From a virus: 64,000 bases of DNA. The stretch lies in the IMG/VR virus record IMGVR_UViG_3300027704_000014, positions 20,916 to 84,915 of that record, one strand, 5' to 3'. Of the stretch, positions 1 to 64,000 are shown piece by piece (positions within the stretch are counted from its first letter, which is position 1; every line of letters begins with the position of its first letter). The notes beneath the pieces are model-generated. The model was not told the DNA's origin. It ran no database searches and worked only from the letters and a program-made list of their open reading frames with translations. Made by a program: the position numbers and the translations under genes.

Positions 1-1
1 A

Positions 2-79
2 CGTGGTGCATTGATGGACTTAACTAAACTTGCTAAAGCAAGACGTGGTGAAATCCAAGACAAAAAGAACGCAATGTAA
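2..79 (+). CDS. C-terminal end of an unidentified protein (partial)
   Basis: An open frame enters from the left edge and ends at TAA (77-79), giving 25 residues of a lysine/arginine-rich C-terminus ending KKNAM. The start lies outside the window and the piece is too short to assign. It precedes the next small gene by 47 nt, in which no clear promoter is seen. Confidence 0.5.
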   Translation, partial: RGALMDLTKLAKARRGEIQDKKNAM

Positions 80-126
80 TTTGTGTTCTTTGAGAGCAGA
101 ACGACCAATTTATTAACGAGACAACT

Positions 127-282
127 ATGCCTAGCAAAAAATCGAAAAAATCAGTAGTAAATGATAAAAAACTTCTAAATACTGATGCTGGAGGTTTATC
201 AGACAAAGTAACGCAAGTTGTTGATTATGGTGAAATCCCTAGCAATACTCCACCAACACCGGAGAAGGAAACAAAGAAATGA
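127..282 (+). CDS. Small basic hypothetical protein, 51 aa
   Basis: ATG at 127, stop TGA at 280-282. The N-terminus is a run of lysines and serines (MPSKKSKKS) and the C-terminus is proline-rich (TPPTPEKE). The stop overlaps the start of the downstream glycosyltransferase in an ATGA arrangement, so the two are probably translationally coupled. I do not recognise a family. Confidence 0.6.
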   Translation: MPSKKSKKSVVNDKKLLNTDAGGLSDKVTQVVDYGEIPSNTPPTPEKETKK

Positions 283-1475
283 GAAAACTATTTTATATGG
301 GTTTAGAGAGTTACGAGGCTCGCTACACTTTACAACTACAAGATTGGAACGAAAGAGTATTCAATCACCGCGGACTTGACTATGAAGTCATTGTCGGTGA
401 CGAGTTAGATAACAGTAAAGCTATTGTAACAGGTAGTGTGTTAGATGCTCATGGACGTTCATATTATAGTTTATCACAGACTATGGACCTTGTTCAAAAG
501 ATGAAGAATGGAGAGCTTACTAGTGATGATGTTATCTTTTATGAAGATATGTTTACACCAGGACTAGAGTGTTTACCGTACATCATGGATCAATCCCCAC
601 CAGAATATAGACCCAAAGTGTTTGTTAGATTCTTAGCACAAACAACTGACCCAGACGACTTCTTAATTAGAGAAGGTATGTTTGAATGGATGCGTAAGTA
701 CGAACAGATGCTAGATAAATTTGTATCTGGTATTTGCGTAGCCTCTGAAGAGTTTGTTGCACATCTAAGGATTGCAGGATTCAAGGCACCAATCTATGTT
801 ACAGGTTTACCATATGGTAAAGAAGAAGTACAAGAACGTGTACCAGAACTTAAAACTCTCATTACTAGAACTAGACGTGTTGGCTTTGCCGCTCGTTGGG
901 ATGATGAGAAGCAACCTCACTTTTATATGGACTTAGCAGAATCGTATTATAAAGTAGACCCTAGTGTAGAGTTTGCTATATTTTGCGGCCACCCAGAACT
1001 AAAGAGTAATGACCAAGCGTATGTAGATCGTGCCATGGCATTACAAGAGGGTAATACAGCAAACTTTAAAGTTTATACAGGACTTAAGAAGAATGATTAT
1101 TACAACTACTTAGCAGATAGCCAGGTGTTGTTTAATTGTGCTTTACAGGACTGGGTAAGCAATACAGTAAGCGAAGCAGACACCATGGGTACTTTAACAC
1201 TATATCCAGCATATAGAAGTTTCCCAGAAGTATTTGCTAACAACGGTAACCATTTATATGTACCATGGAGTATCGATGACGCACAGGAAAAGTTGACTAA
1301 GATGTTTAATTCAATTGACAACAACGACCTATTAGCGTATAATATCGGTAAGATAAGTGATTACCAAAATGGAACTATTGACCGTACAATAGATGTATTA
1401 GAAGGCAATGGTGAACAATGGGCGAGAAACGATTGGGGTTTCCGTAAACATGTAGCAAAGGCAAAATATGAATAA
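279..1475 (+). CDS. Glycosyltransferase, GT-B fold (GT4-like)
   Basis: 398 residues. Seen: a C-terminal half resembling the nucleotide-sugar-binding Rossmann half of GT4-type enzymes, starting near RRVGFAARWDDEKQPH (about residue 198), then a strand with FAIFCGHPEL and, near residue 300, the SEADTMGT stretch, where GT4 enzymes carry the EA(M/F)xxGxP donor-binding motif. Inferred role: transfer of an activated sugar in the cytoplasm. It overlaps the upstream small gene by 4 nt and the GalE-like epimerase by 8 nt, so the three probably form a sugar operon. The exact sugar and acceptor are not deducible. The N-terminal half is divergent. Confidence 0.7.
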   Translation: MRKLFYMGLESYEARYTLQLQDWNERVFNHRGLDYEVIVGDELDNSKAIVTGSVLDAHGRSYYSLSQTMDLVQKMKNGELTSDDVIFYEDMFTPGLECLPYIMDQSPPEYRPKVFVRFLAQTTDPDDFLIREGMFEWMRKYEQMLDKFVSGICVASEEFVAHLRIAGFKAPIYVTGLPYGKEEVQERVPELKTLITRTRRVGFAARWDDEKQPHFYMDLAESYYKVDPSVEFAIFCGHPELKSNDQAYVDRAMALQEGNTANFKVYTGLKKNDYYNYLADSQVLFNCALQDWVSNTVSEADTMGTLTLYPAYRSFPEVFANNGNHLYVPWSIDDAQEKLTKMFNSIDNNDLLAYNIGKISDYQNGTIDRTIDVLEGNGEQWARNDWGFRKHVAKAKYE

Positions 1476-2442
1476 AAGTAACGCAGAAGCGAAAACAGTA
1501 TTAGTAACAGGTGGTAGTGGATACATAGGTGGCATGGTATGTCGCTTACTTGTAGCCGCAGGACACAATGTTATAAATGTAGACCGGGTCAAGAAGGAAA
1601 TACCCGGAGTAACACAATACCCATTTGATTTAAACAATCATCAAATGAAAGGTGTTATTAATCTAACAAAACCTGATTCAATTATGCACTTTGCAGCTGA
1701 CCATGAGGTTGGACGCAGTGTAACAGACCCAGGTGTATTTTACGGCAACAACGTAGCAAACACAATTAACTTGATTAATAATGCAGTTGAAGCTGGCGTT
1801 AAGAAATTTATATTTAGTAGTTCAAGTTCAGTGTATGGAGACATACAAAACTTTCCTACTACTGAAGACACTGCAACCAATCCTATAAGTGCATACGGAC
1901 TTACTAAGAAGATGGTTGAGGATATGCTACCTGACTATGATAGAGCATACGGAATGAAGTTTGTGAACTTACGATACTTTAATGCCGCAGGTGCAGCACC
2001 AGATAATACACACGGGTATGTACAAAACCCAGCAAGTCATTTAGTGCCTATTATTGCTAGAGCAATTATTAAACAGGAACCAATCCAAGTGTTTGGTAAC
2101 GACTACGACACCGATGACGGTACTTGTGAAAGAGACTATACTCATGTGTTTGACATTGCTACAGCACATTTAGCCGCACTTAACTATTTAGATGACAAAG
2201 GTACTAGTAATACATTTAACTTAGGGCAGTCTAGTCCTAATAGTGTAATGCAAGTAATTGAAGCATTCGAACGTGTAACAGGTGAGAAGGTAAACTACGA
2301 AGTAGTTGATAGACGTGCAGGTGATCCACCTAAGACGTATGCTGACATCACTAAGGCTAGAGATGAACTAGGCTGGAGTCCAATCTACGGATTAGATGAG
2401 ATAGTCGCACATTCATTCGAGTGGGAGAAGAAGCAGAAGTGA
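1468..2442 (+). CDS. galE: NAD-dependent sugar epimerase, GalE-like
   Basis: 324 residues, close to the usual GalE length of about 338. The N-terminus carries the Rossmann GxxGxxG motif (TGGSGYIGG, residues 14-22). The short-chain dehydrogenase catalytic pair is present as YGLTK (Tyr143, Lys147), preceded by a Ser-rich strand SSSSSVYGD (117-125), and NLRYFNAAGA follows. This matches UDP-glucose 4-epimerase and related UDP-hexose epimerases, which interconvert UDP-Glc and UDP-Gal in the cytoplasm. The ATG overlaps the preceding glycosyltransferase stop by 8 nt. The precise sugar substrate is uncertain, because the wider SDR family includes dehydratases and reductases. Confidence 0.85.
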   Translation: MNKSNAEAKTVLVTGGSGYIGGMVCRLLVAAGHNVINVDRVKKEIPGVTQYPFDLNNHQMKGVINLTKPDSIMHFAADHEVGRSVTDPGVFYGNNVANTINLINNAVEAGVKKFIFSSSSSVYGDIQNFPTTEDTATNPISAYGLTKKMVEDMLPDYDRAYGMKFVNLRYFNAAGAAPDNTHGYVQNPASHLVPIIARAIIKQEPIQVFGNDYDTDDGTCERDYTHVFDIATAHLAALNYLDDKGTSNTFNLGQSSPNSVMQVIEAFERVTGEKVNYEVVDRRAGDPPKTYADITKARDELGWSPIYGLDEIVAHSFEWEKKQK

Positions 2443-2924
2443 AGTTATTTTATGACTACGAAACACTAACTGGTGACTTACAACATATTGTTAGAGATAT
2501 GTCCGTTGCACAGTACAAGCCAGATGTTATAATTGGACCTGGCAGAGGTGCATACTTCCCAGGCGTTATGCTTAGTCATTACTTTGATGTACCATTTGAA
2601 GGATTCAGGTGGCAATTAAGAGATGGCGAGTTACAAGACGAAAGCACATTGCGACACATCTTAGACAAGCACCAACATGATAAGATACTGTTAGTTGACG
2701 ACATAAACGACACAGGTGCAACACTGTTAGGTATTGACGACTTTATATTTACATGGGCTGCACAGGAAATGGTAGACATTCAACTAAAATATGCTACACT
2801 ACTTAGTAAGTCCACAAGCAGTTTTGAACAAGTAGATTTTTACGCAAGGGAACTAACTCCGGATTACGATCCATGGGTAGTTTTTCCTTACGAACAATGG
2901 TGGAACTTTAAGGAAACAAAATGA
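2439..2924 (+). CDS. Phosphoribosyltransferase-family protein
   Basis: 161 residues from the GTG at 2439, which overlaps the epimerase stop as GTGA and is preceded by the purine-rich GGGAGAAGAAG. An ATG at 2421 is in frame but would overlap more and lacks a good ribosome site. The PRPP-binding signature is seen as LLVDDINDTGATL, and an early IIGPGRGAYFPG loop matches the PRTase hood/loop region. Type I PRTases move a base on or off PRPP (nucleotide salvage). Other T4-like marine phages carry similar genes, as far as I recall. The specific base cannot be told from the sequence. Confidence 0.75.
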   Translation: MKLFYDYETLTGDLQHIVRDMSVAQYKPDVIIGPGRGAYFPGVMLSHYFDVPFEGFRWQLRDGELQDESTLRHILDKHQHDKILLVDDINDTGATLLGIDDFIFTWAAQEMVDIQLKYATLLSKSTSSFEQVDFYARELTPDYDPWVVFPYEQWWNFKETK

Positions 2925-3133
2925 ATACAAAAAAGACAGCAAAAATTCGTAAAACAGTATATGCTGGCAACGGTAGTGGTGGACCAGATATGGTATATGT
3001 GGTAGACCTTTTTCAAGGAAACAAACTAATGGAAAGTAGAACATTACTAGGCAAAAGTATTCACTATGCTGAAGATGTTGCTGAAAATTGGGAAACAGGA
3101 ATAATTAAACTAAACAAGACATCCTCGTCTTAA
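2921..3133 (+). CDS. Hypothetical small basic protein, 70 aa
   Basis: Starts with ATG overlapping the PRTase stop (ATGA). The N-terminus is lysine-rich (MNTKKTAKIRK), followed by a glycine-rich turn (AGNGSGGPD) and a predicted beta segment. I recognise no domain. The coupled start and position within the operon support expression. Confidence 0.6.
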   Translation: MNTKKTAKIRKTVYAGNGSGGPDMVYVVDLFQGNKLMESRTLLGKSIHYAEDVAENWETGIIKLNKTSSS

Positions 3134-3146
3134 ACTCGGAGAAGAA

Positions 3147-3836
3147 ATGAAAAAGCATGAAGAAGTAATCAAACGATTACAAGATAGTAACACTCGTTAC
3201 TGGGCAGGAGATAACATCTCAGAACACCTCAAAGAAGGTGATCAAGAATTACTAATTGACGAAGCAACCGAAGCATTCGAAGGTGTACTAGATGCACTAG
3301 TTATTGATAGATTCAATGATCCGAATAGTCACGGAACAGCAAGACGGTTAGCAAAGATGTACTACAAGGAAATTATGGAAGGGCGTTATGTTGGTATGCC
3401 TAATGCAACAGCATTTCCTAATCATCTAGATGATGGTTATAAAGGCATGCTGGTTGTGCGTAGTGAACTTAAAAGTATGTGTTCACATCACCATCAACCA
3501 GTGACTGGTGTAGCATACATCGGTATCATTGCCGCGGAGAAACTAATTGGCCTAAGCAAGTACACAAGAATAGCACAATGGTGTGCTAGGCGTGGTACAT
3601 TACAAGAAGAACTATGTAATGATATTACTAGGGAGATACAGAGGGCTACTGGTTCAGAGAATGTAGGTGTTTATATTCAAGCAACGCATGGTTGTTGTGA
3701 GAATAGAGGCATTATGGCTACTAGTAGTTTAACACAAACAACTGTACTAGAAGGGTTCTTTAAAACAGATCCTGGTACCAAGAAGGAATTTATGGATAAC
3801 ATTCATTTACAACAACAACATGCGTGTGGTAAGTAA
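3147..3836 (+). CDS. folE: GTP cyclohydrolase I (FolE type)
   Basis: 229 residues. It converts GTP to 7,8-dihydroneopterin triphosphate, the first step of both folate and 7-deazaguanine (queuosine-type) pathways. The zinc and catalytic site is visible: CSHHHQP at residues 112-118 (family form CEHHxxP) and HGCC at 181-184, giving the Cys/His/Cys zinc ligands at nearly the E. coli spacing. RGTLQEEL and the LVVRSELKSM strand also match. The ATG is preceded by CGGAGAAGAA. Together with QueE at 5940-6860 it suggests that the phage makes a deazaguanine precursor for DNA modification or tRNA; QueD and QueC are not in this window. Confidence 0.9.
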   Translation: MKKHEEVIKRLQDSNTRYWAGDNISEHLKEGDQELLIDEATEAFEGVLDALVIDRFNDPNSHGTARRLAKMYYKEIMEGRYVGMPNATAFPNHLDDGYKGMLVVRSELKSMCSHHHQPVTGVAYIGIIAAEKLIGLSKYTRIAQWCARRGTLQEELCNDITREIQRATGSENVGVYIQATHGCCENRGIMATSSLTQTTVLEGFFKTDPGTKKEFMDNIHLQQQHACGK

Positions 3837-4339
3837 TGGGAATAGAAACTAGAGGTAATGATAACTTATTAGTTATTGCAGGCTCGGCAGTATTAGTCGA
3901 CGATGTTGGTGATGCAGTTTTAGACAGACAAAACTTAGACTGGATCTGTAAAAGATTTCCAATAACAGTAGACGAAGTATTCCAGTGTGTTGAAGTACTA
4001 GCGGATTCTAACACCCAATACAAAGACGGTATTACTCTAATCAATAGAGGCGATGATAAAGACATCCTACTTGAAACCATTAGCGTTAACGAAACACTTT
4101 TCTTTGGGCTACTAGATTACGGACACAGTATTAAACCGGGCTGTTTAGACTTTGATATAATTTACAATACAGGACTCGTAAAGGTTATCGAAGACATATA
4201 CTTTGATCTTAAGGCTGATGCAAATCACTATGAAGTAAGCGAATTACATGAATGTGTGTATCAAGCTATACGACAAGAGATAGGCGACATTGAACCAGAT
4301 GTAATATTAAATTCAATTAACAATGGCGGAATGGATTAA
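3836..4339 (+). CDS. Hypothetical protein, 167 aa
   Basis: The start codon shares one base with the FolE stop (TAATG) and the stop shares one base with the MazG start, a typical phage operon layout. The protein is acidic with no visible motif, signal peptide or membrane segment, and its C-terminal third is predicted helical. Function unknown; neighbours suggest a link to nucleotide metabolism only by position. Confidence 0.65.
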   Translation: MGIETRGNDNLLVIAGSAVLVDDVGDAVLDRQNLDWICKRFPITVDEVFQCVEVLADSNTQYKDGITLINRGDDKDILLETISVNETLFFGLLDYGHSIKPGCLDFDIIYNTGLVKVIEDIYFDLKADANHYEVSELHECVYQAIRQEIGDIEPDVILNSINNGGMD

Positions 4340-4662
4340 TGGCAAACACAGAAACACAATTAATGATCGAACGCACTCACGATATTAGACAATGGCACAG
4401 AGACCGTAATCTAATTGATGGTGCAACAGACAAAGATCAACTAGCAAAACTTATCCAAGAGATGGGTGAACTAAGTGATAACATCTGTAAGCAACGTGAT
4501 GTCAAAGATGATATTGGAGATATGATTGTTGTACTAATAAACATTGCAGAACGCAATAATGTTAGTATTACAGAATGCCTGGACCAAGCATACAACGATA
4601 TCAAAGACCGTAAAGGTAAAATGATAGACGGTGTGTTTGTAAAAGAAAGTGATAATGTCTAA
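4339..4662 (+). CDS. mazG: MazG-like nucleotide pyrophosphohydrolase
   Basis: 107 residues, the size of single-domain MazG/NTP-PPase proteins. These all-alpha enzymes hydrolyse NTP or dNTP to NMP and PPi. The Mg-binding pattern is seen: IQEMGELSD in the first helix (E..GE, family EExxE) and DDIGDMIVVLI in the second (D..GD, family ExxD). MazG is widespread in marine T4-like phages, where it has been proposed to alter nucleotide or alarmone pools. It sits between a hypothetical gene and a DUF3307 membrane protein with overlapping ends. Confidence 0.8.
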   Translation: MANTETQLMIERTHDIRQWHRDRNLIDGATDKDQLAKLIQEMGELSDNICKQRDVKDDIGDMIVVLINIAERNNVSITECLDQAYNDIKDRKGKMIDGVFVKESDNV

Positions 4663-5032
4663 TGAACTGCTGGTGATCAACCTACTTACTTGCTTAATGG
4701 CTAAGCATATTATTGCTGATTACTTTATGCAATACAGTTGGATGATGAAGGACAAAGCCATATATGGCGGTCCAGGTGGTGTAGCTCATGCTGGTTACCA
4801 CGGTACACTAACTTTTGTAGTATTAGAGTTATTCAGTACAGGATGGCCAATATCGCTGGCACTAGCAATAGCAGATGCAGTTTTACATTATCATATAGAT
4901 TATGTTAAAAGTAATGTATGGAAGAGCAGAGGGTACGGTCCACAGGATCAAATGTATTGGGTAACACATGGCGTCGACCAGTTTGCTCATTTTTTAACTT
5001 ACATAGGAATTGTATTATGGATAATGTTATAA
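4655..5032 (+). CDS. DUF3307-family membrane protein
   Basis: 125 residues from ATG 4655; an in-frame GTG at 4649 is possible, but the ATG gives the tighter overlap with the MazG stop. Hydrophobic segments alternate with conserved polar positions typical of DUF3307: an early KHIIADYFMQ stretch, a GGVAHAGYHG stretch, HYHIDYVKS, and a final THGVDQFAHFLTYIG membrane helix. The His/Asp-rich pattern and three to four membrane spans suggest an inner-membrane protein. The family's function is not established. Confidence 0.7.
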   Translation: MSNELLVINLLTCLMAKHIIADYFMQYSWMMKDKAIYGGPGGVAHAGYHGTLTFVVLELFSTGWPISLALAIADAVLHYHIDYVKSNVWKSRGYGPQDQMYWVTHGVDQFAHFLTYIGIVLWIML

Positions 5033-5181
5033 GTATGAAAGAAGCACAAATGGAAAAGTTTGTACGCAGGCTACTAGACCCTGAAGGGTTTGGTCACGCA
5101 GTAACAGCAGAAGTCCGAGATGAAGCAAGAGTGCTATTAGGAATGAAGAAAGTGGAGACGGTAAAAATACAATGCTTGTAG
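5017..5181 (+). CDS. Hypothetical protein, 54 aa
   Basis: ATG at 5017 overlaps the end of the DUF3307 gene by 16 nt and the stop overlaps the downstream reductase start by 10 nt. A second in-frame ATG at 5035 is equally possible. The sequence is a short amphipathic helix (MEKFVRRLLDPEGFGH) followed by a charged tail. No family recognised. Confidence 0.5.
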   Translation: MDNVISMKEAQMEKFVRRLLDPEGFGHAVTAEVRDEARVLLGMKKVETVKIQCL

Positions 5182-5888
5182 AAAAAGTAATAAGTGTAAC
5201 ACACTACAGTGATAGGTTGTTTAGTTTTAAAACAACTCGTGATAAAAGTTTCCGTTTCAAGAACGGTGAGTTTGCTATGATTGGATTGGATGTAGAGCCA
5301 AAGCCTATTTGGAGAGCATACAGCATTGTGAGTACTAACTACGATGACCATATTGAGTTTCTAAGTATTAAAGTAGAAGACGGTCCACTCACTAGTAAGT
5401 TACAGCTCATTGAAGTTGGTAGTGAAGTACTAATTAAGCCTAAGTGTACAGGTAGTTTGGTAATTGATTACCTTAAACCAACTAAGAACTTGGTAATGCT
5501 TTCAACAGGCACAGGCATTGCTCCTTTTATGAGCATTTGCAGAGACTTTGAAACATACGAAAAGTACGATAACATATTTTTGTTCCACACAGTTAGGAAC
5601 AAGAACGAACTAGCATACAGACCAGAATTAGCACTACTAGAAACAGACCTACCATTCCTATACATAGACAGTGTTACCAGAGAAGACTATCCACGCAAGG
5701 GCAGGTTTTGGGACCACATCGATGAGTTCATAGAAGGTGGACTTACACTAGGTCGAGATTCTGTTATGGTGTGTGGGTCAACAGACCTAAATAAACAATG
5801 CAGAGCTATGTTTAAAGAACAAGGCTGGATTGAAGGCAATGTTGGCGAATCAGGCGACTTTATGCTTGAAAGAGCATTTGTAGATTGA
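5172..5888 (+). CDS. fpr: Ferredoxin/flavodoxin-NADP+ reductase (Fpr-like)
   Basis: 238 residues, close to bacterial Fpr (about 250). The FAD-binding motif RAYSIVS is at 48-54, GPLTSKLQ follows at about 71, the NADP-binding STGTGIAPF is at 111-119, VCGS lies near residue 200, and the C-terminus ends in FVD after a GESGDFMLERAF stretch. The enzyme passes electrons between NADPH and flavodoxin or ferredoxin. A phage-encoded copy is unusual. It lies just upstream of QueE, a radical SAM enzyme that needs reduced flavodoxin or ferredoxin, which suggests it fuels QueE and perhaps the radical SAM cluster at 32-44 kb. Confidence 0.88.
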   Translation: MLVEKVISVTHYSDRLFSFKTTRDKSFRFKNGEFAMIGLDVEPKPIWRAYSIVSTNYDDHIEFLSIKVEDGPLTSKLQLIEVGSEVLIKPKCTGSLVIDYLKPTKNLVMLSTGTGIAPFMSICRDFETYEKYDNIFLFHTVRNKNELAYRPELALLETDLPFLYIDSVTREDYPRKGRFWDHIDEFIEGGLTLGRDSVMVCGSTDLNKQCRAMFKEQGWIEGNVGESGDFMLERAFVD

Positions 5889-5913
5889 CACGAGTATGAA
5901 CATACTGTATAAT
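5885..5913 (+). promoter_or_regulatory. Sigma70-like promoter for queE
   Basis: TTGACA (5885-5890), 17 nt spacer, TATAAT (5908-5913): a perfect consensus on both boxes. The QueE start is 27 nt downstream of the -10. The -35 overlaps the reductase stop codon, so queE can be transcribed apart from the upstream operon. Confidence 0.85.
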
Positions 5914-5939
5914 ACATACATTATTAAAGGCGAATATAC

Positions 5940-6860
5940 ATGAATTTAAAATATAGTGAAACATTCTATAGTCCACAAGGCGAAGGTGCGTATGTGGGCA
6001 TTCCTAGTTTGTGGATACGTTTTTTCTTGTGTAACTTACAGTGTAACGGCTTTGGACAAGATGAGCCTACTAAGCCTGACACATGGGAACTGCCTTACGA
6101 GACTATAGACATCTCTGAGATTAAGGTAGTAGAAGAACTTCCTGTATTTGACAAAGGATGTGACAGTTCATATACATGGGCTAAGAAGTATAAGCATCTC
6201 ATAACAGATCGTACTGTAGAGGAGGCTGTAGACGAGCTTACAGCGTTATTACCCACAAGTACATTCAAGCATGCTAGGACAGGACAAAGTGCTGACATGG
6301 TGTTTACAGGCGGCGAGCCAATGCTTAAACAAGCACAACTAAGTATGGTTGCCATTATGCGTGAGTTTGCAAAGCGTGGTGATTGCCCTGCTAGAGTTAC
6401 AGTAGAGACAAACGGAACTAAAGCTATACAAGCAGACTTAGTCGATCTAATAGACGACATGCACATTAGTTCAGAGTATGGTGGAATTATACCTGATGAG
6501 AAATCCAATGATATTGAATGGTATTGGAGTGTTTCACCTAAACTGTGGACCACTGCCGGTGAGGTAAGTAAACGTGCAATAAGACCTGAAATAGTCGCAG
6601 ACTATGCTAAGGCAAGCAATAAAGGACAATTAAAATTCGTAGTAAACGGCTCCAGCGAGAGTTGGGACGAAGTAGAAGAACATATACTAGCATTTAGAGA
6701 AGCTGGTGTTACTTGGCCTGTATGGATTATGGGTGTTGGTGGTACTGTCGAGGGACTTAAGATGACAGAAGCTATTATTGCAGATGAAGCTATACAACGT
6801 GGCTACTATTATACTAGTCGTGTCCATGCTCATATTTACGGAAATGCAATAGGAAAATAA
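5940..6860 (+). CDS. queE: 7-carboxy-7-deazaguanine synthase, radical SAM (QueE)
   Basis: 306 residues. It converts 6-carboxytetrahydropterin to 7-carboxy-7-deazaguanine using S-adenosylmethionine and a [4Fe-4S] cluster. The N-terminus has YSPQGEGAYVG, the QueE substrate and SAM loop. Cluster cysteines are C31, C35 and C74: the usual CX3CX2C is split, with about 38 residues between the second and third Cys, the last in GCDSSYTW (compare CDTxxTW in bacterial QueE). FTGGEP and the VETNGT strand follow. Perfect promoter and AAAGGCGAA ribosome site upstream. The product feeds queuosine or 7-deazaguanine DNA modification together with FolE. Confidence 0.9.
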   Translation: MNLKYSETFYSPQGEGAYVGIPSLWIRFFLCNLQCNGFGQDEPTKPDTWELPYETIDISEIKVVEELPVFDKGCDSSYTWAKKYKHLITDRTVEEAVDELTALLPTSTFKHARTGQSADMVFTGGEPMLKQAQLSMVAIMREFAKRGDCPARVTVETNGTKAIQADLVDLIDDMHISSEYGGIIPDEKSNDIEWYWSVSPKLWTTAGEVSKRAIRPEIVADYAKASNKGQLKFVVNGSSESWDEVEEHILAFREAGVTWPVWIMGVGGTVEGLKMTEAIIADEAIQRGYYYTSRVHAHIYGNAIGK

Positions 6861-6861
6861 T

Positions 6862-7011
6862 ATGTATCCATGTAATATATGCGGAAAGAAACTACACGGT
6901 ACAGATATAAAGTATCACACAGCCGATCAAACTAAAGTATTTTGCGGCGCTGAATGCAGTTTAAAATACTACACACATTTAAGAGAGGAAAAGAATGAAG
7001 AAGAAAACTAA
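6862..7011 (+). CDS. Small zinc-finger-like protein, 49 aa
   Basis: ATG one base after the QueE stop. Four cysteines form CNIC (residues 4-7) and CGAEC (about 29-33), the pattern of a small treble-clef or MYM-type zinc finger, followed by SLKYYTHL and an acidic tail. The 3' end overlaps the next gene by 17 nt. Possible role in nucleic-acid or protein binding; inferred from the Cys pattern only. Confidence 0.6.
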   Translation: MYPCNICGKKLHGTDIKYHTADQTKVFCGAECSLKYYTHLREEKNEEEN

Positions 7012-7519
7012 AATACCGTTTGGTATGATACCAGCAAGTTGGGGTCTCAAAGGTAAGTCTAGGCTTATAGCAGAGGCTGAATATTATTACGAAGGTTCCG
7101 ACTTAGAAAAGCAATTAGCCTTAATTGATGTTGACAATGAAGTCGACGGACAGGTTGCTGAGTTAGAGATCGATCTTAAAAATGAGAAGATTGGCAAGGT
7201 TGAGTTTGAAAAGAAGGTTGCTAATCTAAAAGAAGAACCTTGGGTAAATGTATTAGAGTTAGGTGTAAATCCTGAGAACGCCCAAGCAGGCTATATTGAA
7301 CTAGACTGGAACGATCACTTTATTGAGATGTTACATAACAACGGTTATACTGCTGCAAACGATGAAGAGATTGTGAACAAATGGTTTAATGACGTATGCA
7401 GAACTGTACTAGTACAAGAAAATGCAGACTTAGACTTTGGGTTACAAGAAACAGATCCAGCTGGTACAGGAGCAACTGATGTCGTCGTTAGAGCAGACAG
7501 CAAAGACCAAACTGATTAA
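6995..7519 (+). CDS. Hypothetical protein, 174 aa
   Basis: ATG preceded by AAGAGAGGAAAAGA, a strong ribosome site. The basic N-terminus (MKKKTKIPFGMIP) is followed by a charged coiled-coil-like helix at about 55-80 and an acidic C-terminus. It resembles, from memory, conserved unknown proteins of T4-like marine phages. No catalytic motif seen. Confidence 0.65.
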   Translation: MKKKTKIPFGMIPASWGLKGKSRLIAEAEYYYEGSDLEKQLALIDVDNEVDGQVAELEIDLKNEKIGKVEFEKKVANLKEEPWVNVLELGVNPENAQAGYIELDWNDHFIEMLHNNGYTAANDEEIVNKWFNDVCRTVLVQENADLDFGLQETDPAGTGATDVVVRADSKDQTD

Positions 7520-7700
7520 GTTAGTAAAGGCAATTGAGCCAGTTGTAGAACAACAGCTCGCTGAATTTACTACAGGTGAAGTAACGTATGTACTAGAACA
7601 CTTTAAACAGCACTTGTCATACGACCTAGCTAGAGACTTTGAAACAATTAGAGAAGCAGAGCTAAAAGAATCACCATTCGATGACTTATTAAATGATTGA
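7479..7700 (+). CDS. Hypothetical helical protein, 73 aa
   Basis: ATG 7479 has a well-placed AGGAG, which a longer in-frame start at 7437 lacks. It overlaps the previous gene by 41 nt and the exonuclease gene by 8 nt. The product is largely helical (IKLVKAIEPVVEQQL) and acidic at the end (SPFDDLLND). Function unknown. Confidence 0.55.
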   Translation: MSSLEQTAKTKLIKLVKAIEPVVEQQLAEFTTGEVTYVLEHFKQHLSYDLARDFETIREAELKESPFDDLLND

Positions 7701-8763
7701 CATTGGCCTACAACCTATGTTAAACTTAGACACTAAACAAACAACTACGGTAAACAATAACATGCAAAAACAAACATTCATAATAGTAGACAGCATGAAT
7801 ATGTTCTTTAGAGCAAAACACGTTGCTCGCGGTAATGACATGGACATGAAGATCGGTATGGCTATGCACATTATGTTTAACAGTGTTAAGAAAGCATGGC
7901 GTGACTTTAACGGTACTCACGTTATATTTTGCTTGGAAGGTCGTTCGTGGCGTAAAGACTTCTACACACCGTACAAAGCAAATCGTAAAGTGATTGCAGA
8001 CAAACGTTCACCTAGAGAACAAGAGGACGACGAGTTGTTCTTTGAAGCATATAATGACATGTTAGCATTCTTAGATGAGAAGACTAACAGCAGTGTTGTT
8101 AGACAGGGCAATGCAGAAGCAGATGACATGATTGCTACTTGGATACAACAACACCCAGACGACAATCATATTATTGTTAGTAGTGACACAGACTTTCATC
8201 AGTTGATTGCACCTAACGTATCGCAGTACGATGGGGTACAGGATAAAATTGTTGCTATTACAGGCATTACTAGTGGCAAGACAGGTGAGGCTCTTATTAA
8301 CAAGAAGACCAAGTTACCACTTGAAGCACCAGATCCTGAATGGATACTGTTTGAAAAGTGTGTGCGTGGTGATACTAGTGACAATGTCTTTAGTGCCTAC
8401 CCAGGTGCTAGAACTAAAGGTAGCAAGAATAAGACAGGCATACGCGAAGCATTTGAAGACCGTAACACAGGCGGCTTTAACTTTAATAACTTTATGCTAC
8501 AACGTTGGGTTGATCACGAAGAGCAAGAGCACAGAGTTAGAGACGACTTTGAACGTAACAAGATACTCATTGACTTAACACTACAGCCTGATGAAATTAA
8601 AACAGAGTGCATTGCTAGAATCGAAGAAGCAAAGACCAAGGCACCAATTGGACAAGTTGGTATACATTTTATGAAGTTTTGTGCTAGGCACAATTTAATG
8701 AGAATGAGTGAGAACCCAGGCGATTACTCGGAGTTTTTAAATGGACGATATGAGCAAGGCTGA
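7693..8763 (+). CDS. rnh: 5'-3' exonuclease / T4 RNase H-like (FEN family)
   Basis: 356 residues. FEN-type nucleases remove RNA primers and flaps during replication. Seen: IIVDSMNMFFRA (first metal-binding Asp), a helical-arch region with RKDFYTPYKANR, the acidic core NAEADDMIA followed by VSSDTDFHQL, and EKCVRGDTSDN leading into the helix-3-turn-helix DNA-binding region. These correspond to the carboxylate clusters of T4 RNase H and bacterial 5' nucleases. Two in-frame ATGs (7693 and 7763) are possible; the family motif begins only after 7763, so the first 23 residues may not be translated. Confidence 0.82.
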   Translation: MIDIGLQPMLNLDTKQTTTVNNNMQKQTFIIVDSMNMFFRAKHVARGNDMDMKIGMAMHIMFNSVKKAWRDFNGTHVIFCLEGRSWRKDFYTPYKANRKVIADKRSPREQEDDELFFEAYNDMLAFLDEKTNSSVVRQGNAEADDMIATWIQQHPDDNHIIVSSDTDFHQLIAPNVSQYDGVQDKIVAITGITSGKTGEALINKKTKLPLEAPDPEWILFEKCVRGDTSDNVFSAYPGARTKGSKNKTGIREAFEDRNTGGFNFNNFMLQRWVDHEEQEHRVRDDFERNKILIDLTLQPDEIKTECIARIEEAKTKAPIGQVGIHFMKFCARHNLMRMSENPGDYSEFLNGRYEQG

Positions 8764-8956
8764 GAAAATATTAGCAGGCACATGGCCTATGAAAGATCCT
8801 AAGTGGATTTACGAGTCGCCCGATAAAGGAGAAACACTATACCGCAGATTATTTGGCGGTAAGTACAAACAACTGTTTAACAAGGACGACGACATGTCCA
8901 AGTTAGATGAAGAATATTTTGCAATACATTTTAATGGAGAAACAAATGGCAGATAG
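8741..8956 (+). CDS. Hypothetical protein, 71 aa
   Basis: ATG 8741 overlaps the end of the exonuclease by 23 nt; ATG 8750 is an alternative. The protein is acidic and lysine-rich with the sequence WPMKDPKWIYE near its start. Its stop overlaps the next start. No family recognised. Confidence 0.55.
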   Translation: MDDMSKAEKILAGTWPMKDPKWIYESPDKGETLYRRLFGGKYKQLFNKDDDMSKLDEEYFAIHFNGETNGR

Positions 8957-9626
8957 TAATTTACCGCACCTAGTGTTAGATTGGAGTTTTAATATACCAA
9001 CACAAGAGCTAACCGTTAGCATTAATGACGAGTTATCATACAGTGCGATCAATGGTGGAAGAGATGGATTCACAAAAACGTTTAAAGGTGAGGATACTAC
9101 AGTAACTTTAGAAGAATGGGATAATATTGAAAAATATTGGATCAGTGAGAACTACAGTGACTTGGTAGGTACATTCCAACCAGACGGTGATAGAATTATT
9201 CCACACCCAACGCTAGACAGAGATGACCATGCACCGATGGGAGTAGGACCAGATGGATTCTATTTAGATCACATGCAAAGACGTCAGTGTGTGCTTGACG
9301 GACATGACCAGGCAGTAATTGGATATGGCAAAGAAGGCACATTATATACAACAACAGACCAAGGCGCAACTATTTTTAAACGTGTTGCACATAGAAATGT
9401 ATTATACGGTGAGTTGGAAGACCCAGCGTTTGATGACTTTAAATGGGTAGACCATTCACAGCCTTGTTTACAACAACCGTGGGCTGAAGGTGTAAAACTA
9501 AGCTCACACAAAGAAATGCTAAAGGACGGAGTTAGTCCAGTAGATGTTGAAAAATGTGTAGAAGGAAAATGGCCTAAAGCACTTAGACCAGAATTACAAG
9601 AATTATACATTTACCCAACAGACTAG
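8946..9626 (+). CDS. Hypothetical protein, 226 aa
   Basis: The chosen ATG at 8946 has GGAGAAACAA directly upstream and overlaps the previous stop by 11 nt; an in-frame ATG at 8907 is less likely. The predicted fold is mixed alpha/beta with repeated aromatic-acidic strands. No catalytic motif, signal peptide or membrane segment is visible. Function unknown. Confidence 0.6.
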   Translation: MADSNLPHLVLDWSFNIPTQELTVSINDELSYSAINGGRDGFTKTFKGEDTTVTLEEWDNIEKYWISENYSDLVGTFQPDGDRIIPHPTLDRDDHAPMGVGPDGFYLDHMQRRQCVLDGHDQAVIGYGKEGTLYTTTDQGATIFKRVAHRNVLYGELEDPAFDDFKWVDHSQPCLQQPWAEGVKLSSHKEMLKDGVSPVDVEKCVEGKWPKALRPELQELYIYPTD

Positions 9627-9645
9627 AACAAAAAGAGGAACACAC

Positions 9646-10158
9646 ATGATTGATATGAAAACAAAATTACAACAAATTAGTAGCGAAGCATGGATAGTGC
9701 AAAAGGGAGACAAGCGTATTGGTATTCTAAATAAGAATATACAAGATCGGTTTACTTTTATCTCGGGCAAGTCTATTGAAGTATATGACACTGAAGAAGA
9801 AGTAAGTGAACACTTTGGTAACATTACACTGTTTGAAGATCAAATCGAAAAGCCAACAATGACCCGAGATGAGTTTTACATCAAAGGACATGCTATAGAT
9901 TATGCAAACCCTATCCCAATTGAACCAGGTAATGAAAACTATAGAGATGATGTACCGTTGTATTTAAAATCCGAAGGCAGTGAAGTGTTTTATGCAGCCG
10001 GTTGGTATTGCATTAACTTTGATAAGGGCTGGAAACAAGGCCACGGACCTAAGTTAACTACACTACTTGAATATGGTTTTAGAGGGCCTTATAAGACTAA
10101 GATCGAATGTAAGCAACATATGAAACAATTGAATAAACTTCGCAAGCAAGAGCTGTGA
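9646..10158 (+). CDS. Hypothetical protein, 170 aa
   Basis: The start follows AAAGAGGAACACAC; ATG 9655 is an in-frame alternative. The N-terminal part has strands around WIVQKGDKRIGIL, and the C-terminal half holds a lysine-rich helix (KTKIECKQHMKQLNKLRK). The stop overlaps the next start by 4 nt. I do not recognise it. Confidence 0.6.
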   Translation: MIDMKTKLQQISSEAWIVQKGDKRIGILNKNIQDRFTFISGKSIEVYDTEEEVSEHFGNITLFEDQIEKPTMTRDEFYIKGHAIDYANPIPIEPGNENYRDDVPLYLKSEGSEVFYAAGWYCINFDKGWKQGHGPKLTTLLEYGFRGPYKTKIECKQHMKQLNKLRKQEL

Positions 10159-10349
10159 ATGAGTTTCAAAAGTTAGTAGCTCACGTTAGGAACTTAAAAA
10201 AAGAAAACATATCACAAGCAACATTTGATGTGAATTACTTAAACACTGTATTAGATACAGTTGCTCCGTCTGCTGATGCAGTAAAGGCGCAACGTAAACT
10301 AAACAACACAGCAATTGTCGGCGATGGCGGCAAGTTTACAGAAGAATGA
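10155..10349 (+). CDS. Hypothetical protein, 64 aa
   Basis: Coupled at both ends: 4 nt overlaps with its neighbours. The protein is helical with a glycine-rich tail (VGDGGKFTEE). No family recognised. Confidence 0.55.
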   Translation: MNEFQKLVAHVRNLKKENISQATFDVNYLNTVLDTVAPSADAVKAQRKLNNTAIVGDGGKFTEE

Positions 10350-10588
10350 TAGAAGGCGAGTATAACGTTCATTACGATTATACTTGGAAGACTTCGGTAG
10401 CATCGTTACCAATGACCATAGTTACTTGGTTGGAGAGTGTAGTAGAAGATGAATGGGGTTGGTATTTTATACCACATGAGAATATGGACTACGATAGAGC
10501 GGATTGGCATAAGGATCAAACAATGTGTTTAACGTTTAAAAGTAAGCAAGATCTAATTATGTGTAAACTGTCAGTAGTATTAAACTAA
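10346..10588 (+). CDS. Hypothetical protein, 80 aa
   Basis: ATGA overlap with the previous stop. It is rich in aromatic residues (DEWGWYFIPHENMDYD) and reads like a small alpha/beta domain of the kind common in T4-like phages. Function unknown. Confidence 0.55.
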   Translation: MIEGEYNVHYDYTWKTSVASLPMTIVTWLESVVEDEWGWYFIPHENMDYDRADWHKDQTMCLTFKSKQDLIMCKLSVVLN

Positions 10589-10604
10589 TAATAAGAGAGG
10601 AAAA

Positions 10605-10844
10605 ATGAAAGTAGTAATTTATAGCAAACCACAATGTCCATACTGCGACATGGCAAAACGACTAGCAGAACAGAAAGGATACGACCTAGAAGTATACATG
10701 CTAGGTGAGGATTTTGAACGTGAGCAACTAATGGAAACATTCCCAGGTGCTAGAACATTTCCTCAAATTATAGTAGACGGTGAGAAGATCGGCGGATATG
10801 ATAACTTTAAAGCACTAGTAATGCGTGAGGGATTAGGCAAATGA
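10605..10844 (+). CDS. grx: Dithiol glutaredoxin
   Basis: 79 residues with CPYC at 11-14, the cis-proline motif TFPQI and the glutathione-binding GGYDN, in the order and spacing of classical class I glutaredoxins such as the T4 nrdC type. It reduces disulfides (for example in ribonucleotide reductase) using glutathione. Preceded by AAGAGAGGAAAA. It overlaps the monothiol glutaredoxin by 4 nt. Confidence 0.9.
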   Translation: MKVVIYSKPQCPYCDMAKRLAEQKGYDLEVYMLGEDFEREQLMETFPGARTFPQIIVDGEKIGGYDNFKALVMREGLGK

Positions 10845-11146
10845 GCGAAATAGAAAAGAACATTAAAGAAATGATTGCATCTAATGATGTGGTATTGTTT
10901 ATGAAAGGTAACCCAAACCAACCACAGTGTGGGTTTAGTGCTAAAGTAGTGCAATGTTTAAAAGAAGTAGGTAAGCCATTTGGATACGTTGATGTATTAT
11001 CAGACCCTGAAGTTAGAGCAACATTGCCTAGTATTAGTGATTGGCCTACATTCCCACAACTGTTTGTTAAAGGTGAACTTGCAGGCGGATGTGATATTAT
11101 TACCGAAATGCATGCCAATGGTGAGTTAAAAGAACTACTGAATTAA
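10841..11146 (+). CDS. grxD: Monothiol CGFS glutaredoxin (GrxD-like)
   Basis: 101 residues. KGNPNQPQCGFS (residues 22-33) is the signature of CGFS glutaredoxins, with active Cys30, followed by DWPTFPQL and AGGCDIITEM. In bacteria this class binds and carries [2Fe-2S] clusters with glutathione and helps to mature Fe-S proteins. I know of few phage copies. It is coupled to the dithiol glutaredoxin, and with the NADP reductase it could support the many radical SAM enzymes encoded here. Confidence 0.92.
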   Translation: MSEIEKNIKEMIASNDVVLFMKGNPNQPQCGFSAKVVQCLKEVGKPFGYVDVLSDPEVRATLPSISDWPTFPQLFVKGELAGGCDIITEMHANGELKELLN

Positions 11147-11170
11147 AGCATATTATAATGGATGAAAATT

Positions 11171-11178
11171 GATAAATA
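11171..11178 (+). promoter_or_regulatory. Late-type (T4-like) promoter motif GATAAATA
   Basis: GATAAATA lies 24 nt upstream of the ATG at 11202 and differs by one base from the T4 late motif TATAAATA. The same octamer recurs upstream of several other genes in this window. Confidence 0.55.
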
Positions 11179-11201
11179 TGTGTATACAGGAGACACATAC
11201 A

Positions 11202-11507
11202 ATGAGTAGACCAAAACCAAAGATTTTACTAGAATCCGTTAACAAGCACACATACAAGTCCGAACAAGTACTAAGTGCTGATGCAATATACAGCGTATTC
11301 TACGAACAAAAGCCTATTAACTTACGAATTTTAAATACACTTGTGAGTTACCCAGGCCCAAAATATAAAAAGGTTTCATTTAGTAACCCAGGACATGCTT
11401 TTAACTTAGCAGAGAGATTGAATAAGATATTTCAATCAGACGATTTCAAGGTTGTTAAATTAGACATAGGCACAGAGGTTACTGAGGATGAAATTAAACA
11501 GCAGTAA
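11202..11507 (+). CDS. Hypothetical protein, 101 aa
   Basis: The ATG at 11202 is preceded by ACAGGAGACAC at good spacing; the in-frame ATG at 11169 would include the GATAAATA motif and is rejected. The product begins SRPKPKILLE and looks like a small alpha/beta protein with a helix around AFNLAERLNKIF. The 3' end overlaps the next gene by 20 nt. Confidence 0.65.
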   Translation: MSRPKPKILLESVNKHTYKSEQVLSADAIYSVFYEQKPINLRILNTLVSYPGPKYKKVSFSNPGHAFNLAERLNKIFQSDDFKVVKLDIGTEVTEDEIKQQ

Positions 11508-11871
11508 ACCTGTTCAATATCAGATAGCGGAATTTATCTCTAAGAATTTAACTCGTACTATCGAAAATTTTACTGATCAGTCTCCCGAAGCACAATGTTA
11601 TGCATTGTTTAAAAACTTTAGATTAGTAGATAACGAACCAACAGGATTACGCCTAACATCAATAGGACATAAACTAATGAGTAGGCACTTTACTGCAACA
11701 GAATTTTATCTAGAGCAACCTATTACAGGAATAGTTCTGGTAAATTTAGACCAAGCAATGAAAAGACCCTACTACTTGAGCAAGAAAAAAGTTGCGTTCT
11801 ATGATGAAAATGACGCGGCTTGGTTCAGACTAGGTGGCGAGGATTTAAAATACTTCTCAGGAAATTTATGA
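11488..11871 (+). CDS. Hypothetical protein, 127 aa
   Basis: Overlaps the previous gene by 20 nt and the dehydratase-like gene by 4 nt (ATGA). The sequence GLRLTSIGHKLM followed by an aromatic stretch and a lysine pair suggests a small winged-helix or alpha/beta fold, but I cannot name it. Confidence 0.55.
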   Translation: MKLNSSKPVQYQIAEFISKNLTRTIENFTDQSPEAQCYALFKNFRLVDNEPTGLRLTSIGHKLMSRHFTATEFYLEQPITGIVLVNLDQAMKRPYYLSKKKVAFYDENDAAWFRLGGEDLKYFSGNL

Positions 11872-12281
11872 AACTGCCCCATTTAGACCCTATACTGTTT
11901 ATAGACAGTCATTCAATAGTAGACGATACCGACATTACTGCAAAGTACACTGTACCATACGACCACCCTGTGTTGAAAGGACACTTTCCACATTTCCCCA
12001 TATGGCCTGGGATACATCTAATAGAAGGATGTAACCAAACAGCCGGCCTACACGCTATGCACAGCGTCTCTACTGACATTGACGAAAACTTTGTTGCAAT
12101 GGTCGCATCTATAGACAAGGTGAAGTTTAGAAGGCCCGTTTTACCTGGAGCAAAGTTACAGTATACTGCTACATTGGATAAGAAAAAAGGCTCGTATATG
12201 TACTATGATTGTGTAGTGTATGACAAAGGTACTAGAGTTGCTCAAGCATATATAGGACTTACAGCAACAAAACGACTATAA
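11868..12281 (+). CDS. fabZ: FabZ-like 3-hydroxyacyl-ACP dehydratase (hotdog fold)
   Basis: 137 residues, close to FabZ (about 150). LPHLDPILFID at the N-terminus matches the FabZ LPHRYPxLLVD start. The catalytic His39 lies in KGHFPHFPIWPG and Glu53 in HLIEGCNQTAG, and KVKFRRPVLPG follows, all in FabZ order. The family dehydrates beta-hydroxyacyl-ACP during fatty-acid elongation. The WPG in place of MPG and weak conservation elsewhere leave room for a polyketide- or sugar-acyl-related role. ATGA overlap with the preceding gene fixes the start. Confidence 0.8.
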   Translation: MKLPHLDPILFIDSHSIVDDTDITAKYTVPYDHPVLKGHFPHFPIWPGIHLIEGCNQTAGLHAMHSVSTDIDENFVAMVASIDKVKFRRPVLPGAKLQYTATLDKKKGSYMYYDCVVYDKGTRVAQAYIGLTATKRL

Positions 12282-12309
12282 GTAACTGTTTTACATACAA
12301 TTTTAACCA

Positions 12310-12337
12310 TTGACAATACAGTAAAACAGTGTATAAT
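12310..12337 (+). promoter_or_regulatory. Sigma70-like promoter
   Basis: TTGACA (12310-12315), 16 nt spacer, TATAAT (12332-12337), 35 nt before the ATG of the secreted glycine-zipper protein. Both boxes are perfect consensus. Confidence 0.85.
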
Positions 12338-12371
12338 ATATTAGTAACTTAAACAAAAAGGGAAGAAAGAT

Positions 12372-12881
12372 ATGAAAAAATTAGCATTAGCAGTAGGTAT
12401 TTTAGCAATAAGCACGTCAGCACTAGCAGAAACAGCAAGAGTTATAGACGTTGAGCCTATATTTGGCAACGTAGTAAAGACTGAGACTGTGCCTGTTATA
12501 AAATCTGTGTGTACAGACGCAGGTCGCAGGAATAGCAAAGGATTAATTGAACGAGGCGTTAACGGTGGCTTCGGTAGTCAGGAAGGCTTACTTGGTACTG
12601 TTATTGGATACGGCATTGGTAACGAAATCGGTGGCGGATCAGGCAATGAAATAGCTAAAGTACTTGGCGCAGTTGTTGGTAATAAGATTGGTAACAGCAG
12701 AGCGGCTACAAAGAATAGCCAGTGTGAAATGGTCGAAACTGTAGAAACTCACAGATATTATGCTAGAGACATAGTATCATACAACGTAGACGTGGAACTC
12801 GGTGACGAAATTTACACTGTTAGGCGTAAGCAAGAGCCAATGTTAGGTGATTACATTAGAGTATCAGTTAACGTTAAGTAA
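12372..12881 (+). CDS. Secreted glycine-zipper (2TM-like) protein
   Basis: 169 residues. A clear Sec signal peptide, MKKLALAVGILAISTSALA, is cut before ETARV. The centre (about 72-112) is Gly/Ile-rich in GxxxG steps (GTVIGYGIGNEIGG, VVGNKIG), as in glycine-zipper 2TM and Rickettsia 17-kDa-type envelope proteins. The C-terminal part carries a conserved YARDIVSYNV-like beta region. The likely location is the periplasm or outer membrane. It has its own strong promoter, a GGGAAGAAAG ribosome site and its own terminator, so it is a monocistronic early gene, perhaps altering the host envelope or superinfection. Confidence 0.75.
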   Translation: MKKLALAVGILAISTSALAETARVIDVEPIFGNVVKTETVPVIKSVCTDAGRRNSKGLIERGVNGGFGSQEGLLGTVIGYGIGNEIGGGSGNEIAKVLGAVVGNKIGNSRAATKNSQCEMVETVETHRYYARDIVSYNVDVELGDEIYTVRRKQEPMLGDYIRVSVNVK

Positions 12882-12898
12882 CAGCAATTTACGTTAGG

Positions 12899-12921
12899 AA
12901 AGGGCATTATGCCCTTTTCTT
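12899..12921 (+). terminator. Intrinsic terminator
   Basis: AAAGGGC, loop ATTAT, GCCCTTTT, followed by CTT. It closes the glycine-zipper gene 17 nt after its stop. Confidence 0.75.
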
Positions 12922-12958
12922 GTGACTAAGTCATTGAAAACTAAAGTAATTATTCTAC

Positions 12959-12987
12959 TTGACATACCCCATCTAAAATAGTATAAT
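12959..12987 (+). promoter_or_regulatory. Sigma70-like promoter
   Basis: TTGACA (12959-12964), 17 nt spacer, TATAAT (12982-12987), 32 nt before the small gene at 13020. Confidence 0.85.
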
Positions 12988-13019
12988 ATATACATAACAA
13001 AGACAGAAGGGGTAACGAT

Positions 13020-13214
13020 ATGTCAGATTTTCAATTCACTTATAAGCCAGGGGTTTCGCATCGTCAAAACTTTGTAGAATGGAGAACACTTAATGCAGAA
13101 GAGCGTTCAGCATACAATGAAGTACAAATGACGCAGGAAGAAGCTGAAGCATCTTTCTTTAAAATGTACGGTGTAGGCGATATCAAAACGGTTGACATAC
13201 ACGACGTCCTATAG
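13020..13214 (+). CDS. Hypothetical protein, 64 aa
   Basis: ATG preceded by AGAAGGGGTAACG. An acidic small protein with a helical core (EERSAYNEVQMTQEEAEAS) ending in HDVL. Its last codons contain the -35 box and spacer of the next promoter. A single-gene early unit of unknown function, typical of phage host-takeover genes by position only. Confidence 0.65.
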   Translation: MSDFQFTYKPGVSHRQNFVEWRTLNAEERSAYNEVQMTQEEAEASFFKMYGVGDIKTVDIHDVL

Positions 13215-13220
13215 TATAAT
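13192..13220 (+). promoter_or_regulatory. Sigma70-like promoter for the MoxR gene
   Basis: TTGACA (13192-13197), 17 nt spacer, TATAAT (13215-13220). It overlaps the 3' end of the preceding gene and is 37 nt before the MoxR ATG. Confidence 0.85.
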
Positions 13221-13257
13221 ACTTACATAGGTTAAACATAAAAGGTAGGAGTTTTAT

Positions 13258-14364
13258 ATGAATGAAGTAACAGCAAGAGCATCAGTGGTAACACCGATTG
13301 TTGAAAGAGCAATGGCAGCTAACAGGCCCATCTTCCTTTGGGGAGCACCAGGTATTGGTAAGTCTGAATTAGTTGCAAAAATAACGGAAAATCTTCCAGG
13401 TAACAATCTTATGATTGATATTCGTTTGGCACTAATGGAGCCAACGGATCTACGAGGATATCCTTTCCGTAACCCAGATACAAATCAAATGGAATGGTCT
13501 CCACCAGTTGACCTTCCTAGCATGGAGCTCGCAGAACAATACGACACAATTGTAATGTTCTTAGACGAGTTGAACTCAGCACCTCCAAGTGTGCAAGCAG
13601 CTTCGTACCAGTTGATCCTTAACGGTAAGATTGGTCAATACCAAATGCCAAGCAATGTAAGAATTGTAGCGGCTGGTAACAGAGAGACTGATAGAGGTGT
13701 TACCTTTAGAATGCCGGCTCCGTTAGCAAACAGGTTCCGTCATATTAATATGGAAGTGAACTTTGAAGATTGGCAGCAATGGGCAGTGAACAATAACATC
13801 CACAGTGAAGTTGTTGGTTACTTATCATATGCCAAGCAAGACTTATTTGACTTTGATCCAAAGACTAGCTCACAAGCGTTTGCTACTCCACGTTCATGGT
13901 CTTATGTAAGTGAAATCCTTAACGTACCGGGCTTTGCAGATGCAGATCGTAAAGAGCAACTTGTAGAACTTGCAGGTGCTATTGGTGAGGGGATGGCTAT
14001 TAAGTTTAACGAGCATCGTAAGATTGCTTCGGACTTGCCTAACCCAACTGATATCCTTAACGGTAAGGTAAAGGAGTTGAACTCCAAAGTAGCAAAAGAA
14101 ATATCAGCCAAGTATAGTTTGGTGGTAGGACTTGCATACGAAATTAACGAAGCATATAAAGAAGCAGGTAGTGTCGACAAAGACATGGGCGTAATGCTTA
14201 ACCATATGATTCGTTTTGCCTTCAATAACTTTGAGCCTGAGATGGTTATCTTTTCATTGAAGACACTAATGAAAGATTACAAGATCGTGTTTAACTTCCG
14301 TAAGGTGTTAGACAAAGATGTGCAATCTACCTTTAACGACAAGTACTTAAAGTACATCGTTTAG
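13258..14364 (+). CDS. MoxR-type AAA+ ATPase
   Basis: 368 residues. Walker A is GAPGIGKS (29-36), Walker B is MFLDELN (about 100-106), followed by the helix region (QLILNGKIGQYQMP) and sensor AAGNRETDRG, the order seen in MoxR/RavA-type ATPases. These act as chaperone or remodelling motors with a von Willebrand A partner. The partner is the next gene (14554-15867), which is separated by a terminator and its own promoter. The start follows GGTAGGAGTTTTAT. The biological target in phage infection is unknown. Confidence 0.88.
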   Translation: MNEVTARASVVTPIVERAMAANRPIFLWGAPGIGKSELVAKITENLPGNNLMIDIRLALMEPTDLRGYPFRNPDTNQMEWSPPVDLPSMELAEQYDTIVMFLDELNSAPPSVQAASYQLILNGKIGQYQMPSNVRIVAAGNRETDRGVTFRMPAPLANRFRHINMEVNFEDWQQWAVNNNIHSEVVGYLSYAKQDLFDFDPKTSSQAFATPRSWSYVSEILNVPGFADADRKEQLVELAGAIGEGMAIKFNEHRKIASDLPNPTDILNGKVKELNSKVAKEISAKYSLVVGLAYEINEAYKEAGSVDKDMGVMLNHMIRFAFNNFEPEMVIFSLKTLMKDYKIVFNFRKVLDKDVQSTFNDKYLKYIV

Positions 14365-14372
14365 GACAGTTT

Positions 14373-14423
14373 AAAATCCTTATACGCCTACCTATGTTAC
14401 TCCCTACCTAGTATAAGGATTTT
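14373..14423 (+). repeat. 13-bp perfect inverted repeat
   Basis: AAAATCCTTATAC (14373-14385) and its exact reverse complement (14411-14423) flank a 25-nt loop directly before a strong terminator. It may be an RNA processing or 3'-end protection structure, or a protein-binding site. Confidence 0.6.
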
Positions 14424-14424
14424 G

Positions 14425-14447
14425 GCCCTCGGAAACGGGGGCTTTTT
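14425..14447 (+). terminator. Strong intrinsic terminator after the MoxR gene
   Basis: GCCCTCG, GAAA tetraloop, CGGGGGC, then TTTTT: a 7-bp stem (one G-U pair) with a GNRA-type loop. Ends the MoxR transcript. Confidence 0.85.
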
Positions 14448-14494
14448 ATTTGTAAGTTGTTGTTTTAGTAGGGTAAAAAGTACATATATAACAC

Positions 14495-14522
14495 TTGACT
14501 TAGCACATAATCACTGTATAAT
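14495..14522 (+). promoter_or_regulatory. Sigma70-like promoter for the VWA gene
   Basis: TTGACT (14495-14500), 16 nt spacer, TATAAT (14517-14522), 31 nt before the ATG at 14554. Confidence 0.8.
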
Positions 14523-14553
14523 ATACAGTATAAGAACAAACAAGGTAGGACTT

Positions 14554-15867
14554 ATGACATATTCTTTCGCAAAACAGGACACAACGGACGCACCTAAGCC
14601 GGCTATTAATGTCCCTGACACTGACAAAACATCTGCAGAAATCGAAGACATTCTAATTAAAGCTAGAGTTGATATGCTAATGAACGCACCGTTCTTTGGC
14701 AACTTAGCAACTAGGCTAGTGTTAATTGATGCTACTGATTGGTGCCCAACTGCCGCTACAGACGGCAAACATTTTTATTACAACAGACACTTTACTGCCG
14801 CACTAACTGAAGACGAGTGCATTTGGTTAATGGGGCATGAGATACTGCATTGTGTTTACGATCATATGGATCCAAACAGACGAGGTGATCGTATACACCA
14901 ACTATGGAATGTAGCAAACGACTATGTTATTAACTTAGAACTTGAAATTGCTAAACTAGGTCGTAGAATTCGTAAAGAGATCATTGAAGTATGCTTTGAT
15001 CACAAGTACAACGACATGATGAGTGAAGATGTATATGACAAACTTTACCAAGAAGCAGACGAGCAAGGTCGCATTAAGCAAGTAAGTTTTGATATGCACA
15101 TGGAACACGAAGAAGGCGATGACGATGGCTCTGGTGGTGTTGGACAAGAAGCTAATGTACAAGATGGTACTAAAGGCCCAGTCCCAATGACTGCTGATGA
15201 GAAGGAAAAGATTAAGCAAGAATTTAAGAGTGCTACAATGCAAGCCGCTAAGGCTGCAGGTGATGCTGGTAATTTACCTAACGGTGTTAAACGCATGTTG
15301 GACCAGTTGGTTAACCCGCAACTCGATTGGAGAACATTACTTGCTATGCAAATCCAAAGTGTTATCAAAAGTGACTACACTTTTAGCAGATCAAGTCGTA
15401 AAGGAATGGACAGTGGCTTCTTCCTTCCTGCTATGGACTATGAGCAATCAATAGATGTTGCTATTGGATTAGATATGTCAGGTAGTATTGATGACATTAT
15501 GTCACGCGACTTTCTAAGTGAAGTTAAAGGCATCTTCGATCAGTACACAGGCTTTAAGATACATTTGTTTTGCTTCGACACAGAAGTACATAACCCACAA
15601 CAATTCGATGATATGAACATGGGTGAGTTTATGGACTACGAACTTGTAGGCGGCGGCGGTACAGAGTTTGATTGCTGTTACGACTACATGAAAGAAGCAG
15701 GTATCGAGCCTAAGAAGTTTATTATGTTCACAGACGGATACCCATGGGGTAGCTGGGGTGATGAACATTATTGTGATAGTTTATTTATAGTACACGGCAC
15801 CGGGTACGGCGGCCAACCACCAACCTCACCGTTTGGAATAACGGTACCATACTCAAGGGAAGACTAA
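14554..15867 (+). CDS. DUF2201-type metallopeptidase-like protein with VWA domain
   Basis: 437 residues from ATG 14554 (AAGGTAGGACTT upstream); longer in-frame starts lie upstream of the promoter and are rejected. The N-terminal domain has HEILH (95-99) in a zinc-peptidase-like context, DHMDPNRRGDR follows, and there is an acidic Gly-rich linker near 185-200. The C-terminal domain is von Willebrand A with the MIDAS motif DMSGS (about 307-311) and later FTDGYPWGSWG. This architecture is the usual partner of MoxR ATPases, which here is the gene just upstream. It overlaps the following gene by one base. Confidence 0.85.
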   Translation: MTYSFAKQDTTDAPKPAINVPDTDKTSAEIEDILIKARVDMLMNAPFFGNLATRLVLIDATDWCPTAATDGKHFYYNRHFTAALTEDECIWLMGHEILHCVYDHMDPNRRGDRIHQLWNVANDYVINLELEIAKLGRRIRKEIIEVCFDHKYNDMMSEDVYDKLYQEADEQGRIKQVSFDMHMEHEEGDDDGSGGVGQEANVQDGTKGPVPMTADEKEKIKQEFKSATMQAAKAAGDAGNLPNGVKRMLDQLVNPQLDWRTLLAMQIQSVIKSDYTFSRSSRKGMDSGFFLPAMDYEQSIDVAIGLDMSGSIDDIMSRDFLSEVKGIFDQYTGFKIHLFCFDTEVHNPQQFDDMNMGEFMDYELVGGGGTEFDCCYDYMKEAGIEPKKFIMFTDGYPWGSWGDEHYCDSLFIVHGTGYGGQPPTSPFGITVPYSRED

Positions 15868-16187
15868 TGACATTCAGTAGTGCTAGAAGTATACAACCTA
15901 TATATAGAAACGAACTTTCCGAATGGGAGTTTGATAAGTTATGCCAATGCCGCGGTAGCTTAGCCGAAACAATGTTATTACAACGAGCAAGAGTTGCAAA
16001 CACTAAACCCAGTTATGTCGAAGACGGTGTAGTTGAGGCAGGTTTGTTAGAGTATATAGGCATTAATGCTAGAGGACTGTATTATATCCAACGAGGCTAC
16101 TGTAATTTTACAGCATATTTTGAAATATTAAATGATCAAATTGACTTTCTTAATATGGTAGAAAAACACGCCACAAATTACCAGTAA
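15867..16187 (+). CDS. Hypothetical protein, 106 aa
   Basis: TAATG junction with the VWA gene, so co-transcribed and coupled. The protein has a helical N-terminal half (EWEFDKLCQCRGSLAETML) and an aromatic C-terminal half. It could be an accessory factor of the MoxR/VWA pair by position. No family recognised. Confidence 0.6.
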   Translation: MTFSSARSIQPIYRNELSEWEFDKLCQCRGSLAETMLLQRARVANTKPSYVEDGVVEAGLLEYIGINARGLYYIQRGYCNFTAYFEILNDQIDFLNMVEKHATNYQ

Positions 16188-16238
16188 CAGTTAAAACATC
16201 TGTTAAATACTAAACATAAACTATTAGGAGTTATTTAA

Positions 16239-16526
16239 ATGACAAAAGAAACATCAAACATTGAAGCAGAAATGCCAGATGTCCCAGAAGCTGAAGCAGG
16301 TGCTGAAGCAGGAATTCCAGAAAGTATTAATCTTTCTGACTTAGGAACACTATTACAGATTGTTGATCTATCAACACAACGTGGTGCTTTCCGAGGTGCT
16401 GAACTTACCCAAGTAGGTGCAGTATTTGACAAACTAAACACGTTCTTATCATACGTTCAACAGCAACAAGCTGAACGCGAAGAAGAGCAAACAGACGCTC
16501 CAGAAGAAGCAGCGTCAGAGGAATAA
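16239..16526 (+). CDS. Conserved phage hypothetical, acidic, 95 aa
   Basis: Glu/Ala-rich disordered ends flank a conserved-looking core (SINLSDLGTLLQIVDL, then TQRGAFRGAELTQVG) that I recall from T4-like cyanophage genomes. A GTTAAATA sequence at 16202 is one base from the late-type motif. Preceded by TAGGAG. Function unknown, often near structural or DNA genes. Confidence 0.7.
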   Translation: MTKETSNIEAEMPDVPEAEAGAEAGIPESINLSDLGTLLQIVDLSTQRGAFRGAELTQVGAVFDKLNTFLSYVQQQQAEREEEQTDAPEEAASEE

Positions 16527-16529
16527 ATT

Positions 16530-17192
16530 ATGGCTACTCCAATGAAACATGTAGGTAAAGTCGGCGAAAAGCCTTGTGTAGTTCTCTATAGAGAAGTACC
16601 AGGTGAATCAGATTTTGCATTAATTGTACAAACAACTAACTTACCAGATGCACAACACGATGCATTAATGAATATTGTCCAAAGTGCAGAAGCACAAGAA
16701 GCAAATGAAATTGCTGATGTATTAGATAGACGTCAGTTTAGTGATGGCAGTAACATGCTACAACAATTACATTTTGACAAACGAATTGAAAAGGTATCAG
16801 TAAACTTGGTAAATTTAACGCCAACGCCAGCTGATAGTATTTCTCTCGCTGAAGTTAATGCTGAGATAAGAAAGATTGGAAACAATTCTAATCCACCTCT
16901 AAAGACAGACGCAATTCAACAAATGGATAACCTTGATAACCAACCTGTAACTGCTAACCCAGTTGTTGCCGAAAGCGACCCAACATTAGCAGCAGCTAAT
17001 GCACCAGTCATGGAAGGCGATGTTAACGAGTCACAAATTGCTCTTAACTTACTACAACAAGCAACTATCTTAGAAGACGATGCACATGCTATTATGAATG
17101 ATGCAGAAGCTAAAAGACAAGAAGCTTACCGCTTAAATCCAGACCTCGAGCCGAGGAAAGGACCAGGTAGACCAAAAAAAATCATTAGTTAG
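16530..17192 (+). CDS. Conserved phage hypothetical with AT-hook-like tail, 220 aa
   Basis: Starts 3 nt after the preceding stop. The N-terminal domain (MATPMKHVGKV, then REVPGESDFALIV) resembles from memory a conserved protein of T4-like marine phages. The middle is a low-complexity linker and the C-terminus ends in RKGPGRPKKII, an AT-hook-like GRPKK motif able to bind the DNA minor groove. Inferred DNA-associated; the role is not known. Confidence 0.65.
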   Translation: MATPMKHVGKVGEKPCVVLYREVPGESDFALIVQTTNLPDAQHDALMNIVQSAEAQEANEIADVLDRRQFSDGSNMLQQLHFDKRIEKVSVNLVNLTPTPADSISLAEVNAEIRKIGNNSNPPLKTDAIQQMDNLDNQPVTANPVVAESDPTLAAANAPVMEGDVNESQIALNLLQQATILEDDAHAIMNDAEAKRQEAYRLNPDLEPRKGPGRPKKIIS

Positions 17193-17224
17193 TTAACAGG
17201 CGTACAAACGTCAAGGGAGGCGGT

Positions 17225-17560
17225 ATGGCAGGGCAGGGTGAAGCAGCTCGAATCGTTCTTGTTGGTAAATCGAAGAACAAGGGCAAATTTAAGGATAAAA
17301 GTTTTTTGTCGGATATCAACCCTACTGAGATCCCTAAAAGATTTATTGTTAAGATAACAGTAACATTTGAAACCGGCGACAAAGTTGATTTCGATACGAG
17401 CAATATTGCAGAAACATTTACTATAGACGAAATGCAAGATTGGTTAAAGAAGATAGATACTAAGCATGCTATTATAAAGGTTGAGATTATGTTAGACTTG
17501 GATCTAATATATTCAACAGTAAAAGAAGATGCTGACACTATCTTTAGTAAGTACTTCTAA
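17225..17560 (+). CDS. Hypothetical protein, 111 aa
   Basis: Strong ribosome site GGGAGGCGGT before the ATG. Basic N-terminus (VGKSKNKGKFKDK), then beta strands (KRFIVKITVTFETGD) and a C-terminal helix. It is the last + strand gene before a terminator and a convergent block. Function unknown. Confidence 0.65.
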   Translation: MAGQGEAARIVLVGKSKNKGKFKDKSFLSDINPTEIPKRFIVKITVTFETGDKVDFDTSNIAETFTIDEMQDWLKKIDTKHAIIKVEIMLDLDLIYSTVKEDADTIFSKYF

Positions 17561-17580
17561 AGAAGAACTTCTATAAGTTT

Positions 17581-17604
17581 AAGCCTCCGGAAGGGGGCTT
17601 TTTT
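17581..17604 (+). terminator. Intrinsic terminator ending the + strand block
   Basis: AAGCCTCC, GGAA loop, GGGGGCTT, then T-run: an 8-bp stem with one G-U pair. It sits between the convergent genes 17225-17560 (+) and 17603-17824 (-). Confidence 0.85.
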
Positions 17605-17824
17605 ATGAGTGTGTTTTTGGTGCGTTGTATAAGTTGATTGGTGGAAGTTCTAGTTCAGGCCAGTCTATACATTGCTTCTTGAGTAACTTGGTATTTTTCT
17701 TTGCAAACTTCTTACACATCTTTTTTGACATAGGACACTTTAAACACTTTCCGCATTTGGAGCCTATAAGATGATATCGATCTGTGTCACCGTCTACTAC
17801 GGCGTGGCATATACACTTGTACAC
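17603..17824 (-). CDS. Bfd-like [2Fe-2S] ferredoxin-type small protein
   Basis: 73 residues with a GTG start joined to the previous stop as TAGTG. The N-terminus MYKCICHAV and then GSKCGKCLKC resemble bacterioferritin-associated ferredoxin (CxC ... GxxCGxC), but the spacing between the Cys pairs is about 17 residues rather than about 32, so the helical part is shortened. A further Cys-rich, lysine-rich tail follows. Possible Fe-S or zinc binding; the Bfd link is inference. It could serve electron or iron handling for the Fe-S enzymes nearby. Confidence 0.55.
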   Translation of the reverse strand: MYKCICHAVVDGDTDRYHLIGSKCGKCLKCPMSKKMCKKFAKKNTKLLKKQCIDWPELELPPINLYNAPKTHS

Positions 17825-18342
17825 TACAACCCTTTAAGTATGGTATCAACGGTGTTTTCCGTAACGTGTAACGCATTGTAAGGGCAGCTGTTAGCGTTTA
17901 GCACAGCTACTATGTCTTTGTCTATCTGTTGACTGTGTGCTTTGTCCTGTGCTCTACCAACGTCATCGAACTGGTCTCTGCGTTTAAGTACTACGTTGAT
18001 GTTGTCATATAAGTTATAACATTCTAATGCTAGTTTATCCATAACGTCTGTGTACATAGGACCGTCGTATACATTACGATACACAATACTAAGCAACACA
18101 GGGCTGTCTGTAATAATGTAATCTACTTTGTCTTTGAGTCTTACTAGTTTGCGGTGTTGATGTGCTAGTACCCATAGTTGGTCTTTGAGCATAGGTACAT
18201 TACCTTCCCAAACACATTCCTTAGCAAATTCAGTTACTAGTTCAACACTATAACCTTGTGCTTTCATTTTGTAAAACAAGCCTGATGCTTGAGTGCTCTT
18301 GCCTGAGCCAGGACCGCCATAAAAGTTTATTACTTTAGTCAC
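17824..18342 (-). CDS. P-loop nucleotide kinase-like ATPase (AAA_28/NadR-like)
   Basis: 172 residues. Walker A is GGPGSGKST (9-17); a YIITDSPVLLS strand follows (Walker B-like), and a lid-like stretch with KRRDQFDDVGRAQD lies near 120. This pattern fits the NadR/AAA_28 family of small kinases found in T4-like phages. Substrate unknown (possibly a nucleoside or nicotinamide riboside). GTG start overlapping the thioesterase stop by 8 nt. Confidence 0.75.
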   Translation of the reverse strand: MTKVINFYGGPGSGKSTQASGLFYKMKAQGYSVELVTEFAKECVWEGNVPMLKDQLWVLAHQHRKLVRLKDKVDYIITDSPVLLSIVYRNVYDGPMYTDVMDKLALECYNLYDNINVVLKRRDQFDDVGRAQDKAHSQQIDKDIVAVLNANSCPYNALHVTENTVDTILKGL

Positions 18343-18754
18343 TTAATGTTCTTCCTCTGTTATGTTCGTAGGGTGTAGAATCAACTAGTAAGGCATCCAT
18401 GCTCTTGTGATGAGGTGCTGGCTTTCCATCATTACCTAAGTTAACAAATACTAATTTATTAATTGTGGTAATAATCTGCTTAGTTTTTTTATTACGCACT
18501 ATGCAATTAATTGTTATACTTGTTCTTCCCATAGCAATAGTATCCATCCCAATCTCAACTATGTCGCCTCTAACAGCCGTAGAAACAAATTGAATGTCAG
18601 TCATACTAGCAGTAACAATACGATCATTGCCTAACTGACAAGTACAATATATGTATGCTTCTTCATCTATCCAATCAAGTACTCTGCCTCCAAATAATGT
18701 TGCATTAGAGTTTAAGTCTTTGTGCGTAACCATCTTCCTTGTAAAGTATTTCAT
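18335..18754 (-). CDS. YciA-like acyl-CoA thioesterase (hotdog fold)
   Basis: 139 residues, the size of YciA. HKDLNSNATLFGGRVLDWIDEE is the acyl-CoA thioesterase signature: Asp13/Asn15, GG at 22-23 and WIDE near 28-31, followed by VTASMTDIQFVSTAVRGD, which corresponds to the FxxPVxxGD strand. These enzymes hydrolyse acyl-CoA to free fatty acid and CoA. It is coupled to the methyltransferase (4 nt overlap) and the kinase. With the FabZ-like protein it makes two fatty-acid-type enzymes in one phage window. Confidence 0.82.
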   Translation of the reverse strand: MKYFTRKMVTHKDLNSNATLFGGRVLDWIDEEAYIYCTCQLGNDRIVTASMTDIQFVSTAVRGDIVEIGMDTIAMGRTSITINCIVRNKKTKQIITTINKLVFVNLGNDGKPAPHHKSMDALLVDSTPYEHNRGRTLSD

Positions 18755-19416
18755 TTATATCCTATCTGCATAAATCTACTGTACACTGGTATCTTTAGTT
18801 CTCCGGCATACAAAGTTCTTTTTAAAGGATAGCGTTCTTGCATATCCTCGACACTAGAGCAAGTGTTTATATGATCGTCGTACTCGTCTGAGTTATTAGT
18901 TTGCATAATAATTAATTGATCATTACCCACACTGTCAAACCAGTCGTTGTTCATATGTTCACAGCTCGTGTTTATTATAGCATAAGGTTTTACAGAAATC
19001 AACTCCCCTTCTGTGATAAATTCCATATTCTGGCAATTAAGTTCATTTACATCAGCAACTATACCTTTGAACTTCCAGCCCGGTAAGTATTGCCTGTTAA
19101 GATATTCAGCTAGTTCAATACTTTTAGGGTCCATGTCAAAACCATAGATTCTATCTATAGGTATAGCTCTGTGTAATAGAGGAACTAATGCTCCTACCCA
19201 GCAACCTAGTATAGCCCATGTTTGGTAAGACTGTATACTAGTATTAGCAAGTGTGTGCAATAGCCATGCTTTGCTTACTAGTTGCCCTATGCTGAATGCA
19301 TCCTTAGGGTACTTGTTCGTGTTTACTTCGTGTATAAGTGTAGGCGGAATATTAACACCACAGTCATCTAACCAGTGGTGTACGCTATCCCAATCACTAA
19401 GTGTTATCTTGTTCAT
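18751..19416 (-). CDS. SAM-dependent methyltransferase-like protein
   Basis: 221 residues. AILGCWVGALVPLL (about 68-81) is the glycine-rich motif I, and IDRIYGFDMDPKSIELA is motif II with an acidic residue for the SAM ribose. PYAIINTSCEHM looks like motif IV. A class I fold is inferred; the second glycine of the usual GxGxG is altered. It overlaps the repeat-protein gene by 20 nt and the thioesterase by 4 nt. The substrate could be a sugar or small metabolite of the surrounding cassette. Confidence 0.72.
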   Translation of the reverse strand: MNKITLSDWDSVHHWLDDCGVNIPPTLIHEVNTNKYPKDAFSIGQLVSKAWLLHTLANTSIQSYQTWAILGCWVGALVPLLHRAIPIDRIYGFDMDPKSIELAEYLNRQYLPGWKFKGIVADVNELNCQNMEFITEGELISVKPYAIINTSCEHMNNDWFDSVGNDQLIIMQTNNSDEYDDHINTCSSVEDMQERYPLKRTLYAGELKIPVYSRFMQIGYK

Positions 19417-22400
19417 ATTGTATTTTTAGCCAATCAAAGTTATTAATGTTTAATAGCACTTCCGCATTATCCTTGTTCTCTTTTGCAAACGCCACCGCTT
19501 GTTCTGCACCTGCTTTTGCGTCATCTTTAAAGTCTGCATCTGGGTTAGGGTTTAGCCATGCATCTAAACGCTCTTTGCTTTCTATATCATCGTTGAGTGA
19601 TAGTTTAACGCACTCCCTAAACGCACTACGCCACGCACTGTAAGCGTCTGTGTTGAATCTTGTGTAGCAACTAAGCTCAGGTATAGCCTTAAATCTACTA
19701 CTTAGTCCTGTTGTAAAGTCTAGTCCCCATGTAGTTGCATCTCTAACCATTTGCGTTGGGAATAGTTTAACACCGCCGTAACCGTATTCAAGTCCGTTAA
19801 TTAAGTTCATACTGTTCCATACATGAACTACTTCTTCGTCATATACATCTGGCATGTATGAAAAGTCAAAACTGTCTAATACATCAGCATCGCCATCAAC
19901 TACCCAAAACATATTACTAGTAACACGGTTACTAGCATGCTGGTGAGCATTAAATATGCCGTCTATATCTTTAATCCATATTAGGTTAGGTTTACGTTTG
20001 GATACTGTAGCAAGTTCACTTACCCGTTGCTGTAACTTCTCAAAACGTTCTGCTGCTTTAGGTTCATTGTAACTTAAAAATATAATGTCAAACATTTCTG
20101 TGATACTTCCTTGTTCACGAACGTACTGTACGTTCTTAATTTTGTTTAATTGTAAATCTGCTGTGGTTAACTTACTATAGTCTCCGTTAGTAGGCCATAG
20201 TCTAAGTCCACCATATCCGTGTGTTTGACCTGTTAAATCATTTACTTTCTGCCAGCAATGTATCTTGTTTATGTCTGCTACTTTAGGTGAGAATCCTAGT
20301 TTAGTAGGCGTTGCTTGTACGTCTGTATCTGTGTTTGGATTCACACTCCACACAAACGGCACTGGTTCGCCTGTTTCATACCCGTCTCTATAACTTTCTA
20401 GTTCGTCTAAGAAGTCGTCTCTATTGTAACTGTCTAGTCTAATGATTGGCCACTTAGGACGTAAACTTGCTTCCACAGTCATTAGTTTTAAGTTGCCTAA
20501 ACTGTTGTTTAGTATCTGGTCATCAGTAAATTCCCACTCATCAAATAGGTTTTTAGGCACTAATCTAATGTTCTTATGTTCGCCATCTTCGTTTAAAAAG
20601 ACATGCATAAAGCCTGTATCGTACTGTGTAGGATAGTAATCGAAGTTAAAATCTGGCGATACTTGGGTATGTAAGTCAACAACCCAGAACATACTGGTGT
20701 CTGTAGTTGCACACAAGCGTCTGTAAGCGGCGTCTAGTGTTCCGGTGTAATCTTGTGGGTCTAAAGTATAAACAGGGTACTGTTGCTGTTTACAAGCAGG
20801 CTCGCGGATGAATTTAGGGCGACCTTTTGCGTTAGGTACCTTAGGACATAGTGCAACACCAGCATAATCGTATTGTCTGCCTGTAAGAGGATTAAGTTTT
20901 TGCCATACATGCTTCTTGCCTTTATCCCATACCGGAGGAACGTATGAGAAATCAAACTCTTCTAATACATCTACTTCTGAGTCTATTACCCAGAACCAGT
21001 CTTTGGTTGTGTTTGCTCTGCCTTCTTCTTCAGTGCTATAATGATCAAACACAGGTTTAGTAAAGGGCGATTCTTCATGTATCTTAGTTTCTGCTTCTTC
21101 CCAATTTAACGGTAGCCAGCGAACTCCACCCATTGCTTCTGGATACTTATGTTCAAGTTGCCCGTCTACATGAAATGTGTGTATAAAATTTTTCTCAAAA
21201 TTACTAGGTAACCATTCAATTTCTTCGTCAAGTTGATACTCGCTATCAATTAACCAGCACTGTCCATTTGACTGTGTATAGTCATTAGGGTCAGTAACAA
21301 AGTACATAGGGTAGCGTTTTGCCTTGACAGGAATGTCTGCATGTATTACAACATCCTCATTTCTGTCTACTGGAACCCAGCGAACTCCACCCATTGCTTC
21401 TGGATATTTGTGCTTTAACTGATCAGGAACATGAAATGTGTGTACGTTCTTCATTTCAAATACACTTGGACTCCAATCTATGTCATCATCAATTTGATAT
21501 TCTTTGTCTATGATCCAGCAGTCTTGTGTAACAATACTATAGTCGGTTACATCATCAACAAACAGGATAGGATATTCTTTCTTGTGTTGTTGCATGGAAC
21601 CTTTATACTTTGTAGATGTGTTTTCGTTGTGAGTTTTAGGCACAAGGTATATGCCGCCTTCTTGCTCAGGATACTTATGCTGTAACTGATCATCTACTTT
21701 AAAATTAAGTAAATATTTTTGCTCATCTTTAGTAGGTACATATTTAAATACGTTACTAATAGTGTGTTCTGCATCAACAACCCAGCACATCTTTGTTCTG
21801 CTTTTCTTAATACATGCATCAAAGTTACTCGGCTCTGCTATGTAAAACACATCAAAACGCACAGGTACAGTACTTGCTTGATACTTATGCTTAGTCATAT
21901 CAAAGTTTTTGTTCATTAACCGCACACCGCCACAACGATTATCCCAAGCGTCTGTGTAGTCTGCTGGGTAACGTTCTTCTAAGTGTCCTGGTATTTTAAA
22001 TACGTGAATATACTCTTGTTCGTGTAATGCAGGAACATATAGCAGTTTACCATTAAACTGGAACTCTCTGTCTACTATCCAAAACCATTCAGACTTACTA
22101 CGCTCTGCATACTCGCTGTACGTTTCGGCATTGAAGTCATCGCTATCGATGTAAAATACATCATACGCTTCATCCTCAATTGGACAATCAGGATGTATTT
22201 TAGTTTCTGCTTTTTTATAGTTTTTAGGTACTAGTCTAATACCGCCCATTGCTTGTGGATATTTGTCTTGCAACTGATATGGCATTCTAAATACATGTAG
22301 CATATCATCTTCAAACGGACTAGGTACCCAGTCGACAGTAGAAAAATTTACTGCATGTTGTGCATCTATCATCCATACATAATCTTCCCTAAATGTATTA

Positions 22401-23008
22401 CGTTGAGCATAGTTCTCAACATCTTTAGTATACAGTATAGGATATGTTATATTAGCACCCAAGAATCCATGGAACTTAGTTTTAGCAGTTTTCCAATTCT
22501 TAGGATATAACTTGATGCCACCTTCTTCGGCAGGATATTTGTGTTCTAGTTGTCCACGTAAATGGAATGAATGTATAAAGTTAGGCTCGAAGTTACTAGG
22601 AGCCCAATCAATATCACTGCTTAGTTTATAATCTTTATCTACACACCATACGTGAGTTGCATATTTGTTCTTTTCAAAGTACTTAGCAGGTGTCTTAGTA
22701 TTAAGTATATCAAACTTCTTTTTACATACAACTTTATTTACTTCCTTAATACCATTACTTATATCTGCAGGTAACAAACGTAAACCACCGTAGTTAGTAT
22801 TATCCCATTTCCACACATGTTCGTAATGCTCGTCATGCACATCTGGTCTATAGTCTAATACATCAAAATCATTAAGTTCGATGTTTGGCTCTACAAGCCA
22901 ATACATCTTTGTATTAGAATTTATACTAGTAGTAGAATCTACTTGTTTTGCAAAAGGTAGGTTATCTTTTACTTGTTGGTTTTCACCAATATAGAATATA
23001 TCAAACAT
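19397..23008 (-). CDS. Giant repeat protein with C-terminal GT-A-like domain, 1203 aa
   Basis: About ten repeats of roughly 85-115 residues (residues 1-971) plus an eleventh copy inside the C-terminal domain (972-1203). Each repeat runs: (F/Y)D(V/I)xY at the start, then (F/C)W(V/I)(V/I)D, then DW(x)PS with an aromatic-acidic pair, then H(V/T)F, then QLxHKYPEAxGGVRLxPKN. The C-terminal domain opens with DIIFLSYNEPKA and contains MFWVVDGDADVLD, like the 334-aa protein at 47868-48872 (DIFYISYDEPN, FITVDGDN). The DGD core is GT-A-like. It is flanked by a methyltransferase and a carbamoyltransferase. Function unknown: a scaffold, a multi-domain glycosyltransferase, or a modular recognition protein. 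Confidence 0.8.
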   Translation of the reverse strand: MFDIFYIGENQQVKDNLPFAKQVDSTTSINSNTKMYWLVEPNIELNDFDVLDYRPDVHDEHYEHVWKWDNTNYGGLRLLPADISNGIKEVNKVVCKKKFDILNTKTPAKYFEKNKYATHVWCVDKDYKLSSDIDWAPSNFEPNFIHSFHLRGQLEHKYPAEEGGIKLYPKNWKTAKTKFHGFLGANITYPILYTKDVENYAQRNTFREDYVWMIDAQHAVNFSTVDWVPSPFEDDMLHVFRMPYQLQDKYPQAMGGIRLVPKNYKKAETKIHPDCPIEDEAYDVFYIDSDDFNAETYSEYAERSKSEWFWIVDREFQFNGKLLYVPALHEQEYIHVFKIPGHLEERYPADYTDAWDNRCGGVRLMNKNFDMTKHKYQASTVPVRFDVFYIAEPSNFDACIKKSRTKMCWVVDAEHTISNVFKYVPTKDEQKYLLNFKVDDQLQHKYPEQEGGIYLVPKTHNENTSTKYKGSMQQHKKEYPILFVDDVTDYSIVTQDCWIIDKEYQIDDDIDWSPSVFEMKNVHTFHVPDQLKHKYPEAMGGVRWVPVDRNEDVVIHADIPVKAKRYPMYFVTDPNDYTQSNGQCWLIDSEYQLDEEIEWLPSNFEKNFIHTFHVDGQLEHKYPEAMGGVRWLPLNWEEAETKIHEESPFTKPVFDHYSTEEEGRANTTKDWFWVIDSEVDVLEEFDFSYVPPVWDKGKKHVWQKLNPLTGRQYDYAGVALCPKVPNAKGRPKFIREPACKQQQYPVYTLDPQDYTGTLDAAYRRLCATTDTSMFWVVDLHTQVSPDFNFDYYPTQYDTGFMHVFLNEDGEHKNIRLVPKNLFDEWEFTDDQILNNSLGNLKLMTVEASLRPKWPIIRLDSYNRDDFLDELESYRDGYETGEPVPFVWSVNPNTDTDVQATPTKLGFSPKVADINKIHCWQKVNDLTGQTHGYGGLRLWPTNGDYSKLTTADLQLNKIKNVQYVREQGSITEMFDIIFLSYNEPKAAERFEKLQQRVSELATVSKRKPNLIWIKDIDGIFNAHQHASNRVTSNMFWVVDGDADVLDSFDFSYMPDVYDEEVVHVWNSMNLINGLEYGYGGVKLFPTQMVRDATTWGLDFTTGLSSRFKAIPELSCYTRFNTDAYSAWRSAFRECVKLSLNDDIESKERLDAWLNPNPDADFKDDAKAGAEQAVAFAKENKDNAEVLLNINNFDWLKIQYEQDNT
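20096..23008 (-). repeat. Ten tandem protein repeats (coding)
   Basis: Divergent repeats of about 255-345 bp within the 1203-residue gene. Two of the best-conserved copies (about residues 480-650, near 21.0-21.6 kb) share HTFHV, HKYPEAMGGVRW and DWSPS/EWLPS almost word for word, so the array probably grew by duplication with later divergence. Confidence 0.75.
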
Positions 23009-23010
23009 TA

Positions 23011-24522
23011 CTAATCACTCGTATGGACCGGTACGCCATAATGGAAGGCAAACATCGCGGCGTCCTCCATGTCGTTAACTATGGGCTGGCCTTTAATATT
23101 CAAACTAGTGTTCACCATCATAGGACACCCTGTTGCTTTATAAAACTCTCTGAGTAATGTGTATAAGCCAGGATGTTGATTTAGTGAGACAGTTTGTACT
23201 CTGCTTGTTCCGTCTTTGTGTACAATAGCAGGGTACTCGTCTGGGAATTTGCATCTAGCAACGAACTGCATGTACGGACTAGTTTCAACCGGCATGTCAA
23301 AATACTCGTGTGCGAATTCTTCAAGTATAACAGGAGCAAACGGTCTGAACTCTTGTCTCTTTTTAATTTGATTCATTTGATCTTTTACGTTTGGTCCCCT
23401 AGGGTCAGCACATAATGTTCTGTTGCCTAACGCTCTTGGACCAAACTCTGCTTTACCGTTAGCAATACCAAATAGTTCTCCTGCTAGTAAACTTTTTAAT
23501 GCGGCTTTAACAGGATAAGTACCAGGAATGTTTTTACCTAAGTAAGGACCTTCCCATTTAATTTTTTTACCTGTTTGATTGTAATACTCTAAAGCTGCGG
23601 CACCTAAACTACTTCCAGCATCACCTGGGTTAGGCATTATGTGTACGTTATCGTATCCAACTTCTTTTAATCTACTGTTAGCAACACAGTTAAGAGCAAC
23701 ACCGCCCATGAATACTATGTTGCTACTGTTTGTTAATTCTTTAGCATATTGTGCATACGCAAGTATACGTTCTTCTACTTGCATTTGTGCAGCCATTGCA
23801 ATGTCAAAGTCATCTACACCTTTGTACATTTTAGGGTCCATGCCTTTTTGCAAATTCTTCTTCATCTTAATAGCTTGTGATGGCTTAGTGTATGCCCAAG
23901 TATGCTTGAAAAAGTCTTTGCCCATTTGTCTGCTTAATTTAGATGCTATAATTGGATTACCGTATGCAGCCATTCCCATGAGTATGTATTCATCTTCGTT
24001 TGGTTTTAAACCTACACGATGAGTAACAGCACTATAGAATAATCCTAAACTACTAGGAAACCTTGTACTGTGTAACTTAGTTAACTTCTTGTTTTTCCAA
24101 CCCCAAATAGTTGCACAATCAAATTCGCCAATTGCATCAATAACCATGATAGCACTTTCTTGGAAGTTGCTAGTTAGTATACCGGCGGCCGCATGCGTCT
24201 CGTGGTGCCAGTAACTTTTAATCGGAATGCCGGCTAGTTGTGGATAAAACTCTTTGATCCAATCTTCTTGTGATAGTTCATTGAAACTATTAAAGTCACC
24301 ACTCAGTAATGCTCTAAATTTCTTTGCTTTACTATTCTCATGTAGTACGATTATATCTGGTGTGCCGTGTTCTAGTGCGGCATCAATTAGCTCGTGATTT
24401 AAAAATGGATCATTCTTTTGTTTACTGTAACGTTCAGCATGAGCGGCGAATCTTATTTTGCCTGCTCTAACAACTGTTACAGCCGCATCGTGGAAGCCCG
24501 AGCTTATTCCTAAAATATTCAT
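23011..24522 (-). CDS. Carbamoyltransferase, NodU/TobZ family
   Basis: 503 residues. These enzymes make carbamoyladenylate from carbamoyl phosphate and ATP and transfer the carbamoyl group to a sugar or antibiotic hydroxyl. Seen: GISSGFHDAAV at the N-terminus, HHETHAAA (metal-binding His), GGVALNCVANSRL, NPGDAGSSLGAA, and FGPRALGNRTLCADPR in the C-terminal part, all in family order. It is coupled to a DUF1289 gene by an ATGA overlap and lies next to the giant repeat protein. It supports the idea of a modified-sugar pathway. Other T4-like marine phages are known to me to carry such genes. Confidence 0.92.
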   Translation of the reverse strand: MNILGISSGFHDAAVTVVRAGKIRFAAHAERYSKQKNDPFLNHELIDAALEHGTPDIIVLHENSKAKKFRALLSGDFNSFNELSQEDWIKEFYPQLAGIPIKSYWHHETHAAAGILTSNFQESAIMVIDAIGEFDCATIWGWKNKKLTKLHSTRFPSSLGLFYSAVTHRVGLKPNEDEYILMGMAAYGNPIIASKLSRQMGKDFFKHTWAYTKPSQAIKMKKNLQKGMDPKMYKGVDDFDIAMAAQMQVEERILAYAQYAKELTNSSNIVFMGGVALNCVANSRLKEVGYDNVHIMPNPGDAGSSLGAAALEYYNQTGKKIKWEGPYLGKNIPGTYPVKAALKSLLAGELFGIANGKAEFGPRALGNRTLCADPRGPNVKDQMNQIKKRQEFRPFAPVILEEFAHEYFDMPVETSPYMQFVARCKFPDEYPAIVHKDGTSRVQTVSLNQHPGLYTLLREFYKATGCPMMVNTSLNIKGQPIVNDMEDAAMFAFHYGVPVHTSD

Positions 24523-24686
24523 TTGTGTTTAGTCTCTATCTGTCTGTGTTCTAATTCATGCATTATGTGTATTCTGCGTTCTGTTGTTAAGTTTGCCCAC
24601 GCAACGATTTCGTCTAGCGATCGTTTACACCCTTTGCAGAAATTGTTCTCATTTATCCTGCACAGGTTTACACACGGTGATTCCAT
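24519..24686 (-). CDS. DUF1289-family small Cys protein, 55 aa
   Basis: MESPCVNLC and then FCKGCKRSLDEIVAWA reproduce the DUF1289 pattern (SPCxxxC, CxGCxRTxxEIxxW). Four Cys suggest metal binding. It is coupled at both ends: its ATG shares one base pair region with the previous stop (TAAATG) and its stop overlaps the carbamoyltransferase start as ATGA. The family is proteobacterial and unusual in phages. Function not established. Confidence 0.75.
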   Translation of the reverse strand: MESPCVNLCRINENNFCKGCKRSLDEIVAWANLTTERRIHIMHELEHRQIETKHK

Positions 24687-24851
24687 TTATCTGTAAATGA
24701 AAGGATCTCGTCTGCGTAACTCTTCGATGCGTTTCTTTAACTGTGCTTCTTGTTCTGCTTTTACTCTAGCAATTTTTTCATCTGAGGTCTCAGTGCCTGC
24801 TGGAGGATTGCGGTCAGTACCTAGCGAGCCTTCGTGATCGTTGTTTTCCAT
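24687..24851 (-). CDS. Hypothetical coiled-coil protein, 54 aa
   Basis: ATG preceded by AAAGGAGATACA. The N-terminal half is disordered and the C-terminal half is a charged helix (VKAEQEAQLKKRIEELRRR), likely a coiled coil. It abuts the DUF1289 start. Unknown function. Confidence 0.65.
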   Translation of the reverse strand: MENNDHEGSLGTDRNPPAGTETSDEKIARVKAEQEAQLKKRIEELRRRDPFIYR

Positions 24852-24870
24852 TGTATCTCCTTTGTATGTG

Positions 24871-24878
24871 TATTTATT
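24871..24878 (-). promoter_or_regulatory. Possible late-type promoter AATAAATA
   Basis: On the - strand AATAAATA sits 20 nt upstream of the ATG at 24851 and spans the stop of the preceding gene. One base away from the GATAAATA motif; weak evidence. Confidence 0.35.
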
Positions 24879-26166
24879 TGAGCTTACCCATAATCTGCTG
24901 TAAGTATGGATGACGTCTAACGATATCCATTATAACACCATTGCCGCCATCTCTATCTACAAATGTTTTCCATGAGCCAGTCATGGGATTAACTAAAGGA
25001 CTATGTGCTGCTTGTTGCGATATTACTTTTTCGTTATTTCCTAAATCTTTAACTATCTGAGGAATATACGGATCATGGAAACACAATTCTAAATAGTTTT
25101 TTAAGTTATGTTCTATTTTACTTTTACACAGTCGTCGTGTAACATCTAGATTTAAATCTAAGTCATTTAAGCGTTTTAATTCGGCTGCTAATGCTTCTGT
25201 TCGCTTCCTAGGACTTGCAATTGAATCAAACGAGTAATCAATTACTTCATCATATAACTCAAATCCATACTTTTTTAAATTTTGGTTTATGTATCGTGGA
25301 CCGTGTATCATAAACAATTTTTGATACACAATAGGCCATACACATTTTTCTGTGCGAAAATGTGTTGTTAGCGAAGTTTCTGAGACAACATCAATAAGAC
25401 AATTAATATATCCTTTCGGTGGTCCAGAGTATATATCCCCTTGTAGCTCTTCTTCACTATCGTATATATGTCTACCGTGACTGTATGTTGTTGCTCCAAT
25501 CTCTTCCATTATTTTGTCGCATTCCGCATGCGGGTCTATCAATGTAAATCTATTTTGATCATTATCAATTAAACCTCTTTTTTGTATTTCATCAAGTAGT
25601 AATAGTCTATGGTGTTTTGCAACACGGTTCTTGAGGAAAAATAAGGCGTCTAGTCTGTGTTTACTAAAGTTGGATATGCCCTCTAAGGCAGGAGCTGCTA
25701 CTTTTGTACCATTCCACACTAAAAAATAAGTTGGCCATATCTGAACATTGTCAAAAAAGTGCTGTTGTAGTAACACTGAATACGGGCCACGTGTATATGT
25801 TGGTTGAGGAGGTAGTTCGCCACAAAGCTCGGCCAACCGGCGAGCTTCCTTGTAAGTTTCTACCTGCTTTAGACCATCCAACGTTATATCAATCTGTGAT
25901 GTTTCTTCTGGAATTAACTTGTAATTGCCAGTAATAATGTCTACCCTGTTACCGTTTTGTTCATTGTGTGCGATTGCTTCGTTCATTACACGTTCAAATT
26001 CAGCAGGATCTTGCCAAAGTTCTACTTCTGTCATCGATGCTTCTTTTGATGCATCAACAATAATATGTGTGTTAGCGTTTTGCATACATATACTAAATAA
26101 TTTAGATACACTGAGAGCATGATTCCATAAATCTAAAACTTTGTATTTGTTATACCTTTTTGTCAT
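24874..26166 (-). CDS. Glycosyltransferase-like paralog A, 430 aa
   Basis: Shares with three other proteins here (28507, 34371 and 36757) the C-terminal block VSET.. then TEK.....QKLFMIHGP.. LKKYGFELYDEVIDYSFD and an arginine-containing helix. In the others the block reads (S)EKIxKPxxxxHPFVxxGxxxxLxxLxxxGYKTFxxWxDESYD. I infer a phage sugar-transfer family related to GT-B enzymes; no experimental role is known to me. It has a late-type promoter 37 nt upstream. The N-terminal half is unlike the paralogs. Confidence 0.6.
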   Translation of the reverse strand: MTKRYNKYKVLDLWNHALSVSKLFSICMQNANTHIIVDASKEASMTEVELWQDPAEFERVMNEAIAHNEQNGNRVDIITGNYKLIPEETSQIDITLDGLKQVETYKEARRLAELCGELPPQPTYTRGPYSVLLQQHFFDNVQIWPTYFLVWNGTKVAAPALEGISNFSKHRLDALFFLKNRVAKHHRLLLLDEIQKRGLIDNDQNRFTLIDPHAECDKIMEEIGATTYSHGRHIYDSEEELQGDIYSGPPKGYINCLIDVVSETSLTTHFRTEKCVWPIVYQKLFMIHGPRYINQNLKKYGFELYDEVIDYSFDSIASPRKRTEALAAELKRLNDLDLNLDVTRRLCKSKIEHNLKNYLELCFHDPYIPQIVKDLGNNEKVISQQAAHSPLVNPMTGSWKTFVDRDGGNGVIMDIVRRHPYLQQIMGKLK

Positions 26167-26185
26167 CGATCGAAAATCCTTATGA

Positions 26186-26193
26186 GATAAATA
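26186..26193 (+). promoter_or_regulatory. Late-type promoter GATAAATA (+ strand)
   Basis: Octamer 31 nt before the TTG start of the DegT-like gene. It is one half of a divergent pair within a 58-nt intergenic space. Confidence 0.6.
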
Positions 26194-26202
26194 CTGTTTT
26201 AA

Positions 26203-26210
26203 TATTTATC
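26203..26210 (-). promoter_or_regulatory. Late-type promoter GATAAATA (- strand)
   Basis: Octamer reading leftward, 37 nt before the ATG of the gene starting at 26166. The two octamers are 9 nt apart and point away from their partners' genes, so transcripts overlap at the 5' ends. Confidence 0.6.
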
Positions 26211-26224
26211 AAAGGAAATACGCA

Positions 26225-26830
26225 TTGAGCTTTAAAACTGTAAGAGAATTCGAAACAGCAATAGCACAGTTTTATGATGCCCCATATGCTGTGGCAGTAG
26301 ATTGCTGCACTCATGCGGTCGAACTTTGCTTACGTTATACTAAGCCAGAAGTCAACATAGGCATACCAACTAATACATATATTAGCATTCCGTTTACATG
26401 TCAAAAACTAGGGCTAAAGTGGCACTGGGTTGAGAACGAATGGGAAGAGTATTATCACATAGATGGCACTGATATAATAGATGCAGCAGTATATCTTAAA
26501 CGTGATGGTTATATTCCACTAAGTTTTATGTGTTTAAGTTTTCAATTTAAAAAGCCATTGAGCTTAGGCCGTGGCGGTGCTATACTGTGTTATAACGAAA
26601 GTGACTACATAGCATTAAAGAAGATGGCATACGATGGACGAGTAGACGATATCGCATGGGCCGAACAAGCAATAGACACAATAGGTTATCATTATTACAT
26701 GACACCTGAAACTGCACAAATGGGGTTGGACAAACTGCCAGAGGTTGCAAATAAAGAATGGCGCAAGTGGAGTTACAAGGACTATCCGTTTTTACCGGAT
26801 GTACCTGTATTCAACACCGGCCATCATTAA
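26225..26830 (+). CDS. Compact DegT/DnrJ/EryC1/StrS aminotransferase-like protein
   Basis: 201 residues against about 370 for typical family members. Seen: FYDAPYAVAVDCCTHAVEL at the N-terminus (family GxxxAxxxxSGTxAL), IGIPTNTYIS, and SFQFKKPLSLGRGGAI with the PLP-binding Lys (Lys109 or 110) and the glycine loop. The C-terminal domain is reduced. The family transfers an amino group to keto-sugars. A TTG start with AAAGGAAAT upstream is required, as no ATG fits. It may be a minimal active enzyme or need a partner subunit. Confidence 0.75.
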   Translation: MSFKTVREFETAIAQFYDAPYAVAVDCCTHAVELCLRYTKPEVNIGIPTNTYISIPFTCQKLGLKWHWVENEWEEYYHIDGTDIIDAAVYLKRDGYIPLSFMCLSFQFKKPLSLGRGGAILCYNESDYIALKKMAYDGRVDDIAWAEQAIDTIGYHYYMTPETAQMGLDKLPEVANKEWRKWSYKDYPFLPDVPVFNTGHH

Positions 26831-26842
26831 AAAGAGACATAT

Positions 26843-27790
26843 ATGAGAAGAATTTTTACGTTCGGGTGTAGCATGACCGAATACCAATGGCCTACGTGGG
26901 CTGATATGTTATGCTACCATTATAATCAAGAGGAAGGTGCTGAAACATACAATTATGCTAATTGTGGCATGGGCAACGAACATGTTGTGCAAGCATTAAC
27001 AGCAGCTGATCTAAAGCATACATTCACAGATGACGATATTATATGTGTACTGTGGAGTAGTTGGCTAAGAGAAGATCGACTTTGGCAAGATAAACGTTGG
27101 GGCAAAAATGGAAGTATTCTTAACACTCCAACTACTCAGCCATTTGGTGAGTTTGCTAATAATTATTTTAGTTTAGAAAACTATATAATGAAAAATATTA
27201 CTAATATACATACTGCTAATAAAGCATTCAAGATTACTTATCAGGATCACATCTTCCAATGTGAGGAACCATTAATGTCTGAGGAGGCTGATAAGTTGTT
27301 GCACAGTTTTTACTTTGATATGCCAGGTGGTGCTGCGTTTACTAAAGAAGACGTAGCAGAGTATATTAAAGGTAACGGTGGTGTAGACGGGCAGTCAATA
27401 ATCAGAGAGGTAGATGGCCATCCTAGTCCAGCTGAACATTTATTATACTTAGAGAATAAAGTATTACCTGCACTAGGCATCTCACAATTAAATACTAAAG
27501 CAGCAGAATGGGTAGATATTTGGGACAAACGAATAACACTTGCGAATAAGCAGATAATAGCAGCGTCGGGTCATCCAGTGGATGATGCTGTATTTAATGC
27601 AAGAGGAACATGGTCAGAGATGATAACAAATGAAACTAGCACTTGGATGGATAGATGGGAAGACTTGTGGGACACGCAATTTTTACATAGCGTTGGGTCT
27701 GAAGAAGGTGTTTACAAAATGTTACAACTCTACCAGGATAAGTATGGAAACGGCCAAAAGTCTAACTTTGATTACCATCCAAATGAATAA
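26843..27790 (+). CDS. SGNH-hydrolase-like protein A, 315 aa
   Basis: The N-terminal FTFGCSMTEYQWPTWADML contains a GCSxT motif like the block I Ser of SGNH/GDSL hydrolases, and a NCGMGNEHV stretch (block II/III-like Gly and Asn) follows. A near relative is the 267-aa protein at 35957-36760. Possible acyl- or acetyl-ester hydrolase/transferase for glycan decoration; inference. Overlaps the convergent gene at 27762 by 29 nt. Confidence 0.6.
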   Translation: MRRIFTFGCSMTEYQWPTWADMLCYHYNQEEGAETYNYANCGMGNEHVVQALTAADLKHTFTDDDIICVLWSSWLREDRLWQDKRWGKNGSILNTPTTQPFGEFANNYFSLENYIMKNITNIHTANKAFKITYQDHIFQCEEPLMSEEADKLLHSFYFDMPGGAAFTKEDVAEYIKGNGGVDGQSIIREVDGHPSPAEHLLYLENKVLPALGISQLNTKAAEWVDIWDKRITLANKQIIAASGHPVDDAVFNARGTWSEMITNETSTWMDRWEDLWDTQFLHSVGSEEGVYKMLQLYQDKYGNGQKSNFDYHPNE

Positions 27791-28514
27791 ACTCAAATAA
27801 CTTTTTTGCATGAAGTCTATGAGGCTCTTCGTTGTGGTGCCAGTACTTTGCTTTAGGATTTTCATATCCTGCATTTCTATAATGCCAAAAGAAGGCGGCA
27901 TCATTGTCTAGCATATCCATATACTTACTTTGATCTACTAGGTCAATATAAAACTGTAAGTGTGTGTTTTCAGATGAGAACATTTCCATAGTATTAGTCA
28001 TAACATAGTCAATGCCTTTACTGTTAAAGAAGTACTGCATTTGTAGCACTGTGTTAATACATTCTAACTCACACATAAACTCGTGCCTTGCCTGATACTC
28101 GTGCCAGTAAGGTATAACATCTTTTTCGTAATCGTTACCTCCAGCCCAGCCTGCATTAATTTGTAGGAAGTATTCGTTAATTTTAGTGTAATAGTCTGCG
28201 GCAGTATTAGCTGGAGCATAGCCTATCGCATGCGGGTTAGGTAAATCAATGCGTGTAGTTTCTGTCCAACCTATTAGTACTTTTACGTCCATAGTGTCAG
28301 CATTGTATTCTTTATCAAACCAATTTAGTACACTTCGTGCAATAGCTCTATTACTCATTGCAACCATTGCTATGTTTATAGGCTTCCTGTCCAGCTTTAC
28401 TGCTAGTATGCCACCAAAACTGTTTTTACGATTATACTCGCTGTCTTCACTGCCATCAATTTCACTTCCGCCAGTGTGGCTACAACCTGCTATTAATAAT
28501 ATTCTTTTAATCAT
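27762..28514 (-). CDS. SGNH-hydrolase-like protein B, 250 aa
   Basis: The N-terminus LLIAGCSHTGGSEIDGSED has GCSxTxG, and MVAMSNRAIAR gives a second SGNH-like block with Asn; a C-terminal WHHNEEPHRLHA resembles the Asp/His block V. It is transcribed after the glycosyltransferase-like paralog at 28507 with an 8-nt overlap. Substrate unknown. Confidence 0.6.
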   Translation of the reverse strand: MIKRILLIAGCSHTGGSEIDGSEDSEYNRKNSFGGILAVKLDRKPINIAMVAMSNRAIARSVLNWFDKEYNADTMDVKVLIGWTETTRIDLPNPHAIGYAPANTAADYYTKINEYFLQINAGWAGGNDYEKDVIPYWHEYQARHEFMCELECINTVLQMQYFFNSKGIDYVMTNTMEMFSSENTHLQFYIDLVDQSKYMDMLDNDAAFFWHYRNAGYENPKAKYWHHNEEPHRLHAKKLFEFIHLDGNQS

Positions 28515-29931
28515 TGTTAAATTCCGTATTTGCCCATTCTGACTGCCACTGCATGTGTATTAACGAGTTGTCTGATTCGGTTATAGTACCTGTTTGCGTA
28601 TTATCTATTGCTTTTCTGAAATTATACTCTAGTGTATTTCTCATATCAGTATACATTACAAATAACTCGTCATATGATAAAGTTTCAATCCAATCAATAA
28701 TTTCTACAATCTTTTTAAGTCTTAGTACATGATTTTCTTCTTCATCATAACTTTCGTCCCACCACTTGTTAAATGTTTTGTAACCTGCTTCTCTCATACT
28801 CTTTAATGTGTAAGGCGGTGCGAGCAGTATGAACGGAGTTTTATATACTACCGATTGTATTGCTTTTTCACTATAGTTGCCTGTTGGTTGTGCAAATCTA
28901 CTCTCAACATGCACACTAACAAATGTTTCTCTATAATATTTTTCTAGTCTATGTTGTTTTTCGTTATATGCTACAGGATTCATACCATCGTTAACTTGCT
29001 TGTCATCTAGATCCGCTGGGTAATTATGAGCAGCATGCTCGCGAATAAATGTCGAACCGGATGCTTTAAAATCTAATTCATATGGCGCAATTCTATTCAT
29101 TTTTATTGTACTTGCCTGAAATCTTTCGTTAAAGCCTGGAAAGTATTTATTCATTTCTTCTTTATTTGCCCATGGTGATTGCTCACATATATTTGGAGAT
29201 ACAGCAAAGTACCAGGATAAATGCGAATCACATTCTGCCATCACTGTAGATATTAAGTACCTAGCAGTTGTGTATCTCCACATAGGACAAACAAATTTCT
29301 TTGTAATTTTTACTTTAGGTTCTTGACTCATGCCATCGTATATCCGTAAGTCTCTTAAAAATAAATCGTCGTATATTAACGTCATATGATCTTTATATAA
29401 CGGATAATACTTGTCAGCATCATAATCACAAGTTGCTACAGTAACATTAGTCAATGCATGTTTCCTTACAAAATTCCAAATACTGTCTAACTCTTTTGCT
29501 CTAAACTCTCTTGTGTTACCGTCGTTATAAAATTCACTATAAAAGCCAAAGTTAAAGTTATGGAATAGTGTATGAGCGTAACGATCGTTTACCATATGCG
29601 AGCACAATGGCTCTGTTAGAAATATCTTGAGACCATGCTTGTTTAAGAATTTACGAGTTTCTAAAGATAATTCTGTAGCATCTAGTGAAATCATGGGACC
29701 ATTAGAATAATATACTATAACTGCTGTCAATGGGTCATCTAAGGATAGTGTTCCTAGCCTACTGTAGTCGCTGAAGGTGGCCTTTAAAAATTCATTTGTC
29801 TCTACCTTAGGTATGTGATCTAGCTCACCAGGGAAATTATGCGTGTATAAACTTGACTCAGTTTGAATCATATCTGTGCCGTTTTGCTCATCGTCAGATA
29901 TATGTACTGTTGTTTTTTTCTCTCTAGCCAT
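28507..29931 (-). CDS. Glycosyltransferase-like paralog B, 474 aa
   Basis: The C-terminal block YSEKAIQSVVYKTPFIL and then LKSMREAGYKTFNKWWDESYD matches the family shared with 34371 and 36757. The paired EK, the [KT]PF and the GYKTF...DESYD positions are fixed. The central part has a SHxMVNDRYAH segment not seen in the others. Ends overlap both neighbours by 8 nt. Enzymatic role inferred only. Confidence 0.6.
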   Translation of the reverse strand: MAREKKTTVHISDDEQNGTDMIQTESSLYTHNFPGELDHIPKVETNEFLKATFSDYSRLGTLSLDDPLTAVIVYYSNGPMISLDATELSLETRKFLNKHGLKIFLTEPLCSHMVNDRYAHTLFHNFNFGFYSEFYNDGNTREFRAKELDSIWNFVRKHALTNVTVATCDYDADKYYPLYKDHMTLIYDDLFLRDLRIYDGMSQEPKVKITKKFVCPMWRYTTARYLISTVMAECDSHLSWYFAVSPNICEQSPWANKEEMNKYFPGFNERFQASTIKMNRIAPYELDFKASGSTFIREHAAHNYPADLDDKQVNDGMNPVAYNEKQHRLEKYYRETFVSVHVESRFAQPTGNYSEKAIQSVVYKTPFILLAPPYTLKSMREAGYKTFNKWWDESYDEEENHVLRLKKIVEIIDWIETLSYDELFVMYTDMRNTLEYNFRKAIDNTQTGTITESDNSLIHMQWQSEWANTEFNND

Positions 29932-30430
29932 TAACTATTGTTCCTGTTATTTGTAATGCGTATCGATCTTTTGTTCCAATATTTGCACTTGCATGGTCTA
30001 CGTCTGCATGCCATAGCACAAAGTCTCCTGCTTTCCAAGAAGTTAGTGCGTTATGGTCTACTTCTAAATATTGTCCTGGTGCCCAATCTTCTAAAAATAA
30101 TAATGCTCTGTATACATCACTTCTATTTACTTCGAATACTTTGCAGTATGTTTCAAAGTGATCTATATGGTTAGGCATTATGTCTAATGTTGTTAGTTTA
30201 TAAAATACAAATCCTGCGTTTGTTAAACCCATTTGCTCTGCTACTGTATCTGTCCATGCTGGCATAGGATTGCGACTGTCGTACATGCCGCCTGAGAAAC
30301 TCTCATGGTAATAACCAAGTGAGCGCCAGTTCTCCATTTCTTCTTCTTTGAGTGGCTGCTTAGTATATTCGTAGTCTTTAAATGCGTCTTGCCAAACTAC
30401 AGCTACTTTGCCGTATGTTACGTTATCCAT
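29924..30430 (-). CDS. 2OG-Fe(II) oxygenase/cupin-like protein, 168 aa
   Basis: A beta-rich core with MPNHIDHFETY (His-x-Asp-x-x-x-x-Tyr) and a second cluster LWHADVDHASANIG with DRYALQITG gives the HxD...H and Arg pattern of 2-oxoglutarate or similar Fe(II) dioxygenase folds. Likely hydroxylation or oxidation of a small molecule or glycan. Start and end overlap neighbours by 8 nt, so it is part of one polycistronic unit with the isochorismatase-like and amidinotransferase genes. Confidence 0.6.
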   Translation of the reverse strand: MDNVTYGKVAVVWQDAFKDYEYTKQPLKEEEMENWRSLGYYHESFSGGMYDSRNPMPAWTDTVAEQMGLTNAGFVFYKLTTLDIMPNHIDHFETYCKVFEVNRSDVYRALLFLEDWAPGQYLEVDHNALTSWKAGDFVLWHADVDHASANIGTKDRYALQITGTIVNG

Positions 30431-31007
30431 ATATGTTAAATTCCACTGGTATTATGTTATGGTATCCCCAGTAATATGTCTTTAGTGGGTCATGTGTTCC
30501 GTCATCTAGTTGTGCTGTTGTATGAGAATAATTGACTCCTTCGTTAGTTATACTAGGAAACGGTAGAGATAGATTTATAAGTACTCCTACGTTTAACGGA
30601 TTACTCGATGGATTAAGATATGCAAAATCTTTTAAATCTTTGGCTGCTTTACTAATACATCTACCTAAATGTACACCACATAAAAATATGTTATCGTATG
30701 TTGGGTATTCAGTATTAAATATATTAGTTACATTATTATGTAAAGATCGTATATGCTGTAACTCAGGTACTGTTTCGTTAACATCATGCACGAAGTCAGC
30801 ACCGAGATGTGGTTTAGTATGTGTTGGCGTATTTACATAAACATCAGTTCCGTGATTTACTGACTCCCACCGTGTAACTCGAGAAATAAATTTAGATAAT
30901 TCCTTTACATCGGTCAACATGTGAGCATGATATTCAGCATCTGCTGGCATTAAAGAATGCCACATATCAATTATAACAATTGCTGATTTGCCGGATGGTC
31001 TATTCAC
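30423..31007 (-). CDS. Isochorismatase/cysteine-hydrolase-like protein, 194 aa
   Basis: AIVIIDMWHSLMP carries the early catalytic Asp of the family and IFLCGVHLGRCISKA resembles the GVxxxxCV block with the catalytic Cys. The GTG start overlaps the amidinotransferase stop by 8 nt. Isochorismatase-like enzymes cleave N-carbamoyl or vinyl-ether bonds; the loop between blocks is divergent, so the activity is uncertain. Confidence 0.6.
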   Translation of the reverse strand: MNRPSGKSAIVIIDMWHSLMPADAEYHAHMLTDVKELSKFISRVTRWESVNHGTDVYVNTPTHTKPHLGADFVHDVNETVPELQHIRSLHNNVTNIFNTEYPTYDNIFLCGVHLGRCISKAAKDLKDFAYLNPSSNPLNVGVLINLSLPFPSITNEGVNYSHTTAQLDDGTHDPLKTYYWGYHNIIPVEFNIYG

Positions 31008-31977
31008 GTTCTAGGTCCAATGTAACACAATGAAAGCCGCCGCCTAGTGTACGCTGGTGCCTAATAGGTAGCATTGCACTTTCTATGCCATACTTTTCTA
31101 GCTCTTTTGCTAACGGTGTTTGATGTTCTTCTAATACTACTAAGTTAGGATTTACACTTAACAAATTCATATTAATCCACACACTAGCATTATTGTAATG
31201 ACTATGGTAGCCAATGTCTACTGGCTCAGGACACATAATGTAGTCCCAACTTCTAAACGGTTCGGGCAATACATTTACATCTTTTATTCTACTAGGGTTA
31301 AGTAGCATTAAACCCTCTCGTAGAAACGCTACAGTGCTGTCTATGTGCATGTAACTGTACACACCCTCTAATGTGTGTACTTTAGCAGTATCGCCTAGTA
31401 GATCCTGTAACAGCATTGCTCCTTGCTTATTACCACTATTGCTTACTAGATATAATATATCCTCGTTAGCACGAATAGTGTTAGCGGCATCGAACAATGG
31501 AGTTAGTTCGTTTAGTGCAAGTGTATCAGGATCACCACAACAATCTAAATTGTAATTGTAATCTCCTCTGTCAGCAGCTAATACAACCATAGGCTCATCA
31601 AAAGCGTGATTAATATTTTTCCAATTAGTTGCTCTAGGGCGTATAGGGTTAGGTGTAGCCAATGCTAGTTTATTATGTACAAACCCAATATCTCTTGGGC
31701 AGTAATCGTAGTATTGTGTTTTCTCTACAGGCTGTGGGCGTATTACTTCTGCACCTTCACCTTCTAAAAATTTACTTAGAGTATCTAAGTCTTCGTTTGA
31801 TTCGTCTATGACTTGCTGTGGATAGTCGCCACTAGTAATAGTGCTTTCGTCAGCAACATCTGCATAGTTTACTGTGCGTACACTTATGTCTATGGGAGGT
31901 ACAGTAGCACCAGTTGCAGTGCCTACTATTACTTTTTTTAGTGTGTCCCATTCATTGGTCGCGTATTTCTTAGTCAT
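31000..31977 (-). CDS. Amidinotransferase (glycine/inosamine amidinotransferase family)
   Basis: 325 residues from ATG 31977; GTG codons at 31983-31986 are in frame. The family moves the amidino (guanidine) group from arginine to an acceptor amine: glycine in creatine-type pathways or scyllo-inosamine-phosphate in streptomycin (StrB). Seen: CPRDIGFV (catalytic Asp), HIDSTVAFL (catalytic His) and LGGGFHCVTLD near the C-terminus with the nucleophile Cys. It lies directly after a B12-binding radical SAM gene with an 8-nt overlap and before the isochorismatase-like gene. Together with DegT and carbamoyltransferase genes it suggests guanidinylated sugar synthesis. Confidence 0.9.
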   Translation of the reverse strand: MTKKYATNEWDTLKKVIVGTATGATVPPIDISVRTVNYADVADESTITSGDYPQQVIDESNEDLDTLSKFLEGEGAEVIRPQPVEKTQYYDYCPRDIGFVHNKLALATPNPIRPRATNWKNINHAFDEPMVVLAADRGDYNYNLDCCGDPDTLALNELTPLFDAANTIRANEDILYLVSNSGNKQGAMLLQDLLGDTAKVHTLEGVYSYMHIDSTVAFLREGLMLLNPSRIKDVNVLPEPFRSWDYIMCPEPVDIGYHSHYNNASVWINMNLLSVNPNLVVLEEHQTPLAKELEKYGIESAMLPIRHQRTLGGGFHCVTLDLERE

Positions 31978-34327
31978 CCTCACCACTACTAGTGCTAGTA
32001 AAGGGCATGTTAGCCATATCGCCTACAAGTTGTACAACCTGTGTTTGATTAGGGTTTAAGTCTTCTACTGATTGTGCATCAGTAGAGGCACGATATGCTG
32101 CCAAATCATTTAAGTGTTCGTTATCATCATTCACACCGGGTGAAATCTCAGCAGCAACTTCAACATCATGCGAACCACGATCCCATTTACCTGTTCCGAT
32201 ATAGTTGTAGTCAAAGGTAAAGTCAATGTTATCATTAAGGAATTTTTCTTCTTCAAGCAAATCATTAAAGTCTATGTCTCCGCGACCTGCTAATTTATCC
32301 CAATCTGGTTTTGCTAGTGCTCTTGCTCGCAGTGCAGGGTTACTTTGCATACGACTATAGTCTTGTGCAAAGAATGGGCCTTTTCTGCCTACTGGCGGTG
32401 CTTCTCTCATATCATATGGGTTGTCAATTTGCTTATAATCATATGTAAATTTAGCTGTCCAGCTGCCGGATGCACTAATTCTAAATTTGTACACTGCTGT
32501 AAACATGCCTGGTCCAAACTGATTGCCAAACTCTTTTAAATCAATCTCTGGATTGAAATGTATTTGGGCTGTGTAACCACCTCTGGTTCTCCACAACATT
32601 CTCAAGAAAGGCCATATCTCATTTACTAAGTTATCAGCAAACGGTGAGATGTCTGGCTTAATGATCTTGTAATCAAAATTCTCATATTCTATTTCGTGCT
32701 GAGCACCCGGATCATCTAATGTTATTTCATAATGTTCTTTAACTAAGTTACGTCTAATTGGATAACCATACGGTACGTCAGTACACCCTGCAATAAGATC
32801 TAAGTACATGTGGAAGAACTTAACACGATGCATAACGTGTGTTCCTGCAATAGTAAAGTCATTTGCAATCCAATGATTCATATACTTGTGATACGAAACA
32901 TTATACTTATGAGGATTCTGCCCTACAATAGTTTCTGGTCCTACAGCCATTCCAACACCGGCACCAACGTTGTTGATGTTCATGTTTCTGTTACGCCATA
33001 AGAACTGCATACTTTGTGCAAAGTCGTCGTGCTTCTCTGTTGGGAAGCCTACGATCCAGTTAGTGGCCGCCATTACGCCGTACTTCTTGCCCCACTTAAA
33101 GTTATCTTCCATTTCCTTAATTGTGACACCCTTAGCCATGTCGTCTAGTACACGTTGACTACCAGATTCGATACCGTAGTTAAACATAATGCAACCACCG
33201 TCGCCGGAGATGTCTCTGAAAAATTCTTCGTCCATTCTACCATCGCAACGAGCATAACCTGTCCAACGCATAGGAATTTTCTTTGCTCTTAGTGCAAGTG
33301 AAAACGCCCTTAGTTCATTGGGTACGCCATTTACAAGACTGTCAATGAACCACATGATGTCTGCACCTTTCTCATAGTACAAATATTCTGCTTCTGTGAT
33401 AACATCAACTGCCTGACGCTGTCTATATTTCCAAAAGTGTGTTTCTTCGCAGAACGTACACTTAGCTGTGCAACCACGTGAGAACTCTGAGGTTACTCCG
33501 TTAGGTACTTTATATTCATTAAAGTCTAGGCCAGTGTAGTCTGGCATAGGCATACCGTTGATGTTTATACGTTCAGTATTAGATTGTTTTAGAACTTGTG
33601 GCTCATCATGTGTAATGCCCTCTTCGAGTTCTTTTAAAATTTGTAGTATAGCATGTTCGCCTTCGCCTGTTACAACATAGTCGTATAAGCCTTTGCTGTC
33701 GAACCAATCCTTGTGTACGTTACTGCCGCCGACCATTTGTTTAATGTGAGGCGCACGTCTACGCAATTCTGCAGACATCCAGTTAGTAGGCTCTTCAGAG
33801 ATGTAATACTGACTGAATCCTACAATAGTGGGGTTTGCTTCTATGATTTGATCAATGCCTTTTATAAGCAATGGTTCCAACAACGGATGGATATCTGTTA
33901 AGTAGGTATCGCCTAGCCAATGCCAACTAGCACTCGGATCCCACAACATAAAAGGTATTTTATTATTAGGTAGCCAGTCGTCTCTGAACAGATTATACGC
34001 TTTTACATTAAGATCGATAATAGTAGTTTCGTAGCCAGTGCTTTTTAATACACCACTTAGTCTTGCTAAGTTAAAAGGTGGAAACTCTGGTGCCCACTCA
34101 GGACACATAACAAGCATTACAGATGACTCTCTGGTTTTATATTCTGTATATACAGTTGTCATCTTCTTCTGCTGGACTTTCTTTGCAAATGGAGCAATAA
34201 CTTCCATCATGGTTTGATGTCTAGCATCTTCGATACTTAGATCTGGCTTAGCGTATGAGTTCACTTTTTCTGTTGCCAGATTATCTAAGTTGAAATCAAT
34301 TACTGGCTTTTTTGAGTCGTCTGACAT
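31970..34327 (-). CDS. B12-binding-domain radical SAM protein, 785 aa
   Basis: The first 250 residues have the B12-binding-like pattern: PPFNLARLSGVLK, IIDLNVKAYN, IVGFSQYY, and TGEGEHAI. The radical SAM core has SRGCTAKCTFC (Cys286, Cys290, Cys293) and WFIDSLVN. NYGIESGSQRVLDDM follows, typical of BchE/MiaB-like enzymes. The C-terminal 200 residues are extra. Such enzymes do C- or P-methylation, cyclisation or rearrangement. A weak GGTAAATA lies upstream. It leads the operon with the amidinotransferase. Confidence 0.88.
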   Translation of the reverse strand: MSDDSKKPVIDFNLDNLATEKVNSYAKPDLSIEDARHQTMMEVIAPFAKKVQQKKMTTVYTEYKTRESSVMLVMCPEWAPEFPPFNLARLSGVLKSTGYETTIIDLNVKAYNLFRDDWLPNNKIPFMLWDPSASWHWLGDTYLTDIHPLLEPLLIKGIDQIIEANPTIVGFSQYYISEEPTNWMSAELRRRAPHIKQMVGGSNVHKDWFDSKGLYDYVVTGEGEHAILQILKELEEGITHDEPQVLKQSNTERININGMPMPDYTGLDFNEYKVPNGVTSEFSRGCTAKCTFCEETHFWKYRQRQAVDVITEAEYLYYEKGADIMWFIDSLVNGVPNELRAFSLALRAKKIPMRWTGYARCDGRMDEEFFRDISGDGGCIMFNYGIESGSQRVLDDMAKGVTIKEMEDNFKWGKKYGVMAATNWIVGFPTEKHDDFAQSMQFLWRNRNMNINNVGAGVGMAVGPETIVGQNPHKYNVSYHKYMNHWIANDFTIAGTHVMHRVKFFHMYLDLIAGCTDVPYGYPIRRNLVKEHYEITLDDPGAQHEIEYENFDYKIIKPDISPFADNLVNEIWPFLRMLWRTRGGYTAQIHFNPEIDLKEFGNQFGPGMFTAVYKFRISASGSWTAKFTYDYKQIDNPYDMREAPPVGRKGPFFAQDYSRMQSNPALRARALAKPDWDKLAGRGDIDFNDLLEEEKFLNDNIDFTFDYNYIGTGKWDRGSHDVEVAAEISPGVNDDNEHLNDLAAYRASTDAQSVEDLNPNQTQVVQLVGDMANMPFTSTSSGEDD

Positions 34328-34370
34328 AATTTCTTCTGTTCCTATTGATGCAGCTATTTACCGCTTTTTG

Positions 34371-35960
34371 CTAGTATGCAGTATTGTTCATGAGCAACCG
34401 AGAGAAGTTCATTGGTGCTGCTATTAGCTCTTTATTTCTACTAAGTACATCAAAATTATGCTGTAGGGTAGGCACCATTTCTTCTATCATTTGTTGCCAC
34501 TCGTCATGTGATAAGTTTATTAAACGTTTAGCTTCTTCCATTACCATATCCATTCGTTTATCACAGTCCGGTTCTAAATCGTAACTCTCATCTATCCATC
34601 TGCTGAACGTTTTATACCCGAACTTGCGTAGGTTTTCTAATGTTCTATCTACCCCTACTACTACAAACGGATGCTTCATACATAATGGTTTATATATTTT
34701 TTCACTTAAAAATACACTGTTTGTTGGCTGAATATCTACAAGATGGTTGTACTTGTATGTGTCTTTATAAAATAATGTTTCGTTTACAATACTAAAATAC
34801 GAAGTATCAAAATGTGATATATCGTCACTTTGCAAGTCTGCTGGATTCCAGCGTTCTTCTGTTTTGTTTAAGTTATAATCTAATTCAGGCACAACGTTTT
34901 CAAAGAAATAATGCATAGTATCTTCCCAGTGCCCTATGTCGCCCGGTAAACGAATACCTTTCCATCTATCAAGGTGGCCATCTGTATTATAAAAACTAAC
35001 GTGTCCTTGCTCTATTAAGCCTGCACTGTGTAATTCTGTTATAACTTTTACACGATGTAATCTAGGCATACGGTTATAACATAAGTATTTCTTTTCACGT
35101 TTGCCTGTGTATACTTCTCTGTTTATTTCAGAATAATGACCTACTAGTCCTTGTTCAAACATCATGCCTTTTGCTACTGCTTCAAACCTTGCACAAGGTA
35201 CTATAGCTAATTCTTCTTCAAACCCGTGTTGTTTACACCAGTTACTATATATTTGTTGACCGTTTAGTGCTCCGGTGAGAAACAAAAATCTATTATCAAA
35301 GCCTGGTATGTGCTTTCTTACACGTCTAATAATACTATGACATGTATACAACCTTGTCCAATACATTGCTTCGTCTTTGTCATCGAAGGCAAAGTACTCT
35401 ATACCGTTATATATTTTTTTCTTAATAAAATCTACTAAATCTAATACCGCTAATTGGTCAATAGCATGTTCACGTATAGGTCCTGCATATATTGGAAATA
35501 GTCTGCCTGACTCAAAGTATGGTAGCAGTGGAGAAAAACTAGATCGAAGTACTACGTCATAATTGCCTGAATTTCTACTGTTTGATTCGCCTAAATCTGA
35601 TATGCTCAATTCATTATTTACACGTTGAATAAAATCTGAGCCGTTCCATACCCACTTATCGTTCGAAGTTAGATGTTGCATATCTGCCTGATTGTATGCA
35701 GTAGTTTCTTCATCATCTATTATAAGCAGTGTTTTATTGTAATAATTTTGAAAGTACTCTCGATTCAAACCAACTACTATGGATACATCATATCTAGCAA
35801 AGTCTTCCTTTTCGCCGATGCCTGTATGTACTAATGACTGTATTCCTATGCTCTTTAGTTCTTGTACTAAGTCATCCATCTCTAAGGCTATACAGTCTGT
35901 GATGATTTCAATTTGATCACCAAACTTTTTTGCTTGTTGTGCAATTAAATGTGTATTCAT
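34371..35960 (-). CDS. Glycosyltransferase-like paralog C, 529 aa
   Basis: Carries the shared C-terminal block (SEKIYKPLCMKHPFVVVG, LENLRKFGYKTFSRWIDESYD), very close to the 459-aa-frame paralog at 36757. A central LCYNRMPRLHRVKVI segment matches LNFNRRWRLHRPLMT there. The conserved NRxxRLHR followed by SEKIxKP is a family pattern of GT-B-like proteins in marine phages and SAR11, as far as I recall. Substrate unknown. ATGA overlap with the SGNH-like gene upstream. Confidence 0.65.
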   Translation of the reverse strand: MNTHLIAQQAKKFGDQIEIITDCIALEMDDLVQELKSIGIQSLVHTGIGEKEDFARYDVSIVVGLNREYFQNYYNKTLLIIDDEETTAYNQADMQHLTSNDKWVWNGSDFIQRVNNELSISDLGESNSRNSGNYDVVLRSSFSPLLPYFESGRLFPIYAGPIREHAIDQLAVLDLVDFIKKKIYNGIEYFAFDDKDEAMYWTRLYTCHSIIRRVRKHIPGFDNRFLFLTGALNGQQIYSNWCKQHGFEEELAIVPCARFEAVAKGMMFEQGLVGHYSEINREVYTGKREKKYLCYNRMPRLHRVKVITELHSAGLIEQGHVSFYNTDGHLDRWKGIRLPGDIGHWEDTMHYFFENVVPELDYNLNKTEERWNPADLQSDDISHFDTSYFSIVNETLFYKDTYKYNHLVDIQPTNSVFLSEKIYKPLCMKHPFVVVGVDRTLENLRKFGYKTFSRWIDESYDLEPDCDKRMDMVMEEAKRLINLSHDEWQQMIEEMVPTLQHNFDVLSRNKELIAAPMNFSRLLMNNTAY

Positions 35961-36760
35961 GTAAGATCAAACCACGCATGTAATAGTTGTTCTGGTCGTT
36001 CTTCTATTGCTTCAGTATGGGTATCACACGAGCTTGCCCATTCTCCTGTTTCACTAGATAAGTTAAAACCTATTTTGTTTAAGTAGTCGTAATATGTTTT
36101 TGTTTTAGGATGATAATCTACGCTAGGATTTCCTTCGTGGTCGTTGAATGCAAATGTTTCTGCCCACGATCCTCCGCAACCTCTATTTAGAAGATCCGGA
36201 AGTATCTGGTTCCTAAGATCATTGTAAAATATATTTAAATCAGTATAGTCATTTGATAGATCCGGAGTCTGGCTTAACCCATAGTAATCTTGCATATCAG
36301 GATCTACTCCCCACATCGAAATACTATCAAACGATTGCGACTCGAGCATTTTCATTGCTGTGTCTACAATAGCATAGTCCCTTACAGCAAACCCTTTAGT
36401 ATCAGATAGATACTTGTTTACAATCTCTAACGGAATATCACTCTGCGAATATATGTTGCCGGGTGTTTTCCAGTCATTATCTTTAAAACTGTCTTGTCTA
36501 TAGAACGTTGTCCACATAATAGTAACTAAGTCATCTTCGCCAATGTTATAGTATCGCATTGCTTGACTTAACTTAGAAAGTATGTAAGTGTTTCCTGCTC
36601 CAGGTTTACCAGTGTTTACATAGCCTGCATCTGGCATTTCGTGTGTAATTACGTCAGCCCATGTAGGCCAATAGTAGTTAGTAAAACTGCAACCAAATGC
36701 AAAATGTCTTTTATATTTTTTTAGATCTAAATCTTTAATGTTTTGTGTATTGTATATCAT
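35957..36760 (-). CDS. SGNH-hydrolase-like protein C, 267 aa
   Basis: FAFGCSFTNYYWPTWADVI is almost the same as FTFGCSMTEYQWPTWADML in the protein at 26843, so the two are paralogs. KPGAGNTYI gives the second SGNH block. Located between two glycosyltransferase-like paralogs with ATGA overlaps on both sides. Likely modifies a glycan ester or acyl group; inference. Confidence 0.62.
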   Translation of the reverse strand: MIYNTQNIKDLDLKKYKRHFAFGCSFTNYYWPTWADVITHEMPDAGYVNTGKPGAGNTYILSKLSQAMRYYNIGEDDLVTIMWTTFYRQDSFKDNDWKTPGNIYSQSDIPLEIVNKYLSDTKGFAVRDYAIVDTAMKMLESQSFDSISMWGVDPDMQDYYGLSQTPDLSNDYTDLNIFYNDLRNQILPDLLNRGCGGSWAETFAFNDHEGNPSVDYHPKTKTYYDYLNKIGFNLSSETGEWASSCDTHTEAIEERPEQLLHAWFDLT

Positions 36761-38085
36761 GTGTGTTTATATATGAACTCTTTTTTATGTGTTAGTACAG
36801 TAAAGTTATGCTCTGCAATTTCTCTACAAAATTTCAAGTAATCTTCTAATGCTTCGCCTTCTAATTTGCATAGTCTGTCTACTTCCTTGAGTATAGCAAT
36901 AAGCCTAAGCCAGTTATCTTCAATGCTATCATAACTCTCGTCTATTACTGGTGAATATGTTTTATACCCTAGCCCTCGTAAATACTTTAATGTATGCGGT
37001 GTTGCACATAGTACAAAAGGATGTCTAAATAAAATTGCTTTAAATATCTTTTCACTGAGGAAACAACTATCTTCCCAATCTCTATATTCTGTAAAGAATA
37101 TAGTTTCACTTACTAAACTAAAGTAAGTATCTTCGTACAGTTTATCTATGTGATCAGATGTTTCTAGTTGTGCTTGGTTTATGCTTAGATCAGGCTTGTC
37201 TAATGTTAGTTCACCTATATTAGAAATCCTTTCTCTGTTAGCAACTAGCACACGGTGTATGCCTTCATGAAAAAGAAATGACTCTTGTATTATGTAGTCT
37301 AATTCCGTTGTCCATGTTCTATTGTCATCTGATTTTGCTAAACTAACATGCCCTAACTTTAATAAGTCTGAACTTTCTAATAGTGCTGTCATTAAAGGTC
37401 TATGCAAACGCCACCGCCTATTAAAGTTTAAAAACTTCTTAGGATACTCTTTACTTTGTAATACATTAGGCATCTTGGCTTTGCCATTTGCTACCTGGGT
37501 TGCTAGACCTGCGTCTCCATTAATCGGCACCAGGTGGCCGCCCCCTGCTGGAACCTCATGTGAGTGGCTGTCTGATGGAAGAGTCATAGTATGTATTCCA
37601 TATTTGTCTGCTATCATTCCGAACCAGTCAGATTGTACAGCAAATTCAAATTCTAACATACTGTGATATTGAAAAGGCCTTCTACCGTATAGTTTTACAT
37701 ATTCATCAAATTTTTGTTGCAAATCTAATGCACCTGAGAACAGTATTAATTTCTGTGGTGGTATTTCATATCTGTCAATAACCCATTCGTATATTTCACC
37801 AATAAGATTACTAAAGCCTTCGTGGAAGTTTTCAAGTATTATATAACATTCATCATTAGGATCTTTAATCCTAGACATTAAATCAGGTCCAACGTCTTTT
37901 GATATGTTGGCGAGATTAAGACTTACTACTGATTTAAATTCTATTAAATAGTAATCAATAGGATCGGCATCCCAATCTTTAATTCTAGTAACCATAGATA
38001 CTGCACGGTGCTCTCTAATGAATATTTCGTTTCGACTGCCCTGTGTATCGTAGTACCAGTATCCGTCTGAATTAAGAAGCGGCAT
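36757..38085 (-). CDS. Glycosyltransferase-like paralog D, 442 aa
   Basis: LNFNRRWRLHRPLMT and LSEKIFKAILFRHPFVL, then LKYLRGLGYKTYSPVIDESYD, place it in the same family as 34371. ATG 38085 is chosen; a TTG start at 38136 would overlap the upstream radical SAM gene by 65 nt. A central region (GAGGGHLVPIN) is unique. Function inferred from the family pattern only. Confidence 0.62.
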   Translation of the reverse strand: MPLLNSDGYWYYDTQGSRNEIFIREHRAVSMVTRIKDWDADPIDYYLIEFKSVVSLNLANISKDVGPDLMSRIKDPNDECYIILENFHEGFSNLIGEIYEWVIDRYEIPPQKLILFSGALDLQQKFDEYVKLYGRRPFQYHSMLEFEFAVQSDWFGMIADKYGIHTMTLPSDSHSHEVPAGGGHLVPINGDAGLATQVANGKAKMPNVLQSKEYPKKFLNFNRRWRLHRPLMTALLESSDLLKLGHVSLAKSDDNRTWTTELDYIIQESFLFHEGIHRVLVANRERISNIGELTLDKPDLSINQAQLETSDHIDKLYEDTYFSLVSETIFFTEYRDWEDSCFLSEKIFKAILFRHPFVLCATPHTLKYLRGLGYKTYSPVIDESYDSIEDNWLRLIAILKEVDRLCKLEGEALEDYLKFCREIAEHNFTVLTHKKEFIYKHT

Positions 38086-39166
38086 CTGACTTGTTGCCCC
38101 AATCAGCGTCTGTCTTATCAAATCCTTCACCAGCAATAGTTGCTTCTACATCAATTGCTTCTGCGGCTTCTCTGTTTTCTATAGTCTTTTCATCCAGTTC
38201 TGAAAGTTCTCTTTTAGGAATAATAATATCTGTACCACAATGACAATGCATCTTGTCACATATAACAGTTCTAGGTTCTACATAACGAATGTCTTTCATT
38301 ATGTGTCCTACTTCGCCACTTACACCACAACTTGCTAATGTAATTTGTCCTGTTGGACTAATAAAGATACTGTCTCCTATACGGCATTCCCAACCTGTAA
38401 AAAAGTTTTGTCTGCGTACAATAACATCATTACTGTTACAAGGCTCAGTTGATCCGTCTGCATACAAGTTAAAACTTTGTGCTTTACTTTCTTTATATGG
38501 CTTAGGAATTGTAAACTCCATTTCGCAACTGTGTGATTCAATAAACTTTGTTTTATCATCGTCGTCATACTTCCATGGACCTGCGTTAACAGTCATTTCG
38601 TCATATAGTGGTGTCCATTCAATGAAGTAGTTAGGCATTGCTTTTTTAAGCTCTTCGCCATATTCTACGACTTCCCAAAATCTTTCATCATGTAATAACA
38701 GTTTAGTAGCAAGGTAGTTTACTTTGTCACATAGGAACATATTCTTTTCTTTATAACTAGCCTTGTCAGCAAACTCTACGTGAAAACTTGCAACAATGTC
38801 ATCAAACAAATGTACATGTTTCTGCCACCATGCTAGTGGTCTACTTAGGTTTGTGTTTACAGCAATAGTTGCGTCTGGCAACTTAGCTCTTAGATATTCT
38901 ACAATCGGAATAAAGTGTTTCCATGCAGTTGGCTCTCCGCCACTAAAGAAAAACTTATAATGCTTGTAGCCATCTTTCTTGTAATTTGCAATTATTGTAT
39001 CTAAATTGTCTAGGTAAATTTGTAAGTCGCCCTCATTACGAAAGTCTCCTAACCAGTTACCAGGATTACAATAACTGCAACTATAGTTACAGAAGTTGTT
39101 TACCTGCCAGGTAATACTGAGATATTTCTCAGGTGCTTCAACCGCAATTAATTTTGTTCTATCCAT
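38072..39166 (-). CDS. Radical SAM protein with C-terminal auxiliary cluster
   Basis: 364 residues. NFCNYSCSYC gives Cys26, Cys30 and Cys33, and FFFSGGEPTAW is the SAM-binding GGE motif. The C-terminal part has WECRIG, SCGVSG and ICDKMHCHCG, Cys positions suitable for a SPASM/twitch-type auxiliary [4Fe-4S] cluster. Related enzymes modify peptides, sugars or aminocyclitols. It overlaps the next radical SAM gene by 19 nt. Confidence 0.88.
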   Translation of the reverse strand: MDRTKLIAVEAPEKYLSITWQVNNFCNYSCSYCNPGNWLGDFRNEGDLQIYLDNLDTIIANYKKDGYKHYKFFFSGGEPTAWKHFIPIVEYLRAKLPDATIAVNTNLSRPLAWWQKHVHLFDDIVASFHVEFADKASYKEKNMFLCDKVNYLATKLLLHDERFWEVVEYGEELKKAMPNYFIEWTPLYDEMTVNAGPWKYDDDDKTKFIESHSCEMEFTIPKPYKESKAQSFNLYADGSTEPCNSNDVIVRRQNFFTGWECRIGDSIFISPTGQITLASCGVSGEVGHIMKDIRYVEPRTVICDKMHCHCGTDIIIPKRELSELDEKTIENREAAEAIDVEATIAGEGFDKTDADWGNKSDAAS

Positions 39167-40476
39167 TGTCTAACCTCTAATAATCTGGGTGAGATCTCTG
39201 CAAGTTCTTCACCACGCATTTTGTCCATTACATCGTTTTCTTTAAAAAATTCTTCTAGCTTATCCCTGTTCTCTTCGCCATTACGCAACGTCATCATAAT
39301 CATTTTAAATGTATCATTCATGTTGCTGTCTTCTGGTTTAGGAAATTTCTCATAGTACAGTCTAAACTCTCGCATCAGATCAAGTCTAAACTTCTCAGGT
39401 AATATAGATATGTTTGCCCAATCTGGAGCAGTAAGCATATTTAGCCTTGGGGGATTAGTTATTGACGTAAATCCGTTCTCAAACATCCAGTCAAACATTT
39501 CACTGTAATGCCAAATGTTCCATAGGCTAATTGTAGGTGTTAATCCTAATCTAATCTGTGGCGCACGTTCTCTAATAGCAAACATATTTTTCTTAATACG
39601 TTCCCATTTAAATCCTTTACGAATTATGTCGCCTGCTTCTCCAACTGCATCAATACTTGCCCACATTTCAATATCTGGGAAATGTTGCCATAGCTCAAAC
39701 AAGTCTCGCTCGCCTTTAACTTTATCTTGGTATTTGATTTTACTCATGTTAGTAGTATAGTTTAGCCTAATGTCTTTGGCCATGCCGTTCTCAATCCAAT
39801 AATCTAAGCATTCATAATGCTCAGGGTGGACTAGAATCTCGCCGCCTGCAAAGTAAACTTCTTGTACATCATTTAAGTGTGGCTTTAGTGCCTCCATGAA
39901 CGAGCCGTCTGCATTTACACTCAGTAGTGTTTCTCTGCCTTTACGGTTAATCCATGTAGTCTCATCTACTAGTTTTAATTTTTCGTCGCCCCATAAGTTA
40001 GAGCATCCAGGCCCACAACTACGACATTTAAAATTACAAAGATTACTAAATCGTATATCCATGTATTTCATTTTAAAGTCTTCAATACCACCATCTTCTT
40101 GCGTATCAAGTAGCATTGTAATATTTTCTCTAGTGTTCTCGGGCTTTTTGGTTGTAAATTGTTGTGTGTTTTGACTAATACGCAAACTCCATGTGCCTAC
40201 TTTCTCTAGGTCATAGCATCGTTGGCAACGAGCGTCCGGCTCATCTGCTAACATCTTCTTACGCATTACTTTGTATTCGTCACTGTTCATTACATCAATA
40301 ATAGTATCACCAGCTTTGTATTCAGCAACTGGTTCAGCACTATCAGCAATACAGCAAGGCATAATTCTATCATCAGGCCAAGCATGCATGTGAATCCACG
40401 GTAATACACAAAAGTGCTTACTGTCTTCTACAGCCTTAATTAAATTAGGCTCTTCAGCTATGTTATAGTCTGACAT
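39148..40476 (-). CDS. Twitch-domain radical SAM paralog 1, 442 aa
   Basis: An N-terminal Cys domain (Cys23 in FCVLPWIH, Cys41-42 in PCC, Cys84/87 in RCQRC) precedes the radical SAM CX3CX2C, CNFKCRSC (147-154). VYFAGGEILVH is the GGE motif. This layout, auxiliary cluster first and SAM core second, is the same in the two genes upstream of it (40477, 41724). The target is unknown; family members include sugar and peptide modifiers. Confidence 0.88.
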   Translation of the reverse strand: MSDYNIAEEPNLIKAVEDSKHFCVLPWIHMHAWPDDRIMPCCIADSAEPVAEYKAGDTIIDVMNSDEYKVMRKKMLADEPDARCQRCYDLEKVGTWSLRISQNTQQFTTKKPENTRENITMLLDTQEDGGIEDFKMKYMDIRFSNLCNFKCRSCGPGCSNLWGDEKLKLVDETTWINRKGRETLLSVNADGSFMEALKPHLNDVQEVYFAGGEILVHPEHYECLDYWIENGMAKDIRLNYTTNMSKIKYQDKVKGERDLFELWQHFPDIEMWASIDAVGEAGDIIRKGFKWERIKKNMFAIRERAPQIRLGLTPTISLWNIWHYSEMFDWMFENGFTSITNPPRLNMLTAPDWANISILPEKFRLDLMREFRLYYEKFPKPEDSNMNDTFKMIMMTLRNGEENRDKLEEFFKENDVMDKMRGEELAEISPRLLEVRQWIEQN

Positions 40477-41727
40477 TTACTCCATATCCTGTAATGGTTT
40501 TAGTTCTGGGAAGGCATCAAAGAAGTTCTCTCCCCTAAGTTTATTTAACCGATAAGTCATATGAAAGAAGTCTTTCTTGACTTCTTCCCATGTATCTTTT
40601 TGAGCAGCAAAGCCAGTGCCGCTTTTTATTAGTCCGTCTATTGCTCTTTCGCCTTGATACATACCCATAAGTTTTGCTTTTGCAGTCTCTTTCATACTTT
40701 TTGGCAATGCCTGAGCACAATAATGCTTAGGATTTGCCGCCAAGTACAAACTGTTATAAAAGTCTTTATCATAATCTAATAGTCCTGCTCCACTCATATA
40801 TTCAAAGAACTCGTATAATGTATAATAGTTCATTATACTTAATACAGTATTCATTTGGAAACTAATATGTTCTGTGGCTCTGAACTTTTTAAGGTTTGTC
40901 TCTACTCTGCCCCAATCAGTACCGTGTCGCATACATTCTGCTCTTTCGCCAAAGTGATCTATACTGCAACTCACTTCCACCTTATCGAAGTGTTTCCACA
41001 GTGCAAAAATATCTTTGTCTTTGTACGACACTGTACTGGCATTAGTGTTATATCGCAACACTGTGTCTGTTTTGCCTTTACGGATTAACTCCTCTAGTAT
41101 AATATAATGTTCCGGAGTAATTAACGGTTCTCCTCCAGCAAAGTATGCAATATCAATATGATCAACCTGATCTAATATCTCTTCTAATACTCCGCCTTCT
41201 TCATTATCAACATGGATAATAACCGGACCGTCTGGCTTCCAAGACTTTTTATCCTCTAGTGCCCACTGGCTACTAAATTCACTACCACAACTACGACACT
41301 TGAAATTACAGATGTTGCTAAAACGGATATCAAAATATCGCATCTTCATTTCATCTACATGCCCATCTTCGTGTGTCATTTCTAAACTTTCATCAAAGTA
41401 CTTACCGAAGTGCTCTATGCTGTACTTTCTGAAACTGTGTGGGCCTGCTTCTTCATGCGAATAACAAAAATCACATATCTTGTGATGTTTCTCATTCAAC
41501 ATATCCATACGCAAGTTCTTCATGAACTCGCCATTGAATGCTTCTTTAAGAGATACGTCTGCTGTATTAGCTATAGGCATTGTGTAGTCGTTGCTACAGC
41601 ACGGAAATATGTTACCCAAGGGTGTTGCATTCAAATGCGTCCATGGATACATACAAAAGGTTTTAGACTCGTTTAACAAGTAATCTTTGTCTAACTCTTT
41701 GAGTTTTAAATACTCTGACGTACTCAT
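40477..41727 (-). CDS. Twitch-domain radical SAM paralog 2, 416 aa
   Basis: Cys25 in FCMYPWTH, Cys43-44 in PCC, Cys85/88 in ICDFC, then the SAM core CNFKCRSC (140-147) and AYFAGGEPLITPEHY. About half the visible key positions match paralogs 1 and 3. Its start overlaps the previous gene stop by 4 nt, and no gap is left before the following gene. Confidence 0.88.
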   Translation of the reverse strand: MSTSEYLKLKELDKDYLLNESKTFCMYPWTHLNATPLGNIFPCCSNDYTMPIANTADVSLKEAFNGEFMKNLRMDMLNEKHHKICDFCYSHEEAGPHSFRKYSIEHFGKYFDESLEMTHEDGHVDEMKMRYFDIRFSNICNFKCRSCGSEFSSQWALEDKKSWKPDGPVIIHVDNEEGGVLEEILDQVDHIDIAYFAGGEPLITPEHYIILEELIRKGKTDTVLRYNTNASTVSYKDKDIFALWKHFDKVEVSCSIDHFGERAECMRHGTDWGRVETNLKKFRATEHISFQMNTVLSIMNYYTLYEFFEYMSGAGLLDYDKDFYNSLYLAANPKHYCAQALPKSMKETAKAKLMGMYQGERAIDGLIKSGTGFAAQKDTWEEVKKDFFHMTYRLNKLRGENFFDAFPELKPLQDME

Positions 41728-43040
41728 TCTATCAGTAACCTTGCTAATTTTGGGAACACTTTTTTAAAGTCTTCGCCTCTACGAGCATCTATTTTTCTAA
41801 CTTCATTCCTAAACACGTCTTGTAGTTGGTCCCACTTATCAGCACTTCTTGCTAATTCATGCATTGATTCTATTGCTGACATCAGCCGTGTTACCTGTCC
41901 ATACATAATTTTGGCACGACCGGGTCGACCGTCCCCTTCATAAAGATCATCTGGTGCTAAGGCTTTTAACTTTTCAAAGTATTTTAAATGTTCCGCTGCA
42001 ATAGACTCTTTGAGATCTGTTGGCATGCACTGAAATGAGAATTCTTCTGGACTGTATATAGGATTAATTTGCCAAGCACCGCCATTAGGTTCAATCCACG
42101 GTGGTATATTTTGATCTATTAAGTAATCAAAGAAACTTGTGAGTGACCCATAGTTGAAAATGCTAACAGACGTTGTAATACTTAACTCTACTATTGGTGA
42201 TCCTAGCAATGTTCTATAGTTTTTCATTACTTCGTCCCACTTAGTACCTGCTCGTATATATTCTGCTTGGTCGCCAAAGTGATCTAAACTACCGTACACC
42301 TGTACTCTATTATCAAACTTACTCCATAAGTTAAGTAAATCTTTATCTTTAAACTTTAACTTACTGAGGTTTGTATTGTAACTAAGTAATATATCTGTGC
42401 GTCCTACACGAATCATTTCTTCTAACAATTCGTAATGATCTTCTGTTATAAGAGGTTCGCCACCTGCAAAGTATGCTCGTTGTAAGTTAGGTATTTGTGC
42501 ATATAAATCTTGTTGTATTTTAGAAACATCTACAGTATTTGTAGGAATATTATAATGTTGCCCGTCTTTAGCATCTTCTATTTCCCATTGGCTACTATAC
42601 CCGCTACCACAAGTCCGACACTTCATATTACATAAGTTACTAAAACGTATGTCTAAGTAACGCATTTTAAAATCGTTTAGTGTACCATCCTCATTTGTAT
42701 CATCGAATGCAGATGGCAAGAAATGACCGTATTCACGCAAAGTTGTTTTTCTAAAACTTTCCATACTTTGTTCTTGCTTGTAACAAGTGTTACATGCATT
42801 AGGTTTTATACCGTTAAGCATATCTAGCCGCATTTTATTCATTGCCGGGCTGTTCATCCAATCGTCTATGCCGTCTTCCTGCTTACCAACAATATCTAGT
42901 GTATTTTCTGTATTAGTAATACAGCAAGGCATAATATTATGATCAGGTGTTAAGTGTATATGCATCCAAGGTAAGGCGCATAGCGATTCTTTTTTTGCCT
43001 TTTCTATATCTATGTTTGTTAAATCAATTTTCTTCTTCAT
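41724..43040 (-). CDS. Twitch-domain radical SAM paralog 3, 438 aa
   Basis: Cys21 in LCALPWMH, Cys39-40 in PCC, Cys83/86 in ACNTC, SAM core CNMKCRTC (137-144), then AYFAGGEPLITEDHY, nearly identical in this block to paralog 2. The alternation of identical and variable blocks suggests duplication followed by substrate divergence. Overlaps the 43024 gene by 17 nt. Confidence 0.88.
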   Translation of the reverse strand: MKKKIDLTNIDIEKAKKESLCALPWMHIHLTPDHNIMPCCITNTENTLDIVGKQEDGIDDWMNSPAMNKMRLDMLNGIKPNACNTCYKQEQSMESFRKTTLREYGHFLPSAFDDTNEDGTLNDFKMRYLDIRFSNLCNMKCRTCGSGYSSQWEIEDAKDGQHYNIPTNTVDVSKIQQDLYAQIPNLQRAYFAGGEPLITEDHYELLEEMIRVGRTDILLSYNTNLSKLKFKDKDLLNLWSKFDNRVQVYGSLDHFGDQAEYIRAGTKWDEVMKNYRTLLGSPIVELSITTSVSIFNYGSLTSFFDYLIDQNIPPWIEPNGGAWQINPIYSPEEFSFQCMPTDLKESIAAEHLKYFEKLKALAPDDLYEGDGRPGRAKIMYGQVTRLMSAIESMHELARSADKWDQLQDVFRNEVRKIDARRGEDFKKVFPKLARLLIE

Positions 43041-44430
43041 GGGTACTCTTACATAAGTTCCAGAAATCTTCCATCTCTGGGAATGTATCTAGGAATTGAA
43101 CGTCACGTCTTTTATCGTATTCAGTAAACCAATTATAAAAGTCAATACGTCCTTCTTTAATCTTTGCATCATCATACTGTGTGCTTTCGAAATAATCTCT
43201 TACTCTACGAAAACGCTCGTATTCTATTTCACTAAACATAGTTCGGTCGTCTTCGACTACATTATCTCTGATAAAGTCTAGGATTTCATCAAAGTATGGT
43301 AAAAATTCTTCCTTAGGAAGTATGTGCATATCATATTGTATTGGTTCTTTGAGATACGGTGTATCAAATCTAATCTTACGCACATCTTCTGATGTACCTA
43401 AGTTGTTTGGAATAATATCCTCGTATATTTTCCTCCACTCTAATATCTTTTCTAAGAAAGACTTAAAGGAAGTAACACTAAGAATATTAAATGTTACCAT
43501 GTGTGTTATGTGGCTTTGTACGCCACGTAGATATATGTCCTGATTCTTTTCCCACGTCTCTATGTCGAGTCCTGTGCGTAGATACTCTGCACGTTTGCCC
43601 CAAGTATCCATACTACTAAACATTTTAAATGCTTTAATAGAATTATTATCTCGCATCTTAGTAACGTAGTCGACTAATTTTTCCATGCGCCTTGGTGTAT
43701 AGCCCATGTTCGTATTGATATTGATTTCAATCTGAGGCTTAGGGTTCTCAATTAGATCGTCAAATGTTTTCCATGTTGTTTTGTGCAGTAATGGTTCACC
43801 ACCTGTAATACGCAATATGTTCAGCGTTTTACTTACTTCAGGCCACCATTTGTGCCATGCTTCAATATAAGGATTATCTTCTTCCCCGTTTACAGTAAAC
43901 CAGTCAATATCGTTTCTATGATTTTTTACTGTAGTATAAGGCCCATGCTTTTTAATTTCGTTCATGTATAGACTACTGTGCATTGGGTGACAGTATCCAC
44001 ACTTAAAGTTACATTCGTTACTGAATGCAATCTCAATGTATTCTGGGTTAACTTTAAAGTCTGGTGGTTGATTTAAAATCTCATCAACACGTTCTTCTTT
44101 GTATATACTTGCATTACGTTGGTGTCTATCACTGATGTGATCTCCGCCCATGTTCTCAACATTCCAGCAATACTTACAACCTTCAGGTTGTTCGCCGTTA
44201 AACATTTGTATACGTTCATCGATCTTTTGTGGAGTGTTATGTAGTACACTTGGATCGTATTTTAAATCTAGCAAAGGAATATCATGCGGCTTAGGGTGAT
44301 AACAACTATGTGTTTGCCCTCTGTGCAAATAGATTGTTGTATGATGCCATTTTGCAAGGCAGAAGGTAGGGCTAACCTCTTCAGTCATTAACAAGTCTAT
44401 TGCTTTTATTCGTTCTAGTCTTTCGCTCAT
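43024..44430 (-). CDS. Twitch-domain radical SAM paralog 4, 468 aa
   Basis: First gene of the tandem set. FCLAKWHH (Cys24), SCYHP (Cys43, where the paralogs have a double Cys), GCKYC (85/88), SAM core CNFKCGYC (140-147) and ITGGEPLLH. The missing second Cys of the PCC motif and an insert near 90-130 make it the most divergent. Translation starts after AATAGGACACGC, 16 nt from a terminator. It is likely the leader of the cluster 44.4-38.1 kb. Confidence 0.85.
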   Translation of the reverse strand: MSERLERIKAIDLLMTEEVSPTFCLAKWHHTTIYLHRGQTHSCYHPKPHDIPLLDLKYDPSVLHNTPQKIDERIQMFNGEQPEGCKYCWNVENMGGDHISDRHQRNASIYKEERVDEILNQPPDFKVNPEYIEIAFSNECNFKCGYCHPMHSSLYMNEIKKHGPYTTVKNHRNDIDWFTVNGEEDNPYIEAWHKWWPEVSKTLNILRITGGEPLLHKTTWKTFDDLIENPKPQIEININTNMGYTPRRMEKLVDYVTKMRDNNSIKAFKMFSSMDTWGKRAEYLRTGLDIETWEKNQDIYLRGVQSHITHMVTFNILSVTSFKSFLEKILEWRKIYEDIIPNNLGTSEDVRKIRFDTPYLKEPIQYDMHILPKEEFLPYFDEILDFIRDNVVEDDRTMFSEIEYERFRRVRDYFESTQYDDAKIKEGRIDFYNWFTEYDKRRDVQFLDTFPEMEDFWNLCKSTHEEEN

Positions 44431-44442
44431 GCGTGTCCTATT

Positions 44443-44467
44443 AAAAAGTGGGTGTTGCCACCCACTT
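44443..44467 (-). terminator. Intrinsic terminator between dehydrogenase and radical SAM cluster
   Basis: A 9-bp perfect stem AAGTGGGTG/CACCCACTT with TTGC loop, flanked by an A-run on the + strand that becomes a U-tract on the - strand transcript. It insulates the radical SAM cluster from the upstream gene; AATAAATA next to it may serve as a late promoter. Confidence 0.8.
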
Positions 44468-44472
44468 ATTTA

Positions 44473-45780
44473 TTACTTGATTTTACGAGTGTTACCGTAG
44501 TGTATTACTTGGCATCCTTCTACATCTGGTAATGTACGCCATGGATCTAGTATAACACTATTTTCAGCAAATGTCAACTCTGAACCGTTACCTGTTGCTA
44601 CAGTTAAAGCACCATCGCAATCTGTTGCGTTATGCTCACCATACCATCCGGGTACTGTGTCTAGTTGATCACCGTAAGTTACTCTCGGGTTATGTGCCAT
44701 TAGATATACTGCTGGATTATTTAAAATATCCATTGGCGGCATATCACCTGTTTTTTCATCATAGTAATGCAAATCGTATCCTGCTTCTGTTATGTAGTGA
44801 CCTACTAACATACTTGCTGAACCGGCTTCATATTCTACTAACGGCTTGTAAGCCTTACCGACTATAATGATTGGCATAGCATCATGTGGTGAAACTGTTG
44901 CTAATCCCATTAACCGCTTTGCCATATTCTCTGCCTGCTTTTCTCTCGAAAGCATTACAGCATCAAATAAATCATAACCTAAATTAAGTTCTTCAGCCAT
45001 CCAACGCAAGGCAATGTTATCACGTGGGTGACATGCACCACCGTCTCCCATGCCTGGTTTCATATAACCTGGTCCCATAATACGTCTATCACTAGAGGCT
45101 AGTGCATCACAAACAAGTTCTGCGTTTATGTTACCCTGTGCTTCTGCAACGTCTTGTATCATGTTTACAAGTGATACTTTTGCTGATATAAATGTGTTGT
45201 AGAAAACTTTAATACATTCACACTCGTCCCATGTTCCAATAATGTAACGTGGTTCGTTTTGCATGATTGTTTTGTAGAAATCTACTAGTTCTTTTGCATC
45301 GCCAGTTTCGCTACCATCGCTGGTACCGATCATTACCATTTCTGGATTAACCATATCCCACTTGACTGTACCCATAGCAATTAAGTATGGATTGTATACA
45401 AATCTAGCATTAGGTAATAGAGGAATGAATTCCCGTCTAACAGTACCTGGTAGTACTGTGCTGATAAGGACTATTAATTGTTCGTTGGTCGCTACTTCAT
45501 TTACTTTACGAAGGATATTTTTAACTATTGTATAGTCAAAATCCTTGTTTGGCAAATGGCTGGTAGGTGCTTTTCCATCATACTGTGGGTCATGCGGTGT
45601 AGGTACAGCAACAAAAACAATATCTTGTCCTCTTACTGCATCTTCCAACGTGTCAACCATTGTAAAGTTTTCAGGCTCTACAGGGTTAACATCATACCCA
45701 ACAACATCATGTACTTCGGCAACCATCTCGGCGCAGGCTTGTCCTAACTTGCCTACCCCAATAAATCCGATTGAGGCCAT
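44473..45780 (-). CDS. Nucleotide-sugar dehydrogenase (UDP-glucose 6-DH family), 435 aa
   Basis: Start at ATG 45780, set by CAGGAGAATACA upstream; a longer frame start would include the late promoter. GFIGVGKLG is the NAD-binding loop, VFVAVPTPHD is the family TPxxxDG position, and GGACHPRD holds the catalytic Cys (family GGxCxPKD). It oxidises a UDP-hexose to a uronic acid. Length is normal for the family. A second, shorter family member lies at 46253. GATAAATA lies 38 nt upstream. Confidence 0.88.
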   Translation of the reverse strand: MASIGFIGVGKLGQACAEMVAEVHDVVGYDVNPVEPENFTMVDTLEDAVRGQDIVFVAVPTPHDPQYDGKAPTSHLPNKDFDYTIVKNILRKVNEVATNEQLIVLISTVLPGTVRREFIPLLPNARFVYNPYLIAMGTVKWDMVNPEMVMIGTSDGSETGDAKELVDFYKTIMQNEPRYIIGTWDECECIKVFYNTFISAKVSLVNMIQDVAEAQGNINAELVCDALASSDRRIMGPGYMKPGMGDGGACHPRDNIALRWMAEELNLGYDLFDAVMLSREKQAENMAKRLMGLATVSPHDAMPIIIVGKAYKPLVEYEAGSASMLVGHYITEAGYDLHYYDEKTGDMPPMDILNNPAVYLMAHNPRVTYGDQLDTVPGWYGEHNATDCDGALTVATGNGSELTFAENSVILDPWRTLPDVEGCQVIHYGNTRKIK

Positions 45781-45817
45781 TGTATTCTCCTGTGTTGTGT
45801 ACTGTGAAGTACGCATG

Positions 45818-45825
45818 TATTTATC
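45818..45825 (-). promoter_or_regulatory. Late-type promoter GATAAATA (- strand)
   Basis: Octamer 38 nt upstream of the dehydrogenase ATG at 45780. Confidence 0.6.
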
Positions 45826-45939
45826 AAGTGGTGTCAGCAATAAACAAGTTAATTCGGCGCTTTAAGAATAAGTTGCATTAGTAAAAGAGGCACGGTTTTT
45901 GTCCCTATTCACAACTAAGTTAACGTTCCTGTTAATGAT

Positions 45940-45947
45940 GATAAATA
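45940..45947 (+). promoter_or_regulatory. Late-type promoter GATAAATA (+ strand)
   Basis: Octamer 111 nt before the small gene at 46059. The 278-nt divergent space between 45780 and 46059 holds this and the opposite-strand octamer and no other gene that I can see. Confidence 0.55.
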
Positions 45948-46058
45948 TCCTTGTAACACAACTGTAACATAAATGTTGACTAATAGTTGCAATTCACATT
46001 AGTGATAAAGGAACTACAACGATGATACTGTTTGGTTATACAAATAGGAGAAAGTATC

Positions 46059-46199
46059 ATGGCGAATCCATTAGGAATAGTAGCCAGATTAACTCGTCCA
46101 TTACGTGACACGGCATCTGACTACTTCGACAAATTTGACTCAATGATGAAAGCTGGTAATATGACAAGCATATTATCTGAGGTTTCTTTACGGAGTTAA
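46059..46199 (+). CDS. Small + strand gene, 46 aa
   Basis: ATG with AATAGGAGAAAGTATC upstream, stop TAA at 46197-46199. The product is basic at its start (MANPLGIVARLTRPLR) and helical. It stands alone on the + strand amid - strand genes, with a late-type promoter upstream and a terminator directly downstream, so it looks like a genuine one-gene transcription unit. Function unknown. Confidence 0.65.
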   Translation: MANPLGIVARLTRPLRDTASDYFDKFDSMMKAGNMTSILSEVSLRS

Positions 46200-46206
46200 T
46201 GTACGA

Positions 46207-46232
46207 AAGGGGCAGTTATTGCCCCTTTTTTT
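46207..46232 (+). terminator. Intrinsic terminator of the 46-aa gene
   Basis: AAGGGGCA, loop GTTAT, TGCCCCTT, then TTTTT. It follows the 46-aa stop by 7 nt. Confidence 0.85.
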
Positions 46233-46252
46233 ATGGTAAACCTGAATTGCTG

Positions 46253-47065
46253 CTATCTGATATCGTTGTTCTTTGATATAACTTTCTTTAACACATCTAA
46301 CTTCACCCCTGATAACTTTGCATAATAAATTAATGCATTAGTATCCTTAGGGAAACAATGTCCTCCGAAACCTTTTTTGCCATCTGTGCCCGGTACTTGC
46401 ATATGACTGTTGCCTATGCGTGGATCACTAGCTAACATATCTGTGAACTGGTCCCAATCCGGATTAGCACCACTTGCCTCAAACAATTCGTGTATCTCAT
46501 TAAAGAAGGTTACTTTAGTTGCTAACCAACTGTTAATAGTATACTTGATAAGACTTGCTGTGATTAAATCTACTTTATAAGTAGGTACAACTTTAACACT
46601 ACTGTGCCTGTTATATGCTTTTTCAACTGCATCGCAGTCTTTCCATTTACCGCCTAGCACTTGCATGTTAGGATTAATAAAATCAGAATGAGCATTTGCT
46701 TCTGTGAGGAACTCTGGGTTATATACAATCTTAACGCCAAAGTCTTTTTTCATTGTTGTTAAATGTTTAGGGGTAATAGTACTCTTAATAACTACTATGC
46801 CTTTGTATTGCCTATCGTACAAATCGCTTAGTACTTGTCTTACAATACTTACATCACAGTCATCGTGTGTTAGCTGTTGTGCTGTTGGAACGCACACAAA
46901 AGTAATGCTTGGCTCAAACGTAATTAAGTCGTCTATAGTATTGCTGTTATGTTTAGTATCAACAACAAATTGTTCTACGTTTTTATTAAAGCCAGCAATA
47001 ACACTGCCTCCAACAAAGCCTGCTCCAATAATACCTAGTTTTAGTTTACCTTGGATCGCCGACAT
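46253..47065 (-). CDS. Short nucleotide-sugar dehydrogenase, 270 aa
   Basis: KLGIIGAGFVGGSV is the NAD loop, FVCVPTAQ the TP position, and GGHCFPKD carries the catalytic Cys. The normal C-terminal UDP-binding domain (about 130-150 residues) is missing; the protein ends soon after the helical dimer region. It may work with the full-length enzyme at 44473 or bind a different substrate. It overlaps the DUF2693-like gene start region by 20 nt and shares its promoter at 47323. Confidence 0.82.
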   Translation of the reverse strand: MSAIQGKLKLGIIGAGFVGGSVIAGFNKNVEQFVVDTKHNSNTIDDLITFEPSITFVCVPTAQQLTHDDCDVSIVRQVLSDLYDRQYKGIVVIKSTITPKHLTTMKKDFGVKIVYNPEFLTEANAHSDFINPNMQVLGGKWKDCDAVEKAYNRHSSVKVVPTYKVDLITASLIKYTINSWLATKVTFFNEIHELFEASGANPDWDQFTDMLASDPRIGNSHMQVPGTDGKKGFGGHCFPKDTNALIYYAKLSGVKLDVLKKVISKNNDIR

Positions 47066-47297
47066 ACCATTCCTTTACTGTACTTGCTCTAAATGAACGC
47101 CATGCGTCTTTATCTAAACACCATACAACAAAATTATCACTTGTAGGTTCATACTTGTTTATGTTTGCTTGGCCGTTACTTAACTCTTCATTGAGAGTGC
47201 AAGGCATTATGCGTATCTCTTTTGTGTGTAGTTTTTCGAATACTACTGTGACAACACCTGCGTGTGCCTCTTTTAAAAACTTAGCTGCATCTTTCAT
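47046..47297 (-). CDS. DUF2693-like SH3-barrel phage protein, 83 aa
   Basis: AGVVTVVFEKLHTKEIRIMPCTLNEEL and then VVWCLDKDAWRSFRAS match the pattern that I recall for the short DUF2693 family in T4-like phages (small beta barrel). Function unknown. It is the first gene after a perfect consensus promoter. Confidence 0.75.
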   Translation of the reverse strand: MKDAAKFLKEAHAGVVTVVFEKLHTKEIRIMPCTLNEELSNGQANINKYEPTSDNFVVWCLDKDAWRSFRASTVKEWYVGDPR

Positions 47298-47322
47298 TAC
47301 ATTTCCTGTAGGTTAAAACACT

Positions 47323-47351
47323 ATTATATAATATCTTGACTAGGATGTCAA
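47323..47351 (-). promoter_or_regulatory. Sigma70-like promoter (- strand)
   Basis: Reading leftward: TTGACA (47351-47346), 17 nt spacer, TATAAT (47328-47323), 26 nt before the ATG at 47297. The only early-type promoter with two perfect boxes that I found on the - strand. Confidence 0.85.
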
Positions 47352-47358
47352 GAAGATT

Positions 47359-47517
47359 TTACCAGTTATGTATGTTGCCTGCTATGATAAAGAAGCATGT
47401 ACTGAAGTTTACTAACACAATAACTGTGCGTATTATTGCTATCTTATCTGCTTCTGCGTCTGTGGTACCTTCTTTCTCACCGATAGCTTTAGCCCATAAA
47501 CGCCAATACTGTTTCAT
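47359..47517 (-). CDS. Conserved phage single-pass membrane protein, 52 aa
   Basis: MKQYWRLWAKAIGEKEG at the N-terminus, then a charged helix and one membrane span (VIVLVNFSTCFFIIAG) ending IHNW. I recall near-identical short proteins in T4-like cyanophages. It starts 4 nt after the preceding gene's stop. Function unknown. Confidence 0.75.
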   Translation of the reverse strand: MKQYWRLWAKAIGEKEGTTDAEADKIAIIRTVIVLVNFSTCFFIIAGNIHNW

Positions 47518-47520
47518 GTG

Positions 47521-47871
47521 CTACTGCCCAAACTTGTATATAATTTCTGTTTCTATTTTACTTTTAAACAGAGAGGTATACTTAGTCTCTTCACTTTCGT
47601 ACTTGGTCTTAAAGATCCAGTTACCTTTCTTTACCTTGTAACCCATCTCCATACTGTGTCCGCCGGTCATAGGACCTGCTTCAATATACATGCCGTTAGC
47701 AATATACCCTAATCGTAAACTGTGGGTGTCCGTTTGAGACTTAGCGTCGTTGAATGGTAGCTCATGTGCGTATGCAACGTATCCTTGTGCATTTGCAGGA
47801 AAGGCGAATAGTATTAATAATAGTACTATTAATGCTGTTATCGATGTGTGTATCTTAGCCCTGATTGTCAT
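47521..47871 (-). CDS. Secreted/outer-membrane-type phage protein, 116 aa
   Basis: A Sec signal peptide with a hydrophobic core (ALIVLLLILFAFPANA) is cut before QGYVAY. The rest is alternating beta strands with GPMTGGHSMEMGYKVKKG, as in conserved T4-like cyanophage proteins seen from memory. Likely periplasmic or outer membrane. Overlaps the upstream gene by 4 nt. Confidence 0.68.
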   Translation of the reverse strand: MTIRAKIHTSITALIVLLLILFAFPANAQGYVAYAHELPFNDAKSQTDTHSLRLGYIANGMYIEAGPMTGGHSMEMGYKVKKGNWIFKTKYESEETKYTSLFKSKIETEIIYKFGQ

Positions 47872-48872
47872 GCTATAAGTCCTTTTTCTAATAAATCTTG
47901 TATTTGTTTTTCTCTAACCATTGCACCCCAGCGTCTCGGATTAACATACGTTTTCTTAAAGAATTTACACATTTGTTCATTTGGATTGAACAACATCATG
48001 CTATTGATAGCTTCGTTGAGTTCGTGTCCTAATCTGCATACTTCTTTGTATAACAATTCCTGTTGCCATTCAATTCTAGTATAACTGCACTTCATATCAT
48101 TGAGGCCGTCAAACTTAGGTGCTACCTCATCATAGAAGAATGTTTTAAACCAATCAAAGTCTGATATTAAATTAACGTCCCAATCACTTAGTACTGCCAT
48201 TTGGCAACCAAGTCTTGAACCATATATAGCCCATAAGCCGTTTTCTACATCAGTGCCTATGTTACTCCAAGTCTGTAATCTATTATAATTGCCATACCAT
48301 ATTTGTTGCTGAAATTCATCTGCTGGTACCCTAGTACCTTGATCTAAACTCATTTTAACACCTTCTCTAAATCCTGCTCTGAAGGCTTGAAAAGGACTTG
48401 CTGTTTGATGCACTTCACTGAATGTGTCGTTAAGTTGTATATAGTTTAGCTTCCAACAAAACTCCATACCCTCACCGTCTGTTGCGGCTTCGTGTGTGTT
48501 AATGCCTTTAGTATATTCAGTAGGCCAACATTTAAGTCCGCCATTACCGTACACTAATCCGTTGAGAATGTTCTTTGCATTCCAACTAAAGATGCTCTCT
48601 GATATGTTGTTGCCATCTAAATCAGTATCAGGAACATCTAACACTTGCTCAAAGAAGTCGTCCATGACAATGTTATCTCCATCAACTGTAATAAAGCGAT
48701 CTGTTTCTGATTGGTTAGCACATGCCTTGTGAGCGGCATCAAATCCTTTAACACCGTGTACTCGTTTTGCCCATGGCACTTTGTTTAGTAAGTCTGCCCA
48801 ATGCTCTTCGCAGTTTGGTTCGTCGTAACTGATATAAAATATATCTAGTTCTGTGACATCAATCTTTGCCAT
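47868..48872 (-). CDS. GT-A-like glycosyltransferase, 334 aa
   Basis: Opens DIFYISYDEPN and holds ITVDGDNIVMDD (Asp64-Gly-Asp66), a DxD-type metal site for nucleotide-sugar binding. A GNGGLKCWPTEY stretch and FRAGFREGVKMSL match the C-terminal domain of the 1203-residue repeat protein (GYGGVKLFPTQM, WRSAFRECVKLSL). It belongs to a phage-expanded family; the target is unknown. Late-type promoter 29 nt upstream. Confidence 0.7.
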   Translation of the reverse strand: MAKIDVTELDIFYISYDEPNCEEHWADLLNKVPWAKRVHGVKGFDAAHKACANQSETDRFITVDGDNIVMDDFFEQVLDVPDTDLDGNNISESIFSWNAKNILNGLVYGNGGLKCWPTEYTKGINTHEAATDGEGMEFCWKLNYIQLNDTFSEVHQTASPFQAFRAGFREGVKMSLDQGTRVPADEFQQQIWYGNYNRLQTWSNIGTDVENGLWAIYGSRLGCQMAVLSDWDVNLISDFDWFKTFFYDEVAPKFDGLNDMKCSYTRIEWQQELLYKEVCRLGHELNEAINSMMLFNPNEQMCKFFKKTYVNPRRWGAMVREKQIQDLLEKGLIA

Positions 48873-48887
48873 TAAATTTATTCCTGT

Positions 48888-49568
48888 TTATGTTCGCAAA
48901 TATTTATCGAACAAAGGTGCTGTATAAACTACACAATGGCGCAAGTCTGCTAATAGTTCTTTTTGTACACATTTTTCCGTAAGTAGCTCAACCATTGACA
49001 CAGTAACAGTATCAAAAATAACACCCTTCTGCTCCGGGTCGCACACATGAAATTTAAATATGCGTTTACCCTTGATTGTTGCTTGTATTGGGTATGTACC
49101 TTTAAATGATTCTTTAATTGCTTCGCTAAGTTCTATAATTGCGTAATCATCTTTTATGCTAATCATACAATCCGCTACTGTTTCAGTAGGACTGAATTCT
49201 ATTTTTATAACATCATCGTCTTTCATAGTAGCATACACTGTTGCCTGTGGTCGTAATTGCAACTCACATCTGCCATCTTTGCGTCTAACTACCCAAAACT
49301 TATTAACATCTTTGCCGTCAAGTACAGCGGTTTCTGTATTAGTGAATTCGTATGTTTGCCAAAGTGGATTAACTTCAGCCGCTGACTGAAATGTAACACT
49401 CACAATATCTCCGCGGTCATTAAAGAAAACTCTTTGAGAGCGGTATAAAGTATCTTGCTCGTCCATTAAGGCAGCAAAATTACCAGCGGATGCTTTACCT
49501 TCTAAAAAGCGATTCTTTCGTGCAAGTACTTGTGGATTAACTTCTGGCTCGTCTGGTGTAAATGTCAT
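48888..49568 (-). CDS. Hypothetical protein, 226 aa, tandem paralog 1
   Basis: Shares VLARKNRFLEGKA near its start and FDTVTVSMVELL plus a DLRHCVVYTAPLFDKY ending with the 224-aa neighbour (ALARKKRFTDAKA; FHTVTISLYDIL; FRGCSIFTLKLFDNY). Beta-rich, no known motif. Possibly structural or chaperone-like. Confidence 0.62.
   Translation of the reverse strand: MTFTPDEPEVNPQVLARKNRFLEGKASAGNFAALMDEQDTLYRSQRVFFNDRGDIVSVTFQSAAEVNPLWQTYEFTNTETAVLDGKDVNKFWVVRRKDGRCELQLRPQATVYATMKDDDVIKIEFSPTETVADCMISIKDDYAIIELSEAIKESFKGTYPIQATIKGKRIFKFHVCDPEQKGVIFDTVTVSMVELLTEKCVQKELLADLRHCVVYTAPLFDKYLRT
48901..48908 (-). promoter_or_regulatory. Late-type promoter GATAAATA inside a gene end
   Basis: The octamer encodes the Asp-Lys-Tyr codons near the end of the 226-aa gene and lies 29 nt before the GT-A-like ATG at 48872. 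Confidence 0.5.
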
Positions 49569-50239
49569 TTCTTTTCCTCAACAAATTTATAATTGTCAAA
49601 TAATTTTAGTGTAAAAATACTGCAACCTCTAAAATCTGAGGGAGTTTCTTTTACTACTTTCGTACTATTTAGTATATCGTATAAAGAAATAGTCACAGTG
49701 TGGAACATAAAACTAGGATCGTTTTTAGATGTTAGATATAATGCAAACTGTTTTCTACCGTTAATAACAGCATCTTCGGATTTAATTTCTTCATACTTTT
49801 CTAACAATGATTTATGTGCTGTTATTGTTAATGCTTTCGAACTTAAACTTATCTTAATATCGTAAGTTGTTTTTGAATTCTTGTCAAGTTGGAATAAGAA
49901 ATCATTTTCAGTACTAATTTTATCAATTATTACAGGGCGTACTTCTATAAACTTAACATGTTTATTATGCTTGTCTGTGCGTATACGATACAGATTCCAA
50001 TTTTTATCTACCAATATAGCAACCTGTTCGTTGGTAAACTTAGCTATTTCGCATTGGTTCGATAGTTCTTCATTCCATTCTTTGCTCATGGAAATAATTG
50101 TGCCTTCTTCATCATGCCACACATTCCAATCTAGTGATTCAATGTGCTTTGTTAGGCCAGCAATGTCTCCGCCGTGTTCTGCTTTAGCGTCTGTGAATCT
50201 TTTCTTTCTAGCAAGAGCGGCTTCAGATACCAAAATCAT
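49565..50239 (-). CDS. Hypothetical protein, 224 aa, tandem paralog 2
   Basis: ATGA overlap with paralog 1 and similar N- and C-termini (see 48888-49568). The middle is a mixed strand region with VEVRPVIID-like packing. Function unknown; the pair has the look of a local duplication. Confidence 0.62.
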   Translation of the reverse strand: MILVSEAALARKKRFTDAKAEHGGDIAGLTKHIESLDWNVWHDEEGTIISMSKEWNEELSNQCEIAKFTNEQVAILVDKNWNLYRIRTDKHNKHVKFIEVRPVIIDKISTENDFLFQLDKNSKTTYDIKISLSSKALTITAHKSLLEKYEEIKSEDAVINGRKQFALYLTSKNDPSFMFHTVTISLYDILNSTKVVKETPSDFRGCSIFTLKLFDNYKFVEEKK

Positions 50240-51086
50240 TCTCCATTTGTTTAACCATGTCTGGCTTCATCCAGTTTTTCTCTACATAATGAAACGGTAG
50301 TAGTTGTTGGAAGTTTCCTATTTTAAAATCATTATACTTGTTATAATAAGTAGGTAATGACTTAGTCCAATCTTCTTCTATAAGTGTGGAAGGTATTTCC
50401 TGTACATGACTTTTCATGTGTACAAAAGTAGGAAAGTTATGAGCTAACGGCTTAGTACATTCTGCTTCTATGTCTAACAATTGCATTGCCAACGCATACG
50501 CAACGTCACCACTTAACCATGCTGGCTTTCCGTTAGGCATATACTTATAAAACATTCTTTGCCAATGTTGAAATATAATCTCAATCATTGCAAACAGTTC
50601 ACTGGCTAAATCACTTTTCTTAAAATAAAAGAATGCTGTGTAAACATTAGGTAACTCATTTTTTACAAAATACTTTCTATAGTAATCACTAGTAACAACA
50701 TCGCCTCTATATGTTCTAACGTTTGTAGTAGCCCATACATCTCGTTCACTTAACATATCCCACCAGTAACTTACATCAGTAGGAAATATCATATCAGTAT
50801 CTAATATAACTGTTTCATCATAAGGTGACATATGATAAAACTTCCATTTGTTGTTTATCTTCCAGGGATGATTTTCTGCATCATCATTCCACGGAATATC
50901 AACAATGTGATCAAATACTTGTTTGTGTTTTGTTTTTATTAATGCCTTCGTGTTGGTATCTACACACACCGTTAGATTGCTTACAGTGCTCTGTGTTAGC
51001 TTTAAATTGAGTGCTAGGGCATACGCCTGCTCTAAATAATCAACAGTCTTGTTGTTTTGTGCAATACAAATATACCCTTTACTCAT
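50223..51086 (-). CDS. GT8-like glycosyltransferase, 287 aa
   Basis: SPYDETVILDTDMIF (Asp96, Asp98) is the DxD metal site with the family preface SPYDET. The related 298-aa protein at 52238 has SPYDETILLDADYLV. A GT-A fold transferring a sugar from a nucleotide donor is inferred. It overlaps the preceding paralog by 17 nt. The acceptor is unknown. Confidence 0.72.
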   Translation of the reverse strand: MSKGYICIAQNNKTVDYLEQAYALALNLKLTQSTVSNLTVCVDTNTKALIKTKHKQVFDHIVDIPWNDDAENHPWKINNKWKFYHMSPYDETVILDTDMIFPTDVSYWWDMLSERDVWATTNVRTYRGDVVTSDYYRKYFVKNELPNVYTAFFYFKKSDLASELFAMIEIIFQHWQRMFYKYMPNGKPAWLSGDVAYALAMQLLDIEAECTKPLAHNFPTFVHMKSHVQEIPSTLIEEDWTKSLPTYYNKYNDFKIGNFQQLLPFHYVEKNWMKPDMVKQMENDFGI

Positions 51087-51187
51087 TTCTTTTTTCTTTT
51101 ATAGAACTGTTTATTAGCATTACGTTGGAAACTCCATTCAAGGAATTTACTAATTGCGTTACCTATCATTCGTTGTAATTTAAACAT
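51083..51187 (-). CDS. Very small basic protein, 34 aa
   Basis: MFKLQRMIG and a helix then a lysine/arginine-rich tail (YKRKKK). The ATG joins the previous gene's stop (TAATG) and the stop overlaps the GT8-like start (ATGA), so it is a coupled frame rather than a chance one. No homolog recognised. Confidence 0.5.
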   Translation of the reverse strand: MFKLQRMIGNAISKFLEWSFQRNANKQFYKRKKK

Positions 51188-51402
51188 TATAGTTTAACCG
51201 CTAATAATAAAAGTATTGATATCAGCAAAACGTTTGTCATAAAAATTCCTATTGCTAATATCGTGTGGTACCATATCCATCTTGTCTTGTATGCGTTTTC
51301 AACAGTTAATGCTGCAGGATCTACATCATCCTTCATCATATCTATAACAACTGTCTCTGTAACTGTCTCTGGCTTTTTCCAGAATTGTGTAAACCAATTC
51401 AT
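51187..51402 (-). CDS. Small membrane-anchored protein, 71 aa
   Basis: A hydrophobic span near the C-terminus (AIGIFMTNVLLISILLLLA), preceded by a soluble N-terminus rich in Thr/Val. Single-pass, inner membrane. Function unknown. Confidence 0.55.
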   Translation of the reverse strand: MNWFTQFWKKPETVTETVVIDMMKDDVDPAALTVENAYKTRWIWYHTILAIGIFMTNVLLISILLLLAVKL

Positions 51403-51403
51403 C

Positions 51404-51724
51404 TTACTTACCCTTTAAAAAATAATTATTACCCTTAGAGAATTTACGCACTTTACCATTGTACCACATAACTTTTAGTAGAGATGTTTTTCTCATCCTT
51501 GGTAAAGTGTATTCCCATTCCTCTCCTTCCGTGTCAACCCAAGTACAATGATAGCCATACCATAAATGACTCTTGTACCATTTAACATTGCCGCCTTGCA
51601 TTATTAATTTTTCTAATGTCCAAAAATAGCAGTTGTTCTTTTTTGTTACTAGCCTAATTGGCCACATCCAAAAGAATACTATGAATATAAAAAATGCACA
51701 TAGTTTTCTACCTAGATCTTCCAT
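51404..51724 (-). CDS. Membrane-anchored protein, 106 aa
   Basis: One N-terminal span (LCAFFIFIVFFWMWPI), then a positively charged aromatic domain rich in Trp/Tyr (WKxW, WYxYHCTW, TEGEEWEYTLPRMRK). TAATG overlap with its upstream neighbour. No family recognised. Confidence 0.58.
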   Translation of the reverse strand: MEDLGRKLCAFFIFIVFFWMWPIRLVTKKNNCYFWTLEKLIMQGGNVKWYKSHLWYGYHCTWVDTEGEEWEYTLPRMRKTSLLKVMWYNGKVRKFSKGNNYFLKGK

Positions 51725-51948
51725 TACTCTTTATTTTTGTATACTATATTCATTAACGAATCATCGTCAGTACTAGTACTGTTCTTTCTAACTTTAAACT
51801 CGTCACCGTCTTCTAACTTCATAGTATAACTATCGCTAGGTGGTGTAATTTCAGCATCTGCATTCATAAATCTTCTACGTTGTATCCAATCCAAATTGTT
51901 TTCTGGAACACTTGGGTTAAACTTTTTTGGTTGTTTTTTATCTGTCAT
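51724..51948 (-). CDS. Hypothetical protein, 74 aa
   Basis: Soluble, Lys- and Pro-rich N-terminus (DKKQPKKFNPSVP), serine-rich end. Coupled to its neighbours at both ends (4 nt and 1 nt). Function unknown. Confidence 0.55.
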   Translation of the reverse strand: MTDKKQPKKFNPSVPENNLDWIQRRRFMNADAEITPPSDSYTMKLEDGDEFKVRKNSTSTDDDSLMNIVYKNKE

Positions 51949-52124
51949 TCTTTAAATTTCCATTGTTCTCTAAACAGGCAGAAGCGCCTATTACCATCTG
52001 CTGTTTCATATACAAACTGCATCGATAATAGTTGTACTACTTTGCCTTCGAACGTACCATTTAATGTGCAGGTATGCTCAATTCGGTCACCTACGTTTGG
52101 TGTTTTCCTGGCTATCTTCTTCAT
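51945..52124 (-). CDS. Small SH3-like protein, 59 aa
   Basis: The likely start ATG at 52124 gives MKKIARKT and a short beta-barrel-like body (VGDRIEHTC, GTFEGKVVQL, FCLFREQWKF). A start at 52193 is in frame but has no ribosome site and would lie largely inside the overlapping gene. Unknown function. Confidence 0.5.
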   Translation of the reverse strand: MKKIARKTPNVGDRIEHTCTLNGTFEGKVVQLLSMQFVYETADGNRRFCLFREQWKFKE

Positions 52125-52248
52125 CCTTTTCTTCTGGTTTGAGATGACTTTCATCTTCGCCGTGTCTACCACGCTGACGATTTCCATCTCCATTTAATTC
52201 TGTTAAATCTTGCTGTTTCTTTCTATAGTCCTTGTCTTCAGGCGACAT
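52087..52248 (-). CDS. Small charged protein, 53 aa
   Basis: ATG inside the end of the GT8-like gene (11 nt overlap), with AAGGAG upstream. The product is extremely charged and likely disordered (EEKDEEDSQENTKRR tail). Its 3' end overlaps the SH3-like gene in another frame by 38 nt, so the pair shares coding DNA. Confidence 0.5.
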   Translation of the reverse strand: MSPEDKDYRKKQQDLTELNGDGNRQRGRHGEDESHLKPEEKDEEDSQENTKRR

Positions 52249-53134
52249 AGTCGAGTAACTCCTTACTGATTCTGTTGATTGCCCATTTGTTCATTACATG
52301 CAAATCAACACCGCTCCATTTGGTAATCATAAAATCGCCAGGCGATCTAGGCTTTTCTAAATATAGTAAAAGTGTATCTTCATTTACTGCACTGTGTACA
52401 TCATCTGTATCAAATGTTTTGTACAGTGTTGTAGGCAGTTGAGGGACTCCTTTATCTACAAAGCCGGACATCATGTGTGCTGCTACACTAAAACTATAAT
52501 CATTTCTGTATAGTCTTCCCTTCCATTTGTATAAGTCTCTGTAAAATTGACTGTTGTCTTTTACATGCTTTACGCAATTGAAAAAACTTTCTACATACGG
52601 TGTCTTTCTAAAGTACACCACAGTAGCCCAATACATTGTTATGCCTAAGTCATTGAGTCTATCTAAGTTCTCAAACTTTCGTTCATACATAACATCCTGA
52701 AACTGCCAATTCATCATCAGTTCGTTGTTATGTCCCCAACACTGATTCAGTGTGTCGCTTAATACAAGATAGTCTGCATCAAGTAATATAGTTTCATCGT
52801 ACGGTGAGAGATCGTATGCATCACATCTATTTACATTATAAAACGATAAGTTCTTTGCAGTGTGACTAGTATCTTTAAATATGCGTATGTTTGCACGTTT
52901 AAAGTTTCTATCTTTTTCACTTATAACTATATTGTTTATTGCTTTTTTAATCTTTGCTTTGCCTAACTCTTTTTCTGCGTGAGCTAAACTATGCGAATCT
53001 GTAACCACAGTAATGTTTTTAATACCTAAATGTTTCTGTATCAAGAAACTGTTCACCACTGCCAACTTGAAATAATCGATTTCATCGTTGTTGTGGGCAA
53101 ACATTATAATGCCGCGACTATTCTTCTTTTTCAT
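52238..53134 (-). CDS. GT8-like glycosyltransferase paralog, 298 aa
   Basis: SPYDETILLDADYLV holds Asp119 and Asp121 (DxD). Same overall pattern as 50223 with a longer N-terminal part (NNDEIDYFKLAVVNSFLIQ; IKNITVVTDSH). Coupled to the 119-aa gene (17 nt overlap). Likely a sugar transferase on a glycan; the acceptor is unknown. Confidence 0.72.
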   Translation of the reverse strand: MKKKNSRGIIMFAHNNDEIDYFKLAVVNSFLIQKHLGIKNITVVTDSHSLAHAEKELGKAKIKKAINNIVISEKDRNFKRANIRIFKDTSHTAKNLSFYNVNRCDAYDLSPYDETILLDADYLVLSDTLNQCWGHNNELMMNWQFQDVMYERKFENLDRLNDLGITMYWATVVYFRKTPYVESFFNCVKHVKDNSQFYRDLYKWKGRLYRNDYSFSVAAHMMSGFVDKGVPQLPTTLYKTFDTDDVHSAVNEDTLLLYLEKPRSPGDFMITKWSGVDLHVMNKWAINRISKELLDYVA

Positions 53135-53477
53135 TTAAATCCAAAATCTTATGGACTTTTCTTGCCCTGCGTAGTTTTTCATACTCAGCATAGTAGTCGT
53201 TAGTTACTTCAAACCATCTACTTAAAATCTCTTTATGGAATGCTTTTAGCTCTACTTTAATAGGATTATCAAAGCTGTCTAGCAACACTGCATCTTTGTG
53301 TTTGAGATCTATAAGTTGCTTACAAAATGTAAGTAGCGGTAAGTCTATAACAAATGTGCCACCGTTTATACTATAACTCAATAAGTTCTGAGTTTTAGCC
53401 TTTAGGGCAGCGTTCTGATTATTCAGGGTAACTCGGTAATTTGCAAATTCTAGTGCTTTAGATAAACGTGTACTCAT
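53118..53477 (-). CDS. Hypothetical helical protein, 119 aa
   Basis: Helical N-terminus (LSKALEFANYRVTLNNQNAALKAKTQNLL), then a short beta piece with NGGTFVIDLPLL and another helix. It resembles conserved T4-like phage proteins of unknown function. First gene after a terminator and a perfect TATAAATA late promoter. Confidence 0.6.
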   Translation of the reverse strand: MSTRLSKALEFANYRVTLNNQNAALKAKTQNLLSYSINGGTFVIDLPLLTFCKQLIDLKHKDAVLLDSFDNPIKVELKAFHKEILSRWFEVTNDYYAEYEKLRRARKVHKILDLNEKEE

Positions 53478-53492
53478 ACCTATATTTAAGTC

Positions 53493-53525
53493 AAAAAAAA
53501 GCCAGCAACCGTAATTACTGGCTTT
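53493..53525 (-). terminator. Intrinsic terminator at the end of the structural block
   Basis: AAAGCCAG/CTGGCTTT stem with a 12-nt loop and a U-tract on the - strand transcript. It closes the gene at 53545. Confidence 0.75.
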
Positions 53526-53532
53526 ATTTATA
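53525..53532 (-). promoter_or_regulatory. Late promoter TATAAATA (- strand)
   Basis: Exact T4 late consensus, adjoining the terminator stem, 48 nt before the ATG at 53477. Promoter and terminator share the 20 bp around 53520. Confidence 0.6.
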
Positions 53533-53544
53533 TACGTCTATATA

Positions 53545-54516
53545 TTACGAGCCGCTAATTGCGCCTGTGCCATCAGTCGGTGTAGCAAAACTAAAACCTG
53601 AACCATTTGCGTTAGGCTGAAGTCTTCTTGCGTTAATAGTAAGTGTACCATTTACCGCTTCATCGAGAACGTTATCGCCTTCGTCGCGTAGTTTAGTCTG
53701 TATTGTAATTACAGTTGGGTTAGTAGTACTATTTACTTTAGCATTAACTTGAATATAATCTGATGTATATGGTGATGTTCCACCGTAAAAAATTATAACC
53801 TGTTGGAATGCTGTTGTTAGTTCATAGAGACCTAAACCTGCACTTGTTCCTGCACTTGCTGATGTTGTGTCATGATATAACCATACATCTGAAATGCCGC
53901 TTAGTTTATTAGTCCATTGTGTATTCTGACTATTACTTGTACCGCCACTTCTACTTGCACTCATGCCTACTGCACCACCACCATTAAAGTATGCTCTTAA
54001 AGCACCTTCACTAGCAAATGTCCATGTAGTTTCTTGTGTTAATGTATTAGTCCATGATGCTGTTCTTGTGACACTAGCATCTGTTGCAGCGGTTCTACTT
54101 GCTGGTACAAATCTATTGTCCCAACAATCTTTAACGTTTAACATTGTGTTGTTCCACGTTGCTGCTACCATACTGGTTCCTGTAGTAACATCTGAGCCTA
54201 CACCAGTTCTAACTGATTGTCCTAAAAACGCACACATTGCCTGCACATCATCCTGTAAATCTTTAAAGCCGCCTGCGCCAGTGTCTTGCACTGTACTACC
54301 TGCACTTGCTGCACTAACACCTGCACCACCTTGGTTCCAACCATATGTAGATGCTGTTGTAAATGTACCTAGAGTTACATCAGCTGCGCCACTTAGCAAA
54401 GTGTTTACATTGGTCCGAGCATTATTAAAGTCCACTGCTGCTACGGTATCTGTACCTGCTACGACTTGCGTCATATTAGTACCGCCTGTTATTGTAATTG
54501 CTGATCCTGAAGCCAT
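53545..54516 (-). CDS. Virion structural protein-like, 323 aa
   Basis: Ser/Thr/Ala/Gly-rich, beta-structured sequence typical of phage tail or capsid decoration proteins (TTGTSMVAATWNN, GGTSNSQNTQW). The C-terminus has PTDGTGAISGS. No enzyme motif. The ATG follows TTAGGAGATTTAA. Confidence 0.6.
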   Translation of the reverse strand: MASGSAITITGGTNMTQVVAGTDTVAAVDFNNARTNVNTLLSGAADVTLGTFTTASTYGWNQGGAGVSAASAGSTVQDTGAGGFKDLQDDVQAMCAFLGQSVRTGVGSDVTTGTSMVAATWNNTMLNVKDCWDNRFVPASRTAATDASVTRTASWTNTLTQETTWTFASEGALRAYFNGGGAVGMSASRSGGTSNSQNTQWTNKLSGISDVWLYHDTTSASAGTSAGLGLYELTTAFQQVIIFYGGTSPYTSDYIQVNAKVNSTTNPTVITIQTKLRDEGDNVLDEAVNGTLTINARRLQPNANGSGFSFATPTDGTGAISGS

Positions 54517-54532
54517 TTAAATCTCCTAAAAT

Positions 54533-56545
54533 TTATTTTATGCCTATTACTGCTTCGACAACACCTTGGTTGCCGTCTGTTTTGTTCTCTAATGATCTAC
54601 CAATGATTGCTTGTATAGGTGTATTTTCATCCACTGCCCATGCTAATCCTGGTACGTCACTAGACGTTAATCTTTGTCCTTTACTGACTTTACCAATTAC
54701 TTTAACAGGTACTCTGCCCTGTAGTGCAACCGGAAGACCGTCAATGTCTTTGTTCATTAAGTATGCTGGATCTGTTGAGATAACTCCAAATACTTCTGTG
54801 TCTGCATGTTCTGTTGTCATTGTTATTTCAGCATCGCCACCAATCTTAACAACTGTGCCTGCTTCATAATCTGCGTCTGTTGTGTATTTCTCAGCCAAAT
54901 CCGCATAACGTGCCTGTGTTGCTACACCACTAAACAAAGTTGCTGTTACTGTACCACTAAAGTTACCTGTAGTTGCACCAGTTAAAGCACCACTTGTTAA
55001 TTGTGCTGTACCGTCTGTTAACACCGAACCTGTTACAGTAGCTAAAGAAGTAATTCCTTGAGCACCTGTAATAGCACCATTATTGATTGAAACTGTACCA
55101 TCTGTAAGTGTATCACCAGTTACTGTACCTGACATAGTAGCAGTTGCTCCTGCAATACTACCAGTTACGTCACCAGCTAAATCACCTGTAAATGTTGTTG
55201 CACTTACTGCTGTTGTTGACAATGTGCCTGTACTTGGCACATAACTAAGTGAAGCATGTGCCCTAGTATCTAAGTTACCTGATGTTCCTTGTCCTAAAAA
55301 TACACTATGCGATACTGCAGGACTTGCAGGAGCAGTTACAATAACTTTTCCTGATACTAATGCAGTTGAAGTTGTTGCTGATTGCAACGTAGAATAGTTA
55401 ACAATGTCTGTGGCTGCTGTTGCTGTTGTAGCTATTGTACCAGTTGTTAATGTTACTGCATCAATATCTGCACTTTCTAGGTTAGTTAAAGTATTTACAT
55501 TAGTAAAGTCTAAATCACCTGATACAGTTAAGTCGTTTACAAACAATGAATTAACTTGATTTGTAGCATTACCAATGTTAACAGTTCCAATAATGCCAAC
55601 TGTTTGAGGAGTTCCTGCATTACCTATTTGAATTGTATCTGTATGTAAAGTACCAAATCTATTAGTAGCATTACCTAATGTGTAGTTAGTGCTAACAGTA
55701 CCGCTTGGTACCCAGTTAGTAGAACCTACATGAATATAATCTGCGGCTGGAACTATTGTTCCGCCAACGTTAAAAGCGTTTGCTTTATCTGCGAATGCAC
55801 TTGTATCTGCTTGAGCAATACTTGCATCTGTGTAATCTGCTCTAAGGTTCATACCCTTAGTAATTGTACCACTAAAACTATTTACATTTGACAACGTAGC
55901 ATAGTAAGGATCAGTTGGGTCAACTGTGAATGCTGTATCAGAGAAGATAGCCATAACAGTTGCACCTGCACTGTCGTGTTGCGTATCTGCTAATTCACCC
56001 GGACTTGAGCCGTCACTTATATATTTTATTGCTACAACCGGAACAACACTTGGTGAACCACCTTGTGATTTTAAGAATAATGTTTCAGTTTTTGCACCGT
56101 AATTTGATGCACTACCTGACTCAGCACCTGTTACTGCTGATGTAACTGTACCACCTGGTAATACTGCATCTCTAAAAACAGCACCATCGTAAACTTTTAA
56201 TTTGTCTTCTGTAGTATTAAAATACTGAGTACCTGTTACTACTTCTTCTGTAATATCAGTTGCACTAGTCGGTACTAATGATGTTCTTGCCCATGTTGCG
56301 CCATTGTAAACTCGTAAAGTGTTTTCGCCTTTATCGTACCATAATTGGCCAGTCGGCAAGTAAGTAGCACTAGGAGGTGTATTACCCGCAAAGTTTTCTA
56401 AATGTCGAACAGTATTTGTAAAAATACTTTGACCGTAATTGGTAGCGTTTCGCCCAATAACAGTCAGCGACAACGAACTACTGTCTTTTGCTTCGTCGTT
56501 TACGGTTATTACATCGCCGTTATTTGTTGTTACTGAATACGCCAT
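54533..56545 (-). CDS. Tail fibre-like structural protein, 670 aa
   Basis: The body carries repeated TGxTLTDGTxxxxxGxxTGA segments (Thr/Gly/Ser). The C-terminal domain opens RYADLAEKYTTDADYEAG and runs VVKIGGDAEITM, VFGVISTDPAYLMN, then GRVPVKVIG, a phage C-terminal fibre domain related to autocleaving chaperone types. It likely binds host receptors or folds the fibre trimer. The start region (MAYSVTTNNGDVITVND) is typical of T4-like fibre proteins. Confidence 0.7.
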   Translation of the reverse strand: MAYSVTTNNGDVITVNDEAKDSSSLSLTVIGRNATNYGQSIFTNTVRHLENFAGNTPPSATYLPTGQLWYDKGENTLRVYNGATWARTSLVPTSATDITEEVVTGTQYFNTTEDKLKVYDGAVFRDAVLPGGTVTSAVTGAESGSASNYGAKTETLFLKSQGGSPSVVPVVAIKYISDGSSPGELADTQHDSAGATVMAIFSDTAFTVDPTDPYYATLSNVNSFSGTITKGMNLRADYTDASIAQADTSAFADKANAFNVGGTIVPAADYIHVGSTNWVPSGTVSTNYTLGNATNRFGTLHTDTIQIGNAGTPQTVGIIGTVNIGNATNQVNSLFVNDLTVSGDLDFTNVNTLTNLESADIDAVTLTTGTIATTATAATDIVNYSTLQSATTSTALVSGKVIVTAPASPAVSHSVFLGQGTSGNLDTRAHASLSYVPSTGTLSTTAVSATTFTGDLAGDVTGSIAGATATMSGTVTGDTLTDGTVSINNGAITGAQGITSLATVTGSVLTDGTAQLTSGALTGATTGNFSGTVTATLFSGVATQARYADLAEKYTTDADYEAGTVVKIGGDAEITMTTEHADTEVFGVISTDPAYLMNKDIDGLPVALQGRVPVKVIGKVSKGQRLTSSDVPGLAWAVDENTPIQAIIGRSLENKTDGNQGVVEAVIGIK

Positions 56546-56561
56546 TTAATTATTCCTAGTT

Positions 56562-57194
56562 TTAACTTAACTGAACCCTAATCGTATAAATTATTTCAAT
56601 CACCCTGTTCTGGCTTTTCTGAACTGGATGAAAGATTACATGTGTTAACATTTTCGAATCATCGAACGAAGTAGCATTTGTAAATACTCCCAACTCATCA
56701 AAAACATAGTCACCTACGTTTGTTGTACTGCTATCAAATACATCTTGACCTGCGGGTTCGTTGTATCCTAACGTCACTGTCATTTTAATATCAGTATAAG
56801 AAGCTCCGGTAATTATTTCAATTTTATTATCCGAATCTGACTCTACACCCTGTATATCTTTATGATATGTCTTGTTATACAGCGATGCCGATGCTTCATA
56901 TGCTTCACTTACTCTAGGGGAACGATATAAAACCTTTCCACCTGCAGCGTCAACACTTGTTCCACCGTTGCCAAAAGCAATAAAATTAACATATGAATCA
57001 GCGGTATTATTTAATGCCTCTGCTACAATCCTTGCCATGTTACCGTAGTGAATGGCATTTCTTTTGTTGATAAATTCTTCTTTAGTATCCGCATCACGAA
57101 TAATAATGTGCCCGGACATGTTTAGTCCAGCATTATCAACAACTTCTTCTTGATTGTCCATATGATTCAACTCATTTACCTTGTCTTCTTGCAT
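56562..57194 (-). CDS. Conserved T4-like virion structural protein, 210 aa
   Basis: Seen: NAIHYGNMARIVAEAL, then FGNGGTSVDAAGGKV, VTLGYNEPAGQDVFD, VFDELGVFTN and IFHPVQKSQNRVIEIIYTIR, which match from memory a structural protein of T4-like cyanophages. The ATG at 57194 is only 6 nt from a GATAAATA octamer; Met12 (57161) is an alternative start, which would avoid a near-leaderless mRNA. Confidence 0.72.
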   Translation of the reverse strand: MQEDKVNELNHMDNQEEVVDNAGLNMSGHIIIRDADTKEEFINKRNAIHYGNMARIVAEALNNTADSYVNFIAFGNGGTSVDAAGGKVLYRSPRVSEAYEASASLYNKTYHKDIQGVESDSDNKIEIITGASYTDIKMTVTLGYNEPAGQDVFDSSTTNVGDYVFDELGVFTNATSFDDSKMLTHVIFHPVQKSQNRVIEIIYTIRVQLS

Positions 57195-57200
57195 TGTACT

Positions 57201-57208
57201 TATTTATC
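57201..57208 (-). promoter_or_regulatory. Late-type promoter GATAAATA (- strand)
   Basis: Octamer just before the 210-aa structural gene, reading leftward. Confidence 0.5.
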
Positions 57209-57227
57209 ACTTTTCATTAAACTATGT

Positions 57228-60200
57228 TTAAATGCTGTCCCAGCCAACCTGATCCCAACCTTTACTGTCAAAGCCAACACTTGATACTGAATCACCGTGT
57301 AAGAATGCAGCAATTGTGCTTCCACTTCCGGTGTTTCTGTTTGTAATATCTGTAATACTTGTTTGTGATCCGTCTGCCTTTAACCAGTTTGCAACATTAG
57401 GATCTCTAGCTTCTGATCCTGCAGTTCCGCCTTCTATAAGTGTAGCATCAAATACATCTGATTTACCAGCTGATACAACAGAAACACCCGCTTCGTGCTT
57501 AATATATGTATTGGATAATGTAGCTACATCGTCGACGTATATATAAGCAGGGCCATTTGGTATAGTAGTACCTCTAGTACCTCTTGTAATACCCGATAAC
57601 TTGTTGCCTGCAACACGAAGATATTCTATACGCTCACTGTTATCCAACCATGCTGCACCCGGTATACCTGGCTTAGGTATCGGTAACTTAGTAGCGTTTA
57701 TAACTGTAATTTCGGTATCCCATGCATTAATAACAGATGCAGTTGAGGTTGAACCTGAACCATCTGATAATACTCTTAGATACTCATCTGCACCAAACAA
57801 GTCTTGGTGTACAATATATTCTGTTCTTGCTGATGCTACACCACTTGTAATACTAACGTTACCTGCTGTAGTAATAATTGTACTATCTACGCCTGCTAAC
57901 GGTATTTCAAAAGTTGAGCTTGTAACATTTGCAATTGTGAACGAAGCATTTAAAATTGTACTGCCTTCATCTGTTAGTGTAACAACATCATTATTAACAA
58001 GCAATGAAGCCGCTTGTGGACTTGTAATTGTTACAACACTACTTACAGAATTCGAAATTGCGTCTGCTGTATACGGTCCAATACCAATTGAAGCAACCGG
58101 TGTATTGTTTCCATCATATGCGTTTGTATCTGTTACAACATGCATGACAAAGTTTTCTAAAGGACTTAGATAAACAAGTTCTTCTGGTCTTTCATTTCCA
58201 TATAATACGTGGCTAAATGTTGCACCATCAAATCCTGAATATGTAACACCGCCTTCTCTGTATGTGCTGTTACCACTAAACAAGCCTTCGAAGTTTTGTA
58301 CGTTAATCAGACTATCGAACTGTGAACCAAATCCATCTGTGTAATCAAACGGTGATGTATCGTAACCAAATGAGCTTTGTAATGCTAATGAATCTTGTCC
58401 GTTAACACCCATCGTAAATACGTTTGCATCTAATTCCTCACCTTGCCATGTGCCACCAACTTTTTGTTTAACTAAGTACAATGTCCCATTTAATGCACCA
58501 GCAACTACTGCTGTTTGCATTTTAGTTGAATCTGTTGTAATACTTGTATTAGCACTTGCACCACTGCCGTAATAAAGATCAATCTCTGAATTAAACTTAG
58601 CTCTAACATCAGTATCAAACTTAAATAGTCTGCCACTTGCTGTATAACTGTTAGATGCAACATTACTTACGTTTACTATGCTGTTTGCATTAATGTCTGC
58701 AATGTTTTGTCCTATGCTAACATTATAACTTGTAGTTGATGCGTCATGTCCTGCTTGTAGCAAACGCCAATCTGTTCTATCAAATACTATGTTAATTTTA
58801 TTAGCACGAACTGGTGTAGTATTTTCCCAATGCACTTGATCAGTTTTATAGCCGCCATATGCTTTCGTGTAATCACTGTTGTTAGCCATAATTGCTCTAT
58901 CAGTGCCTACAGTAAAGTCTAATGTTCTAACTTCGCCTATTAATGGATCTGGGTATGCCGGTACGTCAAAGTCACTTAACATTTGTTCATTAATGTATTC
59001 TAGTGGAGCACGTTTACCATCTTTATATTCTCTAATTTTTGCAGTGTAAGGCTTGACTTCATTCATGTATTCTGTTACACTGTTAAAGTTGTCAGGTTTG
59101 AATCCTATACGCTGTACAAGATCTTCTTCCTCTTTTTCAATGTAGATATAAGAAGTTTTGAACGCCCAATCTAATTCTTGCTGTTCGCCTAACGCATACT
59201 TCAACATTTCAAAGAATACTTCATTAAAGTTTGCAGTAGAAGTAAACACTATATCTTTAAGTGCTATTAACAATGCTCGTAATTCTGTTTGCATTGTTGT
59301 ATTAGCATCGTCTGTATAAATTGTGTCTTTTAATTTTACTGTTTCTTTTTCAATAGCAATTTGATAGAACTTACTAGCAGTAGGGTTCCATCGCCATAAC
59401 TGGAATCTATCACTCTTGCCTGCTTTAACCATTACTATTGTGCCGTCGACAATAGTATTGCTGTTTAGTTTATCTAGTTCTTTAACACTTGCTACAGTAA
59501 ATGATGCTTTGTATGTATTATCAAATCTAATTTTTGCATTAGTAATATCATCAACACGTTTTACATCAAACCAGTTTATAGTTTCAATATATGTGTTAGT
59601 AGTTATTGCTGAATCCCACCCAGGATATAAAGTGTTTAACTTTGTATCTGCTAGTATCTCATTTAAGATATACTGTAATACTCGTCTTGCTTGCTTAGGT
59701 TTCTTAAACATTGTTTGACGAGGACGGAATGCAACACCGTATCTTTCAATCTCACTAAGATTGTCTGCAGGTACTTTGTTTCCTGCAGCATCTATTTCGC
59801 ATAAACTATCAATTAGCTTTAGTGCTATATCTTCTGGTACTGTACTATTGTTATCATTTTCTCTTAACAGTTTCCATGAAGCATGTTTTAGCCCTACTGG
59901 ATTAATATTTCTGCTTAAATTAATTTGTATGTTTTGCTCATCTTCACGCAATGTTTTAGTAAGGTTGCCCATTACAAAACTTGCAACATTAGTATTAGCA
60001 ATACTAACTGCATCACGCTCATGCACACCTGCACTGATATAGCTCACAGTGTTTAAGCCTTGCCCAATTGGATCTGCTAAGTATCTAGCTAGATTAAATG
60101 TGCTTGTTTTTCTGCCAGCTAGTTGTGATGCCAATGTAGAAATTGTGCTTACATTTTGTACCCAGTAGTAATAACAGTTTATGTAAAGATTAGACACTGG

Positions 60201-63200
60201 GTCTAGTCTTCGTTCAATAATAAACTCGCTACCGTTCTTAGGTGTTCCTGTGCCGCCAGCATCTGCATACTCTAATGGAGTAACTTTACTTTCGACCCAT
60301 TCGTATACTGTAATTGCACTGCCTGGGAATGTACTACCCCAATTTAACCAACGCTCTCTGTTTGTGCCTTGCTCATACCAGTTGTATCTAACTGTGCTAG
60401 TGTCCCACCATACTTGTCCAACATTTGGCTTGCCAAATACAGCACGTTGTGTTGTATAAACAACAGGGTCTGATTTTCCAGTGTATGTAATTTCAGCATC
60501 AACAAATGCAGGTAATACGCCTTTGAACGGATCCCACATATCATAATCAAAGTCTTTTTGACCTGTTGTGGAATCATATATAATTGTATTTTTAATGTAC
60601 TTAGGATCTACAAGAGCTTCCTGATATCTATTTTTAGAACCGTCAGCAATATTTAAGTATGCCCAACCTTTGCCTTCGTAATCATCAACCCATACATTAC
60701 CTAGTGTACTTATATTAGTGTCATCGCCATTTCTTACTACAACGTTTGCTGTACTACTTGCATATCTTAAACTCTCTAAGTACAATACTTTTGCATCTCT
60801 AGCATCGTTAGTAGAGCTTACAAACGTACCGTCTAAGTTTCTTAATTCGTATTGATATAAGTCGCCAACATAAGTAGCGTTAGCGCCGCCTAACATACTA
60901 CTACCGTCACTTCTGAAACCACCGTTGTCTACTCCGTAGATAACCATTGTTTCTTCTGGTAGCTCTGTGCCAGTGCCGTCTGAAGCGTTATTGCCGTTGT
61001 CGCCTGTGCCGTCGATACCTAAACCGCCATCGCCACCATTGCCTAAACCGCTATCACCGCCGTTGCCTAAACCGCCAAGGCCGCCATTGATAGCATCGTT
61101 GATACCAGCTGCATCTGTGAGGTTTTTATCATTTTGCGGAGTGCCGTCTACTACTGTCATCTTTCCAATATCGTTATCATATGAGCCTGCTGGAAGTCCT
61201 AGTTTTTCTAAAATACCAGGTGTCCTCTCATCAATTATAATGCCGTCATAGTCTGGGAAATCACCGTTTAACTGATCTATATCATCATTGATTGGCGTAA
61301 TAGACCAAGTAACACTATTAGGATCGTAGCCTGCTGCTAAGAAAGCTGCATTTATTAAGTCTGCTAAATGCTCTGTTGTAGAGTAGTCACGAATAACATC
61401 TGGTAAACCTAACTTGCTTAATACATCTGCTTTCTCTGAACAGTCTGGAATTTCTCTTGCTGTTAAGAATATTCTAGCACCTGATCCAGCTTGGCCGTGT
61501 CCTGTTAGACTTCCGTACTTGCCTGCTGATGGAACATAAGTTCCTGGCTCTGGTAGCACCTGGCCTGTAACTGGATCAATTTCTCCTAGACCTGATCCAC
61601 CCGACGATGCACTATCACCGATGTTAGGGTAATCATATTCTAACGGTATACCAGTGCTTAGGTCTGATGGGAATTGCTTGTACACACCTCTGTCAATTAC
61701 GCTTAATCCTAAAATTGCGTTTGTATCAGGATCAACTGCTGTAACAACAAACTTAGCAACACGATCCGGTGTGCCTTTTGTTTCAACGTAAACACCTTGT
61801 GCGTTTAGTTGTTCAGTTTTAATTATAGCTCTAACCTTACAAGGTATAAGTTGTGTAGGAGTTGAACCTGCGCCTGTGTCAATAATTCGTATAACTGGCG
61901 GTCTAGCTGGATCGTATCCGTATCCGCCTTCGCCCATAATAATTGTGCTTATACCATTTTGTTCATCAAAGGTAACACCTATTGCTTCAGCTTTAGAACC
62001 AGGTGATGTTCCGTCACCTACAAATACTTTAACATTGCCTTCTGACGAATAATTTGCACCCGGTATTTCTATACATAATTCTCTAATGCTACCAAACGGT
62101 GATGCTACTGGTGTACCACCAATAACTCTTAATCTGTCGCCAACTGTATATCCACTACCGCCTGTAAACGTAGTAGTACTTGTATTAGTAGGTGTTTGTG
62201 TAACTACATTGCCATCGGAAGTATTAGACATGCTTACTGAACCAGTTGACATAGTAGCCGGTGTGCCGTTAATATTGTACAGCCCTATTGGATATAAACC
62301 TGTTGTTGTAGTTGTAACTCCGTTAGCATCTGATTCAGAAATAAATGGTGCTGTTCGCATTCCTAATTGTTGGAAACTTCTTACAATGTGGAAATCTAAT
62401 ACTTCTTTGTATGCTCCACCTCTGCAACCGTCTCTGAGAGTTATCGGTGCTGATCCACAACTGGATATTTTAATTGCTGTCTTACCGTTCTTGGTTGTTG
62501 GCATTGTTGTGTAGCCAAATCCTGCAGAGCATTCAATTTCTCGTAGTGTTGCTGCAGGCGTGCCTTTAATGCTGATGGATCTATTATTAATTATAAATTC
62601 ATCACCTGGTACCATTCCTATTAAATCATCTTCGGTCACCACAGCACCCGGTGTTGGTCGAATTAACTCGACATCTACTACAGGGCCTGCAGGCAGACGA
62701 CGTTTTGTTCCATCTGGATTTTCTATATCGATAGTTGGCTGGAACGTTATCACTGGATCAATAGTAAAATCTATACCATCTGTAATTGGACTATCATCTG
62801 AACTTAAAGTTTCAGGTGGTGTTAATGATCTGCCGTATGCCGCATTGCCTGAGTTTGTTGAGTCATATACACTAGCACCTGGGATAATTGTTGGTGGTCC
62901 TGCAGGAGTAGTAGTAAATACTGCATTGCTAAATCCTGGTATGCCTGATGTACTGCCAACACTATTTGTGCCAGATCCGCCTGTGCCGTTTGTGCCGTAG
63001 CCTGATGTGTTTCCACCAGAATTAAATCCGTTAGTTGCACCCGAAGCTGCTGAACCTGGATTACTTAGATTTTGTAGATCGTAATTGCTACTGCCTATCT
63101 TCAATAACTGATGTTCTACAGTAATGTTTTTCATTGTACCAGAATTGCCTAAATGACTAGATCCAGGATACATACTTAAATTAAGACCATTAATTCCTCT

Positions 63201-64000
63201 GTTAGGAATTCTAATTGGTTTTTGTAGAGCAGCACTTAGCGGAATTATGTTACCGCCGGAAACACGTTGTAAAGTATTGTTTACATATCTATTATTGGTT
63301 AAGTCTGCTGGTCTGCCAATGTTCTGTGGGTTTACAGTTTTTACTGTTTTCTTAAACACACTAGGCATATGAGTGTAGCCTGCCATTGGCGCGGCACTAA
63401 ATCCACCATAGTTATGTACATAAGTAACTCCAGGGAACTGTGCCTTCTTAGCCCAACCGCCTCGTCCGAGATATTGAATTCCGCCTCCGCCCATAACATT
63501 ACCGATACTAATTTTTGGTTTTGTTGTAGGCTGTCCGGTTGGACTATATGTAGGTGTTGCTTTATAACCTGTCCATTTTGGTGCTGCTGAGCCTGCTCCT
63601 GTGTAATTACCTGCTGGCGTACTAGGTGCAATTTTGCCTGTCTTAGTTGTAGTAGGATAACAAATTACATATCTGTAAACATTGCTAAGTTTTTGAATTT
63701 TAAGTTTTAAGTAAGACCCTGCTCCAGGATTAAAGTTAAATTCTATAACACCACAGTACTTAATACCATCACCTGACTTTGTAAAGTCTTGTGGGAAGTT
63801 GCCATTACTGGTGTTTGGATTGTAACCACGATGTTTTCCACCTATGTGGTTAGCGTATGCTGGAACAGCTTTCGAAGTTTTAATTTTTTCTTTTTCTGCT
63901 GCTGTTGCTTTCCTAACAGTTGCACCGGTAAATCCTTTACGTTTGCCTGTTGTTTGATTTTTTTGCTGTATTTGAATTGCTTCAAGTATATCAGGTGCAC
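57228..64000 (-). CDS. Giant virion structural protein (partial, runs off right edge)
   Basis: From the internal Met at 63494 it is 2088 aa, but the frame is open without a stop to position 63998, adding at least 168 residues. So the protein exceeds 2250 aa and its start is outside the window. The C-terminal region is a long mixture of beta-rich segments; a Gly-rich hinge (GLGNGGDSGLGNGGDGG) lies near 61.0 kb. Blocks such as LKYALGEQQELDWAF and FKTSYIYIEKEEEDL resemble the large baseplate or tail fibre proteins of T4-like cyanophages. Likely tail or baseplate associated. Confidence 0.72.
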   Translation of the reverse strand, partial: APDILEAIQIQQKNQTTGKRKGFTGATVRKATAAEKEKIKTSKAVPAYANHIGGKHRGYNPNTSNGNFPQDFTKSGDGIKYCGVIEFNFNPGAGSYLKLKIQKLSNVYRYVICYPTTTKTGKIAPSTPAGNYTGAGSAAPKWTGYKATPTYSPTGQPTTKPKISIGNVMGGGGIQYLGRGGWAKKAQFPGVTYVHNYGGFSAAPMAGYTHMPSVFKKTVKTVNPQNIGRPADLTNNRYVNNTLQRVSGGNIIPLSAALQKPIRIPNRGINGLNLSMYPGSSHLGNSGTMKNITVEHQLLKIGSSNYDLQNLSNPGSAASGATNGFNSGGNTSGYGTNGTGGSGTNSVGSTSGIPGFSNAVFTTTPAGPPTIIPGASVYDSTNSGNAAYGRSLTPPETLSSDDSPITDGIDFTIDPVITFQPTIDIENPDGTKRRLPAGPVVDVELIRPTPGAVVTEDDLIGMVPGDEFIINNRSISIKGTPAATLREIECSAGFGYTTMPTTKNGKTAIKISSCGSAPITLRDGCRGGAYKEVLDFHIVRSFQQLGMRTAPFISESDANGVTTTTTGLYPIGLYNINGTPATMSTGSVSMSNTSDGNVVTQTPTNTSTTTFTGGSGYTVGDRLRVIGGTPVASPFGSIRELCIEIPGANYSSEGNVKVFVGDGTSPGSKAEAIGVTFDEQNGISTIIMGEGGYGYDPARPPVIRIIDTGAGSTPTQLIPCKVRAIIKTEQLNAQGVYVETKGTPDRVAKFVVTAVDPDTNAILGLSVIDRGVYKQFPSDLSTGIPLEYDYPNIGDSASSGGSGLGEIDPVTGQVLPEPGTYVPSAGKYGSLTGHGQAGSGARIFLTAREIPDCSEKADVLSKLGLPDVIRDYSTTEHLADLINAAFLAAGYDPNSVTWSITPINDDIDQLNGDFPDYDGIIIDERTPGILEKLGLPAGSYDNDIGKMTVVDGTPQNDKNLTDAAGINDAINGGLGGLGNGGDSGLGNGGDGGLGIDGTGDNGNNASDGTGTELPEETMVIYGVDNGGFRSDGSSMLGGANATYVGDLYQYELRNLDGTFVSSTNDARDAKVLYLESLRYASSTANVVVRNGDDTNISTLGNVWVDDYEGKGWAYLNIADGSKNRYQEALVDPKYIKNTIIYDSTTGQKDFDYDMWDPFKGVLPAFVDAEITYTGKSDPVVYTTQRAVFGKPNVGQVWWDTSTVRYNWYEQGTNRERWLNWGSTFPGSAITVYEWVESKVTPLEYADAGGTGTPKNGSEFIIERRLDPVSNLYINCYYYWVQNVSTISTLASQLAGRKTSTFNLARYLADPIGQGLNTVSYISAGVHERDAVSIANTNVASFVMGNLTKTLREDEQNIQINLSRNINPVGLKHASWKLLRENDNNSTVPEDIALKLIDSLCEIDAAGNKVPADNLSEIERYGVAFRPRQTMFKKPKQARRVLQYILNEILADTKLNTLYPGWDSAITTNTYIETINWFDVKRVDDITNAKIRFDNTYKASFTVASVKELDKLNSNTIVDGTIVMVKAGKSDRFQLWRWNPTASKFYQIAIEKETVKLKDTIYTDDANTTMQTELRALLIALKDIVFTSTANFNEVFFEMLKYALGEQQELDWAFKTSYIYIEKEEEDLVQRIGFKPDNFNSVTEYMNEVKPYTAKIREYKDGKRAPLEYINEQMLSDFDVPAYPDPLIGEVRTLDFTVGTDRAIMANNSDYTKAYGGYKTDQVHWENTTPVRANKINIVFDRTDWRLLQAGHDASTTSYNVSIGQNIADINANSIVNVSNVASNSYTASGRLFKFDTDVRAKFNSEIDLYYGSGASANTSITTDSTKMQTAVVAGALNGTLYLVKQKVGGTWQGEELDANVFTMGVNGQDSLALQSSFGYDTSPFDYTDGFGSQFDSLINVQNFEGLFSGNSTYREGGVTYSGFDGATFSHVLYGNERPEELVYLSPLENFVMHVVTDTNAYDGNNTPVASIGIGPYTADAISNSVSSVVTITSPQAASLLVNNDVVTLTDEGSTILNASFTIANVTSSTFEIPLAGVDSTIITTAGNVSITSGVASARTEYIVHQDLFGADEYLRVLSDGSGSTSTASVINAWDTEITVINATKLPIPKPGIPGAAWLDNSERIEYLRVAGNKLSGITRGTRGTTIPNGPAYIYVDDVATLSNTYIKHEAGVSVVSAGKSDVFDATLIEGGTAGSEARDPNVANWLKADGSQTSITDITNRNTGSGSTIAAFLHGDSVSSVGFDSKGWDQVGWDSI
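61014..61093 (-). repeat. Gly-rich coding tandem repeat
   Basis: Repeats of a GLGNGG(D/S)-type unit within the giant structural gene; the DNA repeats of about 24 nt are visible as CCTAAACCGC(C/T)..CC blocks. Probably a flexible hinge. Confidence 0.6.

Follow-up and report, generated by a model that had tools for sequence, protein, structure and literature searches.

A 46-aa open reading frame (ORF) on the + strand, set among - strand genes in a 64,000-nt stretch of viral DNA (hereafter, the window), belongs to a complete, conserved and modular unit that recurs across viral contigs and that was delimited here by computational means. We propose, with a probability of roughly 0.6, that this unit constitutes an autonomous, moron-like late cassette, in which translation is set by an RNA with two hairpins.

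The elements of the unit in region 45781-46252 that had been claimed in the original prediction, namely a promoter box, a leader, the AGGAG motif, 46 codons and a terminator, were all confirmed by direct reading. A T4-late-type promoter box, GATAAATA (45940..45947, +), is followed by twin TGTAACA repeats (45951..45970, +), each a nearly palindromic TGT-A-ACA; 111 nt separate the box from the ATG. Folding predicts a single long, irregular hairpin for the leader RNA, with the first GUAAC in its closing helix (45953..46039, +), a fold that is modest for the window sequence alone, and its apical hairpin P1/P2 (UAGUU/AACUA, UCAC-AUUA-GUGA; 45984..46016, +) is supported by covariation. The ribosome-binding site AGGAG (46046..46050, +), read directly and represented by GGAG in the aligned leaders, precedes the ORF (46059..46199, +; ATG at 46059, stop codon at 46197-46199), whose beginning contains a start-codon hairpin, UGGC-gaa-UCC-AUUA-GGA-auagua-GCCA, running from the AUG to codon 10 (46060..46086, +). 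The unit ends with an intrinsic terminator, the hairpin GAAAGGGGCAGTTATTGCCCCTTTT plus a T tail (46205..46229, +), whose 11-pair stem is the longest among 5 terminator-like sites in 44000-48500, a region that holds a mean of 2.9 such sites when shuffled. Terminator-like hairpins were also found 3' of many relatives, and are not evident after L126, L131, L132 and L143. The flanking genes, 44473-45780 and 46253-47065, both lie on the - strand and are both UDP-glucose-dehydrogenase-like, and the notion of a complete tiny transcription unit directed against the strand of its neighbours is borne out computationally, at the level of sequence features. The second flanking gene, encoding 270 aa, ends after the central dehydrogenase domain and differs from the gene at 44473-45780.

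We consider NATAAATA a promoter class because of its placement before gene starts and not because of the number of boxes, since chance can account for the number of GATAAATA occurrences in the window (7 vs 4.6 expected), and TATAAATA occurs less often than chance would give (2 vs 9.4 expected). Five of the 12 NATAAATA sites lie outside ORFs of at least 60 aa, though such DNA represents 5.3% of the window; by manual reading, 8 of the 12, including that of the unit itself, lie 7-112 nt 5' of a same-strand gene start, counting 2 sites in which an ATG start was chosen over the earlier one given by the script, or in which the box overlaps a neighbour, and one site at 7 nt that may reflect a wrong start. 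Another GATAAATA, at 45818-45825 on the - strand, belongs to the gene at 44473-45780 (-). Among relatives, the presence of a NATAAATA box before the twin repeats in 51 distinct cores follows from the construction of the search; the box is also found in 28 units that came from the peptide search and not from the promoter pattern, its first position being occupied by G, T or C. In 4 jumbo-type loci, a box lies downstream of the capsid gene, 41-48 nt before an ORF or close to that place, and none of 80 capsid loci had a box in the 1 kb that precedes the capsid gene. The box is a candidate T4-type late promoter, TATAAATA-like and of the kind used by a gp55-type sigma factor; the late-type designation is consistent with the T4-like capsids of the relatives. 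In the same part of the window, a perfect TTGACA-17-TATAAT (12/12) at 47351-47323 (-) precedes an 83-aa gene (47046-47297) that matches WYL_2; this is a host-type, perhaps early, promoter beside the late-type ones.

Comparison with relatives, which had been put forward as a check, revealed that the reading frame is conserved. Relatives of the peptide were confirmed by tblastn in 16 contigs using the window sequence as query, and in 34 viral contigs using a profile, while the promoter-plus-repeats pattern was found in 70 viral stretches. The union of the peptide-profile and promoter-repeat scans comprises 73 IMG/VR contigs, with L019, L020 and the window in addition, so the unit is present in at least 75 viral contigs besides the window, in several neighbourhoods. 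In bacterial and archaeal genomes, 24 pattern stretches were obtained for A1, a peptide alignment built from 15 peptides, none of which was confirmed, and the promoter-repeat pattern gave none. The unit is single-copy in each of 12 records searched whole with the profile, eleven of them picked as known carriers. Further, the RNA model R1 matched 25 of 34 whole records at E <= 0.012, most of these having been chosen as carriers, and matched none of six other long records (116-317 kb) having only the dehydrogenase gene in common; on cultured phages, it gave chance-level values for PA5oct (E 0.28) and C48C1 (E 0.72) and no match for Vibrio phage 2.275.O. A search of 77 dehydrogenase loci for the unit also came out negative; thus, the unit is neither universal nor present in the cultured relatives tested. 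Isolated phages yielded no match to the 46-aa protein, to a 70-aa piece of an exported variant or to a 22-aa peptide by tblastn, which is limited by such short queries, nor to 45700-46300 by blastn, and the sequence pattern of the unit was absent from C48C1, Vibrio phage 2.275.O and PA5oct.

The settings of the unit include UDP-glucose dehydrogenase genes, long tail-fibre-like genes and at least four further gene settings, according to a clustering of neighbour ORFs carried out without L120 and L121. Among 44 long-leader representatives, the nearest ORFs (at least 70 aa) are antisense on both sides in 31 and on the only visible side in 7, and the remaining 6 have one sense neighbour. The six short-leader representatives are all collinear with the left neighbour, and five with the right one. 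Regarding the carriers, no capsid match was obtained in the 84,915-base source record of the window. The contig with the closest neighbouring gene (L018, 93% identity) carries a T4-type capsid gene, whose product shares 68.5% identity with the capsid protein of Pseudomonas jumbo phage PA5oct and its close relatives, and 62-64% with the capsids of Vibrio phage 2.275.O, Cronobacter phage GAP32 and Sinorhizobium phage Phosso. Given these capsid relatives and one carrier record of 339,794 bases, the carriers are probably marine jumbo phages. In G015, which carries the short-leader version, both RegA and a full-length match to a gp23-type capsid were found, and therefore two phage groups carry the system. 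Relatives of the capsid protein were confirmed in at least 592 stretches in a scan with one capsid protein. The window also holds, at 36757-44430 (-), a run of 360-470-aa ORFs, two of which were tested and gave radical SAM matches (38072-39166 and 43024-44430); this run adjoins carbamoyltransferase (23011-24522) and aminotransferase-like (26225-26830) genes, which together possibly correspond to a sugar or natural-product pathway.

The suggestion that the 111-nt leader could itself be a functional RNA gained computational support, both from a covarying hairpin and from a long-range closing helix. Of 44 distinct leaders, 41 were aligned (A2), with L144, L183 and L192 omitted as near copies. In these 41 leaders, the P1/P2 cells are paired in 95.0% vs 84.1% in shuffles, the double-change cells number 70 vs 21.6, and the covariation score is 0.369, compared to 0.179 in shuffles and at most 0.078 in slid controls; further pair types do not exceed shuffles (101/500). 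In 41 of 44 leaders, pairing (P>0.5) is predicted between the first GUAAC and the final 35 nt of the leader, compared to 78 of 440 controls in which the remainder was shuffled. The mean folding z across the 44 leaders is -2.28, with -1.70 for the window leader; leader plus start of the window gave -1.39, with 16 of 200 shuffles equally good, and is only modestly stable. In all 41 aligned leaders, GTAA of the first repeat and TGTAA of the second are invariant, and the twin-repeat site is single in the window (0.02 expected). The repeats are probably the 5' end of the transcript; given how invariant they are and how close they lie to the promoter, they could act as an operator in the DNA.

The second hairpin starts inside the AUG and ends at codon 10, with an outer UGGC...GCCA stem, paired at P>0.5 in 38 of 44 sequences, and an inner UCC...GGA stem. 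Its third inner pair occurs as U-A (35), A-U (2), C-G (1) and G-C (1), and is missing in the other 5 of the 44 hairpins (A-A in 4, G-A in 1). No double change was recorded for this hairpin in the automatic alignment, and two outer helix columns never vary, being uninformative alone. Codon usage is highly restricted in this segment: among 39 fused ORFs, synonymous differences amount to 184 of 4523 same-residue comparisons (4%) for codons 1-9, and to 2147 of 5527 (39%) for a 16-codon C-terminal block of the same ORFs. The alanine of codon 9 is encoded by GCC in 50 of 50 ORFs, and codon 2 is GCG in all 43 ORFs with alanine, the remaining 7 having GTG (Val); GCC and GCG are rare, constituting 7% and 6% of the alanine codons in 19 window genes. 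Since the leader covaries, and codons 1-9 are synonymously constrained with a fixed GCC, both the RNA and the frame are under selection.

Three versions of the cassette were distinguished among 51 distinct 110-nt cores, comprising NATAAATA, the twin TGTAAC repeats, the leader and the ATG. In 37 cores (36 recognized by the script and one that its expression missed), a fused 39-46-aa peptide follows; in 8, the RNA module is followed by a longer ORF1; and 6 have a short leader without the start-codon module. The product of ORF1 is usually exported and 99-124 aa long, bearing a Sec-type signal peptide (MAKPLGIVAMLTLLISGPALA-D; judged by eye), and is a 55-aa membrane-like protein in one core. Seven of these 8 cores have the peptide as a separate ORF after ORF1, and an ATGA overlap is present in several of them; an extra membrane-like ORF lies between ORF1 and the peptide in L158, and no peptide ORF was seen in L156, which has a two-gene-type core. 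Small membrane-like ORFs were seen to replace or follow the exported protein in L152 and L158. Three of the six short-leader cores have an exported-type ORF and a 22-aa peptide, and three a 22-28-aa peptide alone, so that the peptide is present in 50 of the 51 cores overall. These short-leader cases (L175, L179, L199, L150, L198 and L181) correspond to T4-like phages with 22-28-aa basic peptides (MKYLHKLMKSSRIQNVWRVILK type), and lie with a MazG-like gene on one side and other small genes on the other. A second, weaker match to the RNA model (40.2 bits, E 8e-5) was found at L226:150-560 (G016:C1:22200-23000), with TGTAAC repeats and a hairpin-like stretch, and without a preceding NATAAATA or the module ATG; it may be a decayed copy.

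In the window ORF, the first ~10 residues, common to the signal-peptide start of the two-gene relatives, are followed by the helical peptide SDYFDKFDSMMKAGN...; the simplest reading is that this ORF consists of the retained first codons of ORF1 joined to the peptide. The nearly universal product is predicted as a 22-35-residue helical, often basic peptide with the pattern F-D-x-x-M-K-S-G-x-hydrophobic, and its structure model is helical at low confidence (68.5, pTM 0.30). Codon positions 1/2/3 of the 16-codon C-terminal block differ at 0.30/0.25/0.51 among 39 distinct fused ORFs; given this third-position excess, the protein is under selection. Neither the 46-aa peptide, searched against Pfam, PHROGs, NCBIfam and PADLOC, nor an alignment of 21 peptide relatives (best PHROG E 0.093) gave a significant profile match. 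Mimicry of the SRP54/Ffh M domain was considered and discarded, as PDB profile matches were weak (E 0.46-2) and hhalign against E. coli Ffh gave a probability of ~1%. The exported variant was modelled with a confident beta core (mean pLDDT 76.5), and had no Foldseek match at E <= 0.001 in the PDB or in a viral library.

Our proposal is that a late promoter would produce a short mRNA with the twin UGUAAC repeats at its 5' end, and that these repeats would fold back to close the long hairpin of the leader, which ends shortly before the ribosome-binding site; the second hairpin would form between the start codon and codon 10. The two hairpins would then bracket the ribosome-binding site and set the translation of the downstream ORF or ORFs, their most likely role being that of a translational operator or switch with two sites, recognised by a factor of the phage or of the host; their shared layout suggests that a single factor may read both. 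Some phages would encode an exported or membrane protein between the RNA module and the peptide; in the window and in most relatives, ORF1 would be absent and its first ~10 codons, kept for their place in the RNA structure, fused to the peptide, either arrangement being the possible ancestral one. As for the peptide, an action at the cell envelope, such as the exclusion of other phages or the timing of lysis, is a guess prompted by the envelope-directed nature of ORF1. Several observations count against the two-hairpin model, including the 5 of 44 hairpins lacking the third inner pair, the modest fold of the window sequence, the short-leader versions without the start-codon module, the start-codon hairpin without a double change, the number of further pair types in the leader, which is within that of shuffles, the possible DNA-operator nature of the repeats, and L156 without a peptide ORF.

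Three other explanations were weighed. The RNA itself might be the main product, as a small RNA or a protein-sequestering RNA, the ORFs being passengers or translated only for the control of the RNA. A module conserved while ORF1 is exchanged or absent, invariant 5' repeats and a short transcript with a terminator would all fit this idea, but the peptide is kept in 50/51 cores whatever precedes it, and its C-terminal half is under coding selection (third position 0.51 vs 0.25-0.30); hence, we regard it as unlikely. A role at the DNA level has a similarly low likelihood: a promoter-proximal operator (TGT-A-ACA twice, 11 bp apart) together with a recombination site in the first codons for ORF swapping would account for nearly palindromic repeats at the presumed +1, and for first ~30 coding bases that are nearly identical across different ORFs and neighbourhoods. 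However, the pairing of P1/P2 survives sequence change, which would be needless for a DNA site, and the codon hairpin has an inner pair that is variously U-A, A-U, C-G or G-C.

The least probable of the alternatives is a plain, constitutively strong late gene without a regulator, where the hairpins merely stabilise the mRNA and place the ribosome. A good ribosome-binding site located between two helices, the terminator and the late-type promoter agree with it, but the GGAG of that site is predicted to be mostly paired (unpaired median 0.26; 0.21 in the window), and the sequence identity of stems and repeats exceeds what stability would need. We favour the cassette with a translational two-hairpin RNA.

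With respect to known systems, the whole window gave no Rfam match at the gathering cut-off, and a lax search of 45780-46260 gave 18 sub-threshold matches, the best being SNORD27 (30.5 bits vs a cut-off of 52), which was taken as chance, as it is a eukaryotic snoRNA below the cut-off. At the level of titles and abstracts, the literature searched contained nothing recognisable as this element. Phage morons, as known from lambdoid phages, are likewise small self-contained units with their own promoter and terminator, mostly opposed to their neighbours and in varied locations; here, promoter and terminator were found as sequence features only, and the opposite strand and variable position apply to the long-leader units, whereas the short-leader ones are collinear. 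Morons are a feature of prophages, whereas the cassette described here belongs to lytic T4-like/jumbo phages and has an RNA module reaching into the coding region. The Downstream-peptide and glnA glutamine riboswitch motifs occur in cyanobacteria and cyanophages, and similarly, in marine phages, a folded leader precedes a short ORF for a conserved peptide; nevertheless, they are absent from the Rfam matches, and in our unit the start codon too lies within the structure and the ORF is swapped between versions. The MS2/R17 coat-protein operator is also a hairpin that includes the start codon, with the AUUA loop shared by the window version, but in our case the loop is not conserved, the orientation differs and the bulged A is absent, with no sign of relatedness. 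The translational operators of T4 RegA and gp43 resemble the unit in that a T4-like phage exerts control near the start codon. RegA was rejected as the binder, its domain PF01818 being found in 1 of 8 records (the short-leader G015) and absent from the 340-kb long-leader G008. Structured leaders and morons are thus known kinds of elements, and it is their combination here that is new.

The cassette is widespread and apparently unnamed. More tentatively, at somewhat less than even odds, it may represent a new class of phage riboregulator, that is, a portable RNA module spanning promoter, leader and start codon, recognised in trans and moving between jumbo and T4-like marine phages, which would be coupled to an exchangeable envelope-targeted ORF1 and to a conserved 22-46-aa effector peptide, with the first ten codons of different proteins dictated by the RNA and not by protein function. 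Abundant uncultured marine phages would harbour a covariation-supported RNA family that extends into the coding region and restricts the N-terminal residues of several products unrelated to one another. The cassette offers a clean and testable setting for the study of RNA control at the start codon in large phages, along with a new peptide family, and serves as a caution that, where small phage proteins are conserved in amino-acid sequence at the N-terminus, the signal can be one of RNA.
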